This document shows, one piece after another, positions 1-64,000 of a stretch of DNA of 64,000 bases. The DNA is taken from assembly GCA_902557965.1 (NCBI GenBank), contig CACECK010000004.1, forward strand, positions 1 to 64,000, written 5' to 3'. The notes under the pieces are model-generated. The model saw only the letters and a list, made by a program, of their open reading frames with translations, was not told the DNA's origin and did not search any database. Positions within the stretch are counted from its first letter, which is position 1, and every line of letters starts with the position of its first letter. The translations under genes and the position numbers were made by a program. The DNA is from an uncultured SAR86 cluster bacterium. GTDB lineage: Bacteria; Pseudomonadota; Gammaproteobacteria; Magnimaribacterales; D2472.

Positions 1-493
1 CGGTTCTCCCATACCCATAAAAACAACATTTGTAATTGGTTGTTCGTTCCTGTTCATAAAATTTGCAAGCCATAATTGGCCAATAATTTCGCTACTATCT
101 AGATTCTGATCAAATCCTTGAGCTCCTGTAGCACAAAATGTGCACTGCAAAGCACATCCTGCTTGGGAAGAGATGCATAAAGTTCTTCTTTTTCCTTCAG
201 GAATAATAACCATTTCAACCATTGAGCCTGAAATTAGTTTGATTAAATACTTTTTTAGTTCCTTCATCAGAAATAAATTCGTCCTCAATGAATGGTGGTT
301 GTAAAATAGCTGTTTTTATAAGTTTTTCTCTAAGATCTTTATTAAGGTCTGTCATCAAAGAGAAGTCGGTTATACCCTTTTGATGGACCCATTTAAAAAC
401 TTGCTTTGCTCTGAATTTAGATTCTTTAATTTCTTCAAAGTATTTCTCTAGGGACTCAAGCGAGAAACCCAAGAGATTTTGTTTTACTTGCAA
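1..493 (-). CDS. rlmN: RlmN, 23S rRNA/tRNA adenine-C2 methyltransferase; frameshifted, 3' part beyond window
   Basis: Radical-SAM methyltransferase that makes m2A2503 in 23S rRNA and m2A37 in tRNAs. Residues 1-79 form the RlmN N-terminal accessory domain (starts [14 protein letters not shown]). The frame then shifts, and the protein continues in another minus frame to base 1 with the radical-SAM motif [12 protein letters not shown] at about 130-156 and GMGEP at the window edge. The break lies in a run of six T (251-256; six A on the coding strand). With five A the reading becomes [12 protein letters not shown] and joins both halves. The start is a TTG at 491-493, 1 bp after the ndk stop. The ndk-rlmN order is the usual gammaproteobacterial one. 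I read this as a real gene with a one-base indel. Confidence 0.9.
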
Positions 494-494
494 G

Positions 495-920
495 CTACTT
501 AATCAATATCTCTTCAGGACTGAAAAAATATTCGATTTCCCTTTTTGCGCTTGTTATAGAATCTGACCCATGAACAGCATTTGCATCTATACTATTTGCA
601 AAATCAGCTCTTATTGTTCCAGCTGCTGCCTCTTGAGGATTAGTACTACCCATAAGGTCTCTATTTTTTTGAACTGCATTTTCTCCCTCAAGAACTTGAA
701 CAAATACTGGCCCAGAAGTCATGAATTTTTTTAAATCTTCAAAAAAAGGTTTGCCATCATGCTCTGCATAAAATCCAGACGCCATATCATCTGATAGATG
801 AATTAATTTTCCAGCAACCAAATGCAATTGATTATCTTCAAATCTAGAGATAATTTTACCAATTACATTCTTACCAACAGCATCAGGTTTAATTATTGAT
901 AATGTTTTTTCTATAGCCAT
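495..920 (-). CDS. ndk: Nucleoside diphosphate kinase
   Basis: Transfers the gamma-phosphate from ATP to nucleoside diphosphates through a phosphohistidine, balancing cytoplasmic NTP and dNTP pools. The 141-aa length is normal for the family. Lys11 sits in the N-terminal [10 protein letters not shown] motif and the catalytic His117 in NAVHGSDS. The ATG is preceded by a clear AAGGA Shine-Dalgarno. A TATAAT-like box at 948-953 just downstream of iscX could give it its own promoter, but I see no good -35. It lies between iscX and rlmN, as in many gammaproteobacteria. Confidence 0.97.
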
Positions 921-961
921 AAAGCATTCCTTAAAAAATTAGCTGCTATTATATATTAATC

Positions 962-1162
962 TTACTGATATTCTTCAATCCAATGTGATTGTATTGCTTC
1001 TAGGATTTTCTCGTTAGATTTACCCGGATCTCCAATAAAGTTTTCAAGTTCACAAACTTTTTTATGCAAATCTGGAAAACTAATCCATTGAGGGTCAGTT
1101 GTTGGATGTGCTTCATAAAGCTCTATTGCAATATCTAGAACGTCTAACCAATCTAACTTCAT
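962..1162 (-). CDS. iscX: IscX, small acidic Fe-S assembly protein
   Basis: A 66-residue acidic protein of the IscX/YfhJ family, which binds IscS and iron and modulates Fe-S cluster assembly. The N-terminal LDWLDVLDIAIELYEAHP segment and the central DPQWISFPDLHKKV are family hallmarks. It is the last gene of the isc operon, 2 bp after the fdx stop. It helps show that the operon is a true isc system although hscBA are missing. Confidence 0.95.
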   Translation of the reverse strand: MKLDWLDVLDIAIELYEAHPTTDPQWISFPDLHKKVCELENFIGDPGKSNEKILEAIQSHWIEEYQ

Positions 1163-1164
1163 TA

Positions 1165-1506
1165 TTAATGATCCTCAGAAACCATATTAATATTATATTT
1201 AGGTAATTCGATTTCTATTTCTTCATTATCCGGAGGAATTGCTTGGCAGCTTAACCTTGATGTTTGCTCTAAGCCCCAAGCCTTATCAAGTAAATCCTCC
1301 TCTATATCACTTGCTTCTTCTAAAGATTCGAATCCTTTTCTTACAATACAATGACATGTTGTGCATGCTGCTGACATTTCGCAAGCATGTTCTATCTTAA
1401 TATTATTTCTTAGAGCAGCTTCACAGATGGTTTCCTCTGGAAGCGATTCTATCTGAGCTCCATCAGGACATATTTCCTCATGAGGCCATATCTTTATTTT
1501 TGCCAT
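1165..1506 (-). CDS. fdx: 2Fe-2S ferredoxin of the Isc system
   Basis: Adrenodoxin-type ferredoxin that supplies electrons for Fe-S cluster assembly by IscS/IscU. Counting from MAKIKIWPHE it is 113 aa, with ligands Cys42, Cys48, Cys51 and Cys87, the same positions as in E. coli Fdx. An upstream in-frame start at 1533 would add nine residues and overlap iscA; I prefer the ATG at 1504-1506, just after the iscA stop. In E. coli hscB and hscA separate iscA from fdx; here the gap is 2 bp. Confidence 0.95.
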   Translation of the reverse strand: MAKIKIWPHEEICPDGAQIESLPEETICEAALRNNIKIEHACEMSAACTTCHCIVRKGFESLEEASDIEEDLLDKAWGLEQTSRLSCQAIPPDNEEIEIELPKYNINMVSEDH

Positions 1507-1508
1507 TT

Positions 1509-1850
1509 TTATACGGTAAAACTTTCGCCACATCCACAGACAGCTTTTGCATTTGGATTAACAAACTTAATTCCTTTATTAAGACCATCATCAACATAAT
1601 CAACAAGACTACCTTTTAGAAAATTCAAACTTTTAGTATCTACAAATATAGTAAGGTTTTCTTTTTCAAAGCTTTGATAATCCTCCAATGCATCATCAAC
1701 AAAATCGAAGGTATATTCATAACCAGAACAGCCTGCTTCTTTTACGCCTAGCTTTATACCAGCTCCTTTTCCTCGTGATTCAAGCATATCTTTGAAATGG
1801 CTTAGCGCACTATCAGAGAAGTTAAGTTCACCTGGATTGAAAGTACTCAT
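1509..1850 (-). CDS. iscA: IscA, A-type Fe-S carrier
   Basis: A-type carrier that takes Fe-S clusters or iron from the scaffold to target apoproteins. The 113-aa protein has the three conserved cysteines: Cys41 in KEAGCSGYEY, and Cys105 and Cys107 in the C-terminal VCGCGESF. It lies 3 bp downstream of iscU in the isc operon. From sequence alone ErpA cannot be fully excluded, but position favours IscA. Confidence 0.94.
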   Translation of the reverse strand: MSTFNPGELNFSDSALSHFKDMLESRGKGAGIKLGVKEAGCSGYEYTFDFVDDALEDYQSFEKENLTIFVDTKSLNFLKGSLVDYVDDGLNKGIKFVNPNAKAVCGCGESFTV

Positions 1851-1853
1851 TAT

Positions 1854-2258
1854 TTATTGCTTAGCTTCGTAATCCTCAATAGCTTGCCTTATTGAATCTT
1901 CGGCCAAAACAGAACAGTGAATTTTTATTGGTGGAAGCTCAAGAGCTTCAACTATTTCAATATTTTTAATAGCTTTTGCTTCTTCGAGTGTTTTACCTAT
2001 TAACATTTCAACTAGTTCGCTAGATGAAGCTATTGCAGAACCACAGCCGTACGTCTTAAATTTAACATCTTTGATAACATGGGTGTTTCCTTTAGGCTCA
2101 CATTTGATTTGCAATTTCATAACATCACCACATGCTGGTGCCCCAACCATTCCAGTCCCAATATTAGATTCTTTTGGATCAAACCTTCCAACCTTGAATG
2201 CCTCAGGATTGTTTAAAGTATTCTCAAATTTTTCAACAACTTTTTTACTGTATGCCAT
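1854..2258 (-). CDS. iscU: IscU, Fe-S cluster scaffold
   Basis: Scaffold on which IscS-derived sulfur and iron build 2Fe-2S clusters. The 134-aa protein keeps the ligands Cys43 (PACGD), Asp45, Cys72 (YGCGSA) and Cys115 (KIHCSVLAED). Residues 108-112 are LPPIK, matching the LPPVK motif recognised by the chaperone HscA in E. coli. This matters because hscA and hscB are absent from the operon. The gene lies 9 bp after iscS. Confidence 0.97.
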   Translation of the reverse strand: MAYSKKVVEKFENTLNNPEAFKVGRFDPKESNIGTGMVGAPACGDVMKLQIKCEPKGNTHVIKDVKFKTYGCGSAIASSSELVEMLIGKTLEEAKAIKNIEIVEALELPPIKIHCSVLAEDSIRQAIEDYEAKQ

Positions 2259-2267
2259 ATTAATCTC

Positions 2268-3488
2268 CTAGTGCATATTCCATTCAACTTCATCCAAATC
2301 AATGCCGTCAAGATGCATCTCCCATAATGGAGAAAGCTCTCTTAATCTATGCACAACGTTTCCTAAAATATCTAAAGTATTCTTAACATCATCATTACTG
2401 GTAAATCTTCCAAATGAGAATCTAATTGAACTATGTGCTAATTCATCTTTTCTTCCTAATGCTCTTAATACATATGAAGGCTCTAAGCTTGCAGAAGTGC
2501 ACGCAGAGCCTGAAGATACAGCGATATCCTTCAAACCCATAATTAGAGACTCGCCCTCAACAAAATTAAAGCTTACATTAAGAATATTAGGAACTTTATT
2601 ATCGAGATCACCATTGATGTATACATGATCAATTTCTTTAACCTTTTCTAAAAAATCTTGATGGAATTTATTTACTTTTTTGTGATCTGCAGGCATTTCT
2701 TCGTTTGCGATTCTAAAAGCTTCTCCCATACCTACAATTTGGTGTGTTGCAAGTGTTCCAGAGCGCATGCCTCTTTCATGGCCACCACCATGAATGAGCG
2801 CCTCTAGTCTTACTCTTGGTTTACGTCTTACGTATAAGGCTCCAATACCCTTAGGACCATATGTTTTATGAGCTGAAAATGACATTAAATCAACAGGCAA
2901 ATTTGATAGATCTATATTTATCTTCCCCGTGCTCTGTGCTGCATCAACATGAAAGAAAGCACCTTTTTGTCTTACTATTTCACCAATCTTTTCTAAATTA
3001 TTAATAGTGCCTAACTCATTATTAATATGCATAATAGATACTAAGATTGTTGTATCTTTGATGGCTTCCTTGACAGATTCAGGGCTTATAACACCGCCCT
3101 CATCAGGGTCTAGATATGTTACCTCAAAACCCTCTCTCTCTAGCTGTCGACATGGATCTAGTACTGCCTTATGCTCAATTTTGGAAGTTATTATATGATT
3201 TCCTTTATTTTTGTAGAATCTAGCGACACCTTTAATGGCTAGGTTATCCGCTTCTGTAGCGCCAGAAGTCCAAACTATTTCACGAGGATCGCAATTCACA
3301 AGATTAGCAACATGAGATCTTGCCTCCTCAACAGCTTCATCAGCTTTCCATCCAAATCTGTGAGATCTGGACGCAGGATTTCCAAACTCACCTTCTGGAG
3401 TTAAGAATTCCATCATTTTGGATGCTACTCTAGGATCAACTGGTGTGGTTGATGCGTAGTCCAAATAAATTGTAGATTGTGTGCTCAT
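2268..3488 (-). CDS. iscS: IscS, cysteine desulfurase
   Basis: PLP-dependent desulfurase that converts cysteine to alanine and passes persulfide sulfur to IscU, and in other bacteria also to tRNA thiolation enzymes. At 406 aa it is a normal group I enzyme. The PLP lysine is in [12 protein letters not shown] and the mobile-loop nucleophile is in [10 protein letters not shown]. The C-terminal [17 protein letters not shown] segment is typical of IscS and includes the IscU-docking end. The ATG directly follows the iscR stop codon. Confidence 0.97.
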
Positions 3489-3923
3489 CTAGTTTATCTC
3501 TTTAACTTTAATATATGGGCTATCATATGATTCCACAAGGTTATTTATGGTAATTTTTTCTAAATAATCCTCAACTATATTGTTGAGTTCATGCCATAAG
3601 TCGTGAGTACTACATTTTTTTCCATTATGGCAAGCTGAAGTTCCATTACATTTAGTGGCATCGAGGACTTCATCTACCGCATACATAACTTCTTTTATAG
3701 AAATAGATGCAGGATTCTTGGCGTATAAATATCCACCATTTCTTCCTCTAATACTCTTAACGATTCCAGCTAGTCGAAGCTTTCGAAAAATCTGCTCTAA
3801 ATATGTAAGCTCTATATTTTGATTATTAGATATATCACTTAGAGAAACAGGTCCCGATGACTGTAAAAAGCTCAATTCAGTAAGTGCACTAACAGCATAT
3901 CTGCTTTTTGTAGTTAATCTCAC
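3489..3923 (-). CDS. iscR: IscR, Rrf2-family Fe-S sensing regulator
   Basis: Winged-helix repressor that holds a 2Fe-2S cluster and controls the isc operon. The 144-aa protein starts [14 protein letters not shown], matching E. coli IscR from its first residue. The cluster ligands Cys92, Cys98, Cys104 and His107 are at the same numbers as in E. coli. The start codon is GTG at 3921-3923. The predicted -10 TATAAT ends only 7 nt upstream, leaving no room for a Shine-Dalgarno, so the message may be leaderless. A matching IscR site lies just upstream, consistent with autorepression. Confidence 0.96.
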
Positions 3924-3929
3924 GTGTGA

Positions 3930-3961
3930 ATTATAAATACCCGACTATTTTAGTCAAGTTT
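3930..3961 (-). promoter_or_regulatory. isc promoter with type 1 IscR binding site
   Basis: Read on the minus strand: -35 TTGACT (3952-3957), a 16-bp spacer, and -10 TATAAT (3930-3935). The 25-bp block 3937-3961 fits the known E. coli type 1 IscR consensus (palindromic GACT and AGTC halves, STAT end) at 24 of 25 positions by my hand comparison. It covers the -35 and spacer, the right place for repression. The -35 hexamer overlaps the purC stop codon. Confidence 0.85.
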
Positions 3962-4670
3962 CTATATTCATACCCAGCCTATCAGCTACTTGATGATATG
4001 ACTCAACAACATCACCCAAACCCTGCCTAAACCTATCTTTATCCATTTTCTTCATGGTTTGAGAATCCCATAATCTACAACCATCAGGTGTAAATTCATC
4101 TGCTAACAGAATTTTATCTTTGTAAACACCATACTCAACCTTAAAATCAACAAGTATAAGACCAGAGTCAAGAAATAATTTAGATAAAATTTCGTTAACC
4201 ATATATGTTTGTTTTTTCATTTCTTGTATTTGCTCATCATTTGCCCAATCGAAGGAAATTATATGCTCATCATTGATTAAAGGATCTCCTAGATCATCAT
4301 CTTTTAAGAAAAACTCAAATAAGGGACTCTCAAAAATGAGGCCGTCTTCAGTACCAAGTCTCCTGCATATTGAACCTGAAGCCCGATTTCTGATGACGCA
4401 TTCTATTGGGAACATATCTAATTTATAAACCAACGAATCAGTATTATCTATTACCTCAATAAGATGGCTTTCAACACCATTTTTCTTAAGATGCTCCATG
4501 ATAAAGGCATTAAATTGGTTGTTAACTGCTCCTTTGCCTAAAAGGGCTTCTTTTTTCTTTCCATCAAACGCAGATGTATCATCACTAAAGTGCATTATGA
4601 GGTGATCTTCATTTTCAGTAGTAAACATTGATTTTGCTTTACCTTTTGTAATTTCTTTTAATTTATTCAT
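3954..4670 (-). CDS. purC: SAICAR synthetase
   Basis: ATP-dependent ligase that joins aspartate to CAIR in purine biosynthesis, giving SAICAR. At 238 aa it is the single-domain bacterial form. Visible family motifs are KGKAKSMF near the start, VIRNRASGSICRRLG in the middle, LVDFKVEYG, and ADEFTPDGCRLWD. The order dapA-bamC-purC is conserved in E. coli, and its start touches the bamC stop at base 4670. Its stop codon lies inside the isc promoter. Confidence 0.97.
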   Translation of the reverse strand: MNKLKEITKGKAKSMFTTENEDHLIMHFSDDTSAFDGKKKEALLGKGAVNNQFNAFIMEHLKKNGVESHLIEVIDNTDSLVYKLDMFPIECVIRNRASGSICRRLGTEDGLIFESPLFEFFLKDDDLGDPLINDEHIISFDWANDEQIQEMKKQTYMVNEILSKLFLDSGLILVDFKVEYGVYKDKILLADEFTPDGCRLWDSQTMKKMDKDRFRQGLGDVVESYHQVADRLGMNIET

Positions 4671-5656
4671 TAGCTTAAAGACTCATTAATTTTGGATAAA
4701 AGTTGTTCTGAGCTTTCAATATTACCATCTTTTGAAATTGCTCGAACAAATGTTTTATCATTTTCTTCTGTAATGGTAATTTCAAATTCTGATTCCTCTC
4801 CAATAATAATTTCCTCAGGATTGACTGTTTCGCTTCTTCTTCCAAAAAGACCAAAAAGACCCCTATCCTCCTCTTCAGAATAACTTACAAAAAATACACC
4901 TTTAGTTCTATCTCGATCATTAGTAACAATATTTGCCTCGACAAGAGCCTTGCTCACAGAAGACCAAGCCCTGTCAAAATTTAAATCTAATGCAATTACT
5001 GTCCTACCATCTTCACTAAAGATACTGGCTTTTTTCATTTCATTAAGATTTTGAGCAGCTAAAGAAGTTCCTGAAAAACTACTAATTGATTCAGCAAAAT
5101 ATTCAACAATATTAGACATTTCTGATTGCAATAATTCAGGATTGCTAATAATAGTTCCATCAGATTTATTTATTTGATATAAAAATATTTCTGTCGATGC
5201 TTCTTTAATACCATGCTCGACCCGCATTTGTAGTTTTGAATCCTGATCATAATCAATATCAATTTCTCCGGTGTTTGGATCAGCTTTTGTGACTTGATAT
5301 ATAGAAGTATCCCAGTAATTTTTTGAGATTGGCCAAGATGTTGACGGAAGAGTTTCTATGTAAATCCACATTAGTTCTCCTAACCGTCGCAACTGGACTG
5401 AGCTATTACCTGAAGATGCAAAAATTTGTCTTGGTTTGGGTACTTCTAATTGATCACCAACATCCTCTATATCAATTACTGGATAATGGTTCTCAGTCTT
5501 TAGATCATCTAAAGATCCTGGTAATGAAATATCATCTTCAATCTTTTCTTCAAGAAAATCATATTTTTTTTCAGGAAATAATTTTTCTGAAGCACCAAAA
5601 ATTGAACATCCATTTATTATAAAAATGGACAAAATAAAAGCAGAATATCTAATCAT
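4670..5656 (-). CDS. bamC: BamC, lipoprotein of the BAM outer-membrane assembly complex
   Basis: Accessory lipoprotein of the complex that inserts beta-barrel proteins into the outer membrane. It has a signal peptide and lipobox ending INGC near residue 17, then an unstructured acidic stretch rich in LPEKK, SLPGS and VPKPRQIF elements. In E. coli this part binds BamD. Two helix-grip domains follow. At 328 aa it is close to E. coli BamC (344 aa). It overlaps dapA by 4 bp, as expected for dapA-bamC. Confidence 0.9.
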   Translation of the reverse strand: MIRYSAFILSIFIINGCSIFGASEKLFPEKKYDFLEEKIEDDISLPGSLDDLKTENHYPVIDIEDVGDQLEVPKPRQIFASSGNSSVQLRRLGELMWIYIETLPSTSWPISKNYWDTSIYQVTKADPNTGEIDIDYDQDSKLQMRVEHGIKEASTEIFLYQINKSDGTIISNPELLQSEMSNIVEYFAESISSFSGTSLAAQNLNEMKKASIFSEDGRTVIALDLNFDRAWSSVSKALVEANIVTNDRDRTKGVFFVSYSEEEDRGLFGLFGRRSETVNPEEIIIGEESEFEITITEENDKTFVRAISKDGNIESSEQLLSKINESLS

Positions 5657-6543
5657 ATTAATCCTAATTTTAACATTTCAGCGGAAATACTTTCATGGTA
5701 TTTTTTGTCTAATTCAATCAATGGCAATCTTAATGAATTCTTAATAAAGCCCATTTTATTTAGCATCCATTTTACAGGAATTGGGTTTGATTCAAAAAAT
5801 AGCATCTCGTATAAATTAATATATCTATCATTAAGTATTTTTGCTCCGGCCTCATCTCCATTTGAAGTGTAGCTACAGATTTTTGAAATTGATTCTGGTA
5901 TCACATTTGCAGCCACAGAGATGACACCATGACCGCCACATTTTAAGAATTCATAAAATGAAGGGTCATCTCCAGATAAAATTTTAAAATCTTGGTTATC
6001 AAGAGAGATTTTTATCAAATCATTAATCCTTTTTTTATCATTAACAGCTTCCTTTATACCAATTATATTTTTATGCTCGGAGAGTACATTCACTGTTTGT
6101 GGAATTAAATCGCAAGAGGTTCTAGACGGCACATTGTATAGGATTTGTGGAATATTTGAGCAATCTGCAATTTTTGTATAATGCTGAATGAGGCCATTTT
6201 GAGATGGCTTGTTATAGTATGGTGTAACTATTAATGCAAAGTCTGCACCTATTTTTTCAGCTTCTTTTGTTAACTCTATTGCTTCAAGTGTTGAATTAGC
6301 TCCAGTTCCAGCAATAACAGGAACTCTTTTATTAACATGTTTAACTGTGTGTTGGATTAGATCTATGTGTTCACTTAAGCTAACAGTAGCAGACTCGCCA
6401 GTAGTACCTACAGAAACAATTCCATTTGTGCCTTGGTCGATATGCCAGTCAATAAGACTATCTAATGAAGCATAATCTATAGCTCCATCAGACTCCATTG
6501 GAGTCACTAAAGCAACAAAACTTCCATTTAACTCTTGAATCAT
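5653..6543 (-). CDS. dapA: 4-hydroxy-tetrahydrodipicolinate synthase
   Basis: Condenses pyruvate and aspartate semialdehyde in the first committed step of the diaminopimelate/lysine pathway, feeding peptidoglycan synthesis. The 296-aa TIM barrel has GTTGESATVS (substrate loop), YNVPSRTSCDL (catalytic Tyr) and GIKEAVND (Schiff-base Lys). It is the first gene of dapA-bamC-purC. A TATAGT-like -10 lies about 23 bp upstream; I see no strong Shine-Dalgarno. Confidence 0.97.
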   Translation of the reverse strand: MIQELNGSFVALVTPMESDGAIDYASLDSLIDWHIDQGTNGIVSVGTTGESATVSLSEHIDLIQHTVKHVNKRVPVIAGTGANSTLEAIELTKEAEKIGADFALIVTPYYNKPSQNGLIQHYTKIADCSNIPQILYNVPSRTSCDLIPQTVNVLSEHKNIIGIKEAVNDKKRINDLIKISLDNQDFKILSGDDPSFYEFLKCGGHGVISVAANVIPESISKICSYTSNGDEAGAKILNDRYINLYEMLFFESNPIPVKWMLNKMGFIKNSLRLPLIELDKKYHESISAEMLKLGLI

Positions 6544-6606
6544 TTTTAATAAAAGTAAAAAATATGACTATACACTATTTTAATAAAATTATTTTAAGGA
6601 ACTGTT

Positions 6607-7074
6607 ATGACTAAAAATCTAGAAAGAAAGAAATGTCCTAAATTTGAAGGTGAATGCACAAGCAATAAAAAGATTTGTAACACTGATTTATTAGGACAAA
6701 ATACTGTTATATATTTTTACCCAAAGGATAGCACTCCAGGCTGCACCACTGAAGGTCAGGATTTTAGGGATAACTATAAGTTATTTAAAAAGTTAAATAC
6801 TGAAATTATTGGTGTATCAAGGGATAGCATAAAATCTCATGAAAATTTTAAACAAAAACAAGAATTTCCTTTTGAACTTTTATCGGATCCAGATGAAAAA
6901 ATGTGTAAATCATTTGATGTAATGAAAATGAAATCAATGTACGGGAAACAATATATGGGTGTGGATAGATCAACTTTTTTAATTGACACAAATGGAAAAG
7001 TAATCAAAGAATGGAGATCTGTGAAAGTAAAAGGTCACGTAGATGAAGTTCTTGAAACAGTAAAGGGTCTTTAA
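6607..7074 (+). CDS. bcp: Bcp/PrxQ-type thiol peroxidase
   Basis: Peroxiredoxin that reduces hydrogen and organic peroxides with thiol donors. The 155-aa thioredoxin fold carries the peroxidatic Cys46 in YPKDSTPGCTTEG. The second cysteine five residues later in E. coli Bcp is Gln here, so the intramolecular resolving step of that enzyme is not available. Cys10, Cys17 and Cys24 near the N-terminus are extra. It is divergent from dapA, a common bcp neighbour, and preceded by AAGGA. Its end overlaps the next, convergent gene by 4 bp. Confidence 0.93.
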   Translation: MTKNLERKKCPKFEGECTSNKKICNTDLLGQNTVIYFYPKDSTPGCTTEGQDFRDNYKLFKKLNTEIIGVSRDSIKSHENFKQKQEFPFELLSDPDEKMCKSFDVMKMKSMYGKQYMGVDRSTFLIDTNGKVIKEWRSVKVKGHVDEVLETVKGL

Positions 7075-8039
7075 TATATAGCGACATTTAAAATACTTTT
7101 GCTTGTAATACTGCCTCTTATCATTCCATCAGTATTAAAAGGCATTGCAATATTAGCTTCACTATCTATAGCTATTAAGCCTCCCTCTGCATCAATATTT
7201 TTAAGCTCATTAAGGATTTCTTTTGATGAGGTGCTAATGTTTTTGTCAAGATACTCAATTCTTGCACACACTTCGCGAGCAACCTGATATTTTATAAAAT
7301 ACTCGCCATGCCCTGTTGAAGAAACACCACAAACACCATTTTGAGCCCAAGTTCCTGATCCAATTATTGGAGAGTCGCCAACTCTTCCTGGCATCTTATT
7401 TGTCATACCACCTGTGGATGTTGCTGCAGAAATATTTCCATTTATATCTAATGCTACAGCCCCAACCGTACCGATTTTGTCCTGAGTAGCTGATTGAATT
7501 CCTGCATTTTTTTTAGCCTTAGCTTTTTTCAGTCTTTTGAGATTTTTTTCAGAGTAAAAGTAATCTTGATCAACTATTGTTTCACCAATATTTTTTGCAA
7601 ATATTTCAGCGCCTTCTCCAACGAGCATCACATGCTCAGTTGATTCGGCAACTTTCCTTGCTAATTTGATTGGGTTTTTTATTCTTTGTATAGACGCCAC
7701 TGCCCCTGCCATTCTGTCTTTACCACTCATAATTGATGCATCCATTTCTTGAACTCCATTTGAATTATAAACAGAGCCCTTTCCAGCATTAAAAAGAGGT
7801 GAGTCTTCTAACTCTGCTACAGCAAATTCAACAGCATCAATGCTTGAACCCCCTTTTTCAAGAATTGTATATGCTTTAATTAAGGTATCAGAAATTTTGT
7901 TTTCAATTTTCTGTTTTTGCTCTTCAGATAAATTTTTCATTACGCCAGCTCCGCCATGAACAGCTATTCCAAAATTATCAGAGCTCATAATATAAGAAGT
8001 TTGAAAAATTATTAAAAATAATAGTGTTTTAACCTTCAT
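7071..8039 (-). CDS. Isoaspartyl peptidase / plant-type L-asparaginase, probably exported
   Basis: Ntn-hydrolase of the asparaginase_2 family, which cleaves isoaspartyl dipeptides and asparagine. Autocleavage would expose the Thr in GTVGAVALD (around residue 190). AVHGGAGV near the start and DSPLFNAGKGSV are family motifs, and STGGMTNKMPGRVGDSP binds substrate. The first 18 residues form a hydrophobic signal peptide, suggesting a periplasmic enzyme. It overlaps the upstream membrane-protein gene by 11 bp. E. coli IaaA is the nearest named relative; orthology is not shown. Confidence 0.9.
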   Translation of the reverse strand: MKVKTLLFLIIFQTSYIMSSDNFGIAVHGGAGVMKNLSEEQKQKIENKISDTLIKAYTILEKGGSSIDAVEFAVAELEDSPLFNAGKGSVYNSNGVQEMDASIMSGKDRMAGAVASIQRIKNPIKLARKVAESTEHVMLVGEGAEIFAKNIGETIVDQDYFYSEKNLKRLKKAKAKKNAGIQSATQDKIGTVGAVALDINGNISAATSTGGMTNKMPGRVGDSPIIGSGTWAQNGVCGVSSTGHGEYFIKYQVAREVCARIEYLDKNISTSSKEILNELKNIDAEGGLIAIDSEANIAMPFNTDGMIRGSITSKSILNVAIY

Positions 8040-9093
8040 TTAGTGAAGATGTTCCTGGCCATGAATTCCAAACAGCCTTTATAAATGTTGCTAATGGTAT
8101 TGAGAAGAATACTCCCCAAAAACCAAACATACTTCCAAAAACAAAAACCGCAAGGATAATAACTACAGGATGCAATTTAACCGCTTCAGAAAAGATAATT
8201 GGCACTAATACATTGCCATCTAAAGCTTGAAGTAAAAAATAGAGTCCTACTAAAAGATAAAACTGAGGACCTATTCCAAATTGAAGTAGTCCAATAATTA
8301 CTATAGGTATGGTAACAGTGAAAGCTCCAACATATGGAATTAAAACAGATAATCCTACTAGAACTGATAACAAGGCTGTATATTTAAGTCCAAATACAGA
8401 AAATAATATTGCAGCTGCAAAGCCTACTATTAAAATTTCTAGTACTTTACCTCGTACATAGTTGCTCAGCTGAACATCCATTTCTTTCCATACCTTGGAA
8501 AGCATCTCTCTTTTACCTGGAACGATATTAATAACTCCGTTAATAATATTTTTCCTGTCAAATAGAAAGAAAAATACGAGAATTGGAAATAGAATTATAT
8601 AAAGCAAAACAGTTATAGTACTTTGGATTCCTGATATAGAGGATTTCACAAGATTTTGAGTAATTGAAGATAACTCTGATGAAACTGCTTGAAAAAATAC
8701 TGATATTTGATCTGCTGATACAAGATCAGGAAAGGTTGCAGGCATATCAGATACAAAATTTAAAAATTCATTAAATAGTCTGGGTAGATCCAACACAAAA
8801 GTTTGAAGTTGAACATATATTAATGGTATCAACCAAATAAACATGGCAGCTCCAACAATTATAAATACTGCAAATGATAGAATTAATGCTATCGATTCAG
8901 AGACATTGTAAGTCTCGATCTTTTTTTGGAGGCCAACTAATAAATAAGCAACAATTATGCTGATAATGAATGGAGTTAATATAGCTGCAAAATAATTTAA
9001 GGTAACTAGAGAAATAACAATGATGATAGAAAATACTACCGTTTCCTCATTATTAAAGACTTTTTTAAATAAATTATTTATATGTTCAAGCAT
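8029..9093 (-). CDS. AI-2E/PerM family membrane transporter
   Basis: Polytopic inner-membrane protein of 354 aa with a paired-helix N-terminus, a central soluble region (about residues 70-150), and a C-terminal block of helices. The motifs LFPILVFFFLFDRKNI, PYVGAFTVTIPIVI and GVFFSIPLATFIKAVWNSW are typical of this family. Members have been linked to AI-2 export, permease-like functions and Na+/H+ antiport; substrate is not predictable. A TATAAT box lies 8 nt before the ATG, overlapping an AGGAA Shine-Dalgarno. Confidence 0.9.
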   Translation of the reverse strand: MLEHINNLFKKVFNNEETVVFSIIIVISLVTLNYFAAILTPFIISIIVAYLLVGLQKKIETYNVSESIALILSFAVFIIVGAAMFIWLIPLIYVQLQTFVLDLPRLFNEFLNFVSDMPATFPDLVSADQISVFFQAVSSELSSITQNLVKSSISGIQSTITVLLYIILFPILVFFFLFDRKNIINGVINIVPGKREMLSKVWKEMDVQLSNYVRGKVLEILIVGFAAAILFSVFGLKYTALLSVLVGLSVLIPYVGAFTVTIPIVIIGLLQFGIGPQFYLLVGLYFLLQALDGNVLVPIIFSEAVKLHPVVIILAVFVFGSMFGFWGVFFSIPLATFIKAVWNSWPGTSSLNEG

Positions 9094-9186
9094 AATTTCC
9101 TATTATATAGAAGAATGCACCAAAAATTGAACTTTAGAGTAATAGCTCGATCTAAAATGAGATAAACTTATGTTAATAAAATTTAA

Positions 9187-10620
9187 ATGAAACCGATCTT
9201 TCAAAATACTAATATTTGTTTGTTTGGCCTTTTGCTATCATTAAATTCTTTGGCTCAAGAAATTAAATTACCTGAGTTAGGAGATAGAGTTTCTGGTGCT
9301 GTATCTGCTGGACAAGAAAAAGCTATTGGTGAAATGTTTCTGAAGCAAATATATTCTCAAGCACCTCTTATATCTGACCCACTTCTTTTTGAGTATACAG
9401 AGCATCTAATATATCGTTTATCAGAATATAGCCAAGTATCTGATAGATATTTCAATATATTGTTAATTGACGATAGTTCACTAAATGCGTTTGCTGCTCC
9501 TGGAGGTATTATTGGTGTAAATGGCGGATTATTTCTTCATGCAGATAACGAAGGTCAATTTTCTTCAGTCCTGGCTCATGAATTAGCCCATTTAAGCCAA
9601 AGACATTTTGCTAGAAATGTTCTTAAATCAAAAGATAGTAATCTTGCATCTGCTCTTGTTATGGTTTCTTCCATTGCAATAGCTCTAATAAGTAATAATC
9701 CAAATGCCATAGCGGTTGGACCTGCAATATTGCAACAGCAAAACCTAAGATATAGTCGTTTATTTGAAAAAGAAGCTGACAGGGTTGGCTTCATAAATCT
9801 AGTTAATGCTGGTTACAACCCAAAATCAATGGGTGAAATGTTTGAGAATATGAATAATCTTAGGAGGTTATCAGGTGACTTACCTCCAGAATTTCTTTTA
9901 ACTCATCCGCTTTCTTCTTCAAGAATAAGCGATGCTTTTAATGCTGCTGAAAATATACCAGAAGAAGGTACAAAGAAAGATTCGCTAGAGTTTTCACTTA
10001 TGCGAGCTAGGCTTGAAATATATTATGAAACTATTCCAGCTAATGCCCTAAGATTGTATAAATCAAAAGTTTTAGAAACCCCTAATGATGCTAATATTTA
10101 TGGTCTAGCTTTGGCTTATAAAAATAATAATAATTACGCAGATGGTCTAAAGTTGTTAGATGATTTGATAAACAAATATCCTAAAAATCTTGTGATTAAC
10201 ACCACTAAAGTTGATTTTTTAACTCATTTTGGTAATTACAAGGAGGCTCTTTTACTTGCTAATAAATTCTTAGAAATATCACCAAAAAATTATCCACTAT
10301 CTATATCAAAGTCAAAAATATTACTTCTTATGAAAAAATATTTTGAATCTGAAGAAATAATAAGAGACCAACTATTGAGAAAGAATGATGATCCGGAGTT
10401 ATGGCTACTTCTTTCCGAGATTCAGAAAACAAGCCAAAACATAATAGGCTACCATCAAAGTCGTGCAGAGTATTATCTTCTTTTAGGGCAAAACGAAATG
10501 GCTCTAAACCAGCTTGAATTTGCTCTTCAACTTACTCAAAATAATTTTCAAGTATCAGATAGAATAATGACAAAGATTATTGAGATAAAAAAATATTTAC
10601 AGGATTCTAGAGGTCTTTAA
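9187..10620 (+). CDS. bepA: BepA-like periplasmic M48 metalloprotease with TPRs
   Basis: Periplasmic protease and chaperone that promotes LptD and BAM-dependent outer-membrane assembly and degrades stalled substrates in E. coli. It has a signal peptide (residues 1-23, ending SLAQ), an M48 domain with zinc motif HELAH at 131-135 and the third ligand in FEKEADRVGF. A C-terminal TPR region of about 200 residues follows. Its 477 aa match E. coli BepA (487). Its 3' end overlaps the convergent carrier gene by 14 bp. Confidence 0.93.
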   Translation: MKPIFQNTNICLFGLLLSLNSLAQEIKLPELGDRVSGAVSAGQEKAIGEMFLKQIYSQAPLISDPLLFEYTEHLIYRLSEYSQVSDRYFNILLIDDSSLNAFAAPGGIIGVNGGLFLHADNEGQFSSVLAHELAHLSQRHFARNVLKSKDSNLASALVMVSSIAIALISNNPNAIAVGPAILQQQNLRYSRLFEKEADRVGFINLVNAGYNPKSMGEMFENMNNLRRLSGDLPPEFLLTHPLSSSRISDAFNAAENIPEEGTKKDSLEFSLMRARLEIYYETIPANALRLYKSKVLETPNDANIYGLALAYKNNNNYADGLKLLDDLINKYPKNLVINTTKVDFLTHFGNYKEALLLANKFLEISPKNYPLSISKSKILLLMKKYFESEEIIRDQLLRKNDDPELWLLLSEIQKTSQNIIGYHQSRAEYYLLLGQNEMALNQLEFALQLTQNNFQVSDRIMTKIIEIKKYLQDSRGL

Positions 10621-11869
10621 TTTTATCTTTATTAGATATTTTTATACCCAAATAAGATAAATATCCAGCGATTGGAAGTGCCATTAATGGCAAGGCGTTA
10701 GTAGCAATTGAAGTTACTCCAGCTAATTTAATTAATGCGCTTCCAGTTAGATCACCAAATCTTGTGACAAATGTATCTATTAACACTGATGACTTATATC
10801 TATTATTTTTATTAAATACTGAATAAATCATTTCTCTAGACGGTTTATTTAAACCATATTCAAATACCCTGCAAAGAACTGTAACAAAAGCTACTGCAGT
10901 TATAGATGGAGCAAGTCCATATATCAGATATGCTACAAGAAATATAATTCCGTACGCAGGCATTATATTTTTAATGCCTATCTTCTTTATTAAGAAATTA
11001 GTAAAAAATAATTGAATTATTAGAGTTAGTGGAGAAACAATTTGTTCTAATGTTGCAAAAAATGAGATTCTTTGTTGAGAATCAGATGACCAATCATCAA
11101 TTATATTTATTGCTGTAATCCATTGGATTGTCATTAAGCATGTCCAAATCCAAACATAAGAAGCAATATTTCTTATTTCAGATTCTTTAAGTGAATTTTT
11201 TATAGAGTCCAAGCTGCCTCCACCTATACTTTTATCATCTACCACCTTTTTAGCTATGCTTGATTTGGTAATGTTCATAGCTAATATCATTGCTAAAAAT
11301 AAAAGAATAGCTGCAGACAATGTAAAAAATTCTAAACCAAACTCATCGAATGAATTTGAAAATCTCTTTGAGATCTGAGATCCAAAAATGGCTCCTAATG
11401 AGCCACCAGCCATAATGACTCCATAGAAGCTTCTAGTTTTAGAATTTCTAAAAATATTAATAATTACTACCCAAAATATAGAAACTACAAAAAATGAATA
11501 TACATTGCACCAAACATAGAAAACACGTCCAATCCATAAAGAATCTCCAATATCAGAAAATTTCCATATGGATAAAAATGCAATTAAATTAAGAATTAAA
11601 AATGAATAACAGTAAAAGACTATATTTCTTAAATTTGTTTTTGAAACAATAGCAGAATAAATTGGATTTATTACTAACATTGCTATAGCTCCTGCTGCGA
11701 GAAGATATGGAAGATCATCTACATTTGCTACAGCCATTTCATTCCTTACAGGCCTAAGAACATACCATGAGGAAAGAACTAGAAAAAAAAGAAAAGAACC
11801 TAAAAGAGATTCTGGTGAAAATGAGCCTTTTATATCATGTAAAGATTTATTTAATATTTTAAGATTCAT
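10607..11869 (-). CDS. ATP/ADP translocase-like (COG3202-type) MFS membrane carrier, substrate unknown
   Basis: A 420-aa membrane protein with about 12 hydrophobic segments. The start, with SSWYVLRPVRNEMAVA, resembles the proteobacterial proteins often annotated as NTP/NDP-exchange-type MFS transporters. True nucleotide exchange is known for intracellular parasites and plastids; it has not been shown for this branch, so no substrate is assigned. GVIMAGGSLGAIFGSQIS is a typical mid-protein motif. The ATG lies 23 bp after tRNA-Lys on the same strand, so the two may be co-transcribed. Confidence 0.75.
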   Translation of the reverse strand: MNLKILNKSLHDIKGSFSPESLLGSFLFFLVLSSWYVLRPVRNEMAVANVDDLPYLLAAGAIAMLVINPIYSAIVSKTNLRNIVFYCYSFLILNLIAFLSIWKFSDIGDSLWIGRVFYVWCNVYSFFVVSIFWVVIINIFRNSKTRSFYGVIMAGGSLGAIFGSQISKRFSNSFDEFGLEFFTLSAAILLFLAMILAMNITKSSIAKKVVDDKSIGGGSLDSIKNSLKESEIRNIASYVWIWTCLMTIQWITAINIIDDWSSDSQQRISFFATLEQIVSPLTLIIQLFFTNFLIKKIGIKNIMPAYGIIFLVAYLIYGLAPSITAVAFVTVLCRVFEYGLNKPSREMIYSVFNKNNRYKSSVLIDTFVTRFGDLTGSALIKLAGVTSIATNALPLMALPIAGYLSYLGIKISNKDKIKDL

Positions 11870-11892
11870 TCAAAATATTATGCCTTATAAAG

Positions 11893-11968
11893 TGGTGGGT
11901 CGCACAGGATTCGAACCTGTGACCAATTGGTTAAAAGCCAACTGCTCTACCAGCTGAGCTAGCGACCC
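11893..11968 (-). tRNA. tRNA-Lys (anticodon UUU)
   Basis: A 76-nt cloverleaf on the minus strand. The acceptor arm GGGTCGC pairs with GCGACCC. The D arm is GCTCAGCTGGTAGAGC. The anticodon loop CTTTTAA gives UUU, and the T arm is CACAG-GTTCGAA-TCCTGTG-like. The CCA end is encoded (TGG at 11893-11895). It closely matches E. coli tRNA-Lys. It lies just after cpoB, where E. coli also carries lysine tRNA genes downstream of ybgF. Confidence 0.97.
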
Positions 11969-11995
11969 ACGATGGAACATAATAAAAGATGGAGA

Positions 11996-12652
11996 TTATT
12001 CCATATTTTTCAATAACTGCAAGGCCAAGGATGATGCGGTATTGTTTGGGTATTCTCTAACTACAAAATTATACTTACTTTTCGCAGCATTTTTATCATC
12101 ATTTTTTAAATAAATATCTCCAATTTTTTTATGTGCTAAAGGAATTCTGTAATGATTTGGGTATGAACTTATTAGCTCCATAAAGTAATCTTCTGATTGA
12201 TTTAAATTATTATTTATCAAAGATATTTCACCTAACCAAAAATAGGCAAGTGGAGTCTTGTCATCATCATCGAAACTTTCTACAAAATAATTAAAAAGAT
12301 TAAAAGCTTTATCAAAATTTTGTTCCTCGAGCGCATCGGTTGCTGCGCTGTATATCTGATCTTTGCTTTTTGGGTCTTCAATACCTTTAAATCTTATATC
12401 TGAATTTAAAGCAAGATTTTCTATATTGTCTGCAGGTTCTTGATTTTCAGACATTGATTCATTAATCAACTTTTCAATTAAATAATTCTGTGATTCTATC
12501 TTGTTTCTAAGATCAGCTATTTCAGATTCAAGTTCCTGAATTTTAAGAAATAATATATCTGTTTTAGCTTCTTGATTTTCGTTAGCAACAACATTAAAGC
12601 TTAATTGGCTAATCACAAACAAAGATAGTAAAAAAGAAATTTTTTGAAGCAT
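11996..12652 (-). CDS. cpoB: CpoB (YbgF), Tol-Pal-associated TPR protein
   Basis: Periplasmic protein that links PBP1B/LpoB activity with the Tol machine during division in E. coli. It has a signal peptide (cleavage near VVANE), then a coiled-coil rich in Glu/Leu/Ile (about residues 28-65). A C-terminal TPR domain of about 110 residues follows, with repeats such as AYFWLGEISLINNNLNQSED. At 218 aa it is slightly shorter than E. coli CpoB (263). It is the last protein gene of the tol operon, 3 bp after pal. Confidence 0.92.
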   Translation of the reverse strand: MLQKISFLLSLFVISQLSFNVVANENQEAKTDILFLKIQELESEIADLRNKIESQNYLIEKLINESMSENQEPADNIENLALNSDIRFKGIEDPKSKDQIYSAATDALEEQNFDKAFNLFNYFVESFDDDDKTPLAYFWLGEISLINNNLNQSEDYFMELISSYPNHYRIPLAHKKIGDIYLKNDDKNAAKSKYNFVVREYPNNTASSLALQLLKNME

Positions 12653-12655
12653 TAA

Positions 12656-13144
12656 TTAATTTATTTGTACTCTTCTATTTTTAGCATAACTTGCTTCATC
12701 CTGCCCATTTGCTATTGGTCTTTCCTCGCCATAACTCTTGGTTATGATTCGGTTACTTTCTACACCATTAAGAATTAAATACTGGCTAACAGTATCTGCT
12801 CTTCTCTGGCCAAGAGCCAAATTATATTCACGCGTGCCTCTTTCATCTGCATGACCTGAAAGAACAATATTTAGTTTAGAGTTATCATTTAAAGCATCAA
12901 CAACACTTTTTAGAGTTTGAAGAGATTTAGAAGTAAGATTTGTTTTATCAAAATCAAAGTATACAGTGGCATTAGCAAAAATTGCTTGGCTATCATAAGA
13001 AATATCTTCATTATCAGTTGATGAAGCTTGCACTGTTTTAACGTCACCGGAGTATACAGTTTCTTCGGTTACATTCATGCTTGAACATGATGACAGAAAA
13101 ATAATAATAAATAAAAAACTAATGTTAAATTTTGAAAAGATCAT
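12656..13144 (-). CDS. pal: Pal, peptidoglycan-associated outer-membrane lipoprotein
   Basis: Outer-membrane lipoprotein that binds peptidoglycan and TolB, keeping the outer membrane invaginating at division. The signal peptide ends in the lipobox LSSC, with Cys20 lipidated. After a linker, an OmpA-type domain (about residues 60-162) includes YFDFDKTNLT and the diaminopimelate-binding LSGHADERGTREYNLALG. The length of 162 aa is normal. It follows tolB by 15 bp. Confidence 0.97.
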   Translation of the reverse strand: MIFSKFNISFLFIIIFLSSCSSMNVTEETVYSGDVKTVQASSTDNEDISYDSQAIFANATVYFDFDKTNLTSKSLQTLKSVVDALNDNSKLNIVLSGHADERGTREYNLALGQRRADTVSQYLILNGVESNRIITKSYGEERPIANGQDEASYAKNRRVQIN

Positions 13145-13159
13145 AAATACTCCATCTAA

Positions 13160-14404
13160 TTATCTTAAATATCCTGACCAAGAAGGTTCTCTAACTGAGC
13201 CTTTGGTTGCTGGAAGTCTAAATTTTGCACCACTCAAAGTTACGCCAGCTAGTAGCCCCATTCCGTCATCCTTAATTGCATAAACTATAACATTTCCATT
13301 AGGTGAAATGCTAGGTGATTCATCCATCTTGGCCTCTGTCAATGTTCTAACAAAATTCTCATCAAAATACTTCATTGCAATTTGGAAGTTTGTATTAGAT
13401 CTATGAACAAAAACAATACCTTCATTGTCAGGCAGGTATGAACCTTTAGCATTATAGTTTCCATCAAAAGATATTCTTTTGGGTTTTGAATTAAATTTTT
13501 TTAAATCCAATTCATATAATTGTGGTGAGCCTGATCTACCTGAAGTAAACATTATTTTGGAGCCTTTAGGTGACCAAGATGATTCGGTATCAATCGAATA
13601 GTGATTTGTTAGTCTGGTTAAATTTTTGTTGCGAAGATTAAGAATATAAATTTCAGCATTTCCATCCTGAAAAAGCGTTAATGATAAAAATTTACCATCT
13701 GGTGACCATGCAGGTGAACTTATTTGACTGCTATTCTCTATTGCTACACTCCTTTCACCAGTTGCAATATTTTGAATAAATACCTTAGCCATACCTGTCT
13801 CAAATGACACGTAAGCAACTTGTCTTGAATCAGGAGACCACGATGGAGAAATGATTGGTTCTTTGCTTTCTAGAAGAATTTGTTCATTTTCACCATCTGC
13901 ATCTGCAACCATAAGTCTATATTTATTTTCTTGAGTAACATACAGGATCTTCGTTGAAGAAATTCCAGGAATGCCGGTTATTTCTTCGTAAATTCCATCG
14001 CTTATGTAGTGAGCAAGTTGTCTATTCTTATTAGGTATGCCGAATACAGTAGATGATCTTACTTTAGATCTTTTTCCAATATCATAAATCTCGTAAACCA
14101 CATCACCATTTGTTATGTTTCCCATAACTAAGTAATCCACATTTAATATTTTAAAATCATTAAATACAATATTTTCTTCCTTATCAGGTGTCGACAACAA
14201 ATCCGAAGCTTGAAAAACATAAAACTCACCTGATCTTTTAAGGTTATTAATAATAATATTTTCAAGTTCTGAGGATAATTTTTTGTCTCCCTTAAATGGA
14301 AGAATTGCAACTCGATATGGATCTTCCGTGCCTTCTGTTATCTCTAAAATAAGTTCAGAAAAGATAGAATTCGAAAAAATTAATAATAAAAATATTTTCT
14401 TCAT
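13160..14404 (-). CDS. tolB: TolB, periplasmic beta-propeller of the Tol-Pal system
   Basis: Periplasmic protein that binds Pal and, through its N-terminus, TolA. A 16-residue signal peptide precedes an N-terminal alpha/beta domain (YRVAILPFKGD) and a six-bladed propeller. Propeller repeats include ISPSWSPDSRQVAYVSF, SSPAWSPDGKFLSLTL and TESSWSPKGSKIMFTS. The 414 aa are typical. It overlaps tolA by 4 bp. Confidence 0.97.
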   Translation of the reverse strand: MKKIFLLLIFSNSIFSELILEITEGTEDPYRVAILPFKGDKKLSSELENIIINNLKRSGEFYVFQASDLLSTPDKEENIVFNDFKILNVDYLVMGNITNGDVVYEIYDIGKRSKVRSSTVFGIPNKNRQLAHYISDGIYEEITGIPGISSTKILYVTQENKYRLMVADADGENEQILLESKEPIISPSWSPDSRQVAYVSFETGMAKVFIQNIATGERSVAIENSSQISSPAWSPDGKFLSLTLFQDGNAEIYILNLRNKNLTRLTNHYSIDTESSWSPKGSKIMFTSGRSGSPQLYELDLKKFNSKPKRISFDGNYNAKGSYLPDNEGIVFVHRSNTNFQIAMKYFDENFVRTLTEAKMDESPSISPNGNVIVYAIKDDGMGLLAGVTLSGAKFRLPATKGSVREPSWSGYLR

Positions 14405-15024
14405 GATGGATTAAATTTTACCAAAATATTTTTGAAGTCAGATTGATAAAGGTTTGGAGGAATCCTATCAAAAAAATTAAAAGTCTCAACTCTCTCTACT
14501 GCTTTTAATGCAGAATTATCAAATCTTATATTTCCACTGCTCCTTATTAAATTTATTTTTACAATTCTCCCATTTTTATTTATGGTTAGCCTCATATCGC
14601 ATATCAATCCGCCTTGAATGTTGATGGGTTTTCTCCATGCTTTCTGAATGTTAGAAATTATTAATGAGCTAAAAAAATCAATCTTGTTCTGATCAGATTG
14701 ATTTAGTATTTCGCTATCCTCATCAATTAGGTCTTTTATGTTTAATGTATTTGCTAGCTCATCAAAAGAGATTTCATTTTTAATTGTTTCTGTTGATAGT
14801 TCATCATTTAATTTGCTCGTTTGGATCTTATTTTCTGATTTAGAAACTGACTCTTTTGGAGCAACTGCTAACTGCTCAAATATAAGATTTACATTTATTG
14901 GTTTGCTAATGATTGATCTTTCAGTGCTTTCTTTATAAAAAACTCCAAGCATCGACAAAATAATAATCGCATGAATGAAAAAAGAAATAAAAGATGCTTC
15001 TAAGTATTTAGAATTAGTTTCCAT
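14401..15024 (-). CDS. tolA: TolA, short form
   Basis: Inner-membrane protein that bridges TolQR to TolB/Pal in the outer membrane. One N-terminal transmembrane helix (ISFFIHAIIILSMLGVFY) is followed by a short linker and a TonB/TolA-type C-terminal domain (about residues 120-207) with IQGGLICDMRLTINKNG and SSGNIRFDNSALKAVE. At 207 aa it is only about half of E. coli TolA (421). The long Ala/Lys-rich helical domain II is nearly absent, and the linker is acidic/Ser-rich. It overlaps tolR by 11 bp. Confidence 0.9.
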   Translation of the reverse strand: METNSKYLEASFISFFIHAIIILSMLGVFYKESTERSIISKPINVNLIFEQLAVAPKESVSKSENKIQTSKLNDELSTETIKNEISFDELANTLNIKDLIDEDSEILNQSDQNKIDFFSSLIISNIQKAWRKPINIQGGLICDMRLTINKNGRIVKINLIRSSGNIRFDNSALKAVERVETFNFFDRIPPNLYQSDFKNILVKFNPS

Positions 15025-15436
15025 ATCCTGTTGTTACAATCCCTATTTTGGTAATTCCAACGCTTTGTACCGAAGCCATTGCCTTGGCAACAAAATCAAA
15101 TGAAGCATCTTTATCGCTTTGAAAAACAACTTCAATTTCTGGATTTGCTTCAAAAATGACTTGAGATTTTCTCTTAAGTTCATCTAGATTAATAGTGAGA
15201 GACTCATCTCCTACATTGATAAAATATTCGCCACTTGAATTAATTGAGATAACAAGAGGTTCACTCTGCACAGTCATTTTTGTTGTGTCAGTTTTTGGAA
15301 GATTTACTTCAATGCCTTGTATTAATAATGGTGATAAAACCATAAAAATTATTAGCAATACCAGCATTACATCAATATATGGCACTACATTTATTTCTGC
15401 TTTTAATTTTTTTTTATTTCCAAGCCTATAAATCAT
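15014..15436 (-). CDS. tolR: TolR, ExbD-like proton-channel subunit
   Basis: Inner-membrane partner of TolQ in the proton-driven motor that energises TolA. The cytoplasmic N-terminus runs into a single transmembrane helix, INVVPYIDVMLVLLIIFMVL. This helix has the essential proton-carrying Asp (about residue 22). The periplasmic domain (residues 45-140) resembles ExbD. The length of 140 aa is normal. It overlaps tolQ by 4 bp and tolA by 11 bp, implying coupled translation. Confidence 0.96.
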   Translation of the reverse strand: MIYRLGNKKKLKAEINVVPYIDVMLVLLIIFMVLSPLLIQGIEVNLPKTDTTKMTVQSEPLVISINSSGEYFINVGDESLTINLDELKRKSQVIFEANPEIEVVFQSDKDASFDFVAKAMASVQSVGITKIGIVTTGYGN

Positions 15437-16101
15437 TTTTTAGTTGATTGCTTATAAAAAATACTGGCTAACTCTTCAGCGAAGATCATAGTATTTTGAC
15501 TAATTGATTCAGCTTCGGATGTAAATTTATTGAAGGCTATCACTGCAGGTATGGCTGCAAACAACCCCATTCCAGTTGCAACTAATGCTTCAGAAATTCC
15601 TGGAGCAACTGCATTAATTGTTGCTTGAGTTGCATCAGATAAACCTTGAAAAGAAGTCATTATCCCCCAAACAGTTCCCAACAGACCAACGTAAGGACTA
15701 ACAGAACCAACATTGGCTAGAAAAGACATATGTTTATTCATTTCTTCTTCATCTGAAGCTATAGAAACTCTCATCAATCTATTAATGCTCTCCAAATCAG
15801 ACTCATTTATATCTATTTGAGAACTTAAATTTTTAAATTCCATATATGAACTTTTAAAAAGATTCATAGCACCATAAATATTTTCAGATTTAGATACATC
15901 TTTCATAAGATTATCTAAATCCTTTTCTATCCAAAAATTTTTTAAAAATAAATCATTTGTTGATCTTATTTTTTTGAAGAACCGATATCTTTCAACGATA
16001 ATTATCCAAGAAAGTATCGATGCTACGAACAAAAGCATCATTACAGTTTTTACTACTAAGCCAGCTTCAAGAAAAAGATTTAAAACCGATATTTCATCCA
16101 T
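15433..16101 (-). CDS. tolQ: TolQ, ExbB/MotA-like proton-channel subunit
   Basis: Inner-membrane protein that forms the proton channel with TolR. It has three membrane segments: residues about 15-35, then about 130-155 (LANVGSVSPYVGLLGTVWGI) and 165-190 (GISEALVATGMGLFAAIPAV). A cytoplasmic loop lies between the first two. GLLGTVWGIM and ATGMGLFAAIP are TolQ signatures. The 222 aa are normal. It lies 9 bp after ybgC, the standard ybgC-tolQRAB order. Confidence 0.97.
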   Translation of the reverse strand: MDEISVLNLFLEAGLVVKTVMMLLFVASILSWIIIVERYRFFKKIRSTNDLFLKNFWIEKDLDNLMKDVSKSENIYGAMNLFKSSYMEFKNLSSQIDINESDLESINRLMRVSIASDEEEMNKHMSFLANVGSVSPYVGLLGTVWGIMTSFQGLSDATQATINAVAPGISEALVATGMGLFAAIPAVIAFNKFTSEAESISQNTMIFAEELASIFYKQSTKK

Positions 16102-16110
16102 AAAAATAAC

Positions 16111-16521
16111 CTACTTAAAAATTAATAATAAATCATCTGGAAATTTTTGTGGTTTTTTTGTTAACAAATTTATAAAACAAACTTCCACATCACCATCAAC
16201 ATATTCTATTCCCGTTTTTGAATTTAATATTTTTTGATTAAAAATCATTCTTGCATCTGATTTTTTCTGAACAATGGAATTAACTTCTATTTCATCTCCT
16301 AGTTCGGCAGCTGCAAGGTATTTGATATTTATGTTTTTAATAACAAAAGCAAGATTATTTTTTCTTAGCATATCTTGTGAGATATTATTTATAGCTAAGA
16401 ACTCAGATCTAGCTCTCTCAAAGAATTTTATGTAATTTGCATGATAAACAACGCCTTGAAAATCGGTATCTTCAACATAAATTTTAAGATTTAATGTATT
16501 ACACTTGATAGCTTTGTTCAT
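16111..16521 (-). CDS. ybgC: YbgC, hotdog-fold acyl-CoA thioesterase
   Basis: Small hotdog thioesterase of the tol operon; E. coli YbgC hydrolyses acyl-CoAs and interacts with phospholipid synthesis enzymes. The 136-aa protein has the catalytic motif YVEDTDFQGVVYHANYIKF, with Asp18 as the presumed catalytic residue. Its first 23 bp overlap the 3' end of the upstream nuclease gene, implying translational coupling. That overlap puts the nuclease in the same transcription unit as the Tol system. Confidence 0.95.
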   Translation of the reverse strand: MNKAIKCNTLNLKIYVEDTDFQGVVYHANYIKFFERARSEFLAINNISQDMLRKNNLAFVIKNINIKYLAAAELGDEIEVNSIVQKKSDARMIFNQKILNSKTGIEYVDGDVEVCFINLLTKKPQKFPDDLLLIFK

Positions 16522-16924
16522 GAAGTTCTATATCCTCCTGAAATAGCTCAAGGATAATTTGAATAAAGTCAGGCCATAATAAATCAACCGTTACCAAGTT
16601 GTTTTTGATGTCTTTATTTATTGTATTTGCAAGGACTCGAACTTTTATAGGTCTATTATTAAATTTGTATACTAAAGCTGGCTTCAAGTTTGAACCAGAA
16701 GATGATGCAATTACCTGATCCCACCAATCTGGTCTTGGCTCAGCTCCGCTACCATATGCTTTACATTCTATACACCAAGTACCAAGCATCAAATCAGGTA
16801 ATTCCTTTGTTCTTGTTTGTTCAAGTATTCTTTTAACAGGATTTTTAAGACTAAGATCTTCTATCAATGCATTAGCTATTTGTCTTTCAAAAGCAGCTCC
16901 TTTATTTCTTGAATTAATAGACAA
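16499..16924 (-). CDS. PD-(D/E)XK nuclease, Hjc/phage Holliday-resolvase-like, in the ruvC position
   Basis: A 141-aa protein with the motif layout of the archaeal Hjc and phage-type resolvase/nuclease superfamily. It has NKGAAFERQIANAL with Glu13, PDLML with Asp44, and IECKAYG with Glu53 and Lys55, i.e. a full PD-(D/E)XK catalytic set. A following WWDQVIASSS contains a candidate active-site Gln70. It is not RuvC, which has an RNase H fold. It lies 2 bp after yebC and overlaps ybgC, exactly where ruvC-ruvA-ruvB usually sit in gammaproteobacteria. A Holliday-junction role is inferred from motif and position; another structure-specific or restriction-like nuclease is possible. Confidence 0.75.
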   Translation of the reverse strand: MSINSRNKGAAFERQIANALIEDLSLKNPVKRILEQTRTKELPDLMLGTWCIECKAYGSGAEPRPDWWDQVIASSSGSNLKPALVYKFNNRPIKVRVLANTINKDIKNNLVTVDLLWPDFIQIILELFQEDIELHEQSYQV

Positions 16925-16926
16925 AA

Positions 16927-17664
16927 TTAATTTTCTACCTCAAAATTTTCTGCTAGTTCCGCATTTGTATGAACCTCTTGCACATCATCTAGATCATCCA
17001 TAAATTCCATAATATTGAGAACTTTCTCAGACATTTCTTGATCTAGGTTTATCAAGGTCTCGGCTCTCAAGCTCATCTCAGCATTTATATATTCAATATT
17101 TTTTTCTTTTAATATATCAACAATTTGGTTGAACTCATTAGCTCCTGTTGTTATTTCAAAAAAATCATCTTCTTCAGTAAAGTCCTCTGCTCCAATTTCT
17201 ATAACAAGCTCTACAAGTTCATCCTCTGCAAAATCTTTGTTCAAATGTATTACTCCAAGTTTTTTAAAAAGATATGCAACTGAACCATCAGTACCAAGAT
17301 TGCCACCAAATTTTGAAAAAGCATGTCGTACATCTGAAACTGTTCTATTTCTATTATCAGTCATAGTTTCAACAAGAATAGCAACTCCACCAGGACCATA
17401 ACCTTCAAAAATAATTTCTTCTAAAGCTCCGGTTTCTCCAGTACCCGAGCCCTTCTCAATCGCACGCTTAATAGTATCTTTAGGCATATTTGCAGAGTTA
17501 GCTTTTTCAAGAGCAAGCCTTAATCTCGGATTGTCGTTAGGATCTGGGCCGCCTTTTGCAGCAACAGTAATTTCTCGAATAACTTTAGTCCAAACCTTTC
17601 CTCTTGAAGCATCTTGTCTAGCTTTTCTATGCTTAATGTTTGCCCATTTGGAGTGACCTGCCAT
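16927..17664 (-). CDS. yebC: YebC/TACO1 family translation factor
   Basis: Member of the YebC/PmpR family, once described as transcriptional regulators and more recently tied to relief of ribosome stalling at proline stretches. The start MAGHSKWANIKHRKARQDASRGKV is nearly invariant in the family; acidic C-terminal domains follow. The 245 aa are typical. It sits between aspS (6 bp upstream) and the resolvase-like gene, the normal aspS-yebC-(ruvC) context. Confidence 0.96.
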   Translation of the reverse strand: MAGHSKWANIKHRKARQDASRGKVWTKVIREITVAAKGGPDPNDNPRLRLALEKANSANMPKDTIKRAIEKGSGTGETGALEEIIFEGYGPGGVAILVETMTDNRNRTVSDVRHAFSKFGGNLGTDGSVAYLFKKLGVIHLNKDFAEDELVELVIEIGAEDFTEEDDFFEITTGANEFNQIVDILKEKNIEYINAEMSLRAETLINLDQEMSEKVLNIMEFMDDLDDVQEVHTNAELAENFEVEN

Positions 17665-17670
17665 AATTTA

Positions 17671-19434
17671 TTATTCCTTGTGGGTGCTTATAATTTTAAG
17701 TTCTTCAAGTTGCTCTTTTTCAACTTTACTTGGTGCATCAGTCAAAAGACATGCAGCACTTTGAGTTTTTGGAAATGCAATTACATCTCTAATATTTGAT
17801 GTGTCTGTTACTAACATTACTATCCTATCAAGCCCAAAAGCAATGCCTCCATGAGGCGGACATCCTGATGAAAGAGCTTTTAATAAGAATCCAAATTTAT
17901 TTTCAGCATCTTCTTTAGTAATATTAAGAATGTTAAAAATAGTTTTTTGCATTGCATTGTCATATATTCTTAGAGAGCCTCCGCCAATTTCGTATCCATT
18001 TAAAACAACATCGTACGCATGTGCAATTGCATCTATAGGATTTCCTTCTAATTCTTTAGTTGAGCATTTTGGAAGAGTAAAAGGATGATGAAGCGGAGTT
18101 AAATCACCCTCTTTGTTTGTTTCAAACATTGGAAAATCAACCACCCAACAAGGCGCCCATTTCTTTATATATAAATCAAGATCTTCTCCAAGTTTTTTAA
18201 TAAGGCTACTCATAGATAAGTTCACAACTGACTCATTGCCAGCTCCAAAGAAAATAAGATCATCTGTTTCAACACCTAAAGACTGAATTATGTTTGAAAC
18301 TGTTTCAGGTTGTAAGAATTTTAAAATTGGTGATTGAATACCACTTTCTAAATCATTTACATCATTAATCTTGATATATGCTAAACCTTTGGCTCCAAGC
18401 TTTGAAACGAACTTAGTATAATCATCAATTTGTCCTCGAGATAAAGAATTACCTTTGGGAACTTTTAAGGCCACTACCCTTGATCCTTTTTTTGAAGCAG
18501 GTTCTGAGAAAACTTTGAATTCTTCATCTTTAACCACCTCAGATATATCAACTAAATTAAGTGGTATTCTCAAATCAGGCTTATCACATCCATAGTCACG
18601 CATAGCATCATGCCAATTAATTACTTCAAATTTATCAAGTTCATCATCACAAAATTCTTCAATGATATCTTTGATCATTTTTTCACTTACAGCCATGATC
18701 TCATCCTGATTTATAAAAGAAGCCTCGATATCAATTTGAGTAAATTCTGGTTGTCTATCAGCTCTTAAATCCTCATCTCTAAAACATCTTGCTATCTGAT
18801 AGTATTTATCTAAACCACCTATCATTAAAAGCTGTTTAAAGAGTTGAGGTGACTGAGGCAAAGCATAAAAACTGCCTGGCTGGACTCTGCTAGGTAAAAT
18901 GTAGTCTCTAGCTCCCTCTGGAGTTGCCTTGGTTAATATAGGTGTCTCAATTTCGTGGAAATCATTTTTATCTAAATAATTTCTAATTAATGAAGTAATC
19001 TTTGATCTAGTTATGATTCTCTCATTCATTTCAGGTCTTCTAAGATCAAGCACCCTGTTTTTTAATCTTACATCCTCATTAACTTCTTGATATTCATCTA
19101 TTGGAAAAACCGGAGTGCTTGCTTTGCTAAGAATAACCAGGTCTATAACTTCAATTTCAATTTCACCTGTGTGCATATTCTTATTAATTGTTCCTTCTAG
19201 CCTATTTCTTACACTACCTTTGATCTGAACAACATATTCATTTCTTATAGACTCAGCTAATTTGAAAGATTTTTCATTATCAGGATTTACAACAGCCTGG
19301 CATATACCTTTAATATCTCTTACATCTAGAAAAATTACGCCTCCATGGTCTCTTCTTCTATGAATCCAGCCACAAATTGTTATTTCTTCTTTTAGATTTG
19401 AAGATGTAATTTCACCGCAATAATGAGATTTCAT
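17671..19434 (-). CDS. aspS: Aspartyl-tRNA synthetase
   Basis: Class IIb synthetase that charges tRNA-Asp. At 587 aa it is the bacterial type. The N-terminal OB fold (EITICGWIHRRRDHGG) binds the anticodon. The catalytic core has motif 2 FRDEDLRADRQPEFTQIDIE-like residues around 215-235, and a GAD insertion lies in the middle. Motif 3 is GIAFGLDRIVML. Whether it is discriminating or also charges tRNA-Asn cannot be told here. It follows the FmdB gene by 13 bp. Confidence 0.97.
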   Translation of the reverse strand: MKSHYCGEITSSNLKEEITICGWIHRRRDHGGVIFLDVRDIKGICQAVVNPDNEKSFKLAESIRNEYVVQIKGSVRNRLEGTINKNMHTGEIEIEVIDLVILSKASTPVFPIDEYQEVNEDVRLKNRVLDLRRPEMNERIITRSKITSLIRNYLDKNDFHEIETPILTKATPEGARDYILPSRVQPGSFYALPQSPQLFKQLLMIGGLDKYYQIARCFRDEDLRADRQPEFTQIDIEASFINQDEIMAVSEKMIKDIIEEFCDDELDKFEVINWHDAMRDYGCDKPDLRIPLNLVDISEVVKDEEFKVFSEPASKKGSRVVALKVPKGNSLSRGQIDDYTKFVSKLGAKGLAYIKINDVNDLESGIQSPILKFLQPETVSNIIQSLGVETDDLIFFGAGNESVVNLSMSSLIKKLGEDLDLYIKKWAPCWVVDFPMFETNKEGDLTPLHHPFTLPKCSTKELEGNPIDAIAHAYDVVLNGYEIGGGSLRIYDNAMQKTIFNILNITKEDAENKFGFLLKALSSGCPPHGGIAFGLDRIVMLVTDTSNIRDVIAFPKTQSAACLLTDAPSKVEKEQLEELKIISTHKE

Positions 19435-19447
19435 GATTATTCCCTAT

Positions 19448-19738
19448 TTAATCTTTAATTTTATCTTGTTTGGAGACTTTCTTGGAGTTTGTTTTAGAAG
19501 TTTTTGGTGATTTATTGTCATTTGAGGATTCATTTGTCGATATATTCTTCTTTTTGCCTGTTTTAAAGTCAGTTTCATACCAACCACCACCTTTAAGTCT
19601 AAAAGAAGGAGCAGAAATAAGCTTCTTAAGACTTTTTGCATTGCATTTAGGACAAATCGTCTTAGGTTTATCACTTATTTTTTGTATTACTTCAATTTCA
19701 TGTTCACAATCGGAACATTTGTAATCATAAATGGGCAT
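19448..19738 (-). CDS. FmdB-family zinc-ribbon protein
   Basis: Small putative regulatory protein. MPIYDYKCSDCEHEIEV and ICPKCNAKSLKKL give two CxxC pairs (first near residues 8-11) that would bind zinc. SFRLKGGGWYETDF is also a family signature. The last 35 residues are a Lys/Ser/Asn-rich tail with no expected fold. It has a good GAGGA Shine-Dalgarno. It is often found next to aspS, as here; function is unknown. Confidence 0.9.
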   Translation of the reverse strand: MPIYDYKCSDCEHEIEVIQKISDKPKTICPKCNAKSLKKLISAPSFRLKGGGWYETDFKTGKKKNISTNESSNDNKSPKTSKTNSKKVSKQDKIKD

Positions 19739-19769
19739 AAGTCCTCAAAAAAAGATAAAATTATAAACT

Positions 19770-21044
19770 ATGTTATTTTCAAAGCTACTAATACCTACTT
19801 TAAAAGATGCTCCTCAAGAAGCTGAAGTTATCAGTCATAAACTTATGCTAAGAGCAGGAATGATTCGCAAAGTAGCTTCTGGCATATATACCTGGTTACC
19901 TTTGGGTTTTAAAGTTCTTAAAAAAATAGAGAATATCGTTCGAGAAGAAATGGATGCTTCTGGTGCTCAGGAAGTATTTATGCCTATGGTTCAACCAAAA
20001 GAATTATGGAATGAAACAAAAAGGTGGGAAAAAATGGGTCCAGAATTATTAAGAATTAAAGACAGACATGAAAGAGATTTTTGCCTTGGGCCAACACATG
20101 AAGAAGTAATAACAGACATAGTTAGAGACAATGTAAAAAGTTATAAAGAGCTACCTTTAAATATATACCAAATTCAGACTAAATTTAGAGATGAAGTAAG
20201 ACCAAGATATGGAATTATGCGAGGAAGAGAGTTTTTGATGAAAGATTCTTATAGTTTCAATATTGATGAAGAGTCTCTGCAAGAGACATATCTAATTATG
20301 AGAGAAGCGTATAAAAAGATCTTAGACAGAATTGGTCTTGAATATAAGATTTCCGCAGCTGACTCAGGAGCAATTGGTGGGGATAGTTCAGAAGAATTTC
20401 ATGTATTAGCCGAAAATGGAGAGGATACTATTGCTGTAAGTGATTCCTCTGAATTTGCTATTAATTCTGAGCTCCTTTTAAAAGATGGTGAAAATATTAA
20501 TTCACTCGAAGGAAAGCCATCACCAGATGGAAAGGGAACAATACAAATCAAAAAAGGGATTGAAGTTGGTCACATTTTTAAGCTTGGCAGGCTTTACGCA
20601 GAGTCTATGAAAGCTAATGTTTTAAATTCTGAGGGTAAGGCCTCTACTTTGTATATGGGTTGTTATGGTATAGGTGTATCAAGATTGGTTGCAGCCGCGA
20701 TAGAACAAAATTTTGATGAAAAGGGAATTATTTGGCCTCATAGCATTGCTCCATTTGATATAAATATTATTTCGATAGGATTTGAAAAAGATGAAAAAAT
20801 TTCATCTGCTTCGATTAACTTATATGAGGAGCTAAAAAGCATGGGATACGAAGTTCTTCTTGATGATAGAAAAGGTGGCTATGGAGCAAAAATGAAAGAC
20901 TCAGAGCTAATAGGAATACCTTTAAATATTATTATTGGAAATAAATATCTAGAAAATAAAGAAGTAGAGCTTGTTGGAAGAAACGGTGAAAAATCAACTA
21001 ACCCAATTTCAGATTTAAAAGAAATATTAGATTTCTTCAAATAA
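19770..21044 (+). CDS. proS: Prolyl-tRNA synthetase lacking the INS editing domain
   Basis: Class II synthetase charging tRNA-Pro. Catalytic motifs are present: [21 protein letters not shown] (motif 2 region) and [12 protein letters not shown] (motif 3), with a C-terminal anticodon-binding domain (about residues 330-424). At 424 aa it is about 150 residues shorter than E. coli ProRS (572). Between [12 protein letters not shown] and [11 protein letters not shown] only about 50 residues remain, where E. coli has the roughly 180-residue INS domain that hydrolyses Ala-tRNA-Pro. This short architecture is best known from alphaproteobacteria. There is no clear Shine-Dalgarno. Confidence 0.95.
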
Positions 21045-21058
21045 GTTCAGATTGTAAG

Positions 21059-21511
21059 TTAGAACTTTCTATTAGATTTAATTAATATATCGCAATCACC
21101 CCTAAATTCATCATTGTAATGACTATAGACTATATTTCCTAAGATTCTGTCTAGCTTAACTTTACCTTTGATAGCTTTTTTTGGATAGTTGAAAGATCCA
21201 TAGATAATATTTTCATCAATGGATAAATTATCTATTGTAATAAAGGTATTTATTACTCTTTTTTTTCTAGAATAAGGTTGCATTAAAGGCGGTAACTTTA
21301 TTGAGGCTACTGTTTTTTGCTCATTAAACTTAAATAAAACAGAAGATTTGATTGATGAACTTGAAATCACAAAATCAGCAGCATCTTGTCCGCCACCAAT
21401 TATTTGATTTAATTCAGGACTTCTGTAGAAACCATCACATTTAAGTAATTTTTCTTCACTTTCTATATTTAGTATCGTAAGTAATGCAATAAAAATGAAA
21501 AAATTTTTCAA
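21059..21511 (-). CDS. Small exported protein of unknown function
   Basis: I do not recognise this 150-aa protein. The first 18 residues (MKNFFIFIALLTILNIES) look like a signal peptide. The mature part is beta-rich, with alternating hydrophobic residues and a Cys pair (LLKCDGFYRS near the start, RGDCDILIKS near the end) that could form a periplasmic disulfide. It sits 10 bp after the thiolase on the same strand and converges on proS. Likely periplasmic; no function proposed. Confidence 0.75.
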   Translation of the reverse strand: MKNFFIFIALLTILNIESEEKLLKCDGFYRSPELNQIIGGGQDAADFVISSSSIKSSVLFKFNEQKTVASIKLPPLMQPYSRKKRVINTFITIDNLSIDENIIYGSFNYPKKAIKGKVKLDRILGNIVYSHYNDEFRGDCDILIKSNRKF

Positions 21512-21521
21512 AATTAATAAA

Positions 21522-22700
21522 TTATATTCTTTTGATTATTGTTGCATTTGCTGTTCCACCGCCTTCACAAATAGCTTGTAATCCATATGTGGATTCTCTT
21601 CTTTCCATTTCGTGTAACAACGAAGTCATAAGCTTTGCGCCAGTTGCTCCAAGAGGATGTCCGAGAGCCATCGCACCACCATTAACATTAAGTTTTGATC
21701 TATCTGCTTTTAAATCAGCTGCCCAAGCAAGAGGAACAGGTGCAAAAGCTTCATTAACTTCATATAAATCCATATCTTCAATTGACAAATTAGCACTCTC
21801 AAGAGCTTTAAATGAAGCAGGTATTGGCCCAGTTAACATAAATACTGGATCATCTCCGACTACAGAAATTGATACTATTTCAGCCCGAGGACTTGCTTTA
21901 ATTTTCTTTAAGCCCGCATCATTACAAACCATTACAGCAGCAGCTCCGTCTGTGATTTGACTTGCATTACCTGCAGTAATTACACCACCTTCAGTTACAG
22001 GCTTTAATCCTGCTAACTTATCTAAACTTGCATCGAATCTAATTCCTTCATCTGCCATGACTAAATCATTTAAACCTTCAGCATTTTTTCCTTCTACAGG
22101 TAAAATTTCTCTATCAAAATATTTTGATTCAGTAGCATGTGAAGCTTTTTGATGACTTTCTAAAGCAAAATTGTCTAAATCTTCTCGAGACAGTTTCCAT
22201 TTATCAGCTACAAGCTCTGCTCCAGTAAATTGTGAGAAGAAAACTCCGGGATATCTCTCCTTCATTCCGTCAGAATCAAACGGAAGACCGTGTCCTGCAT
22301 TGTATCCATCAGTTACGGCAGCGCCTATAGGCACCATTGACATCACCTCGACACCCCCACCAATAACAATATCTTGTGTTCCAGACATAACAGCCTGTAT
22401 TGCGAAATGAATAGCTTGTTGAGAAGACCCACATTGCCTATCTACAGAAGTACCTGGAACTGATTCTGGAAATGATGAAGATAAAACTGCATTTCTAGCG
22501 ATATTTCCTGATTGGGCTCCAACTTGATCTACGCAACCAAAAACAACATCATCTACAAGAGCAGGATCCATATCCAATCTCGTAACAAGCTCATCTAAAA
22601 CTTTAGCTCCCAAGTCTGCAGGATGCCATAAACTAAGTCTACCATCCCTCTTACCACCAGCAGTTCTGACTGCTTCAACAATATACGCTTTCTCTGCCAT
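21522..22700 (-). CDS. Acetyl-CoA C-acyltransferase (thiolase)
   Basis: Thiolase family enzyme of 392 aa, acting in beta-oxidation or in acetoacetyl-CoA formation. The nucleophile is in SVDRQCGSSQQA (about residue 90). The histidine is in GGAMALGHPLGATGA and the second cysteine in ICEGGGTANATII. The protein resembles single-gene acetyl-CoA acetyltransferases of marine proteobacteria more than E. coli FadA; substrate length is not predictable. Its AGGGA Shine-Dalgarno lies inside the 3' arm of a hairpin that looks like the recA terminator. Confidence 0.92.
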   Translation of the reverse strand: MAEKAYIVEAVRTAGGKRDGRLSLWHPADLGAKVLDELVTRLDMDPALVDDVVFGCVDQVGAQSGNIARNAVLSSSFPESVPGTSVDRQCGSSQQAIHFAIQAVMSGTQDIVIGGGVEVMSMVPIGAAVTDGYNAGHGLPFDSDGMKERYPGVFFSQFTGAELVADKWKLSREDLDNFALESHQKASHATESKYFDREILPVEGKNAEGLNDLVMADEGIRFDASLDKLAGLKPVTEGGVITAGNASQITDGAAAVMVCNDAGLKKIKASPRAEIVSISVVGDDPVFMLTGPIPASFKALESANLSIEDMDLYEVNEAFAPVPLAWAADLKADRSKLNVNGGAMALGHPLGATGAKLMTSLLHEMERRESTYGLQAICEGGGTANATIIKRI

Positions 22701-22735
22701 AAAAAAATCCCTACTAAAATAAATTAATAGGGATT
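22701..22735 (-). terminator. Rho-independent terminator after recA, overlapping the thiolase ribosome-binding site
   Basis: On the minus strand AATCCCTA (from 22735) pairs perfectly with TAGGGATT (ending 22706) around a 14-nt loop. A T-tract reaching 22701, next to the thiolase ATG, follows. The stem has only three G-C pairs, so strength is uncertain. The 3' arm contains the AGGGA that serves the thiolase start codon. Confidence 0.65.
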
Positions 22736-22751
22736 ATTGTATCAAAAAAAA

Positions 22752-23759
22752 TTATTTTGATTTAGATGTTATATAAGAAGAACGAATTTCTTTAACAAGT
22801 TTATTTTTAACTTTAGCATTTTCCTTTAAAAATAAACTGGCTTTTGTTTTACCTTGTCCAATGGTTTCGCCATCTAATTTATAAAATGCGCCAGATTTTT
22901 CAACTAATCCAAGTTTATTTCCATAATCTAACATTTCACCTTCTTGGTTAATTCCTAATCCATACATAATTTGAAACTCAGCCTGTTTGAATGGAGGTGA
23001 AACTTTATTTTTAACAACTTTAACTCTAGTTTCATTTCCAATTACTTCATCGCCCTCTTTAACTGCACCAATTCTTCTTATATCTAGTCTTACTGATGAA
23101 TAAAACTTAAGGGCATTTCCACCGGTAGTAGTCTCTGGACTCCCAAACATTACACCAATTTTCATCCTAATTTGGTTAATGAAAACAACCGTAGCTCCAG
23201 ATCTTTGAATATTACCTGTTATTTTTCTGAGTGCTTGAGACATTAATCGCGCTTGCAAACCTACGTGATGATCTCCCATCTCTCCTTCAATTTCTGCTCT
23301 TGGAACTAATGCAGCTACTGAATCTATGATAACCAAATCGACGCTTTTAGACTTAACAAGCATATCAGCAACTTCAAGAGCTTGTTCTCCAGTATCAGGT
23401 TGAGATAAAAGAAGCTCGTCAACATTTACACCGAGCTTCTCGGCATATTGGGGATCTAGAGCATGCTCTGCATCTATAAACGCACATGTTCCCCCCTCTT
23501 TTTGACACTGTGCAATAATTTGAAGTGTTAAAGTAGTCTTACCAGATGATTCTGGACCATATATCTCAGTTACTCTACCTTTGGGAATACCACCTATGCC
23601 TAGTGCAATATCTAATCCTAGAGAACCAGTCGATATTGATGGGATATCTAGATTTTCTCTATCCCCCATTCTCATTACTGTTCCCTTACCAAAATGATTA
23701 TCGATATCACTGATAGTATCTTTTAATGACTTCGGGGAAGTATCTTTTGATTTAGCCAT
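22752..23759 (-). CDS. recA: RecA recombinase
   Basis: ATP-dependent strand-exchange protein and SOS co-protease. The 335-aa protein has the Walker [12 protein letters not shown] (about residue 67-77), the Walker [11 protein letters not shown], and the DNA-binding loops [20 protein letters not shown]. The start has a strong AAGGAG Shine-Dalgarno 8 nt upstream, stronger than most genes here. A LexA box lies about 20 bp before the ATG. The acidic C-terminal tail of E. coli RecA is replaced by a short basic one (ending TSKSK). Confidence 0.98.
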
Positions 23760-23775
23760 AATTAACTCCTTAATT

Positions 23776-23795
23776 TACTGTATATTTATACAGTA
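23776..23795 (-). promoter_or_regulatory. LexA (SOS) box of recA
   Basis: The 20-bp palindrome TACTGTATATTTATACAGTA has CTGT and ACAG half-sites 8 bp apart. By eye it differs from the E. coli consensus at one central base. It sits 16 bp upstream of the recA ATG, so LexA control of recA is very likely and implies a lexA gene elsewhere. Confidence 0.93.
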
Positions 23796-23876
23796 TAAAT
23801 CATATTTTGATTTTTTTAAATACTTTTATGTAAATTTAAAATTTAGTAAGCTAAAATTCAAACTTCTCAACTAATT

Positions 23877-24194
23877 ATGACATACGTAGTAACAGAATCA
23901 TGCATTAAATGTAAATACACTGATTGTGTTGAAGTGTGTCCAGTTGATTGTTTTTATGAGGGGCCTGAATTCTTAGTAATTGATCCAGATGAATGTATTG
24001 ATTGTGGCTTATGCGAACCAGAATGCCCTATTGAAGCAATTTATGCAGATGATGAATTACCCTCTGATCAGATTGAATTTATAGAAATAAATCTTAAGCT
24101 TTCTGAGGTGTATGAAAATATTACAGAAGCAAAAGAGCCTTTACCAGAAGCTGAGAAATATAAAGATATTAAAAATAAAAAAAAGTTTTTATAA
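23877..24194 (+). CDS. fdxA: 7Fe/8Fe bacterial ferredoxin (FdxA type)
   Basis: Small ferredoxin with two clusters, a low-potential electron carrier. [18 protein letters not shown] and [12 protein letters not shown] give the [3Fe-4S]/[4Fe-4S] cysteine spacing seen in Azotobacter FdxA. The acidic C-terminal extension (about residues 60-105) is also family-like. The 105 aa are normal. It diverges from recA, and its last bases overlap the convergent DUF368 gene by 6 bp. No clear Shine-Dalgarno is visible. Confidence 0.95.
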
Positions 24195-24881
24195 AAAATT
24201 ATTAATTCCTGCAGTAAAAATTAATCCACCAAAGAATACCAATATTGATTTACCAAATTTTTTATAAGCTTTATTGATTAATCTAGGCATTAAAAATATT
24301 GCTAACGCCATGCCAATTCCAAAAGGAAACAACACATTAAGATTTAAGTTTGAGATACTTCCAATAATTAAGGGGTAGACTCCCACAGATAGTAAAAACG
24401 CACTTCCAGAGATTCCTGGAAAAAGTAAAAAAGAACACGCAATAAAACCAAATAATATCAATAAAAGAAGATTGGGCTCTTCGTTTGAATGCAAATGAAA
24501 ACTTGTTAAATATAATCCAATGATGATTGCTACAAATAAATTAATATAAAAACTCTTACCTCTATCAATATCTTCATTGATGTATGTATTTATTATTAAA
24601 AACATACCGTATCCAATCATCAGTATCGCAATAACAATATTGAAGTTCTTTGGATAAGTTTCATAAATAAAATCAATTAAAGAGGAAAATGCAAATACAC
24701 TTAAAATCATGCCAATTAAAAGAGGTAAAATTAAATTAAAATTTTTAAATTTTCTTAAAAAATCTAATAATTTTTCATAAACGCCAAACATTAGCGCAAC
24801 TGTTGCACCTGATATTCCAGGTAATAATTCAGACAGTCCTATAAATATACCTGCTATAAAATATCGAATTCTTTCATTCAT
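24189..24881 (-). CDS. DUF368 membrane protein (PopT-like undecaprenyl-phosphate translocase family)
   Basis: A 230-aa protein with about 7-8 transmembrane helices. Two similar motifs, [20 protein letters not shown] near the start and [19 protein letters not shown] past the middle, mark an internal repeat typical of DUF368. Some DUF368 proteins were recently shown to recycle undecaprenyl phosphate across the membrane. That role would fit the peptidoglycan genes upstream, but is inferred by family. It overlaps pcm by 4 bp, in the place where nlpD-rpoS often follow pcm. Confidence 0.88.
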
Positions 24882-25558
24882 GCATCATTACCATCTTCTG
24901 ATATTCCTGCCAACATAGGAACAAACGAAACATCATCGTAAGTGCTTTCTTCAACTTCTTCCTTGTTTATTTTTTTTATAGTTTTTAAAACTTGCTTACT
25001 TCCCCCAACTGGAATAACTAATTTAGCATCTGTCTTTAGAATTGATACCAAATCATCAGGATAGGATCTCGGCGCAGCTGCACATAAAATTCCATCGTAT
25101 TTTGCAGATTTGCTCCAATCTACAAAACCATCTCCGTGTTTAAATTTAACATTATTAATTTTTAAATTTGATAAATTTTCACGAGATTTTTGGACTAATG
25201 GTTTTATTCTTTCTATTGCATCTACATGTTCACAAAAAAAAGATAAAACAGCTGATTGATATCCACAACCAGAACCAAGTTCTAAAACACGATCGAAAAT
25301 TTTTCCTCTTGATTTAGTATGAGAGATTAAAAGTTCTGTCATCTTTGCAACTATATATGGCTGCGATATTGTTTGCTGATAACCAATTGTAAGTGATCTG
25401 TTTTCATAAGCTCTTGATCTTAGGGCTTCGTCAACAAATATATGTCTAGGTACTTGAGAAATTGCATCGAGTACCCTGAAATCTTTTATGCCTAGATCGA
25501 GAAGCTTTTCTATCATCTCTTCTCTAACTCTTCTAAAAGTGAAGCCTGAATTATTCAT
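24878..25558 (-). CDS. pcm: Protein-L-isoaspartate O-methyltransferase
   Basis: SAM-dependent enzyme that methylates isoaspartyl residues to start repair of aged proteins. Motifs are VPRHIFVDEALRSRAY, YQQTISQPYIVAKMTELL and the SAM-binding VLELGSGCGYQSAVL. I place the start at the ATG 25556-25558 (MNNSGFTF); a TTG eight codons upstream is possible but overlaps surE by 32 bp. The surE-pcm pair is conserved. SurE, Pcm and the isoaspartyl peptidase at 7071 all relate to stationary-phase or damage repair. Confidence 0.95.
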   Translation of the reverse strand: MNNSGFTFRRVREEMIEKLLDLGIKDFRVLDAISQVPRHIFVDEALRSRAYENRSLTIGYQQTISQPYIVAKMTELLISHTKSRGKIFDRVLELGSGCGYQSAVLSFFCEHVDAIERIKPLVQKSRENLSNLKINNVKFKHGDGFVDWSKSAKYDGILCAAAPRSYPDDLVSILKTDAKLVIPVGGSKQVLKTIKKINKEEVEESTYDDVSFVPMLAGISEDGNDA

Positions 25559-26294
25559 TGAATATTTTTGATAAATTATCAATAAAATTTTTAGAATTTA
25601 ATGAATAATCAAGGGCTGATACTGATACAAAGCCCTCTTTTACTTCTTCAGCATCTGTTGCATAGCTTTCACCAAGTGGCTCCCCAGAGTAATTATAACG
25701 AAATCTTAATTTATCCTTATTATCTACAGGTATAGGTCTAGCAGGAACACCTCTTTTTGAAATTGCAGTTCCTTTTATTCCTTTAAACTCACTTTCATTA
25801 ATATCTGGAAAGTTAATATTAATTACCATTCCATGATATTCGATATGATTTTTAATAATTGTATTAATTAATTCAACAGATTTAGCTGCTATAAAATTTA
25901 TGTCTTTTGCATCATATGACGCTACAGAAATTGCAATTGGAGGATATTTTAAATTTCTTCCGCCAACAGCTGCTCCAACGGTACCTGAATAAAGTACATC
26001 ATTGCCGATATTTGCACCATGATTAATTCCAGAAATCACAATATCAAATTCAAAATCAACAATACTTAATAAACCAAGATAGGTGCAATCAGCAGGAGTT
26101 CCATCAACCGCATATATCCTGTCTGATATTTTTTCTACATCAATTTCTTTTAGGTAGGATATTGCTGCACTCATTCCACTACAATTATGTTTTGGGGCTA
26201 TTATCCATACCTCATTATCTTCAGATAACTTTTCATATAACTTTTGAATATTTTGAGCTTCATATCCGTCATCATTTGTTAGTAATATTTTCAT
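25551..26294 (-). CDS. surE: SurE, 5'/3'-nucleotidase
   Basis: Metal-dependent nucleoside monophosphate phosphatase. The N-terminal MKILLTNDDGYEAQ holds the metal-binding Asp pair. SGMSAAISYL (Ser ligand), VDGTPADC and SGINHGANIGNDVLYSGTVG are family motifs. The 247 aa are typical. It overlaps ispDF by 4 bp. In E. coli truD lies between ispF and surE; here it is absent. Confidence 0.96.
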   Translation of the reverse strand: MKILLTNDDGYEAQNIQKLYEKLSEDNEVWIIAPKHNCSGMSAAISYLKEIDVEKISDRIYAVDGTPADCTYLGLLSIVDFEFDIVISGINHGANIGNDVLYSGTVGAAVGGRNLKYPPIAISVASYDAKDINFIAAKSVELINTIIKNHIEYHGMVININFPDINESEFKGIKGTAISKRGVPARPIPVDNKDKLRFRYNYSGEPLGESYATDAEEVKEGFVSVSALDYSLNSKNFIDNLSKIFNE

Positions 26295-27439
26295 GATACT
26301 TCTCTAAGATTTACAAAGCTTTGAACAGCAATAGCTTTATTTTTACCAATAATACTTATTTGTTCTGAAGTTGTTGCCTTAAGGCCTATGCTATCAACTG
26401 GAATTTTTAATATTTTTGAAAGGCTTTTTAGTATTGAATCTCTATGGGGATTTATTTTAGGTTCCTCACATATCAAAGTAGCGTCAATATTATGAATCTC
26501 AAGATCTTTATTCTTGATGGTTTCAAGACAAAATTCGATAATCTCTTTACTATCAATACCTTCATTTTTAGGATCCTGATCTGAAAAATATTTTCCTATA
26601 TCACCTTGGCCTGAAGCTCCTAGGATTGAATCTGCTATGGAGTGCAATAAAACATCTCCATCTGAGTGAGCGATGATTTGAAGATCGCATTCCAACATGT
26701 ATCCACCTAGAATGATTCCTGAGCCTTCCTGATATTTATGAAGATCAAAACCAATACCACCCCTTGTAATAAATTTGTTGAGAAGATCAAAGTCATGCTT
26801 TTCAGTAATCTTAATATTGGTTCTCCTTCCAAGGACTCTTGAGCTTTTTAGTCCTATATGCTCAATAGTAAATGATTCATCTGGAATATCTATATTACTC
26901 TCAGTACATTTATTCATAGCATTTGTTAATTCTTTTAATTTTGAAATTTGTGGGGTTTGGACCAAAATGTATTCATTTTTATCTTTTGTTTTATCTTTTT
27001 TACCAACTTTCTTAATTGAATCATAAACAGGAGTATAGAAATACGAACAAAATGTATTGTTAACAATAATATCTGAATAAAGAACTTCTATATCTTTCTC
27101 ATTAATATTAGGTCTAGCTGCATCGTGGGTAATAACATATTCATATTCATCTAATCCTACTGATTTTATTGCATTCATAATAGAATCAGATCTCATTTCT
27201 CCGCCTTTTAAAAATTTGATCTTATTTGAACTATAAAAGCTTTGTTTGTTAATAAAAGAATCGTTTTCTGATATTAAAACAATTATTTTTTTCACATATT
27301 CAGAGCATAAAAAAGGCTCAACAGCTTTCTCAATGACAGATTTGCCATTGAGCATTAAATATTGCTTAGGAATTTCAGATCCAAATCTTGAACCAGTTCC
27401 TGCTCCTGCAATTATTGCCAGTAAACTATCTTTTTTCAT
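26291..27439 (-). CDS. ispDF: Bifunctional IspDF (MEP isoprenoid pathway)
   Basis: One 382-aa protein joins two enzymes of the MEP isoprenoid pathway. Residues 1-225 are IspD, the CDP-ME synthase (IIAGAGTGSRFGSEIPKQYL, THDAARPNI). Residues about 228-382 are IspF, the MEcPP synthase (GIGFDLHKYQEG, HSDGDVLLHSIADSILGA, KATTSEQISIIG). E. coli has separate adjacent ispD and ispF; fused forms are known in alpha- and epsilonproteobacteria. The junction is short and continuous (LLNKFITRGGIGFD). The neighbouring ftsB is the standard ispD partner. Confidence 0.95.
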   Translation of the reverse strand: MKKDSLLAIIAGAGTGSRFGSEIPKQYLMLNGKSVIEKAVEPFLCSEYVKKIIVLISENDSFINKQSFYSSNKIKFLKGGEMRSDSIMNAIKSVGLDEYEYVITHDAARPNINEKDIEVLYSDIIVNNTFCSYFYTPVYDSIKKVGKKDKTKDKNEYILVQTPQISKLKELTNAMNKCTESNIDIPDESFTIEHIGLKSSRVLGRRTNIKITEKHDFDLLNKFITRGGIGFDLHKYQEGSGIILGGYMLECDLQIIAHSDGDVLLHSIADSILGASGQGDIGKYFSDQDPKNEGIDSKEIIEFCLETIKNKDLEIHNIDATLICEEPKINPHRDSILKSLSKILKIPVDSIGLKATTSEQISIIGKNKAIAVQSFVNLREVS

Positions 27440-27734
27440 CTTTTACTTTATCTTCCTCATCAAAGATTATAAATTCTTCATCAGGATATGTAAGGTTTAA
27501 GTTTTCTCTAGCAAAATTTTCAACATGGTCATTAGAATTCTGGGCATTACTTATTTCAAATTCTAAGATTTTATTTTTTTCTTTAAGTTCAAGATTTCTT
27601 TTCAACTGTATTTCATTTTCAGCTTTTAATTGATTTTTAATATCAAAATTCTTCTCACCAAAAAAAATACTTCTTGATAACATAACTACTATCAAAGCCA
27701 AAACCAAAATTATTAATATGTATAATTTTTTCAT
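27426..27734 (-). CDS. ftsB: FtsB, divisome protein
   Basis: Bitopic division protein that acts with FtsQ and FtsL. It has one transmembrane helix (LYILIILVLALIVVML), then a coiled coil rich in Lys/Glu/Leu (about residues 35-65), then ARENLNLTYPDEEFIIF, which matches the conserved FtsB end. At 102 aa it is normal. It overlaps both eno (4 bp) and ispDF (14 bp); eno-ftsB-ispD is conserved in gammaproteobacteria. Confidence 0.93.
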   Translation of the reverse strand: MKKLYILIILVLALIVVMLSRSIFFGEKNFDIKNQLKAENEIQLKRNLELKEKNKILEFEISNAQNSNDHVENFARENLNLTYPDEEFIIFDEEDKVKDEKR

Positions 27735-29005
27735 TTAAGAAGAATATGGCTATTTTCTTCTTCTATCCAAAGCAATCTATTATATTTGGCAACTCTATCA
27801 GATCTGCAGGGAGCCCCTGTTTTAATTTGACCAACACCCAAGCCAATTGCTAGATCAGCTATTGTTGTATCTTCTGTTTCTCCAGATCTATGCGAAATTA
27901 TAGATTTGTATCCATGTTTATTTGCACATTCTATAGTTTTTATTGTTTCAGTTATTGATCCAACCTGATTAAATTTTATTAGGATTGCATTAGCTATGCC
28001 CTCTTTAATACCACCTTCAAGTATGTCCTTGTTAGTAACAAATAAATCATCGCCTACAAGCTGGCATTTTTTTCCAATTTTTTTTGTTAGTAATTTCCAA
28101 CCATTGTGATCATTCTCATCCATACCATCTTCGATTGATGTTATCGGATACTTTTCAACCAGCTTATCTAAATAATCTACAAATTCAGATGAAGATAATT
28201 TTTTATTTTCCCCTTTTAAGGTATAGCTATTTCCATCAAAAAATTCGCTAGCAGCACAATCTAAAGCTATGTTTATATCTTCTCCAGGTTCTAAACCTGA
28301 TTTAATAATTGAATCAATGATTATTTTTATTGCTTCTTCATTATTTTTAAGATCTGGAGCAAATCCACCTTCATCACCTACTGATGAGGACAATCCAGAG
28401 TCTTCAATAATTTTTTTTAAATTTACATATATTTCTGTTGACCACTGCATTGCTTGATTGAAGTTTTTAGCTCCACTTGGAATAATCATAAATTCTTGAA
28501 TATCTATGTTGTTGTTAGCGTGTTCGCCGCCATTAAGAATATTAAGCATTGGCATTGGTATACTTTGAACTTGATTTTCACCAACAATATTTTCATATAG
28601 ATTATAAAAGTGATCATGAAGAGATATTTTATTAGCAATAGATGCTGAATGAGATACTGCTAAAGAAATAGCCAAAATAGCATTTGCACCATACTTTGAT
28701 TTATCTGAGGTTCCATCTGAACTAATTAAAATTTTATCTATTTCTTCTTGATTGTTTGGATCTATATCAATAATTAGAGGTCCTAAGATATCATTTATAT
28801 TTTGAACAGCATCCTGAACGCCTTTACCGTGATATTTATTTGCTTCATCTCTTAATTCCAAAGCTTCTTTTGAGCCAGTTGATGCACCGCTTGGAACCAT
28901 TGCAATACCATAGCTTCCATTATCTAAAAATACCTTGCATGACACAGTAGGAACACCTCTTGAATCAAAAACTTGAATTGCTTTAGTTCCAATTATTTTT
29001 GCCAT
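27731..29005 (-). CDS. eno: Enolase
   Basis: Glycolytic enzyme converting 2-phosphoglycerate to phosphoenolpyruvate; also an RNA degradosome component in E. coli. The 424-aa protein has VPSGASTGSKEALELRD (substrate loop), VGDEGGFAPDL, SIEDGMDENDHNGW (metal ligands) and ISHRSGETEDTTIADLA. It lies 3 bp after kdsA. The usual order pyrG-eno is interrupted here by kdsA. Confidence 0.98.
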   Translation of the reverse strand: MAKIIGTKAIQVFDSRGVPTVSCKVFLDNGSYGIAMVPSGASTGSKEALELRDEANKYHGKGVQDAVQNINDILGPLIIDIDPNNQEEIDKILISSDGTSDKSKYGANAILAISLAVSHSASIANKISLHDHFYNLYENIVGENQVQSIPMPMLNILNGGEHANNNIDIQEFMIIPSGAKNFNQAMQWSTEIYVNLKKIIEDSGLSSSVGDEGGFAPDLKNNEEAIKIIIDSIIKSGLEPGEDINIALDCAASEFFDGNSYTLKGENKKLSSSEFVDYLDKLVEKYPITSIEDGMDENDHNGWKLLTKKIGKKCQLVGDDLFVTNKDILEGGIKEGIANAILIKFNQVGSITETIKTIECANKHGYKSIISHRSGETEDTTIADLAIGLGVGQIKTGAPCRSDRVAKYNRLLWIEEENSHILLK

Positions 29006-29008
29006 TAT

Positions 29009-29839
29009 TTATTTAATATCTAAATTATCTTGCTCTTTAACAAAATCATCTAAGTCCTTTACTTGAGTTAAAAAGTCTTTGAGCATTCCAAGCGGTAACG
29101 CGCATGGGCCATCACATTTAGCCTGTTCTGGATCTGGATGAGCTTCAAGAAAAAGCCCAGCAATAGACTGAGATATACCTGCTTTAGCTAGACTTAAAAC
29201 ATACTCTCTTCTGCCACCAGTTGCACTTCCCAGACCTCCGGGAAGCTGAAGAGAGTGTGTAACATCAAAAACAACAGGCTTTAAAAGTTTTTTAAGAATT
29301 TGAAAATTAAGAGTATCAACCACTAAATTGTTATATCCAAAAGAGTTACCTCTTTCACATAATGTTATATTTGGATTGCCAGCAGCAGAGCATTTCTCGA
29401 CAATATTTGACATTTCTGGAGCTGATAAGAATTGTGGTTTTTTAAATTGAATTATTGATTTAGTTTTTGCAGCGGATTGCACTAAATCAGTTTGCCTCGC
29501 CAAAAATGCAGGAATTTGAATAACTTCACAAACTTCGCTAACAGGCTCTGCCTGTGAGGGTTCGTGAATATCTGTGATGACTGGAACATCAAATTCATTT
29601 GAAACTTCTTGCAGTATTTTAAGACCCTCTTCCATACCAGGGCCTCTAAATGAATTCATTGAGCTTCGGTTAGCCTTATCAAAGGAAGCTTTAAAAATAT
29701 AATTGATTTTTAAATCATCTGTTGCTTGTTTAAAACTTTCAGCAACTTGCAATGCCAAATCTCTTGATTCTAAAACATTCATTCCTCCCATTAAGGTCAT
29801 GTTTTCTGAATTACCAATAGTAAAGTTTCTTAATTTCAT
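29009..29839 (-). CDS. kdsA: KDO-8-phosphate synthase
   Basis: Condenses phosphoenolpyruvate with arabinose-5-phosphate to give KDO-8-P for the LPS inner core. The 276-aa barrel has FKASFDKANRSSMNSFRGPG, VITDIHEPSQ, IQFKKPQFLSAPEM and CERGNSFGYNNL. It lies between pyrG and eno, so its substrate-producing neighbour is right downstream. The arabinose-5-P isomerase KdsD is also in this window at 61538. Confidence 0.97.
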   Translation of the reverse strand: MKLRNFTIGNSENMTLMGGMNVLESRDLALQVAESFKQATDDLKINYIFKASFDKANRSSMNSFRGPGMEEGLKILQEVSNEFDVPVITDIHEPSQAEPVSEVCEVIQIPAFLARQTDLVQSAAKTKSIIQFKKPQFLSAPEMSNIVEKCSAAGNPNITLCERGNSFGYNNLVVDTLNFQILKKLLKPVVFDVTHSLQLPGGLGSATGGRREYVLSLAKAGISQSIAGLFLEAHPDPEQAKCDGPCALPLGMLKDFLTQVKDLDDFVKEQDNLDIK

Positions 29840-29843
29840 TATT

Positions 29844-31484
<1,641 letters not shown>

Positions 31485-31510
31485 TCATGATGGGTAAACA
31501 GAATAGCAGA

Positions 31511-32572
31511 TTAATTAATATTTTTATATATCTTTTTTACTCGTGACTTGATGCTTGTCATCAAATAATAGGATATCAAGTCATTTGACTTAGCTATATT
31601 TGAAATTGGTAAACTGGGTGAAAAGAACTCACACCAATCTCCAACATTACATTCTTTTAAATTTGTAACATCTATTGTAGTAAGATCCATGCTTACCTTG
31701 CCAAATATTTGAGCTTCACTGCCATTAATCAAGACCTTTGTACCATCTTTAATGCCTACTGGAAGGCCATCAGCGTAGCCTAGATAAACAGAAGCAATTT
31801 TCATATTTTTATCAGCGATTGCTCTCCCATCATAACCAACACCTTCACCTTTCGAAATTGATCTTAAGTTAACAATAGGTGATCTTAGGGTCATAGCAGT
31901 TTTTATATTTGGATCATTAAGATAGCCTCCATATATACCGATACCACATCTGACCCAGTCATAAGATTTTTCAGGAAAGTTCATGATACATCCGGTATTA
32001 GCAATGCTAAGACATACATCTGCATGCAGTCTTTTGTGAAGATTCTCAAACAATGAGAATTGCTTTGCATTAGATTCTGCCTCAGGATCATTTGATGATG
32101 CTAAATGTGTCATTAATGTAAATTTTGTACTAGTTAGATATTTATTATAGATATCCATAAATTCATCTATATCGAATCCAAGTCTGTTCATGCCAGTATT
32201 TACTTTGAACCACAGATTTTCATAATTATTGTGTTTTTTTATTAAATTAAATTGGTCCGAATTATGGACAACAATATCAAAATTATTTTCTCTAGCTAAT
32301 TTGTAGTCTTTGTCGTTGTATATTCCTTGCATCAAAAGAATTTTCTTTTTAGATAATAGCCTTATTTTCAATGCCTCATCAGTTCTTACAACTCCATATC
32401 CGTCTGATAAATCATCAACATCTTTAACAATACTTTCTAGATGATGGCCATATGCATCGGATTTTATGACTGACATAAATTTAGAGGAAGGATTTATACG
32501 ATTTTTAATATAAGAAATGTTGCTTCTAAACATTTCAGGTTCTATTAATAGTTCAGAGTTTAGAGTCGTCAT
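31511..32572 (-). CDS. alr: Alanine racemase
   Basis: PLP enzyme that makes D-alanine for peptidoglycan. The 353-aa protein has the PLP lysine in SVIKSDAYGHH (about residue 38) and the second catalytic base Tyr in EGVGYDGRAI. The substrate-binding regions GMNRLGFDI and RCGIGIYGG are also present. It overlaps dnaB by 4 bp; dnaB-alr is a common gammaproteobacterial pair. D-Ala produced here feeds Ddl, encoded in the same run. Confidence 0.95.
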   Translation of the reverse strand: MTTLNSELLIEPEMFRSNISYIKNRINPSSKFMSVIKSDAYGHHLESIVKDVDDLSDGYGVVRTDEALKIRLLSKKKILLMQGIYNDKDYKLARENNFDIVVHNSDQFNLIKKHNNYENLWFKVNTGMNRLGFDIDEFMDIYNKYLTSTKFTLMTHLASSNDPEAESNAKQFSLFENLHKRLHADVCLSIANTGCIMNFPEKSYDWVRCGIGIYGGYLNDPNIKTAMTLRSPIVNLRSISKGEGVGYDGRAIADKNMKIASVYLGYADGLPVGIKDGTKVLINGSEAQIFGKVSMDLTTIDVTNLKECNVGDWCEFFSPSLPISNIAKSNDLISYYLMTSIKSRVKKIYKNIN

Positions 32573-33939
32573 TCAAAAGATTCATAGAAACTGTCAGTAG
32601 AAAAGTTTTCAAAACGAGTAAACTCTTTCAAGAAAGTAAGATTTACAGTCCCTATTGGTCCATTTCTTTGTTTTCCGATAATGATTTCAGCTTTATTACC
32701 TTGATCAGAATCTTCATTATAAACTTCATCTCTATAGATAAATAATATTACATCTGCATCTTGCTCAATTGCACCTGAATCCCTTAAGTCTGCCATTATT
32801 GGTCTTTTATTAGGCCTCTGCTCGACAGCTCTGTTAAGCTGAGAAAGTGCTATAACTGGAACATTTAATTCTTTTGCTAATGATTTTAATGATCTAGATA
32901 TTTCTGAAATTTGATTTACCCTATTTTCAGTTGATAAAGGAAGTTGCATGAGCTGTAAATAATCTACAACTATTAAGGAAAGTCCATTTTCCTCTGTTCT
33001 GGCAAGTCTTCTTGCTTTTGCTCTAAGCTCCATTGGTGAAAGAATAGAACTATCATCTATCCACAATGGTAAATTTTTTAATTTTTCACTTTGCTGCAGT
33101 AACAATCTTAATTCATCATCTTTCAACATTCCCGATCTTACATTTTGTTGATCAAGTTTACATATTCCAGAAAGCATTCTTGTAGTTAATGACTCGCCGG
33201 GCATTTCTAAACTAAAAATTAAAACAGCTCCTTTAGAATCCTCATCTAATAACACATTTTCCGCTATATTCATGGCCAAGGATGTTTTACCCATACTAGG
33301 CCTACCAGCGACTACAATTAGATCTCCATTTTGAACTCCTTGCAGTTTAGTATCTAAATCTTTAAATCCTGTTGATGATCCAATTAATCCACCTGATTTA
33401 TTAGACAGTTCATGCAGCCTATCCATTGTTGAAGGAATAAGCTCTTTCATAGATTGTAAGCTTTGATCATTTTGACTAGCTTCATCGTTTAAAGCAAAGA
33501 TCATACTTTCAGCTTTATCTAATAATGAAGCACCATCTTGGCCTTGAGGGTTAGAGATCAACTCTGAAATATCAGTGTTGGCTTTCATCAACTTTCTTGT
33601 AATTGATCTTTGTCTTATTATCTCTGCATATGCCTCTAGATTTGCCGCTGAAGGTGTCGAAGTTGCAAGTTCAATTAAATACTCTTTACCGCCAACTTTA
33701 TTAAGAGAATTCTTATTATCAAGCTTTTCTGAAACAGTCAGTGGATCTAGTGGCTTATTTTCTTCGATAAGCTCTGACATGGATTGAAAAATAATTTGAT
33801 GATCTTTTCCATCAAAGTCATTTTCTTTTATTACTTGAATTACAGTATCAAACCTTTGCGTTTCGAGCATTAACCCTCCAAGGACTGCTCTTTCTGCCTC
33901 TCGTGCTTGCTCGTTTTGATTGATAGTTATGTCTGACAT
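32569..33939 (-). CDS. dnaB: Replicative DNA helicase DnaB
   Basis: Hexameric 5'-3' helicase of the replication fork. The N-terminal helical domain (residues about 10-110, EAERAVLGGLMLE) binds DnaG and the loader. The RecA-like domain has Walker A GRPSMGKTSLAMN, Walker B LIVVDYLQLMQL, and SRSLKSLAKELNVPVIALSQLNR. At 456 aa there is no intein. It follows rplI by 38 bp, the standard rplI-dnaB order. Confidence 0.97.
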   Translation of the reverse strand: MSDITINQNEQAREAERAVLGGLMLETQRFDTVIQVIKENDFDGKDHQIIFQSMSELIEENKPLDPLTVSEKLDNKNSLNKVGGKEYLIELATSTPSAANLEAYAEIIRQRSITRKLMKANTDISELISNPQGQDGASLLDKAESMIFALNDEASQNDQSLQSMKELIPSTMDRLHELSNKSGGLIGSSTGFKDLDTKLQGVQNGDLIVVAGRPSMGKTSLAMNIAENVLLDEDSKGAVLIFSLEMPGESLTTRMLSGICKLDQQNVRSGMLKDDELRLLLQQSEKLKNLPLWIDDSSILSPMELRAKARRLARTEENGLSLIVVDYLQLMQLPLSTENRVNQISEISRSLKSLAKELNVPVIALSQLNRAVEQRPNKRPIMADLRDSGAIEQDADVILFIYRDEVYNEDSDQGNKAEIIIGKQRNGPIGTVNLTFLKEFTRFENFSTDSFYESFE

Positions 33940-33977
33940 TGGAATATGATTTTTACATCATATTTCAAAATATACAA

Positions 33978-34424
33978 CTACTCTGGAGATACTTTTACTA
34001 AAACTTCTACGCTAACTTCTGGATGAACGCTTATTACAATATTATGATCACCAGTTTCTTTTATAGGGCCCTCTGGAAGCTGAACTTCACTTTTATCTAT
34101 TGCTACGTCATTATTTGTGAATGCTTCAGAAATCTCTCTAGTACCTACAGAGCCATATAAAGCACCTTCTTCAGTGACAGGAACAAAAATTTCACATTCC
34201 GAACCTTCAATACTCTGAGCTCTAGCTTTTGCTTGCGTTAGAACATCTTCAGACATAGCAGCTAACTCATCTTTCTTTGATTCAACTTCTGCAATGTTAG
34301 ACACACTTGCAAAAGCCGCTTTTTTTTGAGGTATTAAGAAATTTCGGGCATAGCCTGAATTAACTTCTACAATATCGCCTATTTCACCAAGTCTTTGTAT
34401 TTTATCTAAAAGTATTATCTTCAT
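33978..34424 (-). CDS. rplI: 50S ribosomal protein L9
   Basis: Large-subunit protein with two globular domains joined by a long helix. MKIILLDKIQRLGEIGDIVEVNSGYARNFL is the N-terminal rRNA-binding domain. The C-terminal domain (about residues 75-148) includes GALYGSVGTREI. The 148 aa are normal. It lies 2 bp after rpsR. The rpsF-rpsR-rplI cluster here lacks the priB gene found between rpsF and rpsR in E. coli. Confidence 0.97.
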   Translation of the reverse strand: MKIILLDKIQRLGEIGDIVEVNSGYARNFLIPQKKAAFASVSNIAEVESKKDELAAMSEDVLTQAKARAQSIEGSECEIFVPVTEEGALYGSVGTREISEAFTNNDVAIDKSEVQLPEGPIKETGDHNIVISVHPEVSVEVLVKVSPE

Positions 34425-34426
34425 AA

Positions 34427-34621
34427 TTATTTGTGCATGTCAGTATATGGAATCAAAGCTAAAAACCTAGCTATCTTGATATATTTTGTTAATTTTCTTT
34501 GATTTGATGCTGTCACGCCTGTTACTCTTGCAGGAATAATCTTGCCGGTTTCAGTTAAAAACTGTTTTAAGATATTTACGTCCTTGTAATCAAAATTTTT
34601 AGGTAGGTTGTACTTACTCAT
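34427..34621 (-). CDS. rpsR: 30S ribosomal protein S18
   Basis: Small-subunit platform protein that pairs with S6. The 64-aa protein contains [25 protein letters not shown] and [18 protein letters not shown], both typical. It overlaps rpsF by 8 bp, so the two partners are translationally coupled. Confidence 0.97.
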
Positions 34622-35096
34622 CTTTCACCTCATCTGAATTATTTTCAGTTTTTTTCTCATCTTTGATTTCACTATCAATTTCTTCTTTATCAACATTTTT
34701 TTCAGGAATCTTGCTAACTTTTGATTGTTCAATCTTAGGAGAATCATCTTCTACTTCAGTATCTTTTCTCTTGGTCTTAGATTCAACTAGTAGCTGAGAA
34801 TCCTCTCCATAATGTTTCTTAACATTTATAAATAAATGCCTAATTATGGATTCGTTGTATTTAATCTTGTTCTCTATATCTATTAACTTAGAGGGGTCTC
34901 CTTCTAAGTTAAAAAGTAGATAATGGCCTTTATTATGATTATTAATTGAGTAAGCTAACTGTCTTCGACCAACGTCTTCAGTTTTCAGAATCTTGAAAGA
35001 GTTAGATGATAGTAATGTTTCAAAATCTTTAAGAAAAGAGTCAGCTTTACTTGAAAGGTTTGGATTTAATATTATTACTGATTCGTATTTGTTCAT
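34614..35096 (-). CDS. rpsF: 30S ribosomal protein S6 with long charged C-terminal tail
   Basis: Small-subunit protein that binds S18 and h22/h23 of 16S rRNA. Residues 1-95 are the ferredoxin-like fold ([34 protein letters not shown]). Residues about 105-160 form an acidic/basic low-complexity tail rich in Glu, Lys, Asp and Ser. E. coli S6 also has an acidic tail, polyglutamylated by RimK; this one is longer. A hairpin in the leader covers its Shine-Dalgarno. Confidence 0.96.
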
Positions 35097-35102
35097 GTTT
35101 TA

Positions 35103-35142
35103 CCTTGTGGTTTAAGATTTTTACTTTATGTAAAAACCAAGG
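35103..35142 (-). promoter_or_regulatory. rpsF leader hairpin covering the ribosome-binding site
   Basis: In the rpsF mRNA leader, CCTTG pairs with CAAGG, and a 7-bp inner stem TTTTTAC/GTAAAAA closes a 5-nt loop. An asymmetric internal loop (TCTTAAA) and a bulged A separate them. The AAGG Shine-Dalgarno, 6 nt before the ATG, is in the outer 3' strand. Many bacteria have an S6:S18-binding structure here; I could not confirm that its conserved nucleotides are present. Confidence 0.5.
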
Positions 35143-35174
35143 AAAAAGCATTCTAATTCAATTAATATTGAATA

Positions 35175-36398
35175 TCAATATTCGCTTCTAACTATCTTGA
35201 GCAGCTTAGAAAAGAAGCCTTGATTTTGCTCTGCAAGCATTTCATTGTTTAGCTGTTTATATCCATGCTCAATAAGTCCAATAGAGGTAGAGTATATTGG
35301 ATTCTGCAGTATCGTCTCCATGCCTTGAAATTTTGATGGTATGCCCAATCTTACAGATGTTTGAAAAATAGATTCTGCAAGCTCAACAACTCCTTCCATT
35401 TTTGATGTACCACCAGTAAACACAATTCCAGCAGAAATTTTATCTTCAAAACCATTTCTTGTTATCTCAGCTTTAATTAAGTCAAATAGTTCGGAATATC
35501 TTGGTTGTATTATATCTGCGAGTGAACTTCTTGAAAGCTCTCTTGGCGGTCTTCCACCAACACCAAGCACTTCGATTGTTTCGTCATCTTTTGTAAATTC
35601 AGTTACAGCACAGCCATGCTTTTGTTTAATATCCTCAGCTTGAGGAGTTGGTGTTCTTAACGCTTGAGCAATATCACTAGTTACTTGATCGCCAGCAATT
35701 GGTATCACTCCTGTAAATACAATTGATCCTGAGTTAAAAATTGCAATATCTGTTGTTCCACCTCCAATATCAACTAAGCATACGCCAAGATCTTTTTCAT
35801 CATCAGAAAGTATGGAGTGTGAGCTAGCGAGCTGTTCAAGAACAAAACCATCAACTCCTAAATTACAATTCTTAATACATTTTTCTATATTTTTTATTGC
35901 GCTGTTTGCACAAGTAACCAAATGGACTTTAGCTTCCAATCTAACACCTGACATCCCCAATGGATCTAAACTAACCTCTTGACCATCTATAACAAATTCT
36001 TGAGGTAATACATGCAGAACCCTTTGATCAGATGGAATAGAAACTGCCTGCGCAGAATCTATTACTCTATCAATATCAAATGGGGTTACTTCTTTATCCT
36101 TTATTCCCACAGCACCCTGAGAATTCAAACTCTTTATGTGGTTTCCTGCAATACCAACAAAAACAGATCTTATCTTGTCTTCTATCATTGATTGCGCCTG
36201 TTCAACAGCTTTGCTTATTGCGTCCGTTGTAGCATCTATATTTACAACCACCCCTTTTTTAAGGCCACTTGATGGATAAGCCCCTAGAGCAACAATTTCT
36301 AATTTATTTTCAACATTGTATTTACCAACAATACATACAACTTTTGAAGTGCCTATATCCAAACCAACGATCATATTAGAATTTTTATTTACTGCCAT
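35175..36398 (-). CDS. ftsA: FtsA, actin-like divisome protein
   Basis: Actin-fold ATPase that tethers FtsZ to the inner membrane and recruits later division proteins. The 407-aa protein has VGLDIGTSKVVCIVG, the 1C domain, VDIGGGTTDIAIF, and FTGGTSKMEGVVELAE. A C-terminal amphipathic helix (FFSKLLKIVRSEY) serves as membrane anchor. It is normally followed by ftsZ; here the next gene, 78 bp away, is rpsF. It overlaps ftsQ by 14 bp. Confidence 0.97.
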   Translation of the reverse strand: MAVNKNSNMIVGLDIGTSKVVCIVGKYNVENKLEIVALGAYPSSGLKKGVVVNIDATTDAISKAVEQAQSMIEDKIRSVFVGIAGNHIKSLNSQGAVGIKDKEVTPFDIDRVIDSAQAVSIPSDQRVLHVLPQEFVIDGQEVSLDPLGMSGVRLEAKVHLVTCANSAIKNIEKCIKNCNLGVDGFVLEQLASSHSILSDDEKDLGVCLVDIGGGTTDIAIFNSGSIVFTGVIPIAGDQVTSDIAQALRTPTPQAEDIKQKHGCAVTEFTKDDETIEVLGVGGRPPRELSRSSLADIIQPRYSELFDLIKAEITRNGFEDKISAGIVFTGGTSKMEGVVELAESIFQTSVRLGIPSKFQGMETILQNPIYSTSIGLIEHGYKQLNNEMLAEQNQGFFSKLLKIVRSEY

Positions 36399-37002
36399 AA
36401 TTTATCGCAACTCCGTCTTTATATCTTATATCTATAATACTAGGTATTCTTCCAATCTCTAACAAATAATTTAATGTATCTTTAAAATTTTTAAATTTAA
36501 TATCTGATAAGTTCTTTCCAAATCGAATCGTGGTTTCTCTGGATGCCACCTCCCATCCAGAAACGTGATTGTAATTAATTTTTTTGATATTAAATCTTGT
36601 TGGAACAACATTTATAATTGTAATAATGTCTTCAAGGTTATTAATTGGGCCATAAACAAAAATTAAATCTTTGCTCGATGTATCATATTTAAACTTATTT
36701 AAATTGATGTCATAAAAGTGCTTTTCGTTTAATACAAATAATGGTTTTTTATTTCTAATATTTATAATTATTTTTTTTTGGAAAGGCCTAAAAATTAAAG
36801 TATATTCCTCAATCCAGTCCTCCTCTTTGATTAGTTTTTCAATCTCGTTTCTAGAACCTGAGTTATAAATTTTATTTATTAAATCTGACTGCGATTTGAA
36901 TTCAAGTCCTGATTCAAAATTAACTTTTATTTCATATTGTGCATATGAAAAGATTGAAAAAAATAGAATTAATGGTAAAAATATTTTTTTATAGTGATGC
37001 AT
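36385..37002 (-). CDS. ftsQ: FtsQ, reduced form
   Basis: Bitopic division protein that recruits FtsBL. Identified by position between ddlB and ftsA and by a weakly FtsQ-like middle (PLFVLNEKHFYDINLNKF). At 205 aa it is shorter than E. coli FtsQ (276). The N-terminal cytoplasmic tail is only about 5 residues and the hydrophobic segment (IFLPLILFFSIFSYA) ends like a signal peptide. The POTRA region (about residues 25-85) is recognisable only by length and position. Anchored versus secreted form is open. Confidence 0.8.
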   Translation of the reverse strand: MHHYKKIFLPLILFFSIFSYAQYEIKVNFESGLEFKSQSDLINKIYNSGSRNEIEKLIKEEDWIEEYTLIFRPFQKKIIINIRNKKPLFVLNEKHFYDINLNKFKYDTSSKDLIFVYGPINNLEDIITIINVVPTRFNIKKINYNHVSGWEVASRETTIRFGKNLSDIKFKNFKDTLNYLLEIGRIPSIIDIRYKDGVAINYGSK

Positions 37003-37912
37003 TTATAATTTCTTGAACTACATCATTATATGAGAAACCTAGTAGGCTGGCAGATTTTGGGACATTGCTATGTGCTGTCATTCCAGGAACAGTATTTATT
37101 TCAATAACATAAAAGTTACCCCTCTCGTCTTGAAGCAAATCTACTCTACCCCAGCCTTTGCAATCAAGTGCTTCAAAAGCATTTAATGAAATTGTTTCTA
37201 TCTCTTTTAGTTCTATTTCACTTAACTCTGCTTCTTTATGAAGAGTATCGTCAGAGATGTATTTTGCATCGTAATCATAAAAGTCGTTATTAGTTATTAT
37301 TTCAATAGGAGGCAAGCATTTTTTATTAATTATAGTTACAGTTATTTCTCTTCCACTTATGTACTCTTCAAATAAGAAATCTCTCTCAGGCTTGATACAT
37401 TTTTGATAGGCATCTTCAAGACTTTCATTGTCACTTATTTTAAAAATATCAATGCTTGAACCATCTTCTTGTGGTTTTAGGAACAAATAATCAAAGGGTC
37501 TGAATTTATCAAATGAAGATGCATCAAGGCCATTTTTAACAATTTGCTTACCAAAAGAAACGTCCAGCCATTTAGGTGTTCTAATATGATTTTTATACAA
37601 AATTTCTTTTGTTAATTTTTTGTTCCAGGTATTGCTACAAGCATCTGGGCCGGAGCCTGAGTATCTTATATTTAATTTATCTAAGTTATCTTGAAGTTTG
37701 CCTCCCTCTCCCTCAAAACCATGAAGTGCAATAAATACATAATCATAGTTAATTAATTTATTTAGACTTTCTAAATCATTAAAATCAATAAGGCATGACT
37801 CATACCCTAATTCTAAAATTGACTTATGTACTCTATTTCCACTTTCAAGAGATATTTCTCTTTCAGATGAGCTGCCACCATAAAGTACTGCAATATTATT
37901 TATTTTATACAT
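36989..37912 (-). CDS. ddlB: D-alanine--D-alanine ligase
   Basis: ATP-grasp ligase making D-Ala-D-Ala for the peptidoglycan stem. NNIAVLYGGSSSEREISL is the N-terminal signature, HGFEGEGGKLQ the substrate loop, and RVDLLQDERGNFYVIEINTVPGMTAHS the C-terminal metal site. I choose the ATG at 37910-37912 (MYKINN) because the longer start at 37930 overlaps murC by 26 bp and adds non-conserved residues. Order murC-ddlB-ftsQ-ftsA is standard. Confidence 0.95.
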   Translation of the reverse strand: MYKINNIAVLYGGSSSEREISLESGNRVHKSILELGYESCLIDFNDLESLNKLINYDYVFIALHGFEGEGGKLQDNLDKLNIRYSGSGPDACSNTWNKKLTKEILYKNHIRTPKWLDVSFGKQIVKNGLDASSFDKFRPFDYLFLKPQEDGSSIDIFKISDNESLEDAYQKCIKPERDFLFEEYISGREITVTIINKKCLPPIEIITNNDFYDYDAKYISDDTLHKEAELSEIELKEIETISLNAFEALDCKGWGRVDLLQDERGNFYVIEINTVPGMTAHSNVPKSASLLGFSYNDVVQEIINASL

Positions 37913-39293
37913 TTTTAATAATGCTCTCACAAACCATAGATATACTGCCAGCTCCTTGAGTAACTAATACCTCAATATGATCACTCTTTGAATTTAAAAT
38001 TTGGTTTATCTTGTTGTGATCAGCAAGATGGATAACATCATTATGGCCTTGTTTAGTAATTGCTTTAGCAATGGCTTCTGAACTGATACCTTTTATTGGT
38101 TGTTCACTTGCCGAATATATATCTAACAATATCAATGAATCAACTTTCAATAGAGCTTTAATAAAATCATCAAAAAGTTGTTCTGTTCGTGTATATCTAT
38201 GGGGTTGAAAAATCATACATACTTTTTTTTCAGGATATTCTTCCTTTATCGCACTTAAATTTGCATTAATTTCTATTGGATGATGGCCATAGTCATCAAT
38301 TAAAACTATATCTTTTGAAGCAATATTGATTGAATGTTTTTCATATCTCCTTCCAACTCCTGAAAATTCAGAGATAGCTTTTTGGATTTTTTCAATTTCA
38401 ATATCTTCCTCAAGAGCAACTGCAATTGATCCAGCTGCATTAAATACATTATGCTTTCCGGGAATATTTAACAAAAAATTATAAGATTTATCTTTTCTAG
38501 CATCTAAGATTTGAAATGATTGAGTGCCATTGGCTGATCTTATATTTGAAATTTGATAGTTACAGTTCTTTGATTCACCAAAAGTAACTTGTTTCCTAGA
38601 AATTCTTTTTGATACATTTATAACATCTTTGTCATCACCATTAACAACCATGTAACCCCAAAAAGGAATATTTTCTAAAAATGTTACAAATGAGTCTAAT
38701 AAATTTTCAAAAATATTATTGTAATGAGCTAAATGATCATCATCTATATTAGTAATTAGAGCAACATCAGGTTGAAGATGAATAAAAGTCCCATCACTTT
38801 CATCAGCCTCAGCAACAAGATATTTTCCTTTTCCAAGATCAGAATTTTCATCGGTACTAAGAACCTTGCCACCTACAACATAAGTTGGACTTAAATTGGC
38901 CACACTAAAGATTTTTGCAACCATGCTTGTGGTTGTTGTTTTACCATGACTACCAGCCACTGCAATACTCTCATAACCAATCATGATACTTCCAAGCATT
39001 TCTGCTCTTGGTATAACAGTAATTTGCTCTTTTTGAGCTTGAATAATTTCAGGATTGTTTATATTTATAGCAGACGAAATAACTAAAAGATCAGCTCCTT
39101 TTATATTTTCTTTTGCGTGTCCCTGAAAAACTTTAGCTCCATCATTTTCAAGTTTAACCAGATCATCTGAAAAATTTAAATCAGATCCAGAAATTGAATA
39201 CCCTTTTTGTAAAAGAACTTTTGCAATTCCTATCATTCCAGCACCGCCAATGCCAACGAAGTGAATATTTTTTACTTTTTCAAATTTTTTCAT
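37905..39293 (-). CDS. murC: UDP-N-acetylmuramate--L-alanine ligase
   Basis: First Mur ligase, adding L-Ala to UDP-MurNAc. HFVGIGGAGMIGIAKVL is the N-terminal Rossmann motif. AGSHGKTTTTSM is the ATP P-loop. EADESDGTF and NIDDDHLAHY are central motifs. The C-terminal domain includes DDYGHHPIEI and FQPHRYTRT. At 462 aa it is close to E. coli (491). It overlaps murG by 4 bp. Confidence 0.97.
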   Translation of the reverse strand: MKKFEKVKNIHFVGIGGAGMIGIAKVLLQKGYSISGSDLNFSDDLVKLENDGAKVFQGHAKENIKGADLLVISSAININNPEIIQAQKEQITVIPRAEMLGSIMIGYESIAVAGSHGKTTTTSMVAKIFSVANLSPTYVVGGKVLSTDENSDLGKGKYLVAEADESDGTFIHLQPDVALITNIDDDHLAHYNNIFENLLDSFVTFLENIPFWGYMVVNGDDKDVINVSKRISRKQVTFGESKNCNYQISNIRSANGTQSFQILDARKDKSYNFLLNIPGKHNVFNAAGSIAVALEEDIEIEKIQKAISEFSGVGRRYEKHSINIASKDIVLIDDYGHHPIEINANLSAIKEEYPEKKVCMIFQPHRYTRTEQLFDDFIKALLKVDSLILLDIYSASEQPIKGISSEAIAKAITKQGHNDVIHLADHNKINQILNSKSDHIEVLVTQGAGSISMVCESIIKNV

Positions 39294-40330
39294 TTTTGGG
39301 TAAAGTAATTTTGAATATTATCTAGGATGATTTTTTTTGCATTGATATGATTTTTTGGAATTATTTTTTTCCAGTTATCATAATATTTATTGATAATAAT
39401 CTCCTCTAATTTCTGTACAAGAGAATCAATATGGTCATTTTGTTGATGAATTATTCCCATGCCCTCTGCTTGTATTGATTCGGCATTTTTTAACTGATGA
39501 TCGTCTATTGAGTTAGGTAATGGAATCATAAGAATGCCTTTATTCATAGAGGTAATTTCAGCTAAACTTAGTGCTCCTGCTCGTGAAATAACAAAATCGG
39601 ACCAAAAAATCTGTTGTTGAGGATTTAAGTAGAAATCTAAAACTTCTGCATCTATATTATTGTGCAGGTAGATTTCTTTAACCTTATTTGAGTTATTTCT
39701 TCCAGATTGATGTTTAATATTTATATTTGAAAAACCTTTTAATGATTTTGGTATATTTTTGTTAATGTAATCAGCACCCTGGCTACCTCCTGTTATATAT
39801 ATGTTAATACCTTCATTATTTTCATTTTCTTCGTCATAATTAAAGAATGACTCCCTTATTGGATTTCCGCTAATAATAGAGTTATTTATATTTTTTATTG
39901 GCATGCCTAGAAAATTGATTTTAGAAATTTTTGATAATATTTTATTTGCTGATCCTAGTACGGAGTTTTGTTCATGAATGAAAATAGGTTTTTTTATAAT
40001 CCAACATGCAAGGCCTGCAGGGACTGTAATAAAGCCTCCAAAACCAATCATTGCATCTATTTTTTCATTTCTTAAAATCTTAATAACCTTAAATATATTT
40101 ATAAAGACTTGAAACAAAACTTTAAGTTTTATAAGTGCATTATTTCCACGGAATCCCTGAATTAATAGTTTAAAAGTCTTAGAATTCAAGTCTTTAAAGG
40201 CTTTATTTTCTATATCTGAGCCAGTCCCCAAAATTGTTACTTCATGATTAGATTTAATTAATTCTTCTGAAATAGCTAATGCTGGAAATACATGACCACC
40301 AGTTTTTGCTGCAACAATTAAAAATTTCAT
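39290..40330 (-). CDS. murG: MurG, lipid II-forming GlcNAc transferase
   Basis: Peripheral inner-membrane glycosyltransferase that adds GlcNAc to lipid I. KTGGHVFPALAISEEL is the N-terminal glycine-rich loop. GFGGFITVPAGLA and HEQNSVLGSANK are family motifs. GGSQGADYINK and SRAGALSLAEI (donor-binding) are in the C-terminal half. The 346 aa are normal. It is 3 bp after ftsW. Confidence 0.97.
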   Translation of the reverse strand: MKFLIVAAKTGGHVFPALAISEELIKSNHEVTILGTGSDIENKAFKDLNSKTFKLLIQGFRGNNALIKLKVLFQVFINIFKVIKILRNEKIDAMIGFGGFITVPAGLACWIIKKPIFIHEQNSVLGSANKILSKISKINFLGMPIKNINNSIISGNPIRESFFNYDEENENNEGINIYITGGSQGADYINKNIPKSLKGFSNINIKHQSGRNNSNKVKEIYLHNNIDAEVLDFYLNPQQQIFWSDFVISRAGALSLAEITSMNKGILMIPLPNSIDDHQLKNAESIQAEGMGIIHQQNDHIDSLVQKLEEIIINKYYDNWKKIIPKNHINAKKIILDNIQNYFTQK

Positions 40331-40333
40331 TTT

Positions 40334-41443
40334 TTATAAATTTTTATTCTCATTATTTATTCTCAAAACTATACCAATTAATGACAGCATTATAATAATA
40401 CTGGTTCCTCCATAACTAATGAAAGGAAGAGTAAGCCCTTTTGTGGGAAGAAGTCCAATATTAACTGCGATATTAAAAAGAGTCTGTATTGCGATTAAAA
40501 GAAATATTCCAAATACTGTATATCCTTGAAAAAGTCTCTCTTTTTCAAATGATTCAAAGGATATAAGAATTAAGCCCAAAAACAATAACGCGAACAAAAA
40601 AATTAAAGTTAAGCCTCCAATTAGACCCAACTCTTCGACCAAGATTGCAAATATAAAGTCAGTATGGGCTTCTGGTAAATAAAAACTTTTTTGGAAACTG
40701 TTACCAAGTCCAACTCCAAACCATCCCCCTTGGCCAATACTAATTAAAGAATTTGATAATTGCCAGCCTGCATTAAGAACTACATCTGCTGCAAATGGAT
40801 CTGTAAAAGCTAGTACTCTTGCTATACGCATTGGTGAGGTTGTGATTGCAAGATATCCTAATAATGCAATTAATAGTATTAATAAACATAGTTGACTGAA
40901 AGATATGCCTGCGTAAAAAAGAATGCCAACAACTAGAATACAAACTATAGCGGTTGATCCAAGGTCTGGTTGCCCCATAATCAAGATAGAAATTAAAAAT
41001 AACAAAAATAAGGGTTTCAAAAAGCCTCTTAAAGAGTTTATTTCCGTCATTCTTCTCACTGAATATCCTGATATATATAGTATTAAACTAAACTTACATA
41101 TCTCAGATGGTTGAATATTTATTGGTCCTAATCTAATCCACCTTATGCTTCCATTTACACTTGTACCAACGTCAGGAATAAATAAAACTACTAATAAAAT
41201 TATACTTATTAACATAAATATCCAATCTGTCTTATACAAAAATTCAGATGGCATAGATAGGAAAAAAATTAAAGCCAAGAGACCAATTGCTATAAATAAA
41301 ACCTGTCTTTCAACAAAATGAAATGGATTTTTTGTCATATCATCAGCTATGTAAATACTTGATGATGCAACCATGATTATTCCAATCATTAACAAGAAAG
41401 AAATTGGAAGAATAATTAAAAGGTTATTGGTATCGATCTTCAT
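40334..41443 (-). CDS. ftsW: FtsW, SEDS glycosyltransferase of the divisome
   Basis: Polytopic SEDS protein that polymerises lipid II with FtsI during septation. About ten membrane helices are visible in 369 aa. Family motifs include NGSIRWIRLGPINIQPSEICKF, HTDFIFAILVEELGLIGG and GLLPTKGLTLPFISYGGTS. It overlaps murD by 4 bp in the usual murD-ftsW-murG order. Confidence 0.97.
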   Translation of the reverse strand: MKIDTNNLLIILPISFLLMIGIIMVASSSIYIADDMTKNPFHFVERQVLFIAIGLLALIFFLSMPSEFLYKTDWIFMLISIILLVVLFIPDVGTSVNGSIRWIRLGPINIQPSEICKFSLILYISGYSVRRMTEINSLRGFLKPLFLLFLISILIMGQPDLGSTAIVCILVVGILFYAGISFSQLCLLILLIALLGYLAITTSPMRIARVLAFTDPFAADVVLNAGWQLSNSLISIGQGGWFGVGLGNSFQKSFYLPEAHTDFIFAILVEELGLIGGLTLIFLFALLFLGLILISFESFEKERLFQGYTVFGIFLLIAIQTLFNIAVNIGLLPTKGLTLPFISYGGTSIIIMLSLIGIVLRINNENKNL

Positions 41444-42471
41444 GTGTATTTTTTTATGGTTTTGTTGAATGCCTGACCTCTTTCTTCAAAATTTTTATAA
41501 TCTTTTCCGCTAGGATAACCGGGTGAAAAAAGAAAATTTTGTGAAGTTAGATGTTCATTGAAAGATTTAAAAACATCATCTAGATTATTAAAGATCACCT
41601 TGTTTTGATTGATTATGCACTTATTAATGTCTTTAGAGTGCTTACCAAATATACAAATCATTTTTGGTCCAAGTATTTCTATTTTTCTAAAATCTTCTTT
41701 TTCAGGATTTCCACAAACTATCAATATATATTTTGAGTTTCCAAAAGTTAGGTTAGCCTTGTTAATTGCATAATTTAATGAATGGAAGTTTGTTGATTTG
41801 GAGTCATTGATGATATGTTCTGAAATGCTTTGATATCTATAAGGAAGGTTTTCAAAATTTATCTGTGTAGCTTCTTTGTTTGTAACCCAATAAAATAATT
41901 TGTATGGATCAAGTTCATTTGAGATGCTTTTTTTTGCTTGTAAGATTTTTTCTTTAGCCTTTTTGTATGATTTAAAATTACCATGATAATCCAAATGATC
42001 CTTGTCTATATTTAATAAAATTCCATAATCAAGTTCATTTTTAATCATTTTATCAAGCTGAAAGCTTGAAAGTTCAATGATTGAATATTTCGCTTTATTA
42101 ATATTGTCTAGGAGAGTATTTCCAATATTTCCTACCAAGCTTGCAGATTCAAAATTATTAAATAGCTGCTGCAGGTGAAATGCTGTTGTGCTCTTTCTGT
42201 TTGTGCCAGTAATACCAATCTTTGTTGAATTATCTTCTTTAAAGAAAATATCTATATCTGTTAAAACATTCTCATTGATTTGGGTTAGCTCATTGTATAC
42301 ATCTCTTGGTATGCCTGGGCTGCAAAGAATTTGAGAATATTTTTTATAATCATAACTCTTAGAAAATTTTTCAATATTTATATCAAATATATCAAAATCA
42401 ATATTTCTATTCTTTAAAAATCTTTCAAATGACTTTCCGGTCTTACCATAACCATAAATAAGAGATTTCAT
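41440..42471 (-). CDS. murD: MurD-like D-glutamate ligase, shortened and with altered P-loop
   Basis: By position (mraY-murD-ftsW) and motifs this is the ligase that adds D-Glu to UDP-MurNAc-L-Ala. It keeps NIDKDHLDYHGNFKSYKKAK (central His and the Lys that is carbamylated in E. coli), INDSKSTN and FSPGYPSGKDYKNFEERG. Two things are odd. The protein is 343 aa against 438 in E. coli, having lost about 60-70 residues of the central domain. The P-loop reads GTNRKST (residues 89-95), with Arg92 replacing the usual Gly. Function is probable but not assured. Confidence 0.88.
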   Translation of the reverse strand: MKSLIYGYGKTGKSFERFLKNRNIDFDIFDINIEKFSKSYDYKKYSQILCSPGIPRDVYNELTQINENVLTDIDIFFKEDNSTKIGITGTNRKSTTAFHLQQLFNNFESASLVGNIGNTLLDNINKAKYSIIELSSFQLDKMIKNELDYGILLNIDKDHLDYHGNFKSYKKAKEKILQAKKSISNELDPYKLFYWVTNKEATQINFENLPYRYQSISEHIINDSKSTNFHSLNYAINKANLTFGNSKYILIVCGNPEKEDFRKIEILGPKMICIFGKHSKDINKCIINQNKVIFNNLDDVFKSFNEHLTSQNFLFSPGYPSGKDYKNFEERGQAFNKTIKKYT

Positions 42472-42476
42472 TGCCT

Positions 42477-43562
42477 TTACCTGAGTTTAAGAGTTGCGAG
42501 GGCGATAAGTATTAATACTAGAGTAATTATCCAAAATCTAACAATTATCTTAGGTTCAGCCATACCTTTTAATTCATAATGATGATGAATTGGAGCCATT
42601 AGGAAAACTCTTTTTCCTCTAGTTTTGAAAGAAATAACTTGAATTGCAACACTTAGAGTTTCCACAACAAATACTCCTGCCATAATTGCAAAAACTAATT
42701 CATGCCTGAGTATAATTGCAATTATTCCAAGAATCGCGCCTAATGAAAGAGAGCCTATGTCACCCATAAAGACTTGTGCTGGATATGTGTTATACCAAAG
42801 AAATCCAATTCCAGAACCTATTAAGGCACCACAAAACACAATCAACTCTCCTGATAAAGGAAGATGAGGAAGGTATAAATAATCTGCTATGAACTGATTA
42901 CCCATTGAATAAGCAATAATTCCAAGAGCACCTCCTATCAAAACAGAAGGTAAAATTGCTAATCCATCTAGACCATCAGTTAGATTTACTGCATTCGATG
43001 AGCCAACCAAAACAAATATTCCAGTAAAAATAAATAAATATGGTGACATTGGTATTATCAAGTCTTTAAAAAATGGGACTATAAATGCTGTTTCGGGAAT
43101 AATTTCTGCTGAGTAATAGAGATAAGACATTGATATAAAAGCGATGATAGTCTGAAATAATATTTTTTGTTTTGAGCTAAGCCCATCAGAACTTTTATTT
43201 TTTATTTTTAAATAATCATCAAAAAACCCTATTATTGAAAATCCAATAGTTACTCCCAAAACTACCCATATGTACCTATTTCCAAGATCAGCCCAAAGCA
43301 ATGTCGATATTACAAGCGAAGATAGTATTAATAAGCCGCCCATTGTTGGGGTTCCGGTTTTTTTATGATGCGAGGAAGGTCCTTCTTGTCTAACATGTTG
43401 TTCAAATTGCAATGATTTTAAAAGCTTTATAATCATTGGGCCCATCATGATAGATATGATTAGTGCTGTTACGGTTCCTCCAATAGTCCTGACTGTGAGA
43501 TATCTTAAAACATCAAATCCAGGATCTACATTTACTAATACAGTTCCTAGATATTCAAACAT
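42477..43562 (-). CDS. mraY: MraY, lipid I synthase
   Basis: Integral membrane phospho-MurNAc-pentapeptide transferase making lipid I on undecaprenyl phosphate. About ten helices are seen in 361 aa. GPSSHHKKTGTPTMGGLL, GFFDDYLKIKNKSSDGLS, NAVNLTDGLDGLA and FLMAPIHHHYELKG are catalytic-loop signatures. It overlaps murF by 8 bp. Confidence 0.98.
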   Translation of the reverse strand: MFEYLGTVLVNVDPGFDVLRYLTVRTIGGTVTALIISIMMGPMIIKLLKSLQFEQHVRQEGPSSHHKKTGTPTMGGLLILSSLVISTLLWADLGNRYIWVVLGVTIGFSIIGFFDDYLKIKNKSSDGLSSKQKILFQTIIAFISMSYLYYSAEIIPETAFIVPFFKDLIIPMSPYLFIFTGIFVLVGSSNAVNLTDGLDGLAILPSVLIGGALGIIAYSMGNQFIADYLYLPHLPLSGELIVFCGALIGSGIGFLWYNTYPAQVFMGDIGSLSLGAILGIIAIILRHELVFAIMAGVFVVETLSVAIQVISFKTRGKRVFLMAPIHHHYELKGMAEPKIIVRFWIITLVLILIALATLKLR

Positions 43563-44895
43563 TTACAAACCTTTCCATTTTCATGCCTCTTGAGCCTTTG
43601 ATTAAGATAACATCTTTTTTTGAAATATTTTGTTTTAAATAATTTTTAAGTTCTGATTCTTCTTTAAAAAAAATACCATCATTACCGAAGCCATCGACTG
43701 CATGTTTTGCAAGCTCTCCAAACCCAATAAAAATATCTATACCTTTCAACTTTGCATATTTGCCAATTTCTTTATGTAGCTTCTTTTTGTATTTTCCCAG
43801 TTCAAGCATATCACCAAGGATCACATATGTTTTGTTATTATAATTGCCTAGCAAATCTATTGATTTTCTTGCCGAATCAGGATTTGCATTATAGGTATCA
43901 TCAATTAAGGTTGAGCCCTTAATCCATTTAATTTTACTTGATCTTGAATTATTAAATACTACAGATTCTATATTTTTTGTTATTTCATTTATATTTTTTT
44001 TCAAACAATAGTGAACTGCACAACTCGCAAGAATATTTGCAATATTATGATTGCCTTCTAGTTTCGAATTTATTTTAAATCTTTTATCAACATATTTTGA
44101 TTCAACTGAAAAATCTACGCCGTTGGTATTCAAATTTATGTCTAAAGGATGAAAGTCTGAAGACCTTTCAAGTCCAAATGTGATCATATTGATATCACTT
44201 CTCAAGCTTTTCCAATGCTTGAGATGACTCTTTTTTTCATCAGGAACAATCAAAAAACCATCTTTTTTTATATTATTTACAATCTCAGATTTTACTTTCA
44301 GAACACCTTGTTTATTCTTTAGGGATTCAAGATGAGAAAGACCAATGTTCGTAATAACGCCTATATCTGGTTTTAAAATTTTGCTTAGGTAATTAATATC
44401 ATTAAATTTTGATGCCCCTATTTCATATACAAGATAGTCAGATTTTGAAGAAGAATTGAAAATGCTTAATGGCAGTCCAATTTCATTATTAAAGTTAGCA
44501 AGTGTTGATGATGAGCTTTCAAGCGTCGAAGCAATGATATTAGTTGTAGTTGTCTTACCATTACTGCCAGTAATAGCGACAACCTTTCCATCGTAATTAT
44601 TAATAATATTTCCAGCCATTGTTGCCAATGCTTGAATAGTATTCTTAACATAAATGATTCTATTATTTTTAATATTAGCAAACCTTGGATCATCAACTAA
44701 AGCAAGTACGGCACCCCTATTAAAAGCTTCTTCAACATAATCATTTCCATTAAAACGTTCTCCTTTAATTGCAATAAAAAAAGAGTCCTTTTCTATAGAT
44801 CTTGAATCAGTTGATATAGTTTTAATTAAGGAATATTCTTTGATATCAATGTTTAAATATTTTTCTACATCTGAAGAGCTAGCTATAAATTTCAT
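43555..44895 (-). CDS. murF: MurF, UDP-MurNAc-tripeptide--D-Ala-D-Ala ligase
   Basis: Last Mur ligase, adding D-Ala-D-Ala. STDSRSIEKDSFFIAIKGERFNG marks the N-terminal domain. The ATP P-loop is AITGSNGKTTTTN. GASKFNDINYLSKILKP and NIGLSHLESL are in the central domain, and DDTYNANPDSARKS begins the C-terminal domain. At 446 aa it is normal. It overlaps murE by 17 bp. Confidence 0.97.
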   Translation of the reverse strand: MKFIASSSDVEKYLNIDIKEYSLIKTISTDSRSIEKDSFFIAIKGERFNGNDYVEEAFNRGAVLALVDDPRFANIKNNRIIYVKNTIQALATMAGNIINNYDGKVVAITGSNGKTTTTNIIASTLESSSSTLANFNNEIGLPLSIFNSSSKSDYLVYEIGASKFNDINYLSKILKPDIGVITNIGLSHLESLKNKQGVLKVKSEIVNNIKKDGFLIVPDEKKSHLKHWKSLRSDINMITFGLERSSDFHPLDINLNTNGVDFSVESKYVDKRFKINSKLEGNHNIANILASCAVHYCLKKNINEITKNIESVVFNNSRSSKIKWIKGSTLIDDTYNANPDSARKSIDLLGNYNNKTYVILGDMLELGKYKKKLHKEIGKYAKLKGIDIFIGFGELAKHAVDGFGNDGIFFKEESELKNYLKQNISKKDVILIKGSRGMKMERFVNV

Positions 44896-46354
44896 CTATA
44901 ACCTCAAAATCATTATATTTTATATAACTACCTTCTTTTTCTTGAAATTGTTCATGTCCTTTACCTAAAATTACTAAACAATCTTTCTTGCCAATCATTT
45001 TACTTCCTTGAAGGATGGCTTCTTTTCTATTCTCAATAGCAATAACAGTTTCCAGTTTATTGCCTTCTTTTGCATCATTGAAAATTTGTTCAAATGTTTC
45101 ATTTCGTAAATTATCGCTAGTAAAAATTACTTTTGAAGAGTTCTCAATCGCACTTCTTAACATCTTTGATCTTTTTTTCCTGTCTCTATCGCCTCCACAA
45201 CCAAATACAGCAATTAAATTATCAAAATATTTTTCAATGGAGTTAAGAAAAAATTTTATCGCATTTTCATTATGTGCATAGTCAACAATAACATTTGCTG
45301 ATATATTTTTTATAAGTTCTGATCTTCCGGTCGGAAGTTTTAAAAAAGATAAATCATTAACAATATCTTCAGAAAATTTATCAAAACCAATTGAGCAAAT
45401 TGAATAAACTAAATTGCTAATATTAAACTCAGGAAATAAATTACATTTAAAATGGTATTTTTTACCTTTTTCTTGCTCCTGGTTTTGAGGTGGATTATTT
45501 ATTTGGATATAAAATTCAGATTTTTTTAATGATATATTCTTGATCTCAAAGAAGATATCAGCAAAATGATTTGTGCTGCTTATAGAAGTAAGTTTTTTAT
45601 TTGGATCTTCAAGAAACTTAAACTGATTTTTAAATTTCAAAAGATTTTCTTGTATCAGTCTTGCTGTTGAATTTATTTTGAATATTTTAAATTTTGCATC
45701 AATATATGAAGCAATATTATTATGATAATCAAGATGATCATCTTCAATATTAAGTATCGATGCAGAATAAAAGTCATGAATACCCTCAAGTCTTTTTTGA
45801 TCAAGCGCATGAGATGATATCTCGATACAAATATTTAATGCATTCATACTCCAGTTGCAAGAATGCACTATTTCAAATAACTCGAAGATATCGGGAGTTG
45901 TATTTGAGCTATAAGAAGTTTGCAATTGTTTGTTATTATGCTGGACTCCAATAGTTCCGATATAAATTGATTCATACTCCATATTTGTAAGTAATTGATG
46001 GCAAAGAAAAGCTGATGATGTTTTTCCATTAGTACCAGTAAAGGTAAAGAAATTGTTATTATTAATATTGATCTTGTAAAATGAGTTAAGAAATCTAACA
46101 AGAATATTTTCTAGATCTTTGACATAAAAAACTTTTTTATTACTTATTTTTAAGTTTTTATCATTATGAACAACTAGTGAAGCTCCAAGATTTAATGCTT
46201 CAAGTGCATAATTACTGCCATGCTCATTTATTCCTTGAAGTCCAAAAAATAAAGAATCTTTTTTTACTTTTTTAGAGCTATTAGTAACACTTGAGACTTC
46301 ACAATTGCTTGGAAATTTTATGCCTAGAATATCCTCAAGTTCATTCATCTTCAA
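44879..46354 (-). CDS. murE: MurE, UDP-MurNAc-dipeptide ligase (meso-DAP type likely)
   Basis: Adds the third stem residue. NSSKKVKKDSLFFGLQG is the N-terminal domain and GTNGKTSSAFL the P-loop. VIVDYAHNENAIKFFL and FGCGGDRDRKKRSKM follow. The residue-3 selectivity motif reads SDNLRNE where meso-DAP enzymes usually have DNPR. The Asp, Asn and Arg are kept and Pro is Leu, so meso-diaminopimelate is still the likely substrate, consistent with dapA in the window. 491 aa. Confidence 0.95.
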   Translation of the reverse strand: MKMNELEDILGIKFPSNCEVSSVTNSSKKVKKDSLFFGLQGINEHGSNYALEALNLGASLVVHNDKNLKISNKKVFYVKDLENILVRFLNSFYKININNNNFFTFTGTNGKTSSAFLCHQLLTNMEYESIYIGTIGVQHNNKQLQTSYSSNTTPDIFELFEIVHSCNWSMNALNICIEISSHALDQKRLEGIHDFYSASILNIEDDHLDYHNNIASYIDAKFKIFKINSTARLIQENLLKFKNQFKFLEDPNKKLTSISSTNHFADIFFEIKNISLKKSEFYIQINNPPQNQEQEKGKKYHFKCNLFPEFNISNLVYSICSIGFDKFSEDIVNDLSFLKLPTGRSELIKNISANVIVDYAHNENAIKFFLNSIEKYFDNLIAVFGCGGDRDRKKRSKMLRSAIENSSKVIFTSDNLRNETFEQIFNDAKEGNKLETVIAIENRKEAILQGSKMIGKKDCLVILGKGHEQFQEKEGSYIKYNDFEVIDEIYS

Positions 46355-47960
46355 AATATCCTAAATGATTTAATGAACTTTCGGCAATTTTTGTAAAAAC
46401 TGGAGCCGCGACTACCCCTCCAGAGTATGAATTTAGACTAGGGTTATCAATAGACACAAATATTGTTAAAGATTTATTACTCAATGGTGCAATACCTATA
46501 AAAGAGGCTCTGTAAACATCTTCAGCATATCCAGCACCGCTCCTAATTTGATGAACAGTGCCTGTTTTTCCTCCCTCAGAAAAACCTTTAATATCTGCTG
46601 CTTTTCCAGTTCCTTCTTTAACAACTTTGCTTAAAGCCTCTAAAACATAATTTGCGGACTCTGATGAAATTATTCTTCTAGATATATCATCTTGATTGCC
46701 TAGTATTTTAAAGTCTTTAAATATACCTTCATTTGCAAAAACGGAATAAGCTGAAGCTATTTGAAAGGGACTAATTGTAATCCCATAACCATAACCCAAA
46801 CTTGCAAGCTCTTTGTCTGCAACTGTTTCCTTAATATTCATATATCCAAATGCCGATGATGGAAAATTAATTGATACAGGTTTTGTAAATCCAAATTCGT
46901 AATAATTTCTTTTTAAGTTTTCATAACCTAATTCAAGAGCAATCTTAGATGCACCAATCTGACTTGATACGGCTATGATCTCTTGAGGTGTTAATTTCTC
47001 ATGGTTCTTAGAATCTACTATTACTTTGTCATTTAAAATTAATCTTCTTGGAATATCGATTTGTTCATTAGGCATTATGGATTTGCTATCAATGGCTTTT
47101 GATAGCACGATAGGTTTAATAACTGATCCTAATTCATATGCATCAACAAGAGCTCTATTCTTTTGGATTTTTCTATTAGGATTGTTGGGGTTATATGAGG
47201 GATAGCTTGCCATGGCAAGAACTTCGCCTTTTTCATTGTCGAGAATAATGACTGTTCCAGCCTTTGCCTCATTATTTTTTATTCCTTCAACCAAATATTT
47301 ATATGCATAGAATTGAAGTGTGGCATCAATGGTAAGTTGAATGTCTCTGCCCTGTATAGGTTTTTTAATTTCTATTGGTTGAGAAAAAATTTCTTGTTTA
47401 GCATTTTTAAAGTACTGTTTTCTGCCAGTGACGCCAGAAAGCATTCTGTCATAACTTTTTTCTAATCCCTCTTGAGCGCCATCTTTTCCATAGAAGCCAA
47501 TTAAGGGAGCAATTTGATCTCCCAATGGATAATGCCTGCTATGCCTAACTTCAATTTCAAAGTTTGTTAAGTTTAATTTTTTAATCAGATTTATGTCTTC
47601 ATTAGATATATTTCTTTTTAGAATTGTCTTTTTTTGATAATCATCTCTTGTAATCTCAAACTCTATATCGAAATTCTCTGCTAACTTTAAAAGTTGAGAT
47701 TTTTTAAAGCCTTTAAGAGCATATAGATCATAATTAACTGAGGAGACAGCGAGAGGAAAGTTATTTCTATCAAATATCGTACCTCTTATAGGCATGATAT
47801 TTTTATATTTTATGTATCTTTTATTTCCTTCATTTTGCAAAAAATTACCTTCACTTATTTGTATTGAAAAAATTTTATATACGATCATAAAAATTGAAAC
47901 TAAGATGCAAAAAAATATCAAGGCAAATCTCCAATTTAAAACTTTTACTTTATTCATCAT
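46341..47960 (-). CDS. ftsI: FtsI (PBP3), septal transpeptidase
   Basis: Class B penicillin-binding protein that cross-links septal peptidoglycan. One N-terminal membrane helix (FALIFFCILVSIFMIVY) precedes a pedestal domain and the transpeptidase. The active site has Ser279 in SVIK (279-282) and a KTG in EGGKTGTVHQI. The SxN motif, expected at 332-334, reads SSQ (codon CAG at 46959-46961), replacing a nearly invariant Asn. 539 aa, against 588 in E. coli. It overlaps ftsL by 11 bp. Confidence 0.95.
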   Translation of the reverse strand: MMNKVKVLNWRFALIFFCILVSIFMIVYKIFSIQISEGNFLQNEGNKRYIKYKNIMPIRGTIFDRNNFPLAVSSVNYDLYALKGFKKSQLLKLAENFDIEFEITRDDYQKKTILKRNISNEDINLIKKLNLTNFEIEVRHSRHYPLGDQIAPLIGFYGKDGAQEGLEKSYDRMLSGVTGRKQYFKNAKQEIFSQPIEIKKPIQGRDIQLTIDATLQFYAYKYLVEGIKNNEAKAGTVIILDNEKGEVLAMASYPSYNPNNPNRKIQKNRALVDAYELGSVIKPIVLSKAIDSKSIMPNEQIDIPRRLILNDKVIVDSKNHEKLTPQEIIAVSSQIGASKIALELGYENLKRNYYEFGFTKPVSINFPSSAFGYMNIKETVADKELASLGYGYGITISPFQIASAYSVFANEGIFKDFKILGNQDDISRRIISSESANYVLEALSKVVKEGTGKAADIKGFSEGGKTGTVHQIRSGAGYAEDVYRASFIGIAPLSNKSLTIFVSIDNPSLNSYSGGVVAAPVFTKIAESSLNHLGYFEDE

Positions 47961-48225
47961 TTATAGTTATTTTTTTTGGTCTTTTCTTTTCCATTCCAAG
48001 TTTTTCCTTAGCAATTTTTTCAACACTTGCAGGAGAGTTTTCGATGTGAAATTGTGTGATGAGCTTCAAATTAAGGTCTTTTAAATTATCATATTCTATT
48101 TGTAAATTTTCAAAATTATTATGTAGTGTTGAGATTTCCCATGAAAGTTTAATCTTTTCAAAACCAAGGAATACAATTAATAAACACAGTAAGCCAATAT
48201 AAATAAATTCTTTTGGTATAGTCAT
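47950..48225 (-). CDS. ftsL: FtsL, divisome protein
   Basis: Small bitopic protein forming the FtsQLB complex. One membrane helix (FIYIGLLCLLIVFLGF) is followed by a coiled coil (residues about 30-65, LHNNFENLQIEYDNLKDL). A conserved-type end, VEKIAKEKLGMEKKRP, follows. 91 aa. It is recognised by its position between rsmH and ftsI and by its shape. It overlaps rsmH by 4 bp. Confidence 0.9.
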   Translation of the reverse strand: MTIPKEFIYIGLLCLLIVFLGFEKIKLSWEISTLHNNFENLQIEYDNLKDLNLKLITQFHIENSPASVEKIAKEKLGMEKKRPKKITINDE

Positions 48226-49115
48226 TTTTTTTGAAAAACTCTCATGATTGCACTTCTTGATCTTGGATTTTGAAAAATCTCTTCTTTTTCAGGCCTAATT
48301 TTCTTTGCAAGGCATCTAAACTGCTCTGTTTTTTCATTATTGATAGGTATATCTTTAGGAAAAGACTTAATGGTTGGTTTGAAAAAACTTTTTATAATAT
48401 TATCCTCTAGAGAATGAAATGCTATTGTGACAATAATTCCTTTAGTTTTAATTATTTTTGCAGCCGCTAAAAGTGATTCCTCAAACTCTTTTAACTCGTT
48501 ATTAATATGTATTCTAAAAGCCTGGAATGATTTTGTTGCTGGGTGATTCTTGGTATTTTTTTCAGGATATATCTTTTTAATTAGTTCTCCAAGTTGCGAT
48601 GTTCTGAGAATTGGTTTGTCTTTTCTTTCAGTATCAATTGCTGAGGATATTAGCTTGGCATGTTTTTCGTCACCGTATTTATATAAAATACTCATGATAT
48701 CCACTTTAGAAGCAGTATTTATCCATTCAGATAATTTTTGACCAGATGTATTATCAAACCTCATATCAAGAGGACCATCTTTATTAAAACTAAATCCTCT
48801 TTCAGGATTATCTAAGTGGGTAGAGCAGGTGCCTAAATCATAAATAATTCCATCCACCGAACTCTCATCAAAGTATTTATCAATATTGCAAAATGAATCG
48901 TGAATGATTCTAAAATTATCTTGCTTATTTTTTTCAGCATATTTGACTGCCTCTGGATCCTTGTCAAACGATGAAAGTGAGGCATTGATTGAAATATTTT
49001 CTAAGATTAATTTTGTATGGCCACCTCTTCCATAAGTACAATCAATATAAGAACCATTTATATCTTGAACTAAATATTCAATTGAATCTTCCAGCAGAAC
49101 TGGAACATGTAGCAT
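48222..49115 (-). CDS. rsmH: RsmH, 16S rRNA m4C1402 methyltransferase
   Basis: SAM-dependent methyltransferase modifying C1402 in the ribosomal decoding centre. HVPVLLEDSIEYL starts the protein, YIDCTYGRGGHTKLIL is the SAM loop, and FSFNKDGPLDMRFDN is a family motif. The end has TIAFHSLEDNIIKSFF and NPRSRSAIMRVF. The 297 aa are typical. In most bacteria it directly follows mraZ; here ftsZ lies between them, 1 bp upstream. Confidence 0.97.
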   Translation of the reverse strand: MLHVPVLLEDSIEYLVQDINGSYIDCTYGRGGHTKLILENISINASLSSFDKDPEAVKYAEKNKQDNFRIIHDSFCNIDKYFDESSVDGIIYDLGTCSTHLDNPERGFSFNKDGPLDMRFDNTSGQKLSEWINTASKVDIMSILYKYGDEKHAKLISSAIDTERKDKPILRTSQLGELIKKIYPEKNTKNHPATKSFQAFRIHINNELKEFEESLLAAAKIIKTKGIIVTIAFHSLEDNIIKSFFKPTIKSFPKDIPINNEKTEQFRCLAKKIRPEKEEIFQNPRSRSAIMRVFQKK

Positions 49116-49116
49116 T

Positions 49117-50226
49117 TTAGTCTACTTGCTTTCTCATAAAAGTCGGCACATCAAGGAAATCAATTTCCTCTGCAGACGACGTGCCAACTTCTTGATTTGT
49201 TTGGTTTCTGTTTAAGCCTACTGGATTAAGTGTCATTGTAGGTTCATTGTCAATTACCAATGCGGGAGCTCTTTGGTCAACTCCGGTTGCTACTATGGTT
49301 ACTTTAAGATCATCTTTATAACTATCATCAAATACAAGACCATAAATTATGTTTGCATCTTCGCTTACAATTTCTTCAACAATATTTGTCACTTCTGTTT
49401 GATCTCCAAGTGTTGGACTTTTGCCTGTAATATTTACTAAAACACCTCTGGCATTTTTAAGATTAATGTCATCAAGTAATTCGCTTTTAACTGCCATAGT
49501 TCCTGCTATTTCAGCCCTATTTTTACCGCTTGCTATACCAGTTCCCATCATCGCAATACCTTTTTCTGACATCACAGCTCTAACATCAGCAAAGTCAACA
49601 TTAACATGTCCTCTCTGCATGATGATATCTGAAATACCCTGAACTGCTCCCTTCAGTACATCATCTGATTTAGCAAATGCATCTTGAATTGGAGTATCTG
49701 CACCTAATATCTCAAGAAGTTTCTCATTAGGTATTGTTACAAGGCTATCTACCTCTTCAACCAATGCAGCAAGACCTTTTTCAGCAGCACCTATTCTTCT
49801 CTTTCCTTCAAATTTAAATGGCTTTGTAACTACCGCTACTGTAAGAGCACCTAATTCTTTAGCAATTGATGCAATAACGGGCGCAGCTCCTGTTCCAGTT
49901 CCACCACCCATACCAGCAGTTATGAATACCATGTCCGCACCTGATAACAATTCTTCAATAGCCATTCTGTCACTTTCAGCGGCTCTTCTTCCAATATCAG
50001 GATCTGCACCTGCTCCAAGACCTTTTGTAAGTCCATTGCCTAATTTTAAAGTTATTGCGTCTTTCGTAGCACTAAGTGCTTGTGTATCCGTATTTGCACA
50101 AATGAAATCTACGCCTTTTATATTATGATTGATCATATGCAAGACTGCATTACCACCCCCACCGCCAACACCAACTACCTTGATCTTAGCATTTTCTATT
50201 TCTTGCTCTATTACTTCAAAATTCAT
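49117..50226 (-). CDS. ftsZ: FtsZ, tubulin-like division GTPase, relocated within dcw
   Basis: Forms the Z ring. The 369-aa protein has the GTP-binding GGGTGTG at 107-113, NTDTQAL, a T7 loop NVDFADVRAVM, a short linker (about 320-350), and the C-terminal peptide DVPTFMRKQ that binds FtsA/ZipA-type partners. It is clearly ftsZ, but instead of following ftsA it lies between mraZ (13 bp) and rsmH (1 bp). It thus becomes the second gene behind the mraZ promoter. Confidence 0.98.
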   Translation of the reverse strand: MNFEVIEQEIENAKIKVVGVGGGGGNAVLHMINHNIKGVDFICANTDTQALSATKDAITLKLGNGLTKGLGAGADPDIGRRAAESDRMAIEELLSGADMVFITAGMGGGTGTGAAPVIASIAKELGALTVAVVTKPFKFEGKRRIGAAEKGLAALVEEVDSLVTIPNEKLLEILGADTPIQDAFAKSDDVLKGAVQGISDIIMQRGHVNVDFADVRAVMSEKGIAMMGTGIASGKNRAEIAGTMAVKSELLDDINLKNARGVLVNITGKSPTLGDQTEVTNIVEEIVSEDANIIYGLVFDDSYKDDLKVTIVATGVDQRAPALVIDNEPTMTLNPVGLNRNQTNQEVGTSSAEEIDFLDVPTFMRKQVD

Positions 50227-50239
50227 TAATTTCCCCTAC

Positions 50240-50707
50240 TTAAAATGACATTTCTTTTATACTCTCTGGAAGAACGACATCCAGTATTTCTGTTGATAGA
50301 GATCCTCCAGTTTGACGCATTTCCCAATTTTGTATGTTCCAAATTTCAAATTTTTTTCCCATTCCAACTAACGCAACTTGTTTTTGTTGACTAATTTCAG
50401 CATGGCTTTGAAGATCTGATGGAATTCTTATTAACATTCTTCCTTCAATATCGATATCTGTTTGATAAGCATTTCCAAGAATAGTCCATTGTAAATTTCT
50501 TACTATTGGATCAAGGCCCTGCAACGACTGAAGTTTATTTGAAATACTATTCCATTCTAGTTCAGGATATATTTTCAAGGATGGATATTGGGGGTCTTTT
50601 GTTATGACAATTGTATTTTGATTTTGAGCTCTAAAATCATTTCTATACCTTGCTGGAATAGCAATCCTACCCTTGCTGTCTATAGATGGTGTATTAAATC
50701 CAAACAT
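50240..50707 (-). CDS. mraZ: MraZ, AbrB-like regulator of the dcw cluster
   Basis: DNA-binding repressor of its own operon. Two SpoVT/AbrB-like repeats: the first (residues about 5-50) with DSKGRIAIPARYRNDF, the second (about 80-125) with DIEGRMLIRIPSDLQSHAEI. At 155 aa it matches E. coli (152). The ATG at 50705-50707 lies 6 nt after a TATATT -10 box and lacks a Shine-Dalgarno, so a leaderless mRNA is likely. A row of direct repeats upstream could be its operator. Confidence 0.95.
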   Translation of the reverse strand: MFGFNTPSIDSKGRIAIPARYRNDFRAQNQNTIVITKDPQYPSLKIYPELEWNSISNKLQSLQGLDPIVRNLQWTILGNAYQTDIDIEGRMLIRIPSDLQSHAEISQQKQVALVGMGKKFEIWNIQNWEMRQTGGSLSTEILDVVLPESIKEMSF

Positions 50708-50713
50708 CTACAA

Positions 50714-50742
50714 AATATAAAGACTTTTTGCACACATTGCAA
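50714..50742 (-). promoter_or_regulatory. mraZ/dcw promoter
   Basis: On the minus strand -35 TTGCAA (50737-50742), a 17-bp spacer and -10 TATATT (50714-50719). The -10 ends 6 nt before the mraZ ATG, so transcription probably starts at or next to the start codon. The -35 overlaps two of the GTGTG-type repeats, so a protein bound there would block RNA polymerase. Confidence 0.65.
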
Positions 50743-50770
50743 CACTTTTACACACTTTTTCACACCATTG
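50731..50770 (-). repeat. Four direct repeats at 10-bp spacing, candidate MraZ operator
   Basis: On the minus strand the pentamers GTGTG, GTGTG, GTGTT, GTGTG occur at 50761-65, 50751-55, 50741-45 and 50731-35, exactly 10 bp apart and separated by A-rich 5-mers. Known MraZ sites are short direct repeats on one DNA face: TGGGN-N5 in E. coli and AAAGTG(T/G) in mollicutes. These repeats have that geometry and resemble the mollicute form. Confidence 0.7.
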
Positions 50771-50795
50771 AAATGACATTTAACTCAAGTATGGA

Positions 50796-51127
50796 AGTGT
50801 GAGTTGGTCTGTAAGCCGGATTCTGTCAAAGATGATCATCTATCTTGATATTATGTTGCCATAATATTCTAGCAACCTACCCAAATCCAAAGCGAGCAAC
50901 TTTAAAGGATTTCTATTTGGTCTTGCTTCAGGCCGGGGTTTACAATGCCTTAAAATGTTACCATTTAAGCGGTAAGCTCTTACCTCACCTTTTCACCCTT
51001 ACCATATAATGGCGGTATATTTTCTGTTGCACTATCCGTAAGCTCGCGCCTCCCAGGCGTTACCTGGCGCCCTGCTCTATGAAGTCCGGACTTTCCTCTA
51101 ATAAATTAGCGATCATCCAACCAACTC
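50796..51127 (-). ncRNA. rnpB: RNase P RNA (type A)
   Basis: The ribozyme that trims 5' ends of pre-tRNAs. The minus strand has the conserved blocks GAGGAAAGTCCGGACT (5' CR-I), CAGGGCGCCAGGTAACGCC, AGTGCAACAGAAA, GGTAAGGGTGAAAAGGTG, GGTAAGAGC, AAGCAAGACCAAATAG, and ACAGAATCCGGCTTA (CR-V). The ends GAGTTGGT and ACCAACTC pair as P1. About 332 nt. Ends are estimated from P1. It lies between rsmI and mraZ, as in other gammaproteobacteria. No clear terminator follows. Confidence 0.95.
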
Positions 51128-51134
51128 GAACAAC

Positions 51135-51140
51135 ATTATA
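51135..51140 (-). promoter_or_regulatory. -10 box of rnpB
   Basis: TATAAT on the minus strand, 7 nt before the first paired base of the RNase P RNA (51127). This spacing supports the 5' end given. The -35 region would lie in the last codons of rsmI and is weak by eye. Confidence 0.6.
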
Positions 51141-51147
51141 AATGTTT

Positions 51148-51963
51148 TTAAGATTTATTTAGAATTTTATATATATCTCTTTTATTTTGCTTAGTTAATA
51201 AAGAAATTAGTTTAGCAGCATCAGATACCGACATTTTTGATAAAAATTCATCCTTAATTTTTTTATCAATACTCAAATTATGCTTTATTTTTTTTGCGCC
51301 CTCGATCACAAGAACAACCTCACCTTTAAGAGTTAAGTTTCCATTATCAATTTCTTTCAAAACATTAAAACAAGTATCTGTGACAACCTGTTCGTGCAAT
51401 TTTGTCATCTCTCTACATACAGAAATCTTTCTATTTTTTTCTAAGTAATTTGATAAATTTTCTATAGTTGCTCTAAGCCTTTTAATAGATTCAAAAAAAA
51501 TGCTAGTCTTAATTTCAGTTGCCACTTTCTCAAAGGATTTATTCTGCGCGTTTTGTTTTCTTGGAACAAAACCATAAAAAGAAAACTGATCTGTTGGTAA
51601 GCCTGATAGTACAAGAGCATTTGTTACTGATGATGGTCCAGGAATAAGTGTATATTCTAGTTTTAAATCAACAAATTTTCTTATCAACTTGAAGCCAGGA
51701 TCGGATATACACGGGGTGCCTGCTTCGCATGCTAAAACAACACTTTTTTTATTAGTTACGTGACTAATTATCTCATTTAAAACTCTATCTTCATTGTGTT
51801 CGTGAAAGCTTCTACAGGATTTCTTAAATTTTATTGATTCAAGTAATTTCTTGAAGCTTCTAGTATCTTCGGCATATATGTAATCTGATGATCTAATTAC
51901 ATCTATTGCTCTTAATGAGATATCATCTAGATTGCCAATTGGCGTTGAAATTAAACTTAACAT
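51148..51963 (-). CDS. rsmI: RsmI, 16S rRNA 2'-O-ribose C1402 methyltransferase
   Basis: SAM-dependent methyltransferase that adds the 2'-O-methyl to C1402, the same nucleotide whose base is modified by RsmH in this window. LSLISTPIGNLDDISLRA and YAEDTRSFKKLLE are N-terminal motifs. CEAGTPCISDPGFKL and IPGPSSVTNALVLSGLPTD are in the SAM-binding centre. The 271-aa length is slightly shorter than E. coli (286). It is divergent from lpoA with a 17-bp gap, a conserved arrangement. Confidence 0.96.
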   Translation of the reverse strand: MLSLISTPIGNLDDISLRAIDVIRSSDYIYAEDTRSFKKLLESIKFKKSCRSFHEHNEDRVLNEIISHVTNKKSVVLACEAGTPCISDPGFKLIRKFVDLKLEYTLIPGPSSVTNALVLSGLPTDQFSFYGFVPRKQNAQNKSFEKVATEIKTSIFFESIKRLRATIENLSNYLEKNRKISVCREMTKLHEQVVTDTCFNVLKEIDNGNLTLKGEVVLVIEGAKKIKHNLSIDKKIKDEFLSKMSVSDAAKLISLLTKQNKRDIYKILNKS

Positions 51964-51974
51964 TTATGCATAAT
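51945..51974 (+). promoter_or_regulatory. Candidate lpoA promoter inside rsmI
   Basis: -35 TTGAAA (51945-51950), an 18-bp spacer, and -10 CATAAT (51969-51974). The -10 ends 6 nt before the lpoA ATG (51981), and no Shine-Dalgarno precedes that ATG, so a leaderless transcript is likely. The -35 lies in the 5' coding region of divergent rsmI. Confidence 0.55.
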
Positions 51975-51980
51975 AATTAT

Positions 51981-53114
51981 ATGAAAGTCAGCTTAACATT
52001 TATTTTATCTGTATTAATAATCTTTGTTTCATCATGCGCCACAACAGCTGGTAATAAAAAAAATTTTGAAGATGGTAATAATAGATCAAAAGATTTTGTT
52101 TTGAATCAAATAAATAAATCTGCAAATAAAGATGTTCCTAATATCGTATCAAAACTATATAAATTAAAAAAACTAGATAAGTCTGAACAAGATTTACTGA
52201 TTGTTAGTTTAAAAAATGGTGATATTAAAAGATCATATACTAATGAAGTAGAAAAGCTCCTAAATCATTCGCAAGAAATATATTCATCAGATCTTAAGAT
52301 TAGTATTCGTACATCTGAAAAAAATAAAGAAATGCTTGTTGAATCCCTTCTAAAGGAAAACATTCTATTTAGCATATCATTTAGCGAAAATGATCTTTTT
52401 ATAAATGATGATGTATTTGCATCAAATTTAAAATTCTATTGTCAAAGCTTTATAGAAGAACAAAATAACAAACTTGAAAATAGGCTTCTAAGAGAGGAAA
52501 AAATCTTGATAGTTTTTTCTTCTGAATATGAAGAAGATGCGAATGCACTAATGTTAAATAATTCTGATCATATATATTTAAGAATTAATGGTGATGATTA
52601 TGAAAATAAACTTCAAAAAATACTTGAAATTAACAATAGCTATAACAAAGCTGAATTAGTATCTAGCTTTGATAAAAGTTTAAAAATTGAACATACACCA
52701 AGGTTAAGACAAGATTTAAAAAAAATATATTTTTTAGTTGGCTACAATGAAGGAAAGTCAGTAGTTCCATTTGTAAAAAGTTTTTCAACAGATCTTCAAC
52801 TTTTCTCATCAACTAGAATTTTTCATGAAGCAGATAGCCTAAATGATTTGGCAGATTTTGAAAATTTAACAATTCCTGTTTCAAAAAACTTTATTGCTAA
52901 AGCAGAAAAAAATAACTTTGATAATCTTAAGAAGAAATTTGAAAATTTATTGTTAGAAGACTACATAAATATTGAAAAAGCTTATCAAAACAATATTTTT
53001 AATTCGAAAATAATTCTAAACACCGGATTAACCCAAATTAATAGAGGTGCTTGTGTGGAAAGAAATCTAGGTTTTTGGAATATAAATATTAATTCTATTG
53101 CTGGTCAGTCTTAA
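51981..53114 (+). CDS. lpoA: LpoA/LppC-like lipoprotein, short form
   Basis: Outer-membrane lipoprotein that in E. coli activates PBP1A. The signal peptide ends with lipobox SSC (about residue 18-20, IIFVSSCATTAG). The C-terminal part resembles the periplasmic-binding-protein fold of LpoA (PRLRQDLKKIYFLVGYNEG, LQLFSSTRIFHEAD, RGACVERNLGFWNI). At 378 aa it is much shorter than E. coli LpoA (678). I use the ATG at 51981; the upstream frame would give a poor signal peptide and overlap rsmI. Divergent to rsmI, as in other gammaproteobacteria. Confidence 0.8.
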   Translation: MKVSLTFILSVLIIFVSSCATTAGNKKNFEDGNNRSKDFVLNQINKSANKDVPNIVSKLYKLKKLDKSEQDLLIVSLKNGDIKRSYTNEVEKLLNHSQEIYSSDLKISIRTSEKNKEMLVESLLKENILFSISFSENDLFINDDVFASNLKFYCQSFIEEQNNKLENRLLREEKILIVFSSEYEEDANALMLNNSDHIYLRINGDDYENKLQKILEINNSYNKAELVSSFDKSLKIEHTPRLRQDLKKIYFLVGYNEGKSVVPFVKSFSTDLQLFSSTRIFHEADSLNDLADFENLTIPVSKNFIAKAEKNNFDNLKKKFENLLLEDYINIEKAYQNNIFNSKIILNTGLTQINRGACVERNLGFWNININSIAGQS

Positions 53115-53712
53115 GATCTCTTTCTAGAGAAGAAAGACTATCCAGAAAACCAGGTCTTTCAAAAACAGCTTTTTGGTAATCTATTAAAGGTTTTAAATGC
53201 CTATTAACTGGAAGTTTTATACCTATAGATGGGAGCCTCCATAATATTGGAGCAAAACAACAATCTACGAGAGTAAACTCATCACTCATAAAAAATTTAA
53301 ACTCTTTGAAAGTTGGTGCTATAGAAGAAATTTCATGCAATAGCTCTTCTCTAATTTTCATTAGTTCTTTTTCAGACTTCGTTGCTTCAATAAGATCATC
53401 AACCATAGGACACCATTCTCTATCAATTCTTAACATTAATGTTCTGCTGTTTGCTCTAGCTACTGGATAAACTGGTAACAAAGGAGGATGTGGAAATCTT
53501 TCGTCAAGATATTCCATCATCACAGAAGGGTCATGCACAGCAAGATCTCTATCTACAAGAATTGGTAGCTTATGATATGGACTTATTGACAAAATCTCAT
53601 CTGGAGCTTCTTCAGGTTTTGACTCTTTAATTTCAGCGGATATATCTTTTTCAGCAAGAACAATTCTTACTCTTTGGCTGTAATGGTCATCTCTATCTGA
53701 ATATAAAATCAT
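53095..53712 (-). CDS. sspA: SspA, stringent starvation protein A
   Basis: GST-fold RNA polymerase-associated protein without known GST activity, involved in stationary-phase gene control. The thioredoxin-like N-terminus has MILYSDRDDHYSQRVRIVLAEK and PYHKLPILVDRDLAVHD, where SspA proteins differ from active GSTs. A helical C-terminal domain follows. 205 aa. It lies 13 bp after petC, as usual. sspB, which normally follows, is missing; instead the convergent lpoA overlaps the 3' end by 20 bp. Confidence 0.95.
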   Translation of the reverse strand: MILYSDRDDHYSQRVRIVLAEKDISAEIKESKPEEAPDEILSISPYHKLPILVDRDLAVHDPSVMMEYLDERFPHPPLLPVYPVARANSRTLMLRIDREWCPMVDDLIEATKSEKELMKIREELLHEISSIAPTFKEFKFFMSDEFTLVDCCFAPILWRLPSIGIKLPVNRHLKPLIDYQKAVFERPGFLDSLSSLERDLKTDQQ

Positions 53713-53725
53713 ATTGCTCCCCTAA

Positions 53726-54556
53726 TTAATGATTGTAATCTTTATGATACTCTCTATAAAGCAGAGATGATAAAGCTGTGAAAATTAAAAAGTAGAAAAC
53801 CACATACCAGCCTATTCTTTCTCTAGTAGCTTTACTTGGTTCACCAACATAAACTAAAAAATTTGTAAGATCATATATCAAAGAATCAAATTCTTCCTTA
53901 TTTAATTGGCCAGTGCCCTCCTCGACTTCTAAAAAACCGCATTTCTCCTTAGTAACTGGATTGCCAAGTTCATCTCTTTTTTCACCGCCATTTTGAGCTA
54001 TTACAGGTATATCTTTGCAAATGAGTCTTTGGTTTCCTTGAAGTGCCATTAAAACATTAGGCATTGCTGTACCAGGATAAACTAAATTATTTACTCCATA
54101 TTGTTTTGAAGCGTCTTCGTAGTAAGCTCTTAAATAAGAATAGATCCAATCATCGCCCTTGTATCTTGATACAAGTGTTAAATCTGGAGGAGCAACTCCG
54201 AACCATTTTGCAGATTCTTCAGCTGGCATTGATCCTGTCATTAAGTCACCTGGTTTGATAGTTTTATCAAACACTAGATTTTCAAAAAAAATATCTTCTG
54301 GGATTTGAAGATCTGTTGCAACTCTGCCCCATCTTGAATATTGTAATGAATGGCATCCATAACAATAATTTATGTAGGTTGAAGCCCCTCTTTGAAGAGA
54401 TTCAATATCATTTAACGAGTATTTGAAGTTGTCACACTCTCCATAATCTTTACATGGACCACCTTCAGCAGCCATAGAATTATTTAATAAAAGAGCTGAT
54501 GCTAAAATACAAAATATAGATAAAAAATTCCTAGAATTTATTAGAGTTTTATTCAT
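53726..54556 (-). CDS. petC: Cytochrome c1 of the bc1 complex
   Basis: Heme c subunit that passes electrons from the Rieske protein to soluble cytochromes. A signal peptide (residues 1-29, ending NSMAA) precedes the heme motif CYGCH (around residue 65). A Met ligand is likely in PGTAMPNVLMAL. A C-terminal anchor helix, WYVVFYFLIFTALSSLLY, follows. 276 aa. It overlaps petB by 4 bp. Confidence 0.96.
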   Translation of the reverse strand: MNKTLINSRNFLSIFCILASALLLNNSMAAEGGPCKDYGECDNFKYSLNDIESLQRGASTYINYCYGCHSLQYSRWGRVATDLQIPEDIFFENLVFDKTIKPGDLMTGSMPAEESAKWFGVAPPDLTLVSRYKGDDWIYSYLRAYYEDASKQYGVNNLVYPGTAMPNVLMALQGNQRLICKDIPVIAQNGGEKRDELGNPVTKEKCGFLEVEEGTGQLNKEEFDSLIYDLTNFLVYVGEPSKATRERIGWYVVFYFLIFTALSSLLYREYHKDYNH

Positions 54557-55770
54557 AGCCTTTTTGGGACTTCCTTTGTTGACTCATACTTCGTATATAT
54601 TGGCATCAATAAGAAATAAGCAAAATATATAATAGTGCAGATGACGCTCATCGTTTTTCTTATTTCTGTTACTCCAACGGTTCCTAAATATCCAAGTGTA
54701 AGAAAACTTACGCCAAACATAGTTAAAGCAATTTTACTAAAAATACCTTTGTATCTAATTGAAGCAACTTTACTTCTATCAAGCCAGGGCACAACGAAAA
54801 ATATGGCAACCGCTGCAGCCATAACTATTAGTCCTCCAAGCGGGTCTGGTATTGCCCTTAGCATTGTATAAAAAGGAGCATAATACCAAACTGGAGCTAT
54901 GTGTTCAGGTGTTACAAGGGGGTTAGCTTCCTGAAAGTTAGCCATTTCAATAAAGTAACCTCCTCCCTCTGGAAAAAAGAACATGATTATTGAGAACACT
55001 GTCATAAAGACGCCTATAGCAACTAACGCGTTTAAAACCTTATATGGGAAGAATGGGACGCTATCAAGAGGAACTCCATCATCATCTAAATATTCCTCAA
55101 TATCTACGCCTTCAGGATTACCAGCTCCAACTTCGTGAAGTGCAACTAGATGTAAAAAAACTAAAGCTATTAATACTAAGGGTAAGGCAACAACATGTAA
55201 TGCGAAAAACCTAGATACCGTGATACCAGATATATAATAGTCCCCTCTTACCCAAAGCTCCAATGATTCTCCAATATATGGAATAGCTCCAAAAAGAGAA
55301 ATGATCACTTGTGCTCCCCAGTATGACATTTGACCATATGGTAAAACGTATCCAAGGAACCCTTCTGCCATCATGGCCAAATATATTGTACAGCCAAAGA
55401 TCCATACCAATTCCTTTGGTTTTTGATATGACCCATACAGAAGGCCTCTAAACATGTGAAGATATACAACTGCAAAAAACAAAGATGCTCCTGTGGTATG
55501 TATATATCTAATGACCCAACCATAATCCACGTCTCTCATTATGTATTCTATCGAAGAGAAGGCTTGCTCTTCAGTATTTGAATAGGGCATTATCAGCCAA
55601 ATACCAGATACTATTTGTATTATTAGAGTAACTGCTGCAAGTGCTCCGAATAAATACCAAAAATTAACTTTTGAAGGCACAGGGTGTTTAGAAAGATGTC
55701 TTTCAAAAGTGTTTACAATAGGAAGTCTACTGTTAACCCATGAAAATAATTTTCCTGCCATTTCGCTCAT
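54553..55770 (-). CDS. petB: Cytochrome b of the bc1 complex
   Basis: Membrane heme-b subunit that oxidises quinol in complex III. At 405 aa it is the full-length form with eight helices. RYIHTTGASLFFAVVYLHMF holds heme-ligating histidines, with the partner histidines in FFALHVVALPL and FLHLVALHEVG. PEHIAPVWYYAPFYTMLRA contains the quinol-site motif (PEW-like, here PVW). It starts one base before the petA stop. Confidence 0.97.
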   Translation of the reverse strand: MSEMAGKLFSWVNSRLPIVNTFERHLSKHPVPSKVNFWYLFGALAAVTLIIQIVSGIWLIMPYSNTEEQAFSSIEYIMRDVDYGWVIRYIHTTGASLFFAVVYLHMFRGLLYGSYQKPKELVWIFGCTIYLAMMAEGFLGYVLPYGQMSYWGAQVIISLFGAIPYIGESLELWVRGDYYISGITVSRFFALHVVALPLVLIALVFLHLVALHEVGAGNPEGVDIEEYLDDDGVPLDSVPFFPYKVLNALVAIGVFMTVFSIIMFFFPEGGGYFIEMANFQEANPLVTPEHIAPVWYYAPFYTMLRAIPDPLGGLIVMAAAVAIFFVVPWLDRSKVASIRYKGIFSKIALTMFGVSFLTLGYLGTVGVTEIRKTMSVICTIIYFAYFLLMPIYTKYESTKEVPKRL

Positions 55771-56352
55771 CTATAACTCCTTATCCTCTCCAATAGTTAG
55801 AATACTTCCCTCAAACATATGAGGCGGTACAACTAGATTAGTAGGTGCTGGAACACCCTTATAAACTCTTCCAACCATATCAAACATTGATCCATGACAA
55901 GGACAAAAAAATCCTCCTTTCCATGATTCATCCCATGGTTTTGGCTCTACTTCAGGATGATATTTTGGAGAACAACCCAAATGAGTACAAACACCAGACA
56001 TAACAGAGTACTCTGGGCTCTTTGATCTTGATTGATTAAGACCTTTATATGGTTCTAAGATTTGATCTGAATTTGGATCTGCTAATTTTTCTAATGATAG
56101 ATCTAAACCTGCAAGACTCTCTTCTGTATGCCTTATGATAAAAACTGGTTGTTTTCTCCAAGCTACTTGAATTTGTTGTCCATATTGCATTTTTGATACA
56201 TCTAGTTTTACAGCAGCACCCGCAGCTTTGGCTTTAGCGCTAGGGTTCCATGCTGCTATAAATGGTGTTGCGGCAAAAGGGACGCCTGATAAACCTAAAG
56301 CACTTGTTAGGCCAATTAAAACCTTTCTTCTTGTCTTGTCTTTTTCTTGCAT
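55771..56352 (-). CDS. petA: Rieske 2Fe-2S subunit of the bc1 complex
   Basis: Iron-sulfur subunit of complex III, exported by the Tat system. TRRKVLIGLTSALG is a twin-Arg-like signal/anchor. CTHLGC and CPCHGS (ending about 165) provide the two Cys and two His cluster ligands. 193 aa. A TATAAT box at 56385-56390, 32 nt before the ATG, could give petABC its own start; the 98-bp gap to rpsI holds no other obvious signal. Confidence 0.97.
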   Translation of the reverse strand: MQEKDKTRRKVLIGLTSALGLSGVPFAATPFIAAWNPSAKAKAAGAAVKLDVSKMQYGQQIQVAWRKQPVFIIRHTEESLAGLDLSLEKLADPNSDQILEPYKGLNQSRSKSPEYSVMSGVCTHLGCSPKYHPEVEPKPWDESWKGGFFCPCHGSMFDMVGRVYKGVPAPTNLVVPPHMFEGSILTIGEDKEL

Positions 56353-56450
56353 TTGAGGTGTGTGCTACTTAAATAAAGGAAAAAATTATAACATAATTAT
56401 GTAATATAAAATTTAGTTATAATTGAAAATAAATTAGAAAAATTGTGCAA

Positions 56451-56843
56451 TTATCTTTTGGAAAACTGCTTACTTTTTCTTGCTTTTACAAGCCCAGGTT
56501 TCTTTCTTTCAACTTTTCTTGGATCTCTTGTTAAAAGACCAGCTTTTTTTAATTGAGGTCTTAATTCTTCATCATATGAAACCAAAGCTCTTGAAATTCC
56601 GTGTCGAATCGCACCAGCTTGTCCAAAACTGCCACCACCTTTGACTTTGACATCTAGGTCAATTTTTTCTGAGAGCTCGGCAAGTTCTAATGGTTGTTTA
56701 ACAAGCATTTGAGCTACTTTTCTACCAAAATACTCATCAAGTTTTCTGTCATTAACAACGATAGTACCTTTACCTTTTTTTAAATATACTCTTGCAGAAG
56801 AAGTCTTTCTTCTTCCGGTTGCGTAATGTATTTCAGAACTCAT
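56451..56843 (-). CDS. rpsI: 30S ribosomal protein S9
   Basis: Small-subunit head protein whose C-terminal tail reaches the P-site t[23 protein letters not shown] is the N-terminal signature. The end, [14 protein letters not shown], has the conserved basic KR tail. 130 aa. It directly abuts rplM, as in most bacteria. Confidence 0.98.
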
Positions 56844-57280
56844 TAGTTAAGATTCCATTCAGTTGGTTGTTGTGAGTCATGGTCATGTGATGGACCTCTA
56901 AAAACTTTTAATTTTTTGATCATGGACTTGCCAAGTTTATTCTTTGGAAGCATACCTTTGACAGCTTCTTCAATAATTTTTTCAGGATTTTTTTCATGAA
57001 GTTCTTTAAAGGTCTGAGTTTTCAGACCGCCAGGATACAATGAGTGACTATAGTATTTCTTGTCATTGAATTTTGAACCAGTAACTCTAATTTTTTCGGC
57101 ATTAACAACAATTACATAATCACCTCCATCGGTGTGGGGTGTAAATGTTGGTTTGTCTTTTCCTCTGATTCTATCTGCTATTTTTGTAGCTACTCTTCCA
57201 AGCACCTTATCTGTCACATCAAGAACAAACCATTCTCTAATAACATCTTCTTTTTTTAATGAGTAAGTCTTCATATTCAT
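56843..57280 (-). CDS. rplM: 50S ribosomal protein L13
   Basis: Early-assembly large-subunit protein. [40 protein letters not shown] and [15 protein letters not shown] are typical; 145 aa. The start could also be the second ATG (MKTYSL, 57274). An extended -10, TGCTATATT, lies at about 57315-57323, some 35 nt upstream. Confidence 0.98.
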
Positions 57281-57351
57281 TTAATTTGAGAGGGAATGTT
57301 AATGTTTAGGACAAAATATAGCAACATTTATATTGATTTTAATTTAAATAA

Positions 57352-58398
57352 TTATGAGTTATTTATATGACTAAAATTATGCATCTCATTTAATCTGCTC
57401 TCGCATCTATCCCAAATTACTCCCATTTTTGTTCCTATGTAAATCTCATTAATTTTACATTTATTGAAAAAAAACTTCACTTTAGTCTTTTCTTTGTATG
57501 CTATGTCAACAAAGGATATAAATCGTCGCACTATATCTAAAGATTCATCATCACAACTTGAAAAACCACTAATAAAAATCCAGTCATATTTTTCACAGAT
57601 CATCAAAAAGTCATCTGCTCCAGTAGGTTGTCTAAAAAAATCTATAAATTCTATCCAAAGGACATTGTTTTGAACTTGCTTGCAATTAAACTTTCTATCA
57701 TTTATTAACAGGTTGTTATCAATAAAGTTTTTAGCTTCAGCATTTACGTTAATTAATTGAGAAATTTCTTTATCAGAATAATTTTTTCCAAAAACATTTT
57801 CTGCAAAAATTTGTTTGCTTCTGTAATCTATTTCTCCAACAAGTTTAAATACTTCTACTTTTTTCTTCAGCATTTCCATTGCATTCAAAAATTTTCTTCT
57901 TTGGAGTCCGTCTTTATATAAATCGTCTGGGTGTGCGTTTGAAGTCAGTATTATTTTTAAACCATCATCAACCAAAGCATTCACCAAATTTCCAACTATC
58001 ATGGCATCAGCTACATCTTCAACCTGAAATTCATCTATGAATATGAGTTGGCATTCTGTTGAAAGATCTTTTTTTATTAGCTTAAGTGGATCTTTTTTTC
58101 CAGCATATTCAGTTAGTTTGCTATGAATAAATTTCATTAAATCAATGTAATGGAAACTCTTAAACTTAATACTTCTACATTTATTCAGAAAAGCACTAGT
58201 AATAAGTGTCTTACCTCTACCGACCTCTCCCCAAATATATATCCCTGAACTCGAGGTATTTTTAAAAAATTTTAAATTTAAAAAATTGTTTTTATCAAAT
58301 CTTATTAGGCAAAGCTTTTTAATGAGCTCTATTTGAGAGGAATCTGGTTCTATGCCTTGGTTTTTTAGTTCATCAATGATATTTTGTGAATCAAACAT
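57352..58398 (-). CDS. zapE: ZapE, AFG1-type division ATPase
   Basis: AAA-like ATPase that acts on FtsZ at the septum under stress in E. coli. Walker A is GEVGRGKTLITSAF (about residue 53-60) and Walker B is LIFIDEFQVEDVADAMIV. LTSNAHPDDLYKDGLQR is the sensor-type motif. At 348 aa it is close to E. coli ZapE (375). Its ATG (58396-58398) is 1 bp from the divergent degS ATG. Confidence 0.95.
   Translation of the reverse strand: MFDSQNIIDELKNQGIEPDSSQIELIKKLCLIRFDKNNFLNLKFFKNTSSSGIYIWGEVGRGKTLITSAFLNKCRSIKFKSFHYIDLMKFIHSKLTEYAGKKDPLKLIKKDLSTECQLIFIDEFQVEDVADAMIVGNLVNALVDDGLKIILTSNAHPDDLYKDGLQRRKFLNAMEMLKKKVEVFKLVGEIDYRSKQIFAENVFGKNYSDKEISQLINVNAEAKNFIDNNLLINDRKFNCKQVQNNVLWIEFIDFFRQPTGADDFLMICEKYDWIFISGFSSCDDESLDIVRRFISFVDIAYKEKTKVKFFFNKCKINEIYIGTKMGVIWDRCESRLNEMHNFSHINNS
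58357..58385 (+). promoter_or_regulatory. Candidate degS promoter inside zapE
   Basis: -35 TTGGTT (58357-58362), a 17-bp spacer and -10 TATTTT (58380-58385). A start near 58392 would leave an 8-nt leader. With zapE and degS starts 1 bp apart, each promoter must lie in the other gene; this is the best candidate for degS, though both hexamers are weak. Confidence 0.4.
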
Positions 58399-58399
58399 T

Positions 58400-59383
58400 A
58401 TGAAATTTTTTCAAACATATGGATTAAGCTATTTTATTGTTATTTTTTTAACATTTGCAATCACATGGTACTTTATATCTGATAGCAAAAACAAATTTGT
58501 ATCTGCCTCAAATAAATCGATAGAATCAGTAGTAAGGATAACTTCTACCAATAATTCGATATATTCAAAAAATAAAAATGATATTGGTTCGGGAGTTATT
58601 TTTTCAGAAGATGGCTATATTGTTACAAACCTTCATATTTTGAATAGTCAGCAAATTAATGTAAGTCTTAATAATGGCAAAAACTATCCAGCAAAAATAA
58701 TTGGAATTGATAAGAATGCTGACATAGCTGTAATTAAAATATCAGCAGATGAAGATCTAAATCCTATAAACATTGCTGATAGTAATAGTTTAAAGATTGG
58801 TGATAGAGTGCTTGCGATTGGAAATCCCTATGGAATTGGGATTTCTGTTTCTAACGGAATTATTAGTGCGACTGGAAGAGATTATGGAAATCCCTATCTT
58901 CAGCTTATTCAAACTGATGCCGCTATAAATCCAGGAAATTCAGGAGGAGCACTTATAAACGAAAATGGAAATCTTATTGGTATAAATTCAAAGATTTATT
59001 CAAATACTGGTGCCTATCAGGGTATTGGATTTGCAATTCCATCAAATGTTGTAGTTCAAATTGCAACTCAATTAATTAGATTTGGCAAAATTAAGTCTTT
59101 ATGGATTGGGAATTTTAGGGTTTCTTCAATTACATTGAAGATTAATGAAAAAATTACACCTGCTCTAAGAATTATAGAAATGGAAAAAGTTGGCCCTCTT
59201 CATGAAAAAGGTATAAAAGTAAATGACATAATAATTGGAATTAATAAAAAAGAGAGTAACTGGAATAATCTTACTCAATCATTAAGATTTGCAACGCTTG
59301 GAGAAAATTTAATATTAGAGTTTTATACTTTTTCTGATAAATTCAAAACATATGAATTTAAGTACACTGAAGAAAAAACTTAG
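58400..59383 (+). CDS. degS: DegS-like periplasmic serine protease (HtrA family)
   Basis: Membrane-anchored trypsin-like protease; in E. coli DegS senses misfolded porins and cuts RseA to free sigma-E. One N-terminal helix (YFIVIFLTFAITWYFI) precedes the protease domain. The triad lies in VTNLHILN (His), DKNADIAVIKI (Asp) and NPGNSGGALIN (Ser). One PDZ domain (about residues 240-327) follows. At 327 aa it fits DegS better than two-PDZ DegP. I start at ATG 58400; an upstream frame from 58352 is unlikely. It converges on murA with a 4-bp overlap. Confidence 0.92.
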   Translation: MKFFQTYGLSYFIVIFLTFAITWYFISDSKNKFVSASNKSIESVVRITSTNNSIYSKNKNDIGSGVIFSEDGYIVTNLHILNSQQINVSLNNGKNYPAKIIGIDKNADIAVIKISADEDLNPINIADSNSLKIGDRVLAIGNPYGIGISVSNGIISATGRDYGNPYLQLIQTDAAINPGNSGGALINENGNLIGINSKIYSNTGAYQGIGFAIPSNVVVQIATQLIRFGKIKSLWIGNFRVSSITLKINEKITPALRIIEMEKVGPLHEKGIKVNDIIIGINKKESNWNNLTQSLRFATLGENLILEFYTFSDKFKTYEFKYTEEKT

Positions 59384-60639
59384 CTAGGCAGTCTTACTAT
59401 ATCTGCACCCAAGTAATTTAGCTTTTCTTCAATACGTTCATAACCTCTATCGATATGGTAGATTCTATCTACAATCGTTTCACCATTTGCGCATAAACCA
59501 GCAAGAATTAAGCTTGCTGATGCTCTTAAGTCTGTTGCCATTACTTGAGCACCATATATTGAATTAACTCCTTTGATAAAAGCGTGATTACCTTTAACAA
59601 TGATATCGCATCCCATTCTATTTAATTCCAATATATGCATAAACCTATTTTCAAAAACTGTCTCATATATATTTGCTGTTCCATTAGATATTGCATTTAT
59701 GACTGAAAATTGAGCTTGCATATCTGTTGGAAATTCTGGGAAAGGTGCTGTTGTAATGTCTACTGGATTTGGAGATTCTAAATCCATTTTGAGTGAAATT
59801 GAATTATTTTCATACTCTACTTCTGCACCAGTATTTTTTAATTTATCTATTACCCGCATCAATCTATTTGGGTCAATTCCATCAATAGTAACATTGCCCT
59901 TGGTAACAGCAGCAGCTACAAGATATGTTCCTGCTTCAATTCTATCTGCTGGAATATCAAAGACAGTACCAGATAGATTTTTAACTCCCTTAATGGTCAT
60001 TTTATCTGTACCAGCTCCTTCAACATGAGCTCCCATAGAATTGAGCATATCTGCAAGGTCAACTATTTCAGGTTCCATTGCTACATTTGATAAAGTTGTG
60101 GTTCCATCTGCAAGTGATGCAGCCATCATTAAATTCTCAGTTCCAGTAACGGTGATGTTTGGAAATCGGATATTAGCTGCTATTAATTTTTTTGCTGATG
60201 CCTCAATGTATCCATTTCTCAAATTAATAACTGCGCCAAGCTCTTTTAATGCATCTAGATGGTAATTGACTGGTCTTGAACCAATAGCACAACCGCCTGG
60301 AAGAGCAATCCTTGCCCTACCATATTTAGCTAATAAGGGACCTAACACCAAAATGGACGCTCGCATTGTTTTAACTAATTCATATCTAGCTTCGATATCT
60401 TTTAGATTTGATGATGATATTGTGAAATCCATTTTTTCATCTAACATTATTTCGGAGCCCATAGAGCCTAAAAGCTCAAACATGGTAGTTATATCTTGAA
60501 GATATGGTAAGTTTCTCAGAGTAACTTTTTCATCACATAAAATTGTTGCAGCAATCATCGGTAGAGCTGCATTTTTCGCCCCTGAGCAAGTTATTTTTCC
60601 TGACAGTGAATTGCCACCTTTTATTAAAAGTCTTTCCAT
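59380..60639 (-). CDS. murA: MurA, UDP-GlcNAc enolpyruvyltransferase
   Basis: First committed step of peptidoglycan synthesis, and the target of fosfomycin. The 419-aa protein has IKGGNSLSGKITCSGAKNAALP at the start and the catalytic Cys in ALPGGCAIGSRPVN, so it is of the fosfomycin-sensitive Cys type. GTENLMMAASLADG and PTDMQAQFSV follow. It lies 2 bp after ibaG, the conserved ibaG-murA pair. Confidence 0.98.
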   Translation of the reverse strand: MERLLIKGGNSLSGKITCSGAKNAALPMIAATILCDEKVTLRNLPYLQDITTMFELLGSMGSEIMLDEKMDFTISSSNLKDIEARYELVKTMRASILVLGPLLAKYGRARIALPGGCAIGSRPVNYHLDALKELGAVINLRNGYIEASAKKLIAANIRFPNITVTGTENLMMAASLADGTTTLSNVAMEPEIVDLADMLNSMGAHVEGAGTDKMTIKGVKNLSGTVFDIPADRIEAGTYLVAAAVTKGNVTIDGIDPNRLMRVIDKLKNTGAEVEYENNSISLKMDLESPNPVDITTAPFPEFPTDMQAQFSVINAISNGTANIYETVFENRFMHILELNRMGCDIIVKGNHAFIKGVNSIYGAQVMATDLRASASLILAGLCANGETIVDRIYHIDRGYERIEEKLNYLGADIVRLPS

Positions 60640-60641
60640 GG

Positions 60642-60857
60642 TCAGTTAGTTCGAGTTTCTAAGCTAAGAGCATGAAGCTCTCCTGATTCAAAATCATCTT
60701 CTAGAAGTTTTAAAACTTTTCTGTGTTGATTAACCAAAGATAAGTCTTCAAATTCTTTCGAAATAACTGTAAGTTTTAAATTACAAGCATCGCCTTCAAA
60801 AGTGCAGACTGCATCTGGAATATTTAGATTGATTAAGTTTTCTATCTTATCTTGCAT
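60642..60857 (-). CDS. ibaG: IbaG, BolA-family protein
   Basis: Small BolA-like protein thought to act with monothiol glutaredoxins in Fe-S handling; E. coli IbaG responds to acid stress. The 71-aa protein contains CTFEGDACNLKLTVISKEFEDLSLVNQHRKV and ELHALSLETRTN, with the conserved Cys and His. It follows mlaC directly and precedes murA, as in E. coli. Confidence 0.94.
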   Translation of the reverse strand: MQDKIENLINLNIPDAVCTFEGDACNLKLTVISKEFEDLSLVNQHRKVLKLLEDDFESGELHALSLETRTN

Positions 60858-61490
60858 CTAAGAAATACCAGCATCGCCTGCATCAGAAACCCAATATTTA
60901 AGTGTAAGATTAATATTTTCATCATGAGTATCCGCAAGGGCTTGAAATTGATTTCTAAAAGTTAGTCCCAAATTTACACCATTAATAATAATGTTTACTA
61001 TTTTCCATCCTTTTTCATTTTTATTTTTTCTTAACTTGTATGAAATGGGATATTTGCTTGAGCCTGTATCAAGAATTTGCTTAACCTCAACATTTTTTTC
61101 ATAAATATTAGTATTATTATCTGGAAATTCAGTCGTAATTGTTGAATCACCCCATTGTGCCAATGTTTCAGCATATGTATCTAATAGTGATTCTCTGAAA
61201 ATAACTACAAATTCAGATCTTTCTTCTTTTGATGCTAGCAAGTAATATTTTTTTCCCATGACGCTTGCTGCAACCCTTCTGAAATCAATCATTGGTTCAA
61301 ATATATCTTTAATTTTTTGTTCATAAAGTGATCTATCAGTTTCAAACAAAGCTGCCTCTAAAGTTAAAACTTGAACCATTGTCTGAGCATTACTATCTAT
61401 AAATATATATGGATTTTCTTCAGTAAAAGATTCTAATGCAAAAAAGAATATTAAAAAAAGAAAGAGATTTTTTTTATGTAACTGTAACAT
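60858..61490 (-). CDS. mlaC: MlaC, periplasmic phospholipid-binding protein
   Basis: Shuttles phospholipid between the outer and inner membrane in the Mla pathway. A signal peptide (residues 1-22 from MLQLHKKNLF) precedes the MlaC domain with RSLYEQKIKDIFEPMIDFRRVAASVMG and KGWKIVNIIINGVNLG. I use the ATG at 61488-61490: the one 8 codons upstream (61514) lies before the likely transcription start. Its partners mlaF, mlaE and mlaD, next to it in E. coli, are absent, as is mlaB. Confidence 0.93.
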   Translation of the reverse strand: MLQLHKKNLFLFLIFFFALESFTEENPYIFIDSNAQTMVQVLTLEAALFETDRSLYEQKIKDIFEPMIDFRRVAASVMGKKYYLLASKEERSEFVVIFRESLLDTYAETLAQWGDSTITTEFPDNNTNIYEKNVEVKQILDTGSSKYPISYKLRKNKNEKGWKIVNIIINGVNLGLTFRNQFQALADTHDENINLTLKYWVSDAGDAGIS

Positions 61491-61496
61491 TGGTCT

Positions 61497-61505
61497 ATTA
61501 TAGCA
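61497..61505 (-). promoter_or_regulatory. mlaC-ibaG-murA promoter (extended -10)
   Basis: TGCTATAAT on the minus strand, an extended -10 that needs no strong -35. It ends 6 nt before the mlaC ATG (61490), and no Shine-Dalgarno fits in between. This points to a leaderless mlaC mRNA and supports the shorter start. Confidence 0.6.
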
Positions 61506-61537
61506 TTTGAACATTAGAATATTTTCAGATAATTATT

Positions 61538-62506
61538 ATGGAAAAGAAATTTAATTATATAGCTTCTGCAAAAAGAACACTAAAAATTGAATCGAATTCA
61601 ATATTAGGGATTACTAAACAATTAAATAAATCATTTACTAATTTTTGTGATGAAATTATTGCTACAAAAGGCATTCTTGTTGTGATGGGTGTTGGTAAAT
61701 CAGGTCATATAGGTCAAAAAATTGCTGCAACCTTATCCAGTACTGGCACTGGGTCAATCTTTATTCATCCAACTGAAGCAGCACATGGAGACATGGGCCT
61801 TGTTAATAAAAAAGATATTGTTTTATTGATTTCAAATTCTGGTGAAACAGATGAAATTATAAATATACTTCCATCATTAAAAAGACATTCTAAAAAAATT
61901 GTCTCATTAACAGGCAATAAATTATCGTCCATAGCAAAAAGCTCAGATATCTCAATTGAAATTAAGTCAGGTAAAGAAGCATGTCCATTGAACTTGGCTC
62001 CAACCTCTTCAACTACAAATGCTCTGGCTTTTGGAGATGCTCTTGCAATTGCTCTTTTAGAAGCTAAGGGTTTTTCTAAAAAAGATTTTGCTTATTCTCA
62101 TCCTGCTGGAAAACTTGGTAAAAAACTCATTACTCAAGTTAAAGATCTTATGCATACTGGAAATTCAATTCCAAAAGTAAATCAAAAAACCATTCTTGAT
62201 AAAGCATTGGTGGAAATGACAAAAAAAAGTCTTGGAATTACTCTTATTTTAAATAAAACAAAGGTCATTGGTATATTCACTGATGGAGACCTGCGAAGAT
62301 GTATAAATAACAAAATAGATATCCATAAAACAAAAATATCCGAAGTCATGACAACAAAATTTAAGACAATAAGCTCTGAAGATTTAGCAGTTGATGCTGC
62401 TGAGATAATGGAAAAAAATAAAATTTTTTCACTAATAGTTTATAAAAACAAAAAACTTGCAGGCGTTATTTCGATGCATGATCTAATTGAAGCAAGGATT
62501 CTATAA
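61538..62506 (+). CDS. kdsD: D-arabinose 5-phosphate isomerase
   Basis: Converts ribulose-5-P to arabinose-5-P, the substrate of KdsA. A SIS domain (residues about 25-190) contains VMGVGKSGHIGQKIAATLSS and AHGDMGLVNKKD. Two CBS domains (about 205-322) include GIFTDGDLRRCI and AGVISMHDLIEA. The 322 aa are normal. It starts the kdsD-lptA-lptB-rpoN run. kdsC and lptC, usually between kdsD and lptA, are missing. Confidence 0.96.
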   Translation: MEKKFNYIASAKRTLKIESNSILGITKQLNKSFTNFCDEIIATKGILVVMGVGKSGHIGQKIAATLSSTGTGSIFIHPTEAAHGDMGLVNKKDIVLLISNSGETDEIINILPSLKRHSKKIVSLTGNKLSSIAKSSDISIEIKSGKEACPLNLAPTSSTTNALAFGDALAIALLEAKGFSKKDFAYSHPAGKLGKKLITQVKDLMHTGNSIPKVNQKTILDKALVEMTKKSLGITLILNKTKVIGIFTDGDLRRCINNKIDIHKTKISEVMTTKFKTISSEDLAVDAAEIMEKNKIFSLIVYKNKKLAGVISMHDLIEARIL

Positions 62507-62917
62507 TTGGACAAAATATTTTTATTTTTACTCTCTTTTTTAATAGCTACAGATATTAGCGCAGTTATAGATAAAAAAATAAATATTGAATCAGCTACTG
62601 TTGAATATATTAGAGTTACAAATTCAATATCCTTTTTAAATAATGTAAAAATAACCTCAGATAAAATAAATGTGTTAGCAGAAGAAGCTGTCTATGATGG
62701 TGAATCAGAAATGATTTCAGTTATTGGTTTTCCCTCACTAATTTCTTCAGGCAAAGAAGGTGTGCAGTTTAAAGGAAAAGCAGAAAAAATAATTATTTAT
62801 TCTAATGAAAAAGTTCATCTAGTAGGAAATGCATCAATGAGTTATGAAAATATAAATATTACTTCTGACAAAATTGTTTTTAATCCTCAAACGGGAAACT
62901 TAACTTCAGAAGAATAA
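62507..62917 (+). CDS. lptA: LptA-like LPS transport protein, short
   Basis: Periplasmic bridge protein of LPS export with an OstA/jellyroll fold. The start codon is TTG immediately after the kdsD stop. A signal peptide (residues 1-19) precedes short beta-strand repeats (NNVKITSDKINVLAEEAVYDG, KVHLVGNASMSYENINITSD). At 136 aa it is shorter than E. coli LptA (185). LptC shares this fold, so LptC cannot be fully excluded; position before lptB and the repeat pattern favour LptA. Confidence 0.82.
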   Translation: MDKIFLFLLSFLIATDISAVIDKKINIESATVEYIRVTNSISFLNNVKITSDKINVLAEEAVYDGESEMISVIGFPSLISSGKEGVQFKGKAEKIIIYSNEKVHLVGNASMSYENINITSDKIVFNPQTGNLTSEE

Positions 62918-63630
62918 TGTTAAGTGTTAATAAAATATCGAAAAATATTAAGGATAAAAAGATCCTTGATAATGTTTCATTTAATGTTGAGTTTGGCAGC
63001 ATATATGGCTTACTTGGTCCTAATGGCGCAGGTAAAACGTCATCATTTTATATAATTGCTGGCTTGACTACTTCTGATGAAGGTCTAATCCAATTAGCAG
63101 GAGAAGATATAACAAACATGCCAATGCACATAAGATCAAAGTTAGGCATTAAGTATTTACCTCAAGAACCATCCATATTTCAAAATTTAACAGTATATGA
63201 AAACCTTCTTGGTCTTGCCGAACTAACATTTAGCTCTAAAGATAAAATAAAAAATTTTATTGATGAATCTATAGAAGAATTTAGTCTAGAAAATATCTGC
63301 AATCTTAAAGGAAGGCAATTATCTGGAGGACAGAGAAGAAAGGTTGAAATTGCAAGAACTCTTGTATCTGATCCAAAGATGATTCTCCTTGATGAACCAT
63401 TTGCTGGAATAGATCCTATTGCAATTGAAGATATAAAAAGTGTTCTAAGAAAGTTAAAATCTAAAAATATTGGTATGTTGATAACAGATCATAACGTTCA
63501 TGAGACACTTGAATTGTGTGATAAAGCTGCAATTATAAATTCTGGTGAAATCATTGCTCGTGGTACAAAAGAGGAATTGATAGCCAATAAAAAAGTTCGT
63601 GAGGTCTATCTTGGAAATATGTATAAATAA
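62917..63630 (+). CDS. lptB: LptB, LPS-transport ABC ATPase
   Basis: Cytoplasmic ATPase that powers LPS extraction by LptFGC. Walker A is GLLGPNGAGKTSSFYII, the signature is LSGGQRRKVEIARTL, Walker B is MILLDEPFAGIDPIA, and the switch His is in LITDHNVHET. LPQEPSIFQNLTVYEN is the Q-loop region typical of LptB. 237 aa. Its ATG overlaps the lptA stop by 1 bp. Confidence 0.97.
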   Translation: MLSVNKISKNIKDKKILDNVSFNVEFGSIYGLLGPNGAGKTSSFYIIAGLTTSDEGLIQLAGEDITNMPMHIRSKLGIKYLPQEPSIFQNLTVYENLLGLAELTFSSKDKIKNFIDESIEEFSLENICNLKGRQLSGGQRRKVEIARTLVSDPKMILLDEPFAGIDPIAIEDIKSVLRKLKSKNIGMLITDHNVHETLELCDKAAIINSGEIIARGTKEELIANKKVREVYLGNMYK

Positions 63631-64000
63631 ATGGCAATAGTTCTTTCACAAAAATTTAAGCAGAAACAGAAACTTGCCCTTACACCTTCTTTAAAAAAAT
63701 CAATTGATTTACTTCAACTTTCAAGATTTGAACTGATAAATAAAATCCAACAAGAAATTGAAGATAATCCTTTTTTAGAAAAAATAGAAGACTTTGAAAA
63801 CAGTTCACTACTAGATAAAGATTTCTCTTTTGAAATAGAATCCAAGGTTGATTTGAAAGGTAGTCTTCTAAACCAAATAAATGATCTTAATTTAGATAAG
63901 AAATCATTTCAAATATCGCAGCTTATAATTGAAAACATTGATGAAGCTGGAAAATTGATTGAGCAATTGGAAGATTTGGAGGAGTTGTCTAGATTTAAAT
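63631..64000 (+). CDS. rpoN: RNA polymerase sigma-54 factor, N-terminal part
   Basis: Alternative sigma factor for enhancer-dependent promoters, cut by the window end after about 123 residues. The ATG follows the lptB stop directly. Region I is visible: QKLALTPSLKKSIDLLQLS and INKIQQEIEDNPFLE. The following acidic stretch is region II-like. lptB-rpoN is a conserved pair. A sigma-54 gene in a streamlined genome is a little unexpected. Confidence 0.93.
   Translation, partial: MAIVLSQKFKQKQKLALTPSLKKSIDLLQLSRFELINKIQQEIEDNPFLEKIEDFENSSLLDKDFSFEIESKVDLKGSLLNQINDLNLDKKSFQISQLIIENIDEAGKLIEQLEDLEELSRFK

Follow-up and report, generated by a model that had tools for sequence, protein, structure and literature searches.

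Few recombination genes of bacteria are as conserved as those of RuvAB and the resolvases RuvC and RecU (PMC1193525). RecU, the substitute for RuvC in Firmicutes, works with RuvAB and is mostly encoded apart from ruvAB (PMC1193525). The E. coli RusA protein, encoded by the DLP12 prophage, depends on RecG for the efficient replacement of RuvABC (PMC5055574). Hjc_15-6 of the Thermus phage Tth15-6 (PDB 7bnx), a phage resolvase of the archaeal type, has been shown to cut junctions (PMC8805305). The replacement of a resolvase by a non-orthologous phage gene is already known. New in the SAR86 locus described here are its order-wide extent, its occurrence in place and the accompanying loss of the whole of RuvABC. 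No report of a ruvCAB replacement in SAR86 was found in the open-access literature searched.

The window, a stretch of 64,000 nucleotides, belongs to a genome of the SAR86 order that is 1.05 Mb long and 82% complete; SAR86 single cells and MAGs are its closest named relatives. All of its genes discussed below are on the minus strand. The nuclease gene (16499..16924, minus strand) encodes 141 amino acids. Its ORF, Pfam and PHROGs matches, AlphaFold model, fold comparison, alignment and tree define the product as an Hjc-like PD-(D/E)XK nuclease of the PDDEXK_15/PHROG 244 family, a predicted Holliday junction resolvase that occupies the ruvCAB slot. Upstream, yebC (16927..17664; ORF and Pfam) is separated from it by a gap of 2 bp, an adjacency that is conserved, and aspS (17671..19434) forms the upstream end of the conserved block. 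Downstream, the gene of a ybgC-like thioesterase (16111..16521; ORF and Pfam) overlaps the nuclease gene by 23 bp, and a GGAGG resembling a ribosome site for ybgC sits within the nuclease gene. Then follow tolQ (15433..16101) and tolR (15014..15436), assigned like aspS by ORF and synteny. The first-pass annotation of the window had placed the nuclease ORF between yebC and ybgC-tolQ, with aspS beyond and with the same gap and overlap; the coordinates bear this out, and tolR can be added to the neighbours. The ORF begins with TTG. The relatives L004, L005 and L008 have ATG at the same codon, which supports this start. The Pfam match, the gene order kept in four families and the low dN/dS put the ORF well outside what chance would produce.

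Pfam assigns the protein to PDDEXK_15 (PF24608), a family of putative phage endonucleases, with an E value of 1.1e-9 and a score of 38.8 bits that passes the 27-bit gathering cut-off. The PHROGs search returned PHROG 244, labelled 'RusA-like Holliday junction resolvase' (E 2.1e-13). Relatives are found in Roseobacter, Alteromonas, Stenotrophomonas and Vibrio phages, and at least 386 IMG/VR stretches encode one. Motif I, residues R6-R14 (RxKGxxFER; 16883..16909, minus strand), contains the catalytic Glu13, is invariant or nearly so in the alignments, including that of 94 homologues, and lines up with the KG...ER of Hjc. Motifs II and III, residues 43-55 (PD44 ... IE53CK55; 16760..16798, minus strand), form the predicted metal site with the catalytic Lys, in the same order as PD...IE-x-K of Hjc. 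The first-pass annotation had numbered Glu13, Asp44, Glu53 and Lys55 correctly; the four are invariant across 16 aligned homologues, and among the 94 from SAR86, phages and other sources E13, E53 and K55 occur in every one and D44 in 89.

The nuclease is argued here to work like Hjc, yet it is filed under PDDEXK_15: it is not a sequence member of the Hjc families of Pfam or NCBIfam, Pfam reporting only PDDEXK_15 and NCBIfam no match. Nor does it match the RuvC domain (PF02075, RNase H fold), the slot protein being of the PD-(D/E)XK type, or the Pfam families of RecU and RusA. The label 'RusA-like' of PHROG 244 is thus misleading with regard to the predicted fold, which is Hjc-like. No PDDEXK_15 member is known to have been assayed on a junction.

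A PDB sequence search with the protein and with a 16-row profile found no relative; the comparison of folds alone found one. The AlphaFold2 model has a pLDDT of 85 and a pTM of 0.81. Archaeal Hjc enzymes and the ST1444 resolvase filled the first nine rows of a Foldseek search of the PDB with this model (best E 1.4e-3), and a restriction endonuclease, 3ndh, appeared in row 10. VIA-align gave a Z score of 10.4 to Hjc of P. furiosus (1gef; rmsd 2.6 over 102 residues) and 10.3 to Hje (1ob8), compared with 7.9 for the best non-resolvase and 6.2 for RecU; identity to Hjc/Hje over the structural alignment is about 14-22%. A shallow profile of the family matched Hjc weakly, with an hhalign probability of 21%, which increased to 84% (E 8e-6) when the alignment was deepened with phage homologues to 94 rows; six unrelated profiles gave at most 0.4%. 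E13, D44, E53 and K55 are colinear with the catalytic residues of the SIRV1, A. fulgidus and S. solfataricus resolvases, with KG..ER, PD and IExK in register. The predicted model has both the fold of the Hjc type and its catalytic layout, with the Glu in helix 1, the Asp in motif II and Glu-x-Lys in motif III. The likeness to Hjc claimed in the first-pass annotation has held, since the structures best matching the model are archaeal Hjc/Hje, known junction resolvases. The E value of Foldseek to Hjc is modest, however, and the fold is common to restriction enzymes and other nucleases, which counts to some extent against a resolvase role.

The gene was detected in 94 of the 107 genomes of the window's family and in 181 of the 203 of the order (38 of the 40 that are at least 90% complete), covering 22 of 22 genera and four families. 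Among the 22 genomes that lack it, 18 also lack yebC; in G005, G052 and G055 the contig ends after or within yebC, and the only yebC in G056 is foreign. The missing cases either have no locus or are at a contig edge, so that no assembled SAR86 slot lacking the nuclease was seen. Searching a sample of the class with the nuclease profile yielded only the four genomes of the SAR86 order and three scattered ones with weak, diverged copies, and the sample of the phylum added three further weak matches.

Fifteen other members of the class were sampled around ruvC. Here ruvC-ruvA is found in 15 of 15 and ruvB in 14, yebC precedes ruvC in 12, and tolQ follows in 11, in nine of them with ybgC before it. 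In the SAR86 order the arrangement is proS / fmdB-aspS-yebC-nuclease-ybgC-tolQ-tolR-tolB, as far as the contigs reach, in loci from 10 genera of the window's family and from the other three families (f2-f4). In the representative of f4 (L241, genome G191; 4993-6026) ybgC is not detectable and tolQ directly follows the nuclease gene. Comparison of the two gene orders indicates that a block of three genes was exchanged for one. The proposal that gammaproteobacteria have ruvCAB at this spot and that it was replaced in place agrees with the ruvC-ruvA found in the same slot in all 15 class members.

The ruv genes themselves are missing. tblastn with E. coli RuvA, RuvB and RuvC gives no match anywhere in the 64-kb window, as the first-pass annotation had reported, and no intact ruvABC turned up elsewhere in the genome or in its relatives. 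RuvC (PF02075 profile) is found in none of the 203 genomes of the order, the window's included, and in 343 of the 369 genomes of the class sample. Five nearly complete genomes of that sample (G240, G486, G205, G225 and G274; 1.1-1.8 Mb) have neither a RuvC match nor a nuclease of the SAR86 type. A profile search for RuvA, which would also be the partner of a RecU-type enzyme, found it in none of the 107 genomes of the window's family. RuvB_N matches occur in 106 of the same 107 genomes; they were rejected as RuvB, having AAA+-level scores of about 25-36 bits and falling mostly in ORFs of 420-560 amino acids. These genome-wide searches for RuvA and RuvB covered the window's family. In f2-f4 the slot region was covered, and E. 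coli RuvA, RuvB and RuvC match nothing around the nuclease there.

In a maximum-likelihood tree the 28 SAR86 rows are, together with one virus (L125), on a single branch (100/99), whose sister is a clade of phage genes (97/89); the alignment has 138 columns, few enough to limit the resolution. The tree suggests that the nuclease was probably acquired once, from a phage, before the order diversified, and then descended vertically. Of the 'phage-like or archaeal-like' resolvase envisaged in the first-pass annotation, the phage part stands as the origin, the SAR86 genes adjoining phage genes in the tree, and the archaeal part applies to the fold only. The virus contig L125 (IMGVR_UViG_3300030372_000660) encodes at 7995-8414 a nuclease 53% identical to that of the window, within the SAR86 branch and near an endolysin gene; it may be a phage, possibly of SAR86, that took the gene from its host. 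An apparent prophage in the SAR86 genome G095 (L042, C4; 8504-18236) contains a second, diverged nuclease (36-37% identical) besides the normal copy, and adjoining this second copy are a RecE-like exonuclease, a primase-helicase and a terminase. The median dN/dS within the genus is 0.042 for the nuclease, 0.059 for yebC, 0.199 for ybgC, 0.066 for tolQ and 0.034 for tolR, rough values with synonymous sites near saturation. By this measure the nuclease is under strong purifying selection.

The rest of the recombination pathway was surveyed in G061, a genome of the same genus that is 96% complete (1.27 of 1.28 Mb covered; 11 kb of contig C2 left out). tblastn with E. coli proteins detected RecA, RecF, RecO, RecR, PriA, UvrD, XerC/D, FtsK and YqgF, the last also by TIGR00250 (98 bits, cut-off 43), and no convincing RuvA, RuvB, RuvC, RecB, RecC, RecD, RecJ, RecQ, RecN, RadA, RarA or RusA. 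Matches to RecB, RadA and RecN were judged from sequence to be UvrD, DnaB-like and SMC-like proteins; E. coli RuvB gave weak AAA+ matches only, and the match to RecG, a protein of 1101 amino acids, is Mfd (TIGR00580, 827 bits). Loading of RecA by RecFOR appears, on these searches, to be the sole loading route remaining. The window itself contains recA (22764..23732, minus strand), whose product is 64% identical to E. coli RecA. Since RecFOR and RecA, which makes junctions by strand exchange, are retained, junctions should still arise in SAR86.

Full-length RecG (about 590-700 bits) is found in families f2-f4 and in the genera g5, g6 and g7 of the window's family. It was not found in the window's genus (g1) or in g3, g8 and g9, where no match rises above the level of Mfd (about 340-370 bits, ORFs of 1000-1100 amino acids); for the window's genus this was read from relatives, the genome of the window being too incomplete to judge. 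The first-pass annotation had named recG and yqgF as genes to be sought in relatives, with a divided result: YqgF is present in G061, and RecG is kept in g5-g7 and f2-f4 and absent from the window's genus, in which no dedicated branch-migration enzyme was found. Loss of RecG is, on this distribution, limited to part of the order, and the nuclease is kept throughout. Because RecG is kept in g5, g6, g7 and f2-f4, it was probably lost after RuvABC. The genera without RecG are a puzzle, since RusA in E. coli requires RecG for efficient replacement of RuvABC.

The nuclease is likely to be an Hjc-like Holliday junction resolvase of phage derivation that was recruited by an ancestor of the SAR86 order, took the place of ruvCAB and was inherited vertically. 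This is based on its position, its conservation, purifying selection, the absence of RuvA and RuvC, the affinity to phage genes, and the Hjc-like predicted fold with colinear catalytic residues. By analogy with Hjc, it would act as a homodimer on four-way junctions produced by RecA, with Mg2+ bound in each subunit by Glu13, Asp44 and Glu53 and with help from Lys55. Symmetrical nicks in opposite strands would leave two duplexes that can be ligated. Such an enzyme, in contrast to RuvC, would need no loading or scanning by RuvAB and may thus cleave junctions in their absence. In the genera lacking RecG it would act without a dedicated branch-migration enzyme.

Several observations count against this explanation, and some of them lead to different ones. 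The operon of the nuclease contains no recombination partner; RusA needs RecG (PMC5055574), yet RecG was not found in the window's genus; and another candidate resolvase, YqgF (RuvX), is present in G061. YqgF might be the working resolvase and the nuclease might do another DNA job, such as debranching of replication intermediates, flap cleavage or DNA turnover. Its homologues in H. pylori and M. tuberculosis cleave junctions in vitro, although the E. coli protein is reported to function in the processing of rRNA (PMC9601230). Most bacteria by far have YqgF together with RuvC or RecU, and hence it is no simple substitute (PMC1193525). This alternative, which leaves the order-wide fixation of an Hjc-fold nuclease in the ruvCAB slot without explanation, is unlikely. 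SAR86 may also tolerate poor resolution. At the extreme, it would dispense with resolution and the nuclease would be a neutral phage relic, in keeping with the streamlined genome and with RecBCD, RecJ, RecQ, RecN and RadA not being found in G061 by tblastn; the median dN/dS of 0.042, the intact gene in nearly all genomes and the invariant catalytic residues contradict this, and make it barely credible.

The common occurrence of the PD-(D/E)XK fold in restriction enzymes, with 3ndh at row 10 of Foldseek, could also point to an anti-phage or restriction-type enzyme that landed in the operon by chance. The gene has no PADLOC match and no defence neighbours, however, and its invariant, near-universal position across 22 genera is unlike that of defence genes; this reading was rejected as highly improbable. 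Closest to the resolvase explanation, and overlapping with it, is a broad structure-selective endonuclease that acts on junctions, flaps and Y-forks in general debranching, junction resolution included. The nearest relatives are phage genes, one of them within a phage recombination-replication module, and viral resolvases are typically more promiscuous than bacterial ones (PMC3864405). Vertical retention in the chromosome under strong purifying selection favours a controlled activity instead. The two differ on specificity, which sequence does not separate, and the broad enzyme is possible but, on balance, doubtful.

A gene of another phage resolvase family was met in the same slot on a 12-kb contig binned with G056 (L347, G056:C26). 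Its YebC is 45% identical to that of the window and it carries TrcR (PF06242), which we take to be an alphaproteobacterial protein, so that the contig is foreign to G056 and apparently alphaproteobacterial; its gene order resembles that of SAR11. Between yebC and tolQ, at 9577-9870, lies an ORF of 97 amino acids that matches PHROG 2002, 'Holliday junction resolvase' (E 4.5e-10). Thirty IMG/VR proteins share 76-84% identity with it; the genes of those that were checked immediately precede that of the terminase large subunit. The best match of its model (pLDDT 74) is Hjc, a weak one (Z 6.5). This one contig suggests, as a lead, that another phage resolvase independently took the yebC-tolQ slot.

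We propose tentatively, with slightly more doubt than confidence, that in the genera without RecG, the window's own among them, the nuclease alone makes up the dedicated post-synaptic machinery, with RuvABC, RecG and RadA all missing, and that at least one other marine lineage, apparently alphaproteobacterial, independently slotted in a different phage resolvase. If this is true, the streamlining of genomes in the ocean would have gone repeatedly through the takeover of the ruvCAB position by phage resolvases. The SAR86 order itself offers a natural test of whether junction resolution needs branch-migration motors, RecG being needed by RusA in E. coli for efficient replacement, and a clear case of a phage gene that became a core housekeeping gene in very abundant ocean bacteria.

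Among the known systems, RecU is a PD-(D/E)XK resolvase that replaces RuvC group-wide, as the SAR86 nuclease probably does; in SAR86, however, RuvAB is gone too, the nuclease is in the ruvCAB slot, and its structural Z score to RecU is only 6.2. RusA, a resolvase of prophage origin, can take over from RuvABC with no RuvAB present, as is proposed for the SAR86 nuclease, but it belongs to another family, is cryptic in E. coli and needs RecG for efficient substitution (PMC5055574). The archaeal Hjc and Hje enzymes (1gef, 1hh1, 1ob8 and 2wcw) resemble the nuclease in predicted fold, in the KG..ER - PD - IExK layout and in size (about 115-145 amino acids). They act without RuvAB, in which the SAR86 enzyme would resemble them by analogy; it differs in being bacterial and phage-related, not archaeal, and in a WWxQV motif (W67-V71) that its family has kept. 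Of the phage resolvases that have been tested, Hjc_15-6 is the nearest precedent, with the E - D - ExK motif common to both: it is a phage gene with E-SD-EVK, whereas the SAR86 nuclease has E-PD-ECK and resides in a bacterial housekeeping operon. The PDDEXK_15/PHROG 244 nucleases of Roseobacter phages CRP-811 and CRP-821, phage C72C1 and Alteromonas phage R7M are sequence homologues with the same invariant residues. They reside in phages, whereas those of SAR86 are chromosomal and group together as one.
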